DNA from: a bacterium | GTDB lineage: Bacteria; Chloroflexota; Chloroflexia; Chloroflexales; Kallotenuaceae | Assembly (NCBI GenBank): GCA_016781505.1 | Contig: JADDQF010000144.1 | Span: 26,461 to 58,807, forward strand | Length of the DNA stretch: 32,347 bases | Direction: 5' to 3' | Position numbers and translations under genes: made by a program | Notes under the pieces: generated by a model | Seen by the model: only the letters and a program-made list of their open reading frames with translations | What the model was told of the DNA's origin: nothing | Database searches by the model: none | Shown here: positions 1-32,347 of the stretch, one piece after another | Layout of the letters: the number at the start of each line of letters is the position of its first letter | How positions within the stretch are numbered: the stretch's first letter is position 1

Positions 1-450
1 AATTGTCGCTTCGTCTTCCGGCCGCGGCGAGCGTGCGTACGTGCCTACAATCACCACCTGGGGAAACCGCTGGGCCAATACCGTTGCGGTTGCTTCGGCC
101 ACGCCCAGAGTTGCTCCCAACAAAAACAGGCGCCAGCCGTGACTTTGACTTGCCGCCGCAAGCTGCTCGCACAGGTCCACGCTGGCTACCCGTCCGTGCA
201 AACGTTGGCCGGTAAGGCGCGCAGCGAGCTTCAAGCCCACTCCATCCGGCACCGCCAACGCCGCTGCACGCAGCACAGCGGCAAACGCCGGATGCTGTTG
301 GGCAGTCATCACGAATTCGGGATTAATGGTCACAATCTGATGGGGCATGCCTGCCTGGATAAATGCCTCAATGTGTGTCAGCGTTTCAGCCATCGAAACG
401 TCGTCGATGCGCACGCCAAGCAACGTTATGTGGGATCGTTGGCGATTCAT
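1..450 (-). CDS. WecG/TagA/CpsF family glycosyltransferase, 3' part missing (N-terminal 150 residues)
   Basis: Reading the minus strand from the ATG at 450 gives 150 codons without a stop up to the window edge, so the C-terminal part lies outside. The translation starts MNRQRSHITLLGVRIDDVSM and contains the family hallmarks TINPEFVM (about residues 42-49) and VPDGVGLKLAARL (about 67-79), followed by GWRLFLLGA. Members of this family (E. coli WecG, Bacillus TagA) transfer ManNAc or a related N-acetylhexosamine(uronic acid) onto an undecaprenyl-linked sugar at the cytoplasmic membrane face during surface polysaccharide synthesis; the exact sugar cannot be told here. No Shine-Dalgarno is visible. 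A TATAGT box ends 7 bases before the ATG, pointing to a leaderless mRNA. The family call is firm; the function within this organism is inferred. Confidence 0.88.
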   Translation of the reverse strand, partial: MNRQRSHITLLGVRIDDVSMAETLTHIEAFIQAGMPHQIVTINPEFVMTAQQHPAFAAVLRAAALAVPDGVGLKLAARLTGQRLHGRVASVDLCEQLAAASQSHGWRLFLLGATLGVAEATATVLAQRFPQVVIVGTYARSPRPEDEATI

Positions 451-457
451 ACTCGGC

Positions 458-463
458 ACTATA
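458..463 (-). promoter_or_regulatory. -10 box (TATAGT) of the wecG-like gene, probable leaderless promoter
   Basis: The minus strand reads TATAGT, then seven bases, then the ATG at 450. A start site 6-8 bases beyond a -10 box would fall at the start codon itself. No convincing -35 element is seen. The upstream neighbour on this strand is closed by a terminator at 487-512, so the gene needs its own promoter here. Confidence 0.5.
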
Positions 464-486
464 CCGCATTCCAGTCCAGCTTAAAC

Positions 487-512
487 ACAAAACGGGTCCC
501 GCGTGGGACCCG
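487..512 (-). terminator. Rho-independent terminator after the lipoprotein gene
   Basis: A perfect 8-bp stem (493-500 with 505-512; CGGGTCCC against GGGACCCG) has a 4-base loop. On the minus strand it is followed by TTTTGTGTTT. It lies 20 bases past the stop codon of the lipoprotein gene at 532 and before the promoter of the wecG-like gene, so it separates the two transcripts. Confidence 0.85.
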
Positions 513-531
513 CTTTCAACCATGCTGCTGC

Positions 532-1104
532 TTACGGTACGGTAATCGGAATCGGCGAGCGCTCTTTGGTACCGTTCGCATACGTCAGTTCAAGGTCAAC
601 CGTGTAGTCGCCTGCGACCGGAAAATATTTGGCGTAGTCGGTGGGCTCAATCGTCAGCTTGCCGCTGGAATTTTCCTCGAGCACGGCCCCTTTGACCGAC
701 TCTGCGCCCGCCGGCACCTGCGTAATCACCCAGCGGTAATTCGTTACGTCCGCAACCTGCTGTGTTGTATCCAGCACAAGTGGCTGATCGCGCTGTAAAC
801 GGAGATCGGAGGGCGTCAGGCCTTCAACGGTTGTCTCGGCTTCGTTTGCCAACGCCTGCAAATCTGCTTCGCTCAGGAGCGATGATGGATCCAGTTCCGC
901 TGCCGCATCTGCGATCACGGAAGCTGCTGCTTCCACGCCCGCCGCTGCTTCCGCGATGGCCGACGCAGCTGCTTCCGCAACGTCGGATGGAACGGCCACA
1001 CCTGCGGCAGATGCGGCCTCCTGGGCGGCTTGATCAACTTGCGCGGGCCCGCAGGCGGACAAAATCATGATCGCGGCGACCGCGATCCACTTGCCTGACT
1101 TCAC
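532..1104 (-). CDS. Alanine-rich secreted lipoprotein with a C-terminal PKD-like domain
   Basis: A 190-residue protein of unknown function. The chosen start is the GTG at 1104, because AAGGAGGG lies 6 bases upstream and the product then begins directly with a lipoprotein signal peptide: basic N-terminus, hydrophobic stretch, and the lipobox ILSAC with the lipidated Cys at residue 18. An in-frame ATG at 1164 would add 20 residues before the signal and is unlikely. Residues 22-75 are extremely Ala-rich, with a near-duplicated segment (AAASAIAEAAAG, then AAASVIADAAAE), probably a helical stalk. The last 70 residues are beta-rich, with YRWVITQVPAG and AGDYTVDLELTYANGT, resembling a PKD/Ig-like fold. 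It is probably anchored on the outer face of the cytoplasmic membrane. It is likely cotranscribed with the small winged-helix-like gene 66 bases upstream. Confidence 0.82.
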   Translation of the reverse strand: MKSGKWIAVAAIMILSACGPAQVDQAAQEAASAAGVAVPSDVAEAAASAIAEAAAGVEAAASVIADAAAELDPSSLLSEADLQALANEAETTVEGLTPSDLRLQRDQPLVLDTTQQVADVTNYRWVITQVPAGAESVKGAVLEENSSGKLTIEPTDYAKYFPVAGDYTVDLELTYANGTKERSPIPITVP

Positions 1105-1170
1105 TTGATGCCCTCCTTGCGAGATTGTGAATTGTGACTCACAGTTGTGCAAGAAGTGGACCATAGGCTG

Positions 1171-1545
1171 CTAAGCCACGCGGCTGATCAAACGCTGCGG
1201 AAATTCTTTACGATATGGGGCGTACAGCTCAAGGTCGTGCAGCAAAGCCAGCAGCTCAATGCGCTGCAGCGGATAGGTGTACGCTTCTTGGAGCAAGCGC
1301 AAACCAGAGCGTAGCTCGGTGGACGGACTGCAGCAATATTGATTGCCACAGCGCGTTAACAGTCCATCCTCAACCAGCTCGTTCAAGGCCGCTTCAACAC
1401 TCCAGATATCACGGCAAACCCGCTGGGCCAGAACCTGGGCGGTGGCGCAGAGCTCGTTCTGCTCCTCAAAACGCAGCACAAGCGCAAGCTTGCACGACGT
1501 GTTGATGCCGCTTTCAAGTAACTGTTTTACTCGGGGGTCCAACAT
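1171..1545 (-). CDS. Small cysteine-rich protein, possible winged-helix domain
   Basis: A 124-residue protein with no family I can name. The start at 1545 is supported by GGAGGAGG five bases upstream. Residues about 33-70 (AQVLAQRVCRDIWSVEAALN, then ELVEDGLLTR) follow the pattern of a winged-helix DNA-binding domain: helix, turn, recognition helix, then a short 'GLL' strand. Six cysteines occur in 124 residues, including a CGNQYCC cluster at the putative wing, so metal or redox binding is conceivable. The C-terminal 45 residues are predicted helical. It precedes the lipoprotein gene by 66 bases on the same strand and would share its promoter at 1662-1670. A regulatory role is inference only. 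Confidence 0.72.
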   Translation of the reverse strand: MLDPRVKQLLESGINTSCKLALVLRFEEQNELCATAQVLAQRVCRDIWSVEAALNELVEDGLLTRCGNQYCCSPSTELRSGLRLLQEAYTYPLQRIELLALLHDLELYAPYRKEFPQRLISRVA

Positions 1546-1661
1546 GGGGGCCTCCTCCCTGATCCTCTTTGACCAGCTCGTACAGCATATCCTGCTGGCA
1601 ACATGCGGTGTACAGTGCCGCGGGGGCCAGCGAGAGCGAATGGTACACTGTAGTTATGTGT

Positions 1662-1670
1662 AGTATAGCA
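1662..1670 (-). promoter_or_regulatory. Extended -10 promoter (TGC-TATACT) for the winged-helix/lipoprotein operon
   Basis: The minus strand reads TGCTATACT, an extended -10 box. A poor -35 match (TTCCAA) lies 17 bases upstream. Transcription from here would leave a leader of about 110 bases before the ATG at 1545. The same TGC-TATA(A/C)T string recurs before hisC and before the GT2 gene in this window. Confidence 0.5.
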
Positions 1671-1711
1671 GGAATAAGTACTCATTGGAAGTAGAGTTTT
1701 GACATATTTTT

Positions 1712-4024
1712 ATGAAAATATCAGACATTATTCAGGTTATTGGCGCTCGGCCGGAGTATCGCGAGCGCATTGTGCATACGGAGCGCCTTGGTGGGCGCAT
1801 GGCGGAGTGGGCTGCGCCCGCGCAGCCGTTAACCCGGCCCTTGCAAGCGGCCCTGGCCGCCCAAGGTATTGAGCAGCTGTACCGCCATCAGGCCGAAGCA
1901 GTGGATCTGGCGCGCGCAGGGCAGCACCTCGGTGTGGTGACGGCGACGGCATCGGGCAAGACGCTCTGCTACCATCTGCCCACGCTGGAAGCATTGCTGG
2001 CCGATCCCCGCTCGCGCGCGTTGTACCTGTTTCCGACCAAAGCGTTGGCGCAAGATCAGCTGCGTGCGCTCCACGAGCTAGCGGGCACCCATTTGCCCCA
2101 CCTCCGCGCCGCGATATACGACGGTGACACGCCGCAAGCGGAGCGATCAGCAGCGCGTTCCAGTGCCAATATCGTGCTGTCCAATCCGGACATGCTGCAC
2201 GTCGGCATTTTGCCCAACCATGATCGCGGGTGGAGCCGTTTTCTCAGCCGGCTTAAGGTGGTCGTGATCGACGAGGCGCATGTGTACCGTGGTGTGTTCG
2301 GCTCACATGTTGCGCTGCTGCTGCGGCGGCTGCGGCGGTTGTGCCGCGTGTATGGCAGCGATCCGCAGTTTATCTTTGCTTCGGCCACGATCGGTAATCC
2401 CCAGGCCCACCTTGAGGCCCTGCTCGGCGATCAGGTGGCGATCATCGAGGGCAATGGCGCTCCCAGCGGGCCGCGTACCATTCTGTTTTGGAATCCACCG
2501 CTGCAAAGCGCCGCTTCGGACCAGCGCGCCTCGACCAACGTTGAAACAACTGCGCTGTTTAGCGACCTCGTCAGTCAGGAGATCAAGACGATTGCCTTTA
2601 CGCGTGCTCGAAAGATCGCCGAGCTGTTGGTACGCTATGCCCGTGATCGGCTGGAGCCGCATCAGCCAGAATTAGCGACGCGGATTGCCTCGTACCGGGC
2701 GGGCTACCAGGCCCAGGATCGGCGCGCCATTGAGCGCGCACTGTTTGCCGGCGAGCTGGTTGGGCTTGTTTCCACCAACGCCATGGAGCTGGGCGTCGAT
2801 ATTGGCGGCTTAGATGCGGCAATCTTGAACGGCTATCCCGGCACCGTGGCGAGCACCTGGCAGCAGCTGGGCCGGGCTGGTCGCGGCCAGCAGCCCAGCC
2901 TCGGCGTGTTGGTTGCGCTGGACGATCCGATGGATCAGTATTGGATGCGTCACCCCCACGAATTTTTTGCACGACCCCACGAACAGGCTCGCATTGCGCT
3001 CGACAACCCGTATATTTTGGCCGACCATCTCCTTTGCGCGGCCTATGAGCGGCCGTTGGAGCCGGGTGAGACTGTGGGTTGGTTCGGGGAAGCTGCCGCG
3101 CCAATCGTCGCCGGCCTGATCGAGGATAGCCTCCTGCTGGAGCGCGGCGGCAAAGCGTACGCGCCCATCGGCAGCTATCCCGCGCAGCATGTCTCGATTC
3201 GCGCAACGGGCGGCGAGACCGTGGAGCTGCGCTCCGAGAACGGCCTGCTGATCGAGCGCGTGCCGGTTAACCGCGCGCCCTATGAAATTCATACCGGCGC
3301 AATCTATCTGCATCAAGGCGAAAGTTACCTTGTGCTTGAGCTAGATGTCACAACCGGCGTAGCTGTGGCTCGTCAAGCCGACGTGAACTATTACACACAG
3401 CCCCGTGATGTTACCGATATTGAGGTAACCGAGGTGCGAGCCAGCCGTGAGCTAGCGATTGATGGCGGCGTGGCGCGCGCATTTTTTGGCGAGGTCGATG
3501 TGCGGCGCACGGTGGTCGGCTACCGGCGCAAAGCGTTGTATCGCGAAGATGTGATCAGCGACCATGAGCTGGATCTGCCGCCACAGCAATTTGTTACCCA
3601 CGCGATCTGGTTTACCTTGCCGCGTCCTATGTCGGAGCGCATGCGGCTTGCGCAGCGGGACCTGCCCGGTGGCCTGCACGCGGCGGAGCACGCGATGATC
3701 GCCTTGCTGCCACTGCTGGCCATGTGTGACCGCTGGGATATTGGCGGTGTTTCGACGGCCTGGCACCCAGATACCGATGCGGCCACCATTTTCATCTATG
3801 ATGGCGTGCCCGGCGGCGTGGGTATCAGTGAGCTAGGGTATCACGAGCTTGAAGCCTGGTGGCGCATGACGCGCGATCTGCTGCGCGAATGTCCGTGTGT
3901 CGATGGCTGCCCGAGCTGTGTTCAAAGTCCTAAATGCGGCAACGGCAACCATCCGCTCGATAAAGGCGTGGCCTTGGAGATATTGGAGCTGATGCTAACC
4001 GGCTCGGTGGCACCTGCCGTCTAG
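1712..4024 (+). CDS. MrfA/YprA-like DEAD/DEAH-box helicase with C-terminal DUF1998 zinc-binding region
   Basis: A 770-residue superfamily 2 helicase. In order: Q-motif-like region RHQAEAV near residue 59, Walker A TATASGKT (about 77-84), DEAH box VVIDEAH (about 184-191), motif III SATIG, the second RecA domain with AFTRARK, and motifs V/VI as STNAMELGVDIGG and QQLGRAGRG. The C-terminal half ends in a Cys cluster, CPCVDGCPSC then KC, near residues 727-745, typical of the DUF1998 domain of Bacillus MrfA (749 residues), where four Cys bind zinc. MrfA is a 3'-5' DNA helicase acting in a nucleotide-excision-independent repair route for mitomycin-type lesions. Its usual partner, the exonuclease MrfB, is not in this window. 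The start is the most upstream plausible ATG and has no clear Shine-Dalgarno. The gene ends 24 bases before the convergent AAA+ gene. Family assignment is firm; repair role is by homology. Confidence 0.92.
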   Translation: MKISDIIQVIGARPEYRERIVHTERLGGRMAEWAAPAQPLTRPLQAALAAQGIEQLYRHQAEAVDLARAGQHLGVVTATASGKTLCYHLPTLEALLADPRSRALYLFPTKALAQDQLRALHELAGTHLPHLRAAIYDGDTPQAERSAARSSANIVLSNPDMLHVGILPNHDRGWSRFLSRLKVVVIDEAHVYRGVFGSHVALLLRRLRRLCRVYGSDPQFIFASATIGNPQAHLEALLGDQVAIIEGNGAPSGPRTILFWNPPLQSAASDQRASTNVETTALFSDLVSQEIKTIAFTRARKIAELLVRYARDRLEPHQPELATRIASYRAGYQAQDRRAIERALFAGELVGLVSTNAMELGVDIGGLDAAILNGYPGTVASTWQQLGRAGRGQQPSLGVLVALDDPMDQYWMRHPHEFFARPHEQARIALDNPYILADHLLCAAYERPLEPGETVGWFGEAAAPIVAGLIEDSLLLERGGKAYAPIGSYPAQHVSIRATGGETVELRSENGLLIERVPVNRAPYEIHTGAIYLHQGESYLVLELDVTTGVAVARQADVNYYTQPRDVTDIEVTEVRASRELAIDGGVARAFFGEVDVRRTVVGYRRKALYREDVISDHELDLPPQQFVTHAIWFTLPRPMSERMRLAQRDLPGGLHAAEHAMIALLPLLAMCDRWDIGGVSTAWHPDTDAATIFIYDGVPGGVGISELGYHELEAWWRMTRDLLRECPCVDGCPSCVQSPKCGNGNHPLDKGVALEILELMLTGSVAPAV

Positions 4025-4048
4025 CGTAGTTGATACCGCTCGGCTATG

Positions 4049-5092
4049 CTACACCAGCACCTGTGCAGCATCGAGTACCTGGCGTATCGCCGCGTCTTCC
4101 ACGGCGACTCGTTCAGCTTCGGCGTCGATCGCCGCCGAGCGGCGTTGGCGCAGCACCAATGGCGCGATCCGCTGCACATCGTTGGTGTCGGCGACGGGCC
4201 GGTCGAGCAGCGCGGCATGAGCCCGGGCCGCCTCCAGCAACACAATCTCGGCCCGGTGGGACGGGATGTTGAGTGCGCCCACCACTTCGACGGCCAGCAG
4301 CTCGGCGTCTGCGGTTGGCTCGATCGCGGGCAGCGCATCACGGGCAGCGCTGACCGTTGCCGCGAGCGTTGCGACCTGGTCGGCGTAGCGGGCGTGAAAG
4401 GCGACCGGATCTGCTTTATAGGCGCGCGCCCGACGCGTGGCCTCCAGCCGCTGCGCGCCGGCGGATAAGGGGGGCGTCCAAACCCGAAGTCCAAAGCGAT
4501 CCAGAATTTGAGGCCGGAGGCGGCCTTCTTCAGGGTTCATCGAGCCGATTAAAATAAAGCGCGACGGGAACAGCCGGACCATCGCGCCCCGGCGGACAAA
4601 CGTCCGACCCTGCGCGGCAGCGTCCAGGATCGCATCGACCACCGCTGGCTCTAGGAGGTTGACCTCGTCAATATACAGTACGTTGCCATGTGCTACCGCC
4701 AGCGCTCCAGGCTCGAGCAGCACGCGCCGCTGTTCCAGCGCCACCCGCTCGTTCATGCCCCCGACAACATCTTCCAAGCGGGCATTCAGTGGTAGCTCGA
4801 TCAGCCGCATCGGCTCGGTCACCACAAGGGGCTCGCCATGTGCCACCCGTTCGCGGCAATCCGGGCATAGCACGTCTCCCTCGGCGGGCATGCAGCCCCG
4901 GCGACAAACCGAGCGCTGCACCAGTGGCATCAAATCCAGCAGCGCACGCACCGCCGTGGTCTTGCCGACGCCATACGGCCCTTCGATGAGTACGCCGCCG
5001 ATTGCAGGATTAATCAGCGCCAGCAGCAGCGCCAGCTTAAGCTCTTCTTGCCCGACCAGCGCCGGAAACGGGTAGTTGTTGGTTTGATCCAT
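4049..5092 (-). CDS. Magnesium-chelatase subunit I-like AAA+ ATPase (orphan ChlI/BchI homolog)
   Basis: A 347-residue AAA+ ATPase. It shows Walker A GPYGVGKTT (residues 38-46), Walker B VLYIDEVNLL (138-147) and the ChlI-type GSMNPEEGRLRPQILDRFG (183-201) with its sensor and arginine-finger residues. Length and motif order match the I subunit of Mg-chelatase (ChlI/BchI, about 340-350 residues). Four cysteines at 63, 67, 76 and 79 form a C-x3-C-x8-C-x2-C cluster just after the Walker A helix and may bind zinc. No H or D subunit and no other chlorophyll gene is nearby, so the presence of this gene does not show phototrophy; such orphans also occur in non-phototrophs, where they are thought to work with VWA-domain partners. 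A weak AAAGG lies about 14 bases upstream of the ATG. Family firm, substrate unknown. Confidence 0.88.
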   Translation of the reverse strand: MDQTNNYPFPALVGQEELKLALLLALINPAIGGVLIEGPYGVGKTTAVRALLDLMPLVQRSVCRRGCMPAEGDVLCPDCRERVAHGEPLVVTEPMRLIELPLNARLEDVVGGMNERVALEQRRVLLEPGALAVAHGNVLYIDEVNLLEPAVVDAILDAAAQGRTFVRRGAMVRLFPSRFILIGSMNPEEGRLRPQILDRFGLRVWTPPLSAGAQRLEATRRARAYKADPVAFHARYADQVATLAATVSAARDALPAIEPTADAELLAVEVVGALNIPSHRAEIVLLEAARAHAALLDRPVADTNDVQRIAPLVLRQRRSAAIDAEAERVAVEDAAIRQVLDAAQVLV

Positions 5093-5277
5093 GAAACGTT
5101 TTGTGCCTTTGTCCGCTCATCGCGCCAGAACGGTCCACCAAGCGCGACAATTCAGGAGCAGCCCGCCATTAGCACGCTTGATTCGATCAGCTTGGCGCGA
5201 TGTTATGCAACTGCCCGTATCTGCAACCGGGCAGACTAATGGCCGGATCATAAACACATAGCCCTGTGCACTGCAAT

Positions 5278-5310
5278 CCGCCATCGGTCCTGTTGCATTG
5301 CCGATGGCGG
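5278..5310. repeat. Perfect 10-bp inverted repeat (stem-loop) between the DUF503 and AAA+ genes
   Basis: CCGCCATCGG at 5278-5287 is exactly complementary to CCGATGGCGG at 5301-5310, with a 13-base loop. It lies 56 bases past the stop of the DUF503 gene on the minus strand. Neither side has a T-run, so it is not a classical terminator. It could stabilise a 3' end or act with Rho. The rest of 5093-5365 shows no gene or convincing promoter. Confidence 0.55.
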
Positions 5311-5365
5311 GGGAGCGGCGTACGTATTTGGAGTCGCGGCAGTTGTTTATGACCCGTCGGCGTGG

Positions 5366-5650
5366 CTACAGCACTTCGATATCGGTTTGAACGATCTCCA
5401 CATCCGGCCGGTTGTCATACACCCAATCGATCACGGCGTTCAGCTGTTGGTGGGCATACTGCTTGTCGCCCGACACACAGGCCACGCCGATCACTGCGTT
5501 TTGCCAGCGATCTTGCTCGGCAACCTCGGCCACTGAGATGTTAAACTCGTTGCGGAGGCGCGCAATAACGGATTTGACGATGCTGCGCTTGTCCTTCAGC
5601 GAATGACATGTTTCCAAACGTAGATGTACGGCAAGCGTTCCAATAAACAT
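5366..5650 (-). CDS. DUF503 (YlxP-like) small protein
   Basis: A 94-residue protein matching the DUF503 family in length and pattern: an N-terminal strand MFIGTLAVHLRL, the conserved HSLKDKRSIVKSVI helix near residues 16-29, then ISVAEVAEQDRWQNAVIGVA and a C-terminal helix-strand. Family members such as Bacillus YlxP are often encoded near infB/rbfA and have been linked to ribosome assembly, but the function is not settled. Here it instead follows the Lon-domain gene, 56 bases downstream on the same strand. GGGAG and AGAGGA precede the ATG. No signal peptide or membrane segment. Confidence 0.88.
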   Translation of the reverse strand: MFIGTLAVHLRLETCHSLKDKRSIVKSVIARLRNEFNISVAEVAEQDRWQNAVIGVACVSGDKQYAHQQLNAVIDWVYDNRPDVEIVQTDIEVL

Positions 5651-5706
5651 TCCTCTGCTCCCAACTCTTTATATTGGTGTGAACTTGCAGCCTCGAACAG
5701 CCAGCC

Positions 5707-6354
5707 CTAATTGAGCGTCCACGGACCGGTGCTGGTAGGCAGTGGCCCATGCGGCGCCTGGGGCAACAAATGTAGCTCACGATCAAGCGCATCGGCGATG
5801 GCCGCAAGCCGGTCCTCAAGGTCGGCCTCCAACAGCTGCTGCTTGGAATAATCGATGACACGGAACTGCGATGAAAGCTGATACGAGAGCGCAAGGGGAT
5901 CGTCCGGCAGGTCGTCCATCTGCTGTGCAACGCCCGTTGCATGAGCTAATGCATCGCGGTGTTTGCTATACAAGGCGCATACCTGGTCGGCCATTGCCAC
6001 CGCTTCGGCCGTCATTTCATCCGTCAGGTACGCGACGTTAGCGACGAGATACGGCTCACGCTGCACAATCTGCTCGATCCGAAACCGCCGATCGCCAACG
6101 GCCGCCAGCAGCATTCGACCGTCGGTCAGCTTGACCACATTTTGAATCACCGCGGTTGTGCCGATAGCATATGGCTCTGCTGTTGGGCCGCCCTCGGCCG
6201 CTCCTTCGCGGATCAGCACAACGCCGAACGGTTGCTCAAGCCGGATGCACCGGTCAATCATGTCGCGGTACCGCTCCTCAAAAATATGCAGTGGCAATGT
6301 CGCACCTGGAAACAGCACAAGGTGAAGAGGAAAAAGGGCCAACAAATTGTCCAT
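5707..6354 (-). CDS. Stand-alone Lon substrate-binding-domain protein
   Basis: A 215-residue protein made of the N-terminal substrate-binding domain of Lon protease (LON_substr_bdg). The opening LFPLHLVLFPGATLPLHIFE and the following ERYRDMIDRC (to about residue 38) are the family signature, followed by FGVVLI, GTTAVIQNV, DGRMLLAAVGDRRFRI and a helical C-terminus. There is no AAA+ or protease domain, so it cannot be Lon itself. Proteins of this type are widespread in bacteria and their role is uncertain (possibly substrate recruitment or chaperoning). AGAGG lies 5 bases before the ATG. It follows the CCA-transferase gene by 33 bases and is probably cotranscribed with it and with the DUF503 gene. 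Confidence 0.88.
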   Translation of the reverse strand: MDNLLALFPLHLVLFPGATLPLHIFEERYRDMIDRCIRLEQPFGVVLIREGAAEGGPTAEPYAIGTTAVIQNVVKLTDGRMLLAAVGDRRFRIEQIVQREPYLVANVAYLTDEMTAEAVAMADQVCALYSKHRDALAHATGVAQQMDDLPDDPLALSYQLSSQFRVIDYSKQQLLEADLEDRLAAIADALDRELHLLPQAPHGPLPTSTGPWTLN

Positions 6355-6387
6355 ACCAACCTCTACGAACTAAAAGAATGGTAGCAC

Positions 6388-7659
6388 CTACGTGGTGCTG
6401 GCATCCTGCTGTGTCAGCCATTCTAACGCAGCGTCATGATCGGCGATCGCGCCCCGGAGCTGGGCCTGCCGCGCGGCTGCCAAAATTTCACGGTACCGCG
6501 GGCCGGGCGCAACGCCGTGTGCGCGCAAATCTTCGCCCGTCAGCAAGGGCGGCAGCGAGCGAATGGCATCAAGGTAGCGCTCAATATGTGCCGCAACCGG
6601 GGGCGGGGCAACCAGCCGCAGTGTGTGCAACGCGGCAGTGCTGTAGGGCTGCAATACCTGCTCCAATGTGTTGGCGTCCAAGGCTGCTTGGAGCAGCGCT
6701 GGCGGGATCGTCAACGGTAGCTCTTGGAGCAGTTTGCGTTCGGCCGTCGGCAGATTGTAGCGGGCAGCAAATGCGGTCCGTTGTTGCGCGGCAAGCGGCC
6801 AGATCAGCAAGCCGAAGCCGAGCAGCCGCGCCGGGGGATCGGAGGGTGGCTGCGTGCGGGCTGCCCTAAATTGCTGCCGCCAATCCGGACTCCACACCAG
6901 CCCGAGCTGGTGCAATGCAGCCCACTGGTGGATTAACGCCAATGCACCCTCCGGGTGCGGCTCGTCCAAGACTAACCATAGCTCGTTGAGGATACGCTGT
7001 GCGGACGTCCGGGCGATCATCTGCTGCGCTAGTGCGTCGTCGATCAGAGCACGGGTGTGTGGCTCAACCGTAAATTCAAGCCGGGCGGCAAATCGTGCGG
7101 CGCGCAGGATGCGGGTGGGGTCGTCGATAAAGGAACGATCATGGAGCACACGGATGATTTGAGCGGTGATATCTCCCAAGCCGTCAAACGGATCAAGCAA
7201 TGGGTCCGTTTGTTGCGCGGTGAGCGCTAGCGCCAGGGCGTTGATCGTAAAATCTCGGCGGGCCAGATCGTCATACATGTGCGAGGGTGTGATCTCGGGC
7301 AGCGCGGCCGGCGTGGGGTACACTTCGCGGCGGGCCGTGACAAAATCAAGCGCGTACGATTGGCCGGCGACCAGGGTTTCAACAACAGCGGTCCGAAACG
7401 CGGCGTGTTTGGTAAGCCTGCCTTCCGTAACCCCGGCAAATGCTTCGGCGACGGGCCACGCATCGCCTGCGATAACCAGATCCAGATCCGTGATAGGACG
7501 GCCCAGCACAAGATCGCGCACGGGACCGCCAACCAGGTACAGAGCGGCATCCTGCGCGGCTGCCATGGCGGCCGCTTGTTGCAGCAGCTGATACACCTCG
7601 GACGGCAATGCTTCCCGAAGCCGAGCGCGAAGACTTAGGGGATCGGACCATCGGCTCAC
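6388..7659 (-). CDS. CCA tRNA nucleotidyltransferase / poly(A) polymerase family protein
   Basis: A 423-residue class II nucleotidyltransferase. The catalytic motif [16 protein letters not shown] then ITDLDLVI (about residues 40-63) holds the metal-binding [15 protein letters not shown] (about 133-144) and [15 protein letters not shown] (about 180-194) are the ribose and nucleotide-binding motifs of the family. The C-terminal half is helical, as in CCA-adding and A-adding enzymes. The enzyme adds or repairs the 3' CCA of tRNA in the cytoplasm; from sequence alone an A- or CC-adding split enzyme or a poly(A) polymerase cannot be excluded. The tRNA-Ser in this window already encodes its CCA, so repair is a plausible job. 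The start is GTG at 7659, overlapping the hisB stop as GTGA, which suggests translational coupling. Confidence 0.88.
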
Positions 7660-8246
7660 AAGCTGCCTTTGGTGCTTGGAATCTGCTCGCCCAGGCGTGG
7701 ATCAAGCCGAGTTGCGGCATCCAGCGCTCGGGCAAAGGCCTTGAAAAGGCCTTCCACTTTGTGATGGTCATTGCGGCCATACTGAACGCGTACATGCGCT
7801 GTGATGCGGCCATGGATCGCGATGGTTTCAAAGATATGCCAGATCAGATCGGTGCTTAGTCCGCCGATCCGCTGGGTGTGGAAGTCGGCGTCAACCACGG
7901 CGTAGGGCCGACCGCTGATATCGATCGCGGCAAAGCACAGCGCCTCGTCCATCGGCACAAACGCATGGGCGGTGCGCGCGATGCCGGCGCGGTTGCCCAG
8001 CGCTTCGTGCAGTGCCTGGCCCAGGCAAATCGCGACATCTTCCACGGTATGATGCTCGTCGATATGCAGATCGCCGCTGCAATCAACTTGGAGGTCGAAC
8101 TGGCCGTGCTTGGCAATATGTTCCAGCATATGGTCAAAAAACCCGACCCCCGTGCGAATCGTCGCTTGGCCCGAGCCGTCCAGGTTCAGGCTTAGTCGGA
8201 TTTGGGTTTCCTTGGTCCTGCGTTCAATCGTTGCCGTACGTGTCAT
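7656..8246 (-). CDS. hisB: Imidazoleglycerol-phosphate dehydratase
   Basis: A 196-residue monofunctional IGPD. It carries the duplicated manganese-binding motifs: [20 protein letters not shown] (residues 33-52), [11 protein letters not shown] (63-73) and, near the C-terminus, [17 protein letters not shown]. HisB converts imidazole glycerol phosphate to imidazole acetol phosphate, the step before the HisC transamination in histidine synthesis; it forms a 24-mer in the cytoplasm. The length fits the stand-alone enzyme (about 195 residues) and there is no fused phosphatase, which is consistent with the separate HisN-like gene upstream. It is separated from that gene by 139 bases with no clear terminator and overlaps the CCA-transferase gene by 4 bases. 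Confidence 0.97.
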
Positions 8247-8385
8247 ACGCTCTACATCTGGTTACAAGTAGCGCAACAGCGTTCCGCTGTCAGCCGTACA
8301 ATAGGCAGCGTTCCAAACGGAACCTTTAGCTGCTTGGTATTTCGTGCAAGGTGCGTCGTTGATGGCCGATTGCTCGCGCAAGGTC

Positions 8386-9162
8386 TTAGTTTTGTTGCAG
8401 GACTTGCATGACTTCGTCGCGCAACAAACGGTTGGTCGAGACAGCACTCCCACCATGAATGGTTGGGATGCCCTGCCAATCGGTGAAGCTACCGCCGGCT
8501 TCCTGCACAATCGGCAGCAGTGCCGCGCAATCCCACACATTCATCACGGGGTCTAGCATCAGCTCGGCGCGGCCGGTTGCCACCAAAATATGTCCATAAC
8601 AATCGCCCCAGGTGCGCGTAAACTTGGTCTGCCTGCGTAGTGCGTCGAACGCTGCAGCACGTCCATAGGTCGCAAACGACTCTGCGTCCGAAGCCAGCAA
8701 CACCGCATCGGCTAGTTGGGATACGACGCTGACCTGTGCTCGGCGGCCATTTATGGTACAGCCCTCTCCGCGTGCGGCCGCGATCATCTCGTTCAAGGCA
8801 GGCAGATAACAGACCCCGACGACAGGCTCGTTGTCCTGCTCCAGCCCAACCAGCACGCCATAAAACGGAACACCCTGCACAAACGATTTGGTGCCGTCGA
8901 TCGGGTCCAGAATCCAGCGATAGCGCGCCCCGGGATTGGTCGCGCCAAACTCTTCGCCGACAATGCCATGCTCAGGGAAGCGCGCGCCAATCATGGCCCG
9001 TAACCGTTGCTCAGCCTGGCGATCCGCAACAGTTACCGGCGTTTGGTCGGCCTTAAGCTCCGGCACAACACCGGTGCCGAAGTAGGCCAGTGTCAGCTTG
9101 CCGGCCTGCCAGGCCAGCTCTTGCGCAAACTCAAGCAGGATGTGCAACGGTTCGTTTTGCAT
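8386..9162 (-). CDS. hisN: Inositol-monophosphatase-family histidinol-phosphate phosphatase (HisN-like)
   Basis: A 258-residue Mg2+-dependent phosphatase. Metal-binding motifs are GEE (residues 69-71), WILDPIDGTKSF (83-94) and MNVWDCAAL (207-215, Asp at 211). The pattern WGDCYGHILVATGRAELMLD is typical of HisN-type rather than inositol-specific members. HisN removes the phosphate of histidinol phosphate, the product of HisC. Its place directly after hisC (2 bases between stop and ATG) and before hisB supports that substrate. The ATG at 9162 is chosen. An in-frame TTG at 9192 would add 10 residues overlapping hisC, but would not add conserved sequence; AAGGAA lies inside that overlap, so the start is not fully certain. 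Confidence 0.88.
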   Translation of the reverse strand: MQNEPLHILLEFAQELAWQAGKLTLAYFGTGVVPELKADQTPVTVADRQAEQRLRAMIGARFPEHGIVGEEFGATNPGARYRWILDPIDGTKSFVQGVPFYGVLVGLEQDNEPVVGVCYLPALNEMIAAARGEGCTINGRRAQVSVVSQLADAVLLASDAESFATYGRAAAFDALRRQTKFTRTWGDCYGHILVATGRAELMLDPVMNVWDCAALLPIVQEAGGSFTDWQGIPTIHGGSAVSTNRLLRDEVMQVLQQN

Positions 9163-9164
9163 GA

Positions 9165-10268
9165 TCAGCTCAATTGTTCCTTGGCGCTCCAATCCCGTAG
9201 GGCGGCAAGCGCTGTGTCGTTTTGCGCAGGCGTGCCAATCGAAATGCGGACACAGTCGCGCAGGCCCGGCTTGTTGTAGTGGCGGAGCAGAATGCCCTGC
9301 TGTTCCAACGCTTGATGCAGCTCCTTGGCGCGTCCGTTCGCCACGCGCATCAGGATAAAGTTGGCCTGCGACGGGCTGGGGAGGAGGCCATCGATCCGTT
9401 GAATCTCGGCAAAAACACGTTCTCGCTCGGCCACGATCTTCCGCACCGTCCCCATCAAATACTCGGCATCTTCAAGCGAGGCGATCGCCGCAACAACCGC
9501 CGCCATGTTGATGTTGTAGGGCGGCTTAATCTTCCACAAATGCTGAATGATCGCTTCGGGAAGCAGGCCGTAGCCGATCCGCAGCCCAGCCAGCCCAGCC
9601 CACTTTGAAAACGTCCGCAGCACGACGAGGTTGGGCGCTAGGCCGACCAAATCCGCCACGCTGTGGCCGCTGAACTCGGCATACGCCTCGTCAATCACCA
9701 GGATTACGGGTAGCTGGAGTAACTGCTCGATGGCGGCTCGGGGCAACACGCTGCCGTCGGGATTATTGGGCGACGGCAGAAACACGAGCTTTGCCCTTGA
9801 TGATTCTACTGCCTCCGCCACCTGCTCAATGTCGACGCGCCAGTGCTCGTCGCGCGGTACCTGCACCACGCGGCCGCCGACAACGCCCGTATTGAAGCTA
9901 TACATGCCGAAGGTTGGCGGTGCTTCGACCACGGCGTCGCCCGGCGACAAAAACAAGCGCATCAACAGATCGATGATCTCGTCGGAGCCGTTGCCACACA
10001 AAATGCGCTCGACCGGTTGGCCGATGTACTGTGAAATTGCTTGACGTAAGGGTGTCTGGTCCGGATCAGGATAGATCGCGTAATGGGGATAGCGCACCAG
10101 CGCCGCAACTGCACGCGGGGACGGACCATACGGGTTTTCGTTGGCGTCCAGCTTGATGATCTGATCGGCGGGACGCCCGAGCCGCGCGCTCAGCGCTTCA
10201 AAGGGCACGATCGGCGTGTACGGCTCCAAGGCCGCGAGATCCGGCCGGATAAGGTTCGCGATGTCCAT
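9165..10268 (-). CDS. hisC: Histidinol-phosphate aminotransferase
   Basis: A 367-residue class I/II PLP aminotransferase. [11 protein letters not shown] (residues 40-50) and [20 protein letters not shown] (91-110) are HisC hallmarks. SPNNPDG (166-172), the PLP-contacting DEAYAEFS (193-200) and the Schiff-base Lys in [17 protein letters not shown] (Lys at 222) follow in order, and a C-terminal Arg in RISIG binds the substrate phosphate. It transfers an amino group from glutamate to imidazole acetol phosphate. It heads a minus-strand run hisC-hisN-hisB. There is no Shine-Dalgarno; a TATAAT box ends 7 bases before the ATG, so the mRNA is probably leaderless. The remaining his genes are not in the window. 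Confidence 0.96.
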
Positions 10269-10275
10269 AGGCTCG

Positions 10276-10284
10276 ATTATAGCA
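10276..10284 (-). promoter_or_regulatory. Extended -10 promoter (TGC-TATAAT) of hisC, probable leaderless start
   Basis: The minus strand reads TGCTATAAT followed by seven bases and the hisC ATG at 10268. A start site at the normal distance would coincide with the initiation codon. The -35 region has no consensus, which an extended -10 can compensate for. The string ATGCTATAATC is also found before the GT2 gene on the plus strand. Confidence 0.65.
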
Positions 10285-10370
10285 TGAGGTGTTGCAAGCG
10301 CTGCTTCGAGCGGGCCACGCCTGCCACAGTTGGTCGTGCCGTAGGGCCATCGCGCCCTGGTATTCCGCCG

Positions 10371-10532
10371 CTACCCCACTGCGAGTGTCATCGTGCTTTC
10401 CGTGATCGGCCGCATGTGTGCAACGGCATCTATGGCCTGCAGATCGGGCCGCAGCGCCATGGCCCGCTCCAACCGACGCTCGCCGATATAGCACCACGGA
10501 CACACGACGTCGGAGTACACATCTATGACCAC
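10371..10532 (-). pseudogene. Truncated DsbA/FrnE-family thioredoxin-fold remnant
   Basis: From a GTG at 10532, with AAGGAA 7 bases upstream, the product begins VVIDVYSDVVCPWCYIGERR and continues to MALRPDLQ. This is the N-terminus of the FrnE-like DsbA family (2-hydroxychromene-2-carboxylate isomerase-like oxidoreductases) with its CPWC active site at about residues 11-14. After about residue 34 the similarity stops and the frame ends at residue 53, whereas the family is over 200 residues. The missing helical insert and cis-Pro domain cannot be found before hisC. The piece sits 13 bases after larB on the same strand. It is most simply a decayed gene left by a deletion. A functional mini-protein is less likely. 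Confidence 0.62.
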
Positions 10533-10545
10533 CGCACAGTTCCTT

Positions 10546-11301
10546 TCAACGATCTGTCTGCCGGGCACCCGCCACCCGATTGGCGATCATGCCCGCCATC
10601 GCGCCAGCTCCTACGCCATTGTCGATGTTGACGACGGCTAGACCGGGAGCGCACGTTTGCAGCATGGTCAACAATGCCCCGTGCCCTTGCCCACCCAGGC
10701 CGTAGCCTACCGCGGTGGGCAGTCCGATCACCGGCACATCGACCAGCCCGCTCACCACGGACGGCAGCGCTCCGTCCATGCCCGCCGCCACGATGATCAC
10801 ATCCACCGGTATCGCCAGCAGCTGCTGGAGTGGCTGGATCAGTCGGTGCAGTCCGGCCACGCCCACGTCGCACACCAGCTGGACCTCGCAGCCCATCTCG
10901 CGGCACAGCACGGCGGCTTCTTCGGCGCGCGGCACATCCGCGGTGCCGGCAGTGAGCACGCCCACCTGTCCACCGGTGCGCGGTCGAACGTAGTCGGGCC
11001 GCCGCAAAACAATCAGCTGGCCGCCGGTATAGCGCTCCCATACAACCGGGGGTTCGAACGCTTGCTCAAGCGCGGCCACCGTAGCGGGCGGTGTACGGCT
11101 GATGATCGCTCGTCCCGTCTCGTCCAGGAAGCGGCGCGCGATCCCGACGACCTGTTCCGGCGCTTTGGGCTCGGCAAAGATAACCTCGGGCACGCCCTTG
11201 CGGTGCTCGCGCTGCGGATCGAGCCGCGCATAGGGCAAGGCCGTGACGGGCTCGTCCTGCCCCAGGAGTGCAGCCCGCAAATCTTGAAAAGGATCGCGCA
11301 T
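10546..11301 (-). CDS. larB: Pyridinium-3,5-biscarboxylic acid mononucleotide synthase LarB
   Basis: A 251-residue protein with the PurE-like fold signature of LarB: HRKGVPEVIFAEPK (residues 33-46), VGVLTAGTADVPRAEEAAVL (113-132), AAGMDGALPSVVSGLVDVPV (172-191), GLPTAVGYG (193-201) and NIDNGVGAGAMA (225-236). The Cys in MLQTCAPG (residue 217) matches the Cys of L. plantarum LarB that forms an adduct with the nicotinic acid ring. LarB carboxylates nicotinic acid adenine dinucleotide and releases AMP, the first step to the nickel-pincer nucleotide cofactor. larE lies 16 bases upstream; GGAG sits 8 bases before the ATG. LarC, needed for nickel insertion, and LarA-type racemases are not in the window. 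Confidence 0.95.
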   Translation of the reverse strand: MRDPFQDLRAALLGQDEPVTALPYARLDPQREHRKGVPEVIFAEPKAPEQVVGIARRFLDETGRAIISRTPPATVAALEQAFEPPVVWERYTGGQLIVLRRPDYVRPRTGGQVGVLTAGTADVPRAEEAAVLCREMGCEVQLVCDVGVAGLHRLIQPLQQLLAIPVDVIIVAAGMDGALPSVVSGLVDVPVIGLPTAVGYGLGGQGHGALLTMLQTCAPGLAVVNIDNGVGAGAMAGMIANRVAGARQTDR

Positions 11302-11317
11302 AATTATTGCTCCAGCC

Positions 11318-12157
11318 CTAGCCGATCAGCTCGATGACTTGCGTGTTTCTGCGGGCCAGCGGCTCGTTCATGCTGCCGCTGCGGAAGCCTTGGAGGTCCA
11401 GCGTAACATAGATGTAGCCCAGCGCCTTTAACCGTTCGACCAGCTCCTCACGGATTTCAATCGCGCGCGGCAGATCTGCCAGCTGGAGCTCAAGCCGGGC
11501 AATATCCCCGTGGTGGCGGACCCGAAAACCACTGAAGCCAAGGCCACGCAGGGCCCGCTCCGCCTCGTCGATTTGGCGCAGCTGTGCAGCGTTGATCGAC
11601 TGGCCGTAGGGCACACGGGACGACAAGCAGGCAAAAGATGGCTTATTCCAGGTGTCCAAGCCCAGCCGGCGCGAAAGCTCGCGAATGTCTGCTTTCGTTA
11701 GCCCGGCCTCAAGCAGGGGGCTGCGAACGTTCCATTCCATCGCCGCTTGATGCCCGGGACGATGGTCCCCCATGTCGTCGGCCATCGCCCCGTACACCAC
11801 CGCCGTCAGGCCCCGTTCTGCGGCTACTGGAAACAGCTCGGTAAAGAGTGTTTTTTTGCAGTGATAGCAGCGGTCGGGTCCGTTCTGAGCATACTGTGTG
11901 TCTACCAGCTCGTTGGTGTGGACAACCACGTGGGTGACGCCCATCAGCTCAGCGAGGCGACGGGCCTCCGCCAGCTCTTCGCGGGGGTAGGTCTCGGAAT
12001 CGGCGGTCGCCGCGACACAGCGTTCTCCCAGCACATCGGCTGCTACCTTAAGCAGCAGTGTGCTGTCAACACCACCGGAAAAGGCCACCAACACCGAGCC
12101 TATGTCATGCAGGATCACTTGTAGCCGCTCATATTTTTGGTCAAGTCCAGGCTCCAT
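11318..12157 (-). CDS. larE: ATP-dependent sulfur transferase LarE (nickel-pincer cofactor synthesis)
   Basis: A 279-residue PP-loop ATPase. The loop VAFSGGVDSTLLLK spans residues 24-37; ADSETYPREEL and GAMADDMGDHRPG follow, typical of LarE. LarE adenylates the carboxylates of the LarB product and replaces oxygen with sulfur. Three cysteines stand out: Cys97 and Cys100 in RCYHCKK and Cys177 in KPSFACLSSR. The last aligns with the sacrificial Cys176 of the L. plantarum enzyme, and the three-Cys set is that of LarE variants that hold an iron-sulfur cluster. The start is the ATG at 12157, 6 bases after AAGGGG; the GTG just before it is possible. The gene heads larE-larB and is divergent from the aldo/keto reductase. 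Confidence 0.94.
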   Translation of the reverse strand: MEPGLDQKYERLQVILHDIGSVLVAFSGGVDSTLLLKVAADVLGERCVAATADSETYPREELAEARRLAELMGVTHVVVHTNELVDTQYAQNGPDRCYHCKKTLFTELFPVAAERGLTAVVYGAMADDMGDHRPGHQAAMEWNVRSPLLEAGLTKADIRELSRRLGLDTWNKPSFACLSSRVPYGQSINAAQLRQIDEAERALRGLGFSGFRVRHHGDIARLELQLADLPRAIEIREELVERLKALGYIYVTLDLQGFRSGSMNEPLARRNTQVIELIG

Positions 12158-12513
12158 CACCGGCCCCTTTCGTGCAAACGTTCATCAATGCTGTTTCCAG
12201 TCCTGCTGTTATCGGCGTCGTCCATTGTGGCGCGTCAAAAACCTGCATCATGGACCTACCGGAGCGTGAGGCAAAGCACTGGCACGCTACATCAATTCGT
12301 GTGCCTCGCATTCTCCCTCCAGCGGCCTGCTTGTATGATAGGGCATTTTTGCACCAGCTGTGTTGGGGACACGTCGTCTGCTCACTGCTTGTGTTCCTCA
12401 TTTACACATTCCATGGCCTCGATCTGGTCGTGTATGACAACGGCGGTACGGAGGTTGCTGCATGATGTATCCTTTCCGGAGCCGTTTGCTCACGCCCCGC
12501 TAAGGAGGGACAC
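12158..12513. other. Non-coding divergent region between larE and the aldo/keto reductase
   Basis: These 356 bases hold no open frame that looks like a gene. They should contain the promoters of both flanking genes. Weak -10-like strings (TATGAT on plus at 12334-12339; TATCAT on minus at 12335-12340) overlap, but neither has a -35 partner. I do not call a promoter. The only firm signal is the AAGGAGG ribosome-binding site at 12502-12508, which serves the ATG at 12514. Confidence 0.5.
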
Positions 12514-13416
12514 ATGGCTATTCCACATCGACCGCTCGGCAAGACAGGCGTCGAAGTTCCGATCATCGGCTATGGCACCGCGCCACTGGGTAAGATCAAG
12601 GTCATGGACGCCCCCCTGCTCAACAAGTCGGCCAAGCTGCTTAACCACGCAATCGACCAGGGGATCACCTATCTCGACACCAGCCCCGACTATGGCAGCC
12701 AGCCCAAGCTCGGTGAGGTGATGAAGAGCAGGCGCGACGAGGTTTTTTTGGCGACCAAGCTCAACAAGCGCAAACGCGACGATGTGTTGGCCGAGCTGCA
12801 GCAGAACCTGAAGGAGCTGCAGACCGATCACGTCGATTTGCTGCAGATTCATGCAATCAACACCATGGCCGACCTTGAGGCGGCGCTGGCGCCGGACGGA
12901 GCGATCAGCGCGCTGGACGAGGCACGGCGCCAGGGCATGACGCGCTTCGTCGGCATCACGGGCCATGCCCGTCCGGACGTGTTGGCGTACGCCCTGGAGC
13001 GCTACGACTTCGATGCGGTGCTGGTGGCATTGGGCGCTATCGACCGCCTGGTGACCGGCCCGGAAGATGTGTTGCTGCCGGTTGCGCAGCGCAAAGACGT
13101 GGGCGTCATCGCGATGAAGGTGTACGGCCACGGCGAGCTGAAAGAGCGTGAGCTGGCGCTGCGCTACTCGTTGGGCTTGCCCGGCGTCAGCCTCGCCATT
13201 CTGGGCATGGAGGAAGAGTCGCAGATCGACGAAAACGTACGCCTGGCCCAAAATTACCGTCCATTGGCGGGCGAGGAGATCAACCCGCTGATCGACGAAG
13301 CTCGCGCCCTGGTGGAGAACGACAAGCCGTCCAACAACAGCCCGATCTTTTGGCTGTATGACATCAACACCATGGCCTGGAAGGAAAACAGCGAGCCGTT
13401 TGCCGTGGCATACTAA
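12514..13416 (+). CDS. Aldo/keto reductase family oxidoreductase
   Basis: A 300-residue TIM-barrel NAD(P)H oxidoreductase. It opens HRPLGKTGVEVPIIGYGTAPLG and contains the catalytic tetrad in the family order: Asp and Tyr in YLDTSPDYG (about residues 53-61), Lys in FLATKLNK (about 78-85) and His in VDLLQIHAI (about 107-115). GITGHARPDVL and the C-terminal SLAILGMEEESQIDENV complete the pattern. No C-terminal Fe-S ferredoxin motif is present, unlike some larger bacterial members. It probably reduces an aldehyde or ketone in the cytoplasm; the substrate cannot be inferred. TAAGGAGGGACAC directly before the ATG is one of the strongest ribosome-binding sites in the window. It stands alone between two non-coding stretches. 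Confidence 0.93.
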   Translation: MAIPHRPLGKTGVEVPIIGYGTAPLGKIKVMDAPLLNKSAKLLNHAIDQGITYLDTSPDYGSQPKLGEVMKSRRDEVFLATKLNKRKRDDVLAELQQNLKELQTDHVDLLQIHAINTMADLEAALAPDGAISALDEARRQGMTRFVGITGHARPDVLAYALERYDFDAVLVALGAIDRLVTGPEDVLLPVAQRKDVGVIAMKVYGHGELKERELALRYSLGLPGVSLAILGMEEESQIDENVRLAQNYRPLAGEEINPLIDEARALVENDKPSNNSPIFWLYDINTMAWKENSEPFAVAY

Positions 13417-13497
13417 GCGCTAACGTCGCGCCAGCAGCTCGCCTGATGATTCTGATCGGCCTGACGGAGTGCTAGCAGCCTGTCCGTTCGGAGCGCA

Positions 13498-13542
13498 GCG
13501 CATGAACACCTGCTCATAATCTGTGGGCAGGTGTTTATGCGT
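13498..13542. repeat. 16-bp stem-loop downstream of the aldo/keto reductase
   Basis: The arms contain AACACCTGC (13505-13513) and GCAGGTGTT (13527-13535), and the pairing continues outward to 13498 and 13542 with two G:T pairs. The loop is TCATAATCTGTGG. It lacks a following T-tract on either strand. Confidence 0.6.
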
Positions 13543-13720
13543 GCTGGGCATGCACAGCTAGACACGCCGACGGAGTGCTCGATGTACAGGACATATGGGG
13601 TCGCGTGCGAGCTCGGATGCATAGCCCATCTGAAGTGCCGAACGGGCCCCGTATTATGAGCCGTCAGCTAACCACCAGCGAAATCGATGGAACGTATGAG
13701 GTGCTGATCGCGCAGTAACA

Positions 13721-13729
13721 TGCTATAAT
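13721..13729 (+). promoter_or_regulatory. Extended -10 promoter (TGC-TATAAT) of the glycan gene block
   Basis: TGCTATAAT at 13721-13729 is followed by ten bases and the ATG at 13740. The predicted start site falls 2-4 bases before the ATG, leaving no room for a Shine-Dalgarno, and none is seen. It probably drives the GT2 gene and the tightly packed genes after it. No -35 consensus. Confidence 0.65.
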
Positions 13730-13739
13730 CCGGCGCGAT

Positions 13740-14549
13740 ATGACGATTGCACAGCCTACCGAACACAAGCGACCCTCGATCACAGCATTTTTTCCGGCCT
13801 ACAACGATGGCGGCACCATCGGCAGCCTGGTTGTGACCACGCTCCATACGCTGGCAGAGCTCACCGACGATTATGAGGTGATTGTGGTTGAAAACGGCAG
13901 CACCGACTACACCGTTGAGGTGCTGCATGATCTGGCTGCCCAGTATGATCGCCTGCGTGTGCTGACCCATCGCCACAGCCTGGGCTACGGCGGTGCGCTG
14001 CGTGTTGGCTTCGCGAGCGCCACCAAAGAGCTGGTCTTTTATACCGACGGCGATGCGCAGTACGATCCGCGCGAGCTTAAGCTGCTGGTGCCCGAGATGC
14101 GACCCGGGATCGACGTTGTCAATGGCTACAAGATCAGCCGCTCCGATCCTTTTCACCGGGTGATTATCGGGCGGTTGTACCATCATCTGGTTAAGCTGGC
14201 CTTTGGCTTCAAGCTCCGCGACGTGGATTGTGACTTTCGGCTGATGCGGCGGCACGTCTTTGACGTGATTGAGCTGGAGTCGCCGGATGGTACAATCCCG
14301 TTGGAGCTGGTTAAGAAACTGCAAGACGCCGGCTTTCGCTTTGCCGAGGTGCCTGTGCATCATTACCATCGCACCTATGGCTCTTCGCAGTTCTTTAACT
14401 TTCGTCGGCTGCGCCGCATTCCGCCACAATTGCTCAAGCTGTGGTGGAAGCTGGTGATACGGCGCGAGCATATGCCCGGTATTCGCGCCCGGCGTGCCGC
14501 GCTCGCGGCTCGTGGCGAGCTTTCAGATAGGCACGTTTCGTACTCATGA
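13740..14549 (+). CDS. Family 2 glycosyltransferase (DPM1/polyprenyl-phosphate-sugar type)
   Basis: A 269-residue GT-A fold glycosyltransferase. FFPAYNDGGTIGSLV (residues 17-31), VVENGSTDYTVEVL (49-62), LGYGGALRVGF (81-91) and VFYTDGDAQYDPREL (99-113, with the metal-binding DGD) are GT2 motifs. The subgroup resembles dolichyl/undecaprenyl-phosphate sugar synthases, but there is no C-terminal membrane helix pair, so the enzyme would be peripheral. It would transfer a sugar from a nucleotide donor, perhaps to a lipid carrier used by the GT-C-like proteins encoded downstream; donor and acceptor are unknown. It is the first gene of the glycan block; its TGA overlaps the next ATG by 4 bases. Confidence 0.92.
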   Translation: MTIAQPTEHKRPSITAFFPAYNDGGTIGSLVVTTLHTLAELTDDYEVIVVENGSTDYTVEVLHDLAAQYDRLRVLTHRHSLGYGGALRVGFASATKELVFYTDGDAQYDPRELKLLVPEMRPGIDVVNGYKISRSDPFHRVIIGRLYHHLVKLAFGFKLRDVDCDFRLMRRHVFDVIELESPDGTIPLELVKKLQDAGFRFAEVPVHHYHRTYGSSQFFNFRRLRRIPPQLLKLWWKLVIRREHMPGIRARRAALAARGELSDRHVSYS

Positions 14550-15568
14550 CCAGCACGAGCAGGAGTATGACCACTACGAACCATTCCGTATTCGCCGATA
14601 AACGCTGCATGATTACCGGCGGCTTGGGCTTTATCGGCGCGAATCTGGCCCATCGTCTCGCGGCGCTGGGGGCGCAGGTGACGCTGGTCGACTCGCTGAT
14701 TCCCGAGTACGGCGGCAATCTGCACAACATTCAAGCGCTTGAGGCCGAGCGCGTCCGGGTCAACGTCGCCGACGTGCGCGACGAATACTCGATGAACTAT
14801 CTGGTGCAGGGCCAGCATTACCTGTTCAACTTGGCCGGTCAAACCAGCCACCTGGATTCGATGCACGATCCGTACACGGATCTGGAAATCAACTGTCGGG
14901 CGCAGCTCAGCATCCTGGAAGCGTGCCGCAAGCATAATCCCGCCGTGCAAATTGTGTACGCGAGCACCCGGCAAATTTATGGCAAGCCCGACTATCTGCC
15001 GGTTGACGAGCGCCACCTGCTGCATCCCACCGACGTCAACGGTATCAACAAAATGGCCGGCGAGTGGTATCACATTGTGTATAACAACGTGTACGGCGTT
15101 CGAGCGTGCGCCTTGCGCCTGACCAATACCTATGGGCCACGGATGCGGGTCAAGGATGCGCGGCAAACCTTTCTCGGCATATGGATCAAGCAGCTCATCA
15201 TGGGCGAGCCGATCAAAGTGTTTGGCGATGGTCTGCAGATCCGGGACCTTAACTACGTCGACGACGTGGTGGAGGCGCTGCTGCTGGCGGCCGCCAGTGA
15301 TGGCGTGAATGGCCAGATTTTCAACCTCGGCGCCGACGAGACGATTAATTTACGTGATCTGGCTCAGCTGCTGATCGATTTGAATGGTGGGGGTCGCTAC
15401 GAGCTTATTCCCTTTCCACCCGACCGCAAAACCATCGATATCGGCGATTACTACGGCGATTACCGGCTTATTCAAGGCCGGCTGGGCTGGCGCCCCCGGG
15501 TAGAGCTGCGCGCAGGGCTGGCACGTACGCTGGCGTTTTATCATGAACACAAACAGTTTTACTGGTAG
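14546..15568 (+). CDS. Extended-SDR NAD-dependent epimerase/dehydratase with the catalytic Tyr replaced
   Basis: A 340-residue nucleotide-sugar epimerase/dehydratase-like protein. The Rossmann loop MITGGLGFIGANLA spans residues 22-35 and the Ser/Thr of the active site is present in IVYASTRQIYG (136-146). Where the family has YxxxK, the sequence is VNGINKMAGEWY: the Lys (169) is kept but the Tyr position is Asn165. The C-terminal half has the usual VFGDGLQIRDLNYVDDVVEA and YGPRMR substrate segments. The normal reactions (4-epimerisation, 4,6-dehydration) need that Tyr as base, so this protein may use another residue, do a different reaction, or not be an SDR enzyme in the usual sense. It overlaps the GT2 gene (ATGA) and the next gene by 26 bases, implying coupled translation. 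Confidence 0.88.
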   Translation: MTSTSRSMTTTNHSVFADKRCMITGGLGFIGANLAHRLAALGAQVTLVDSLIPEYGGNLHNIQALEAERVRVNVADVRDEYSMNYLVQGQHYLFNLAGQTSHLDSMHDPYTDLEINCRAQLSILEACRKHNPAVQIVYASTRQIYGKPDYLPVDERHLLHPTDVNGINKMAGEWYHIVYNNVYGVRACALRLTNTYGPRMRVKDARQTFLGIWIKQLIMGEPIKVFGDGLQIRDLNYVDDVVEALLLAAASDGVNGQIFNLGADETINLRDLAQLLIDLNGGGRYELIPFPPDRKTIDIGDYYGDYRLIQGRLGWRPRVELRAGLARTLAFYHEHKQFYW

Positions 15569-17570
15569 TTTAGCCCAGCCCGTGGTTAAGCCGCGGGAAG
15601 CGACAAGGCGGCAGGCATGGCGTTGGCGCGCTGATCTGGTCGCGCTGGTGTTGCTGGCCGCAGGGGTGTTGGGGGGGCTGAGCCTGGTCTACCGCGTTCC
15701 GCAGCCCCTGGAGCTTGATATCGGCGGCAGCCACGCGCGAGCCTATCTGCGCGGATTTGATAATCCCGAAAAGAATGAGAGCTACACCTATGCCTTCTCG
15801 CGCGAGCGGGCGCAGGTGTTTTTGCCGGGCGCGGGCGGTGGATATTGGGAAGCGGTATTGCGGTTCGACGGCGTACGTCCAACGGGAACGCCGCCTGCCT
15901 GGGTCAACTTAACCGCCAACGATGCCAGCCTAACCTTGGCGCCGGCCAATGGCGTGCGCTTGTATCATCTGTTGGCGCCTGCCACTCACGGCGATCTTGA
16001 TCTACGCCTCACCACTAATGCCTTTCCGGCCGGCGCTAACGATCCGCGCTTGCTGGGCATTCCGCTTGATCGCGTCACGGCTCACGCGCTCCATCCGTCC
16101 GCTCCTTTGCGGGCAGGCCTGCTGATCCTTGCGTTAGCTGTTGGGCTTTACACCCTTGGTCGGCGTCTCGCCCTGCGTCCAGCCGTGAGTGCGCTGATCG
16201 TGTTGGCGACGGTTGCCCTCGCGCTGTGGAGCTTAGCCGAGGCGCGTCTGCTGCTCACGGTTGGCCTGGTGCGGTGGTTGGTGGTGCTGGCAGGGTTACA
16301 CGTAGCCTTATGGCCCCTGCGCAGGCTTGTACGGGCAGTGTATGAGCGAGCTGGGGCGCCGCTCAGCGCGGGTGAGGAAGCCTGGCTTTGGCGCATCTTT
16401 GCCGTGGCTACGCTCGTCAAGCTGGGTGGGATTTTGTATCCCCATGCCATCATCTTCGACCAGGCCGCGCATGTGCTACGTATGAACTGGATTCTGGATG
16501 GTCGCTTTTTGGAGCTGTATCGGCCTGGTTATACCTCATATATGGGTGATACCGTGGGGTTGGGCGGAGGGCAATTTCCCTATTCGCCGCTCTGGTACCT
16601 GATCGTCGTGCCTTTCAACTTCCTCGGCCTGAGCTTGCCTGACGCCACGAACGGCCTGAGCGCGCTGATGGATGTGTCCAAACTCTTTCCAATCCATCTG
16701 ATCGCGCGGGTAACTCTGCGGTCGCGGCGCACTGCCCTTTTTGCGGCAGCGCTGTACAACCTGATCCCGATGCCGTACTTTCTGCTGTCGTGGGGCAACT
16801 ATCCAACCCAGTTTGGCTTGTGGGCTTCGCTGCTCGCCACTGCGTTTCTGGTCGTCAACTACGATCAGTTTGCCCTTGGGCTGCGCGCCCGGCGCACGTT
16901 TTGGATCTGGGTTGGGTTGATGGCGCTCGCCATTTTGTCGTACACCGTGCTGGGGGTCTTCTCAATCTCGTTGGTGGGTCTGATTGGCTTGTTGGGCTTG
17001 TTCCAACGCGGTGGTCAAGGCTGGAAGCGGCTCTGGTTTATCGTCGCTGGGATTGTTGTTGCCGAGCTTGTCTGCTTCGCGATCTATCATGTCCAGTTCG
17101 CGCACTCGCTCGCGACCGAAACGCTGCCGGCGATTGTGACGGGCACTCTGGATCGGCTAGACAATCCGCTTGAAGCGCAGGCCGACCCGCGCGCCAACGC
17201 GTGGGCTAATTTCCAGGCCAACAATCAATTCACGTTCAACCATTTTACCTCGCTGGTCTTGGTGTTGACTGCAATCGGCGGTTTTATGGTAGCGCAGCAG
17301 CAGCAATTCCGGCGCTGGTGGCCGGTGTGGGTGGGTTGGGCTGCTTTGTTTGGGCTGTACAGCCTGGTGAGCGCCTATATCGCAGACATGGTGCTGAAGC
17401 ATGTTTTTATCGTCATGCCGCTGGTTTGTATCTGGACGGCGGTGGTCTTGGATCGCTGGTGGCGACGCGGCATCTTTGGCCGAGCAGCGACGATCATGGT
17501 TATGCTCTTTTTGGTTGCGGATGTGGTGCAAAAAGGCTATGTCTACGTCCTGATCAAGCGCCACTTCTGA
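15543..17570 (+). CDS. Large polytopic membrane protein, GT-C-like, with N-terminal extracytoplasmic domain (paralog 1)
   Basis: A 675-residue membrane protein. One hydrophobic helix (about residues 31-50) is followed by a soluble stretch to about 185 that begins LELDIGG and includes VFLPGAGGGYWEAVLRFDG and YHLLAPATHGDLDLRL. From about 190 on, many hydrophobic segments alternate with short loops, such as YPHAIIFDQAAHVLRMN (about 299-315) where GT-C enzymes have acidic catalytic residues. The whole resembles lipid-linked-sugar-dependent glycosyltransferases (PMT/ArnT-like) but I cannot place it in a named family. The soluble domain would face outside. The start overlaps the SDR gene by 26 bases without a clear Shine-Dalgarno. 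The protein from 20117 has the same architecture and similar sequence in the soluble domain. Function is inferred. Confidence 0.8.
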   Translation: MNTNSFTGSLAQPVVKPREATRRQAWRWRADLVALVLLAAGVLGGLSLVYRVPQPLELDIGGSHARAYLRGFDNPEKNESYTYAFSRERAQVFLPGAGGGYWEAVLRFDGVRPTGTPPAWVNLTANDASLTLAPANGVRLYHLLAPATHGDLDLRLTTNAFPAGANDPRLLGIPLDRVTAHALHPSAPLRAGLLILALAVGLYTLGRRLALRPAVSALIVLATVALALWSLAEARLLLTVGLVRWLVVLAGLHVALWPLRRLVRAVYERAGAPLSAGEEAWLWRIFAVATLVKLGGILYPHAIIFDQAAHVLRMNWILDGRFLELYRPGYTSYMGDTVGLGGGQFPYSPLWYLIVVPFNFLGLSLPDATNGLSALMDVSKLFPIHLIARVTLRSRRTALFAAALYNLIPMPYFLLSWGNYPTQFGLWASLLATAFLVVNYDQFALGLRARRTFWIWVGLMALAILSYTVLGVFSISLVGLIGLLGLFQRGGQGWKRLWFIVAGIVVAELVCFAIYHVQFAHSLATETLPAIVTGTLDRLDNPLEAQADPRANAWANFQANNQFTFNHFTSLVLVLTAIGGFMVAQQQQFRRWWPVWVGWAALFGLYSLVSAYIADMVLKHVFIVMPLVCIWTAVVLDRWWRRGIFGRAATIMVMLFLVADVVQKGYVYVLIKRHF

Positions 17571-17585
17571 TGAGTTGATACCTGC

Positions 17586-18701
17586 ATGAAACCGTATAAT
17601 GTTCCGTTTGGCGACTTGGTTCGTCAATATCGTGCCCAACAGGCCGAGCTCGATGCGGCTGCGCTGCGCGTGCTGCACAGCGGCTGGTATATCTTGGGTC
17701 CCGAGGTCCGCGCGTTCGAGGATGAGTGGGCGAAATATTGTGGCGTGCACCATTGTGTCAGCGTCGGCAATGGCACGGAAGCGCTGCACCTGGCGCTGCG
17801 CGTCCTTGGTCTGCAACCGGGCGACGAAGTGATAACCGTGGCAAATGCCGGCGGCTATGGCGCGATCGCGGCAGTGCAGGCCGGCCTCAAACCCCGCTTT
17901 GCCGATGTGGACGACGAGACGCATACCATGTCGCCGGCATCGCTGGCTGCCGCCATTACACCCCGCACCAAGGCAATTTTGCCGGTCCACTTGTATGGCC
18001 GTCCGGCGCCCATCCGCGAAATTATGGCGATTGCGGAGCAGCATGGCCTGCCCGTGATCGAAGATTGTGCGCAGTCGCATGGCGCGATGGTCGCAGGTCG
18101 CATGACCGGAACCTTTGGGCAGCTGGGTACCTTCTCATTTTATCCAACCAAAAACCTGGGCGCTTTGGGTGACGCTGGCGCCATCATTACCGACGACGAC
18201 GCGCTAGCGGATAAGCTGCGCAAGCTGCGGGTGTACGGCTGGGATCGCAAGTATCATAACGCGGAGCCCGGCGGTATCAATACGCGGCTCGACGAGCTGC
18301 AGGCAGCGCTGCTCGGCTGTAAGCTGCCGCTGCTCAATCAGTGGAACGAGCTGCGGCGAGAGCGCGCTCGCTGGTACCACGAGCTGTTGCGCGATGTGCC
18401 AGGCATCAGCTTGCCCGACATAACAGACGGTCACGTCTTTCATCTGTTCGTGATCCAAGTACACGGTGGCCGCCGCGACGCGCTCAAGCAGGCGCTGACC
18501 GAGCAGGGTATTGGCACCGATGTGCATTATCCGCTGCCTACGCATCTGCAGCCCGCCTTCCACGACCTTGGCTACGAGCCGGGTGAGCTCCCGGTAACCG
18601 AGCGGCTGGCTGAGTCCGTGTTGTCGCTGCCATGCTACCCCGAGCTGACGCGGGAAGAGGTTGCTGCAGTTTGTGCGGCCATGCGCAGCGCGCAAGCCTG
18701 A
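17586..18701 (+). CDS. DegT/DnrJ/EryC1/StrS family sugar aminotransferase
   Basis: A 371-residue PLP enzyme of the sugar-aminotransferase family. VPFGDLVRQYRAQQAELDAA opens the protein; SGWYILGPEVRAFEDEWAKY (residues 32-51) and SVGNGTEALHLALRVLG (59-75) are family signatures. VIEDCAQSHGA (157-167) holds the Asp that contacts the pyridine nitrogen and FSFYPTKNLGALGDAGAI (183-200) the PLP Lys at 189. NTRLDELQAALL and the C-terminal HYPLPTHLQPAF follow. Such enzymes make amino sugars from 3- or 4-keto nucleotide sugars, using glutamate or glutamine. This fits with the SDR gene two genes upstream supplying, or acting on, a sugar nucleotide. It begins 15 bases after the membrane protein gene. Precise regiochemistry cannot be read off. 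Confidence 0.94.
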   Translation: MKPYNVPFGDLVRQYRAQQAELDAAALRVLHSGWYILGPEVRAFEDEWAKYCGVHHCVSVGNGTEALHLALRVLGLQPGDEVITVANAGGYGAIAAVQAGLKPRFADVDDETHTMSPASLAAAITPRTKAILPVHLYGRPAPIREIMAIAEQHGLPVIEDCAQSHGAMVAGRMTGTFGQLGTFSFYPTKNLGALGDAGAIITDDDALADKLRKLRVYGWDRKYHNAEPGGINTRLDELQAALLGCKLPLLNQWNELRRERARWYHELLRDVPGISLPDITDGHVFHLFVIQVHGGRRDALKQALTEQGIGTDVHYPLPTHLQPAFHDLGYEPGELPVTERLAESVLSLPCYPELTREEVAAVCAAMRSAQA

Positions 18702-18784
18702 AAACAACGACGCCGACACGCCAAACAACAACCCAAACGGATACCATCGGTTGTGTGTTTTGTGGCGCCTGCTAAGCTGAGCCA

Positions 18785-19528
18785 ATGGAATTGTATGAAT
18801 ACGAGGTCATGGCGGCCGTCGAGGGAGAGCACTGGTGGTATCGCGGCATGCGCGCGCTCTCGGCGGCGTGGTTAGACCAGGTCTATAGCGAGCACACCGA
18901 CCTCCAGATCCTTGATGCCGGCTGTGGCACCGGCGGCAACGCCGAGTTTTTGCAGCGGTATGGCCAGGTTGTTGGGCTTGATCTGGAGCCGCTCGCGCTT
19001 AAGCTGGGCCAGCGGCGTCTCCCTGGCCGCTTGCTGCGCGGGTCGGTTGCTGCGCTGCCGCTTCAAAGCAACCGCTTCGATCTGGTCACGTCGTTCGATG
19101 TGTTGTACCACCGGGCCGTGATCGACGAGCGCGTTGCCCTGCAGGAAACCGTACGGGTCTTGCGGCCGGGCGGGCGGCTGTTGTTACGCTTGCCGGCCTA
19201 TCAGTGGCTGACATCACAGCATGATCGCTCTGTGCATGGTCGGCATCGGTATACGGCAGGTGAAACCAAATCCTTGCTGGCAGCCGCCGGCTTACAGCTC
19301 GAACGCTTGTCGTATATCAACAGTCTGCTGCTGCCGCTGCCGGTGCTGCAACGCATGGTTGAACGTGTCCTGCCCTCGCATGGCGCGACAGCCTCGGATC
19401 TGGATCTGCCCAACCCCCTTGTCAACGCGATGCTGCAATCGGCGTTGTTCTTTGAAGCAGCCTGGCTTCGTGCCGGTGGACGATTTCCGGGTGGGCTGTC
19501 GGTGCTGGCGCTGGCCCGCAAAGCGTAG
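18785..19528 (+). CDS. Class I SAM-dependent methyltransferase
   Basis: A 247-residue methyltransferase. EGEHWWYRGMR (residues 13-23) is the start typical of a group of polysaccharide-cluster methyltransferases. Motif I is ILDAGCGTGGNAEFL (42-56), the acidic ribose-binding residue is in VVGLDLEPLAL, and FDLVTSFDVLYH (motif IV region) plus VRVLRPGGRLLLRLPAY (post-motif) complete the Rossmann core. The acceptor is unknown; by context it may be a sugar or glycolipid. The upstream 83-base gap contains TGC-TAAGCT six bases before the ATG, a weak extended -10-like string that could give an internal leaderless start, but this is uncertain. Confidence 0.92.
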   Translation: MELYEYEVMAAVEGEHWWYRGMRALSAAWLDQVYSEHTDLQILDAGCGTGGNAEFLQRYGQVVGLDLEPLALKLGQRRLPGRLLRGSVAALPLQSNRFDLVTSFDVLYHRAVIDERVALQETVRVLRPGGRLLLRLPAYQWLTSQHDRSVHGRHRYTAGETKSLLAAAGLQLERLSYINSLLLPLPVLQRMVERVLPSHGATASDLDLPNPLVNAMLQSALFFEAAWLRAGGRFPGGLSVLALARKA

Positions 19529-19533
19529 TTTGG

Positions 19534-20148
19534 ATGGTTATGCAAGGTTTACTTGATCATGTGTCACGCACGCCGCAACTTTGGAATATGTTGCGCTGGT
19601 TGGTCGAAGCCGGATTTAGGGGTGAGCATCGGGTGATTGCCCAAGAGCTGCGCCCGTTTGCGGACCAGCAGCGCCGCTTTTTGGACTTTGGCTGTGGCAC
19701 CGGGCAGTTCGCAGCCGATTTCCCGCCCGACCGCTACGTCGGCATGGACCTGACCAGGCCATATGTGCAGTACGCGGGCGCTCATCGCCAGGGCAGCTAC
19801 AGCGTGATGGACGGCAGTGCGCTGGGGCTGTCCGACCAGAGCTTTGATGCGGCGCTGGTGCTGGGCGTGATCCACCACCTGCCCGACACGCTTGTGCGCG
19901 CCAGCGTCGTCGAGCTGCATCGCGTGCTCAAGCTGGGTGCGACATTGTTGGTGATCGAGGATGTGCCGCCGCCATCGATCTGGAACGTGCCGGGTCATCT
20001 GATGCACTGGCTCGACCGCGGCGACCATATCCGCACCGACGCCGACTACCGTGCCCTGTTTGCCCCCCATTTCGAGGTTCAGCGCAGCTATCATATGCGC
20101 TCGGGAGTGTGCGACTATGGCGTCTACCTCCTGGCCCGCCAGTCTTAA
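19534..20148 (+). CDS. Class I SAM-dependent methyltransferase (second)
   Basis: A 204-residue methyltransferase of the Methyltransf_11 type, only distantly like its neighbour. Motif I is RFLDFGCGTGQFAADF (residues 48-63), the acidic SAM-binding residue follows in YVGMDLTRPYVQYA, and FDAALVLGVIHHLPD and ELHRVLKLGATLLVIEDV are motifs IV-VI. It begins 5 bases after the stop of the first methyltransferase, so the two are in one transcript. An ATG 6 bases further in (19540) is an equally possible start. Two methyltransferases in one small cluster suggest a product with at least two methylated positions. The acceptor is unknown. Confidence 0.91.
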   Translation: MVMQGLLDHVSRTPQLWNMLRWLVEAGFRGEHRVIAQELRPFADQQRRFLDFGCGTGQFAADFPPDRYVGMDLTRPYVQYAGAHRQGSYSVMDGSALGLSDQSFDAALVLGVIHHLPDTLVRASVVELHRVLKLGATLLVIEDVPPPSIWNVPGHLMHWLDRGDHIRTDADYRALFAPHFEVQRSYHMRSGVCDYGVYLLARQS

Positions 20149-22108
20149 GCTGCCGCGCAGCGCGTTTCGGCGGGCGACTGCCACTGAGGTTCGTGAGCTA
20201 TGCCGCTTTTTGCGCGAGCCTGGCCTGTGGTTGTTGATGCTGGTCATGGCATTCTGCGGCAGCCTTGCCTACAGCGCGTCGTACGCTTTTGATCTGGACA
20301 TCGGCGGATCGCCAAAAGACTGTTTCGCCACGGCGGTCTTTGATGCGCCGTACCTCCATGGTTTCAACATCGAAGGTGCTGGCGGCGGTGTCGAGTTCGA
20401 CGCTCCGCCTGAGCGCTGTGCTGCGGCGACCGTTGCGTATCGCTGGGCTTTTGAGGACGCGGCTGTTCGGCTGCCGGGCGTTGGTCGTGGCGTGTACGTC
20501 ATGCTGCTGCGGGTCACAACCGGCCAACCGAGTGGTATGCCGGTGCTCAGCGGATGGCATGTGAATGGCAGACCTACGCTAGCCTTGCCGCTCAATCCCG
20601 CAGCGCGGACCTACCATTTGGTGGCACCTCCCTCAACGGTTGGCAACCTCGCGCTCCAGTTTGTTACCCCGACCTACCAGCCGGCAGGCGATCCGCGTTC
20701 GCTCGCATTTGCGGCCGACCGACTGCGAGTGGAAGCAGTCAGCCGTGTATCACCGGACTGGACGCAGCTCGCCGTGCTCAGCGGTATCGTCGGCTTGAGC
20801 TACTTGCTGGCGCGTCGCTGGCTGCTGCCGCAGATAACAGCTGGCCTGGTAGCGCTGGCGCTGGTTGCGGTGTTGGTTGCGTTGCTCCTGTGGCAGCGAC
20901 AAGGTCTGACCAGCTTTTCGGTTCAAGCCCTGCGCTTGGTGGTGGTCGCCTACGGCTTGTCGCTTGGGTTGGAGCCGTTGGCCCGCGGGTTAGCACGACA
21001 CTTGGGGCTCGGCGCAGACGGCCCCGAAGCCCGGCTGGTGGTGGCACTGGTTGCCCTGGCGTGGCTGATCCGCACGCTGGGCTTGTTTCATCCCCAAACC
21101 TATTCCAGCGATGTTGGGCTCAATATCAACAATCTGATCGGCGTAACGCGCGGCGAAATCATCTTTACCGAAGGGCTGCCGTCGGATGCCGGTGGCGGTG
21201 ATGCGCCATACCCGCCGGCTCAGTATGTCATGCTCGCCCCTTTGCAGTTACTAGGGCTTGAAGATTGGACTCTGGTCACTGCTGCCAACGCCCTGATCGA
21301 CAGTCTGGCCATCATGTGGCTCTGGTTGATCATGCGCAGCGTGGGAGCACCGCGTGCTGCCGCAATTGGCGCAGGCACTTTGTACCTCTTCGCGCCACCG
21401 TTGCTGCGCTCGCTGTCGACCGGTGAGATGGCCAATGTGTGGGGCCAGGCGCTTGTGCTGCCTTGGCTGCTGCTCCTGCTGCGCTGGCGGCAACGTAAGG
21501 CTGGTCCTGCGCTGCTTGGGCTAGCGACTGCTGTAGCGCTGCTCGGGCACTCGGGCGTCTTTTTATCGATGGTGTTGGTGTTGGGAACAGTGGGGTTGGT
21601 GTTGCTCCTCCGCCGCGACAAACAGGTCCGGCAATTTGCGCTGGTCAGCGGGGTGACCCTGGTGGCGGTTGTGGCTGGGTACTACTCGGCATTCAGCGCT
21701 GTTCTGCGTGAGCGCTCCGCCGCACCCCCGCCCACAACTACAGCATTGGAGCGCCTTGGCTTTGAGTGGGGTGAGCTTGTGTGGCTGACGGGGCAGATCG
21801 GGCCAGTGCTTGCATTGCTTGGCCTGGCCGGATTGGTTTTGGCCTGGCGTGTGTATCCGCGCTTGGCGGAAATTCTGGTTGCTTGGTGGATGGCTACCCT
21901 GCTCTCGTGGGGCACGTTGCTGGTGAGCCAGCAGGCGTTGCGCTGGGAAGCATTTGTGCTGCCGGCGGTGGCGCTTGGCGGCGGGCTGGTGCTGGGCGAA
22001 GCCTGGCAGCGCCGCACGAGCTTTCGTCCGTTAGCGTTGGCCATCGTCATGATCGTGCTGGTCCACGGGGGTGCGCTGTGGGTGCAGCGGCTGGTCTCGT
22101 ACCGCTAA
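20117..22108 (+). CDS. Large polytopic membrane protein, GT-C-like, with N-terminal extracytoplasmic domain (paralog 2)
   Basis: A 663-residue membrane protein. The ATG at 20117 is chosen because GGGAG lies 9 bases before it and the product then has a short basic N-terminus before the first helix (about residues 37-56); an in-frame start at 20051 lies deeper in the methyltransferase gene. As in paralog 1, the helix leads into a soluble domain starting FDLDIGG (58-64), with AVRLPGVGRGVYVMLLRVTT (116-135) and RTYHLVAPPSTVGNLALQF (164-182), then many membrane segments. Loop residues SSDVGLNINN after the fourth or fifth helix could hold the catalytic Asp of a GT-C enzyme. Function is not established. 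It overlaps the preceding gene by 32 bases and closes the plus-strand block. Confidence 0.8.
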   Translation: MASTSWPASLKLPRSAFRRATATEVRELCRFLREPGLWLLMLVMAFCGSLAYSASYAFDLDIGGSPKDCFATAVFDAPYLHGFNIEGAGGGVEFDAPPERCAAATVAYRWAFEDAAVRLPGVGRGVYVMLLRVTTGQPSGMPVLSGWHVNGRPTLALPLNPAARTYHLVAPPSTVGNLALQFVTPTYQPAGDPRSLAFAADRLRVEAVSRVSPDWTQLAVLSGIVGLSYLLARRWLLPQITAGLVALALVAVLVALLLWQRQGLTSFSVQALRLVVVAYGLSLGLEPLARGLARHLGLGADGPEARLVVALVALAWLIRTLGLFHPQTYSSDVGLNINNLIGVTRGEIIFTEGLPSDAGGGDAPYPPAQYVMLAPLQLLGLEDWTLVTAANALIDSLAIMWLWLIMRSVGAPRAAAIGAGTLYLFAPPLLRSLSTGEMANVWGQALVLPWLLLLLRWRQRKAGPALLGLATAVALLGHSGVFLSMVLVLGTVGLVLLLRRDKQVRQFALVSGVTLVAVVAGYYSAFSAVLRERSAAPPPTTTALERLGFEWGELVWLTGQIGPVLALLGLAGLVLAWRVYPRLAEILVAWWMATLLSWGTLLVSQQALRWEAFVLPAVALGGGLVLGEAWQRRTSFRPLALAIVMIVLVHGGALWVQRLVSYR

Positions 22109-22140
22109 AAAGCAACCGCCGCTGCAAGGGCAACGGCGGT
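22107..22140 (-). terminator. Rho-independent terminator of the tRNA-Ser gene
   Basis: On the minus strand ACCGCCG pairs with CGGCGGT (22134-22140 with 22115-22121, 12-base loop) and is followed by TGCTTTTTA. It lies immediately after the tRNA 3' end and overlaps the stop codon of the membrane protein gene on the opposite strand. Confidence 0.8.
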
Positions 22141-22143
22141 GGG

Positions 22144-22235
22144 TGGCGGAGGGAGTGGGATTCGAACCCACGACGACGTTACCGCCGTACAGCATTTCCA
22201 GTGCTGCGCACTAGGCCAGGCTATGCGATCCCTCC
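22144..22235 (-). tRNA. tRNA-Ser (anticodon GGA)
   Basis: On the minus strand the acceptor arms GGAGGGA and TCCCTCC pair over 7 bp. The anticodon arm CAGCA-CTGGAAA-TGCTG has anticodon GGA, decoding UCC/UCU. A long variable arm (about 16 bases, TACGGCGGTAACGTCG) marks a class II serine tRNA, and the T-arm GTGGGTTCGAATCCCAC is canonical. The discriminator is G and CCA is encoded in the DNA (22144-22146). The gene is antisense to the glycan block and has its own promoter and terminator. tRNA genes are common integration targets, but no integrase or repeated attachment site is seen here. Confidence 0.97.
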
Positions 22236-22246
22236 AACAGGGCCGT

Positions 22247-22274
22247 ATTATACCAGAAGCGCATGTGCGTGCAA
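22247..22274 (-). promoter_or_regulatory. Promoter of tRNA-Ser (TTGCAC, 16 bases, TATAAT)
   Basis: On the minus strand TTGCAC (22269-22274) and TATAAT (22247-22252) are 16 bases apart. The -10 box is preceded by TGG, so it is also an extended -10. It lies 11 bases before the first base of the tRNA, so transcription would start a few bases upstream of the mature 5' end. It is the best-formed promoter in the window. Confidence 0.85.
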
Positions 22275-22346
22275 CACAGCCGCTTGGGGTACGATGGGTC
22301 ATGTGGACGCTTTACGTTGGCCGAGCCCTAAACGTTAGCCTTGCCG

Positions 22347-22583
22347 ATGAATGTTGCCGTGCTTGTTCCGCTCGTGGTCGTTATCCTGTGTACGTTGACG
22401 CTGCTTGGCTGTTACCTTGCGTTTGATCGACTCCAAACGCGGGCTGAGCAGACGACGGGTGGCCAACACTGGGCGGCGATCGGAGCGGCGGCTGGCGTTG
22501 GCTTCGTCGCCCTGTGTGCCTTTTGGGCCTGCTTTGCGTTCAGCGCCGGATTGCTCCAAGCGCTCGGCTTCAACTTGCGCTAA
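22347..22583 (+). CDS. Small two-helix membrane protein, unknown function
   Basis: A 78-residue protein from the ATG at 22347 (an in-frame TTG at 22341 is possible). Two hydrophobic segments are clear: [20 protein letters not shown], extending to about residue 25, and [20 protein letters not shown] (about 44-63). A short polar loop with [13 protein letters not shown] joins them. No family is recognised. No Shine-Dalgarno is seen and no promoter is evident, so this is a hypothetical gene supported mainly by its clean membrane pattern and the lack of any better frame here. It ends 109 bases before ilvD. Confidence 0.5.
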
Positions 22584-22692
22584 ACGGGCTGCTCCCGGTA
22601 TCATGCTCGACGCAGCGGGAGCGGCCAAACACTGGCGTTCGCAGCCGCGATCCTCAACTGTGCTGCGTTCTGTTCTCACTCAGGAGCTAGCT

Positions 22693-24378
22693 ATGACCCA
22701 CGATCTCAAGACGCGAAGCCGCACCATTACCGATGGTCGCACTCGGGCTGCGGCTCGATCCTTTTTTAAGTCGATCGGCCTGACTGACGAAGATTTAGCC
22801 AAGCCCATGGTCGGCATCGCGAATACCTGGATCGAAACGATGCCCTGTAATTTCCACCTGCGCGCTTTAGCCGCCAAGGTCAAAGAAGGCGTGCGAGCGG
22901 CGGGCGGTATGCCCTTTGAATTCAACACCGTGGCGATCAGCGACGGTATCACCATGGGCACCGAGGGCATGAAAACCTCGCTGGTCAGCCGCGAAGTGAT
23001 CGCCGATTCGATTGAATTGGTTGGTCGCGGCTATATGTTCGACGCCATGATCGCGCTGGTGGGCTGCGACAAAACCCTGCCCGGCGCGGCCATGGGACTG
23101 GTGCGCCTCAACGTTCCTAGCCTGGTGCTGTACGGTGGCTCGATTATGCCCGGCCGCTGGCGCGGCAAGGATGTGACGATTCAGCATGTTTTTGAGGCGA
23201 TTGGCGCGACGGCCGCTGGCAAAATGACCGACGACGAGCTGCGCGAGCTGGAAGATGTAGCTTGTCCCGGTCCCGGCGCCTGCGGCGGCCAATACACGGC
23301 GAATACCATGGCGACGGTGTTGGAGGTGCTCGGCCTTGCGCCGATGGGCTCTGGCTCGGTGCCCGCCGTGGATCCACGCAAAAATGAGGTGGGCATTCGG
23401 GCTGGCGAGCTGATCATTGACCTGCTGCGGCGCGACCTTAAGCCGCTGGATGTTCTGACGCCTACGGCGTTTGAGAACGCCATTGTGAGTGTGGCGTCCA
23501 CGGGCGGTTCCACCAATGCCGTGCTCCATCTGTTGGCGCTGGCGCGCGAAGCCGGCGTGCCGTTAACGCTTGACGATTTCGACCGCATCAGCACCAACAC
23601 GCCGTTGTACGTCGACCTGATGCCCGGCGGCCGGTTTACCGCCGTCGACGTGGATCGCGCGGGTGGCTTGCAGCTGATCACCCAGCGGCTGATCGAGGGT
23701 GGCCTGTTGGATGGCTCGGCGATCACGGTCAGCGGCCGTACGCTTGGCGAAGAATCGAGTGTGGCGGTTGAAACAGCCGGACAAGAGGTTGTGCGGCCGC
23801 TCGATCAGCCGATCAAAGCCTCGGGTGGTTTGCAGATCCTGCGTGGAACACTTGCACCCGAAGGTGCGGTGGTCAAAGTGGCCGGCCACGAACGGCTGCA
23901 GCATCGCGGTCCTGCCCGCGTCTTCGACTCCGAAGAGGCCGCCATGGCAGCTGTGACCAACCAGCAGATTCGGCCGGGCGATGTGGTGATTATTCGCTAC
24001 GAAGGGCCGCGGGGTGGTCCCGGTATGCGCGAAATGCTTGGCGTGACCGCCGCGATTGTTGGCGAAGGGCTGGGCGAGTCGGTCGCGCTGGTTACGGACG
24101 GACGCTTCAGCGGTGCGACCCGCGGCTTAATGATCGGGCATGTTGCGCCCGAGGCGGCGCACGGTGGTCCGATTGCGCTGATCCAGGATGGCGACGAAGT
24201 GGTGCTTGATATCAAGCAGCGCCGCCTTGACGTGCTCCTGTCCGACGATGAGCTTGCCACGCGCAAGGCGGCCTGGACAGCGCCCGAGCCGCGCTACAAG
24301 GGGGGCGTACTCGGACGGTATGCTGCCCTGGTTTCGTCAGCAACCGATGGGGCGATCCTGCAAACACCAAAGATTTGA
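22693..24378 (+). CDS. ilvD: Dihydroxy-acid dehydratase
   Basis: A 561-residue IlvD/Edd-family enzyme of the usual length. The start is the ATG at 22693 with AGGAG 6 bases upstream; the frame is open further up but has no family sequence there. [11 protein letters not shown] (Cys52), [13 protein letters not shown] (Cys125, with Lys126 equivalent to the carbamylated Lys) and [15 protein letters not shown] (Cys197) are the iron-sulfur ligands and active-site motifs. [17 protein letters not shown] near the C-terminus holds the catalytic Ser region. The enzyme makes 2-keto acids from dihydroxy acids in valine, leucine and isoleucine synthesis. It stands alone without other ilv genes. No clear terminator follows before the convergent response regulator gene. 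Confidence 0.97.
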
Positions 24379-24444
24379 CATAACGAAAGATGCGGCAAAG
24401 CGCGCCTGCTAATCTTCATACGCTGAACGTCAAGGTCACGCTCG

Positions 24445-24885
24445 CTACAGCGTGGCCTCGTCGTTTCGGGGAGTGAGCTGGGTTTGCACCGGGTCGATCT
24501 GCGGCTGGCAAAACCGTTCAACGATTTGCAACACTTCAACCAGCCGCACTGGCTTGTCGAGGTATCCCGCAACGCCGTCGGATTCCAGTCGGGCTTGGGC
24601 ATCGCTCGCGGCAGATAACAGGATAACCGGGATGCGGGCGAGCGTCGGGTTTTGCTGCTGTTCGGCGATGAATTGCTGTCCGTTCATGACCGGCATCATC
24701 AAATCCAGCAGAATCACCGTTGGCGTTGTATCAGTTTTCTGAAGGTATGCGAGTGCTTCGCGGCCGTTGGCGGCTCCGGCCACCAGGTACCCTTCTTCTT
24801 CGAGGAATTCGGTCAGCGCCTCGCGAATTGCAAATTCATCTTCAACGATCAAGATACTGGCTGCTTGGTCCGGCAATGATGTCAT
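24445..24885 (-). CDS. Single-domain response regulator (CheY-like receiver)
   Basis: A 146-residue protein that is only a receiver domain plus a 20-residue tail. ILIVEDEFAIREAL (residues 11-24) has the acidic metal pocket (Glu15, Asp16), VILLDLMMPVMNG (57-69) the phospho-acceptor Asp61, ILLSAAS (88-94) the switch Ser and GYLDKPVRL (107-115) the Lys111. There is no output domain, so it would act by protein contact or as a phosphate shuttle. AAAGGG lies 8 bases before the ATG. It is the last gene of the signalling block, 141 bases after the REC-PAS-kinase gene, and is probably phosphorylated by one of the kinases encoded there; that pairing is inference. Confidence 0.93.
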   Translation of the reverse strand: MTSLPDQAASILIVEDEFAIREALTEFLEEEGYLVAGAANGREALAYLQKTDTTPTVILLDLMMPVMNGQQFIAEQQQNPTLARIPVILLSAASDAQARLESDGVAGYLDKPVRLVEVLQIVERFCQPQIDPVQTQLTPRNDEATL

Positions 24886-25026
24886 GCTTGAAACCCTTTC
24901 ATGCGAACGCGTTCCCAGCGAGCGATCCTCAACCGCCGCGGCGTGGCAGCATTCAAGGATCGACGCATGCAGCTTTTGTGCCGCCTGTTGGCTCCTGGTC
25001 CGGTCGTCGTCCGAAATTTCCGCTGG

Positions 25027-26685
25027 TCACCGGATTTCCGCTTCAGCCACCGCTACGCTCCGCGGCAGAGCCACGGTAAAGGTAGAACCGTGACCTAGCT
25101 CACTGGTGACCCGGATGGTGCCGCCGAGCGCTTCCACAATCTGGCGCACGATATACAATCCAAGGCCTAGTCCACCATAATGGTTGGCAGATACCGCCCG
25201 TTCAAACCGCACAAAGATCCGTTCCAGATGCTCTGGCGCGATGCCGATACCATGGTCCTGTACCGTCAGCTCGGCCGTGGTCGCGTCGCCGTTCACCCAG
25301 ATCTCGATTGGCTTGCCGGGACCATACTTAATCGCATTTGACAGCAAGTTCGTGAACACCTGCTCCAACCGTGATCGATCCCAGTGGGCCAGGAGGGGCG
25401 CTTCAGCGCGAAGCCATACGCTGCAGCCGGCCTGCGTTATTTGTTCTTCAAATCGTGCCAACACATCCCGGACAACCTCGGTGAGATCTACTTCCTCCAG
25501 CCGAATTTCGATCCGGCCGGTGCGAATGCGGGCAACATCGAGCAGATCGTTGATCAGCCCGGCCAACCGGTCGGTTTGTTGGTCGGCCAGGTGCAGCTTC
25601 TGCAGTAAACGCTCAGGTGTAAGCTTCGCGCCGCCGTTTTTGCTGGCCGAACGCAGCAGCATTTGGAGCTGAAGCTGGAGCGCAGTCAGCGGCGTCTTTA
25701 GTTCATGCGACGCGATCGACAAAAATTCATCGCGTGCCTGGATCGCTTCCTGCGCCTCACGGTATAATCGTTCACGCTCTTCCTCGGCCCGTTTGCGTTG
25801 CGTAATATCGTTCACCGAAACAACTGCCCCCGTCACCTTGCCATCGACATGAATTGGCACGTTTGAGCAGTACACCGGAATATAGGTGCCATCCCGGTGC
25901 ACAAACAGATCTTCGTGGTTGCGCAGCGCTTCCCCCGACCGAAAGACCTCGCCAAGGGGACACTCAGCCGTCGGAAACGTTCTGCCATCCGGGTGCCGAT
26001 GATGGATATGATCGTGAAGCACTTTGCCCAGGAGCTCGGCTTGCCGCCAGCCAAACATCTGCTCAGCCGCCGGATTCATAAAGGTCGTCCGGCCTTCCGC
26101 GTCAAGCATGAACAATGCTTCCGCAGTGTTGTTGGTGATCGCTCTGTTGAGATCCAGCTGGTAGCGCAACGCCTCCTCAGCTCGACGGCGCTCGTTGATT
26201 TCGGCTCGCAGCGTGCGGTTGGCCACCGTGAGCTCGCTGGTTCGTTCACGGACCCGCAGCTCGAGCTCCTCGGCGTGCCGTTGAATCTCCTGCGTTTTGC
26301 GAAACAGATCGACAAAAACCGCGACTTTCGAGCGGAGCACTTCGGGCATGAACGGCTTGAACAGGAAGTCGACCGCGCCGACGGAGTAGCCCTTAAAGAC
26401 TCGCGCATCGCTGCGGTCGAGCGCCGTCAAAAAAATGATCGGGGTGTGCTGTGACCGCTCACGGCCGCGGATCAGCTCGGCCGTCTCAAAACCGTCCAGC
26501 CCAGGCATTTGCACGTCCAACAAGATAACGGCAAAGTCCTGTCGGAGCAGGGCTTTCAGCGCTGCCTGCCCTGAATGCGCCATGACCAGCTGATGCCCCA
26601 GGTTGCCCAGGATCGACTCCAGTGCCAGCAAATTTTCGGGCCGGTCATCGACCAGCAAGATATTTACCGCTTGTTCAAAATTCAT
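25027..26685 (-). CDS. REC-PAS-histidine kinase (hybrid, N-terminal receiver)
   Basis: A 552-residue cytoplasmic sensor kinase with no membrane segment. An N-terminal receiver (residues 6-125; Asp57 in ILLDVQMPGLDG, Lys110 in FLFKPF) leads into a coiled coil (130-175) and a PAS domain (about 178-300) containing MFGWRQAELLG and a PAC-like VNDITQRKRAEE. The HisKA domain follows with His327 in SIASHELKTPLTAL. The ATPase domain shows NLLSNAIKYG, DHGIGIAPEHL and GGLGLGLYIVRQIVEALGG. The start at 26685 is the ATG overlapping the cheB TGA (ATGA), indicating translational coupling; the longer open frame upstream lies inside cheB. Receiver-first kinases of this layout often sit next to CheB/CheR in other bacteria. 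Its receiver may be the target of the HAMP-array kinase upstream. Confidence 0.93.
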   Translation of the reverse strand: MNFEQAVNILLVDDRPENLLALESILGNLGHQLVMAHSGQAALKALLRQDFAVILLDVQMPGLDGFETAELIRGRERSQHTPIIFLTALDRSDARVFKGYSVGAVDFLFKPFMPEVLRSKVAVFVDLFRKTQEIQRHAEELELRVRERTSELTVANRTLRAEINERRRAEEALRYQLDLNRAITNNTAEALFMLDAEGRTTFMNPAAEQMFGWRQAELLGKVLHDHIHHRHPDGRTFPTAECPLGEVFRSGEALRNHEDLFVHRDGTYIPVYCSNVPIHVDGKVTGAVVSVNDITQRKRAEEERERLYREAQEAIQARDEFLSIASHELKTPLTALQLQLQMLLRSASKNGGAKLTPERLLQKLHLADQQTDRLAGLINDLLDVARIRTGRIEIRLEEVDLTEVVRDVLARFEEQITQAGCSVWLRAEAPLLAHWDRSRLEQVFTNLLSNAIKYGPGKPIEIWVNGDATTAELTVQDHGIGIAPEHLERIFVRFERAVSANHYGGLGLGLYIVRQIVEALGGTIRVTSELGHGSTFTVALPRSVAVAEAEIR

Positions 26686-27263
26686 GGTGCTACTTTCAGC
26701 TCTCCGGCTCCAAGTTGTGTCAGCAGTGTAGCGATCGCTGGTACTGGCAGAACATGGTCGGCAACGACGCTTTCCAGGGCGGCTTCCGGCATAACGCGGC
26801 ATTCGGCTGTGGCCGGATCTTGAACAACGGCTAGGCCACCGGCGGCCTTGATCGCCGCCAAGCCATCCGCGCCATCCGCGCTGGCACCAGTCAGAATGAT
26901 GCCGATCACCTGCGGGCCATACGCATCCGCGGCCGACTCAAACAACACATTGATCGATGGCCGTGAGTACAAAACCGGTGCTTCGGTCGAGAGTGCAAAG
27001 ACGTCCCGTTCCACCAGCAGATGATAGTCTGCTGGCGCCAGACAAACAATGCCAGAACGAATCGCTTGTTTGTCTTCCACATCACACACGGGTAGTTTGC
27101 TGGCGCGTTGGAGCACTGTTGCGAGTGCACCCTCCGACTCGCGGTGCCGATGTTGCACAATCGCCACCGGCAGCCCAAAGTTACCCGGCAGCCCGCCTAG
27201 CAACGTTGCAACAGCGTGCAAGCCGCCTAATGATGCCCCGATCACTACGAGTTCAAATGTCAC
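26682..27263 (-). CDS. cheB: Stand-alone CheB-type methylesterase domain (no receiver)
   Basis: A 193-residue protein that covers only the catalytic domain of CheB. The triad is visible as Ser11 in VVIGASLGGLHA, His38 in AIVQHRHRES and Asp130 in ILTGASADGADGL. Classical CheB (about 350 residues) has an N-terminal receiver that controls it; that is absent here, so regulation must come from another protein, plausibly the receiver at the start of the next gene, which is translationally coupled. It would hydrolyse glutamyl methyl esters or deamidate glutamine in a receptor, but no chemoreceptor is encoded in this window. The start is a GTG at 27263 with AGAGG 6 bases upstream. Confidence 0.92.
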   Translation of the reverse strand: MTFELVVIGASLGGLHAVATLLGGLPGNFGLPVAIVQHRHRESEGALATVLQRASKLPVCDVEDKQAIRSGIVCLAPADYHLLVERDVFALSTEAPVLYSRPSINVLFESAADAYGPQVIGIILTGASADGADGLAAIKAAGGLAVVQDPATAECRVMPEAALESVVADHVLPVPAIATLLTQLGAGELKVAP

Positions 27264-27343
27264 AGCGCCTCTTCGCTTGCTGTTAAGCTCACATCGGAAA
27301 CGGTAATTGCGGCATGATCGATCCTCAGTGCGCTTCGTCCAGC

Positions 27344-28162
27344 TTAGCTTATTCTGCGGTACAACCGCTCACCGCTGACGATCTCGGCATACTGATGCTC
27401 GTGCGGGGTAAATTTGAGCGACTCAGCCTGCCCGACGCCCAAAACCCCGAACAGGGAAAGGCTTTCGTACAAAAGATGATGAACGCGCGCTTGCAAGTCC
27501 TTGTTGAAATAGATCATGACGTTGCGGCACAATATTACATTAAACTCATTAAACGAACCGTCCGTCGCTAAGTTATGCTGGGAAAACGTAATATGTTCCT
27601 TCAGCCACGGCCGAAAAATGGCGCGCTCATAGGCGGCCGTGTAGTATTGCGAGAACGATTGGCTGCCGCCGGCCTTGAGGTAATTGTTCGTGTACTCCTG
27701 CATTTTGTTGAGGGCAAAAATGCCCGCTTTAGCCTGTGCCAAAACCGCTGCATTCATGTCGGTCGCGTAGATGCGACAGCGGTCGTACAAGCCGGCTTCA
27801 TGCAGCAGGATCGCCATCGAGTACACTTCTTCACCGCTCGAACAGCCGGCGTGCCAGATGCGAATAAACGGGTAGGTGCGCAGCAGCGGTACGACTTTGG
27901 TCATAAACGTAAGATAAAAATGCGGGTCGCGAAACATGGCCGTGACGTTCACGGTCATCGCCAGCAGGAAGCGTTCAAGACAGGCTGCGTCGTGCAGAAC
28001 ACGCTCTTGCAGTGCTGACACCGTTTTAACGCCTTCCGCCCGCAGCACATTCGCGATCCGCCGCTTCAACGACGCAAGCGCATAGTTGCGAAAGTCGTAT
28101 CCGTAGAAGCGCGCCACTCCCTCCAATAATAATTGAATCTCGATGTCTTCTAGCTCATTCAT
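27344..28162 (-). CDS. cheR: CheR-type glutamate methyltransferase
   Basis: A 272-residue SAM-dependent methyltransferase of the CheR family. The N-terminal helical CheR_N region includes FYGYDFRNYALASLKRRIAN (residues 19-38) and the T-x-FRD motif VNVTAMFRDPHFY (71-83). The SAM motif IRIWHAGCSSGEEVYSMAI (100-118) and FNVILCRNVMIYFN (near residue 205) follow. It transfers methyl groups to glutamates of a receptor or, in HAMP-kinase systems, possibly of the kinase. The ATG at 28162 is used because the preceding in-frame 22 residues are not conserved in type and cover structured intercistronic RNA. No Shine-Dalgarno is seen. It lies between the HAMP-array kinase and cheB, 80 bases from the latter. 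Confidence 0.93.
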   Translation of the reverse strand: MNELEDIEIQLLLEGVARFYGYDFRNYALASLKRRIANVLRAEGVKTVSALQERVLHDAACLERFLLAMTVNVTAMFRDPHFYLTFMTKVVPLLRTYPFIRIWHAGCSSGEEVYSMAILLHEAGLYDRCRIYATDMNAAVLAQAKAGIFALNKMQEYTNNYLKAGGSQSFSQYYTAAYERAIFRPWLKEHITFSQHNLATDGSFNEFNVILCRNVMIYFNKDLQARVHHLLYESLSLFGVLGVGQAESLKFTPHEHQYAEIVSGERLYRRIS

Positions 28163-28204
28163 GCTATACGCATATGTACGCCCACTCACACGCGGCTGTG
28201 CTTG

Positions 28205-28220
28205 CCATGGCGAACCATGG
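28205..28220 (-). other. Hairpin with a UUCG tetraloop upstream of cheR
   Basis: CCATGG-CGAA-CCATGG forms a 6-bp stem. On the transcribed minus strand the loop is TTCG, one of the most stable RNA tetraloops. It lies about 42 bases upstream of the cheR start, so it belongs to the intercistronic or 5' leader RNA. It may affect translation or mRNA stability. Confidence 0.5.
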
Positions 28221-28249
28221 ATGCACACAAACGATTGTCTGCGGATACG

Positions 28250-28302
28250 TTGGGAATGCAGTTAACAGCGCCACGCTGCGTGGTAGCAAGCTGCATTCCC
28301 AA
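28250..28302 (-). repeat. 12-bp perfect inverted repeat after the HAMP-array kinase stop
   Basis: TTGGGAATGCAG at 28250-28261 is exactly complementary to CTGCATTCCCAA at 28291-28302. An inner stem CCACG-CTG-CGTGG (28271-28283) sits in the 29-base loop. On the minus strand it begins 6 bases after the kinase stop. There is no T-run, so it could be a 3'-end stabiliser, an attenuator or a processing site rather than a classical terminator. Confidence 0.7.
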
Positions 28303-28308
28303 GCTCCA

Positions 28309-32347
<4,039 letters not shown>

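Follow-up and report, generated by a model that had tools for sequence, protein, structure and literature searches.

One may ask how expression of a gene begins when its −10 box lies only 7 to 10 nt before the start codon, and by which route such an arrangement comes about. The question is raised by three genes of the window, i.e., the whole stretch of 32,347 nt that was analysed here, which is part of an assembly of 4.18 Mb in 159 contigs. The source genome belongs to the Chloroflexota, to the order that contains Herpetosiphon, Roseiflexus and Chloroflexus, and the closest named relatives of its hisC come from Herpetosiphon and other Chloroflexota. The answer proposed here, which we regard as very probable, is that promoters abutting the coding sequence give leaderless mRNAs of hisC and of a wecG-like gene and a near-leaderless mRNA of a family 2 glycosyltransferase (GT2) gene, and that the leaders of hisC and GT2 were lost in the ancestor of the family. 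Start sites and the mode of translation are predicted here from sequence, and the direction of change by parsimony.

The first-pass annotation of the window had placed a −10 box 7, 7 and 10 nt before the ATG of the three genes, and all three positions were confirmed. On the minus strand, TATAGT (458–463) ends 7 nt before the ATG (448–450) of a wecG/tagA-like glycosyltransferase gene, of which the 5′ 150 codons are present (1–450; Pfam PF03808, E 1.3e-18) and which continues past the window edge. Also on the minus strand, TATAAT (10276–10281) ends 7 nt before the ATG (10266–10268) of hisC, encoding histidinol-phosphate aminotransferase (9165–10268; TIGR01141, 341 bits, above the cut-off). On the plus strand, TATAAT (13724–13729) stands 10 nt before the ATG at 13740 of the GT2 gene (13740–14549; Pfam PF00535, E 2.6e-24). 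None of the three start codons is preceded by a Shine-Dalgarno (SD)-like motif, as had been claimed. It had also been stated that other genes of the window carry a strong SD, which holds for the aldo/keto reductase gene (12514), the winged-helix gene (1545) and the GTG start (1104) of the lipoprotein gene, not for the alternative ATG of the latter (1164). The motif was defined as complementary to the CCTCC of the 16S rRNA tail, which in G005, a genome of the same family, ends GGATCACCTCCTTT; no 16S gene was found in the source genome by a search that also missed it in 5 of 14 control genomes. Of the 416 ATG genes sampled from the source genome, 119 have a strict SD motif, therefore the absence of SD alone adds little.

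What kind of promoter might these boxes belong to? Directly before the boxes of both hisC and GT2 there is TGC, so that both are extended −10 elements (TGN), TGCTATAAT, located at 10276–10284 (−) and 13721–13729 (+), respectively. The wecG box is preceded by CGG and is thus not of the extended type. No shared −35 element was seen by eye upstream of the hisC and GT2 boxes, where the letters differ among relatives. A sigma-70 scan with a two-hexamer model did not list a promoter for any of the three genes; it missed them because it demands a −35 hexamer and extended −10 promoters are outside its model.

The strongest evidence comes from following the same genes through related genomes. Whole-genome kinship defines the family as six genomes including the source genome; the Herpetosiphon family belongs to the same order. 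Among the comparison genomes G010 is one which we take to be Roseiflexus, and G026 is presumably Chloroflexus aurantiacus J-10-fl. In all six family genomes an extended −10 lies before the hisC ATG, at 7, 6, 7, 7, 7 and 6 nt; it reads TGCTATAAT in five of them (6–7 nt) and TGGTATCAT in the sixth (6 nt), and SD is absent from all six orthologs. For the comparison outside the family, 37 of 41 genomes held a near full-length match with at least 47% identity, and 30 loci were read in all, 7 being left unread. In 19 of the 24 loci read outside the family an extended −10, mostly TGGTATCAT or TGGTACGAT, lies 31–53 nt before the start, and in the other 5 the box was not seen; a loose pattern that allows GAAG finds an SD-like motif in 19 of the 24 loci, a tighter one in 15. 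The distance from the box to a conserved coding motif is 27–30 nt in the family vs. 52–74 nt outside, while the start lies 7–8 codons before this motif in the family and the SD-led starts of other families lie 7–9 codons before it, with one at 11. By alignment across families, the hisC start codon adjoining the box is thus the true start as far as sequence criteria go. Since the box-to-motif distance shrinks and the start stays about 7–9 codons before the motif, the hisC leader was probably lost by shortening; about 22–47 nt between the box and the coding sequence would have disappeared. In the hisC tree (42 rows, midpoint root, outgroups apart on the far side) the family groups with the Herpetosiphon family, followed by a third and then a fourth family, with support of 94/85 for the family and 99/92 for its union with the Herpetosiphon family. 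Leadered states surround the leaderless one in this tree, and loss of the leader on the stem of the family is therefore the simplest history.

The GT2 gene points to the same outcome by a different route. In the family the box TGnTATAAT precedes the ATG by 10 nt in five of six genomes and by 8 nt in the sixth, and none of the six orthologs has SD. The ATG is the first start codon after the preceding stop and no further start codon lies ahead of the catalytic domain, so that by sequence criteria the start codon adjoining the box is the true one. Ten genomes outside the family were searched, nine of them yielded a match of 1e-40 or better, and the best locus of each was read; in all nine a box lies 44–64 nt before a conserved R-P-S-I motif and an SD-like motif precedes the start nearest to it (the box of G036 being preceded by GGG instead of TGN). 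From box to motif the distance is 35–40 nt in the family vs. the 44–64 nt outside, and from start to motif it is 9–10 codons vs. 3–6, one outside row having a further ATG at 8. The family start is thus 3–7 codons farther upstream of R-P-S-I than the SD-led starts in the other families of the order. Use of a start codon closer to the promoter has probably turned the former leader into an N-terminal extension, a direction of change that is read from the nine outside loci without a GT2 tree. It had been proposed that transcription of all three genes starts at or next to the ATG; for GT2 this needs correction, as a spacing of 10 nt predicts a leader of about 2–3 nt, and the GT2 mRNA would be nearly, not strictly, leaderless.

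The wecG-like gene is the weakest of the three cases. TATAGT occurs at 7, 7, 7 and 6 nt before the ATG in four of the six family genomes; G002 has a degenerate box, TATAGG, and in G004 no box was recognisable, its match being only 46% identical and possibly not an ortholog. G005 also has AGGAGG, though just 1 nt separates it from the ATG. Outside the family, where the best locus of each of 10 genomes was read, four have a box of TATAAT, TATGAT or TACAAT type 34–50 nt before a listed start, three have weaker box matches only and three none; no listed start at these loci has a box at 6–10 nt. Upstream of the box a hairpin followed by a T-rich stretch (489–516, minus strand; fold z −3.7 for 475–531) is the probable terminator of the upstream lipoprotein gene. 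A terminator scan did not list this hairpin, which was seen by folding, and hairpins with changed letters are present by eye at the corresponding place in relatives. Because the hairpin with its T-rich tail ends 25 nt before the box, the lipoprotein gene's terminator is probably followed immediately by the wecG promoter. By eye, a TTAAG-like string was also noticed about 16 nt upstream of this box, and it recurs in several relatives.

These observations support the leaderless reading of the first-pass annotation, which is the best-supported reading of hisC and GT2 and a likely one of wecG: the spacing in relatives is near-fixed, SD is lacking, the boxes of hisC and GT2 follow TGC, and GT2 has no alternative start before the catalytic domain. 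In the mechanism that we propose, the three boxes would be the sigma-70-type −10 elements of promoters that abut the coding sequence, those of hisC and GT2 being extended −10 promoters with no evident −35 element. RNA polymerase would start at the ATG or within about 3 nt of it, yielding mRNAs that are leaderless for hisC and wecG and nearly leaderless for GT2, and the AUG would be read directly by the ribosome without SD. In the ancestor of the family, hisC and GT2 would have passed from the SD-led to the leaderless state with the promoter kept, hisC by loss of sequence between box and gene and GT2 by adoption of a closer start codon.

The alternative that survives best, though we consider it improbable, accepts the promoters as real and holds that the ATG adjoining the box is not the start, translation beginning at a downstream in-frame codon behind a very short SD leader. 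Orthologs point this way for another gene of the same genome and permit it for a second. Three of the 22 exact-TATAAT gene starts lying outside the window were checked by their orthologs, namely rlmN, ruvB and gatB. For rlmN five of the six family genomes have a box 8–9 nt before the ATG, and it holds as an independent case. For ruvB (L231:1079), with TATAAT 7 nt before an ATG, the leaderless reading was rejected, since the box-adjoining ATG occurs in one of six genomes, the source genome only, and the start common to all six is found 18 nt farther downstream, preceded by GGAG, GAGGAG or a like motif. In gatB (L190:1503) five of the six family genomes retain the box-adjoining ATG, which the TATAAT box precedes by 10 nt; all six have a further ATG 12 nt downstream, and in those five it follows GGAGG. 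The gene is ambiguous between a leaderless and an SD-led start. Very short SD leaders can therefore mimic leaderless genes, clearly in ruvB and ambiguously in gatB, and the box-before-ATG pattern alone overcalls. The first 20 codons of wecG also hold TTG, GTG and ATG codons, which leaves room for a downstream start; the box-adjoining ATG is kept in four of six genomes. Neither hisC nor GT2 has an SD-led start within its first 20 codons; hisC escapes the overcalling because its start aligns across families, at the same distance from the conserved motif as SD-led starts elsewhere, and GT2 because its domain has no other start codon ahead of it. One further independent candidate was noted beside these, a nucleotidyltransferase gene: in each of the two family genomes sampled, a box stands 6 nt before it, the homologous proteins being 58% identical.

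Somewhat less probable still is that the three mRNAs have leaders that lack SD, being made from an upstream promoter or by read-through, with the ribosome bound through S1 or an unstructured leader. In its favour, genes with no SD are common in this genome, as the 119 of 416 with a strict motif imply, and the terminator scan found none between larB and hisC. Against this stand the position of the consensus extended −10, conserved while its flanks differ, the hairpin with T-rich tail just upstream of the wecG promoter, and the presence of a similar box before the leadered hisC and GT2 of other families.

How common are such genes in the source genome and beyond? A genome-wide scan for boxes close to ATG, which the first-pass annotation had suggested, was run as TATAATN{6,10}ATG and gave 62 occurrences vs. 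27 for the reversed control. The 63 exact-TATAAT rows examined (one box has two ATGs) comprised 24 gene starts by the gene caller and 39 that were not. Gene-level counts were made with a simple codon-usage caller, not an established gene finder, and on non-random stretches, the contigs of the source genome being mostly drawn from the list of TATAAT-ATG sites and the window included; on this approximate basis a strict box at 6–10 nt precedes 11 of 416 source-genome genes, 8 of them clean, i.e., with no nearby SD-led start. The controls gave 2 of 416 (0 clean) for the strict box at 12–16 nt and 3 of 416 (1 clean) for the reversed box at 6–10 nt. With the controls listed likewise, the second family genome had 9 of 275 (8 clean) vs. 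2 (1 clean) and 0, the Herpetosiphon sample 2 of 256 (both clean) vs. 4 (2 clean) and 1 (1 clean), and the C. aurantiacus sample 4 of 249 (all clean) vs. 3 (2 clean) and 1 (1 clean). The excess of the family over its own control is 16 vs. 1 of 691 clean genes (p 0.0003); two of the G005 stretches had been picked for holding hisC and GT2, and with these two genes left out (2 of the 8 clean ones per genome) it is 12 of 687 vs. 1 of 691 (p 0.0017). A raw count of the boxes ahead of each ATG that opens at least 150 codons was dropped, since internal ATGs and codon phase dominated it. Leaderless-type genes are thus a small minority in the source genome, beside SD-led ones.

Within the sample of the source genome, boxes number 2.2 per position at 6–10 nt, 0.7 at 11–20 nt and 1.5 at 21–45 nt before the start, an uneven distribution that fits, as expected, a leader that is either absent or long enough for SD. 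TGN precedes the box at 13 of the 24 exact-TATAAT gene starts (binomial p 1.7e-10 vs. 6%) and also at 11 of the 39 TATAAT boxes outside gene starts, therefore it marks promoters generally, not leaderless ones. The chance of at least three such genes among 26 of the window (25 called plus wecG), at 3/416 per gene, is 0.0009, a value that is indicative only, since the three genes were picked after looking, and conservation in relatives is the stronger argument. That the boxes are mere chance AT-rich hexamers near start codons, as the 27 reversed hits and the 39 of 63 rows that are not gene starts might suggest, is hardly credible given their conservation across genera, the TGN enrichment and the low control rates.

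With the promoter-abutting reading retained for the three genes, a wider version of it may be considered, namely a lineage-wide drift to leaderless initiation on the stem of the family, which would have affected several genes by two routes with the extended −10 kept, while the sister family kept its SD leaders. We hold this wider version only tentatively. A related proposal, that leaderless genes are more frequent throughout the family than in neighbouring ones, was considered and not supported, its clean genes numbering 16 of 691 vs. 6 of 505 in the Herpetosiphon and Chloroflexus samples (Fisher p 0.19), or 12 of 687 vs. 6 of 505 without hisC and GT2 (p 0.48).

The leaderless gene with a TA box is an established kind, to which the present genes add a clean comparative case of probable leader loss. 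In the sections of their report drawn on here, Zheng et al. predicted leaderless TA-led genes at 4.0–5.7% in 4 of 12 Chloroflexi genomes, the first T of TANNNT lying about 12 nt ahead of the start codon; for Chloroflexi they name a TATAAT-like form (Zheng et al., 2011; PMC3160421). The genes described here resemble these in having a TATAAT-like box at a comparable distance before the start. In the same sections the change from SD to TA between orthologs was measured statistically, in Actinobacteria and Streptococcaceae (PMC3160421), whereas here single orthologs were followed in one Chloroflexota family, with promoter, leader and start visible and the direction taken from a tree. A parallel with actinobacteria and Deinococcus had been drawn in the first-pass annotation; the host, as a member of the Chloroflexota, in which leaderless genes form a minority next to SD-led ones, is neither, and the parallel is by analogy only. 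In Deinococcus-Thermus, as described in part of one report, a −10 motif lies about 6–7 nt before the ORF, the promoter abuts the start codon and no 5′ UTR is assumed; in D. radiodurans this concerns nearly one third of genes, mostly with TACACT, whereas here it concerns about 2–3% of sampled genes, with a TATAAT-like box that often has TGN (PMC12340547). For Mycobacterium tuberculosis, the passages used of another study define leaderless transcripts by a transcription start within 5 bp of the start codon, find TANNNT without a conserved −35 and count 26% of genes with a primary start site as leaderless, unlike the small minority predicted here from sequence; TGN precedes 7% of the TANNNT motifs there vs. 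the 13 of 24 exact-TATAAT gene starts here (PMC3898074). Genes without SD have been treated generally, as far as the part of the source used here goes (PMC5397173). Among the open-access papers that keyword searches brought up, none announced in its title or displayed abstract a start-site map for the order that contains Herpetosiphon, Roseiflexus and Chloroflexus.

Surveys of leaderless genes usually give one count per genome; here the same gene and its promoter can be traced between sister families, from an SD leader to none. The hisC and GT2 genes thereby offer matched natural pairs for the role of the leader in expression and for the route of its loss. With one of the three further candidates failing and one ambiguous, the box-before-ATG pattern needs ortholog checks wherever it is used.

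Some other features of the window were noted in passing. Immediately upstream of the ATG of the gene that starts at 1712 (+) stands TTGACATATTTTT, which resembles a −35 element and is too close to the ATG for a −10 at the normal spacing; the gene has no SD. A tRNA-Ser (gga) lies at 22144–22235 (−), where two overlapping ORFs of the opposite strand are probably spurious. At 24445–32322 (−) there is a run of ORFs resembling signalling proteins, and the ORF at 28309–32322 (−) contains tandem repeats that by eye resemble a HAMP array.
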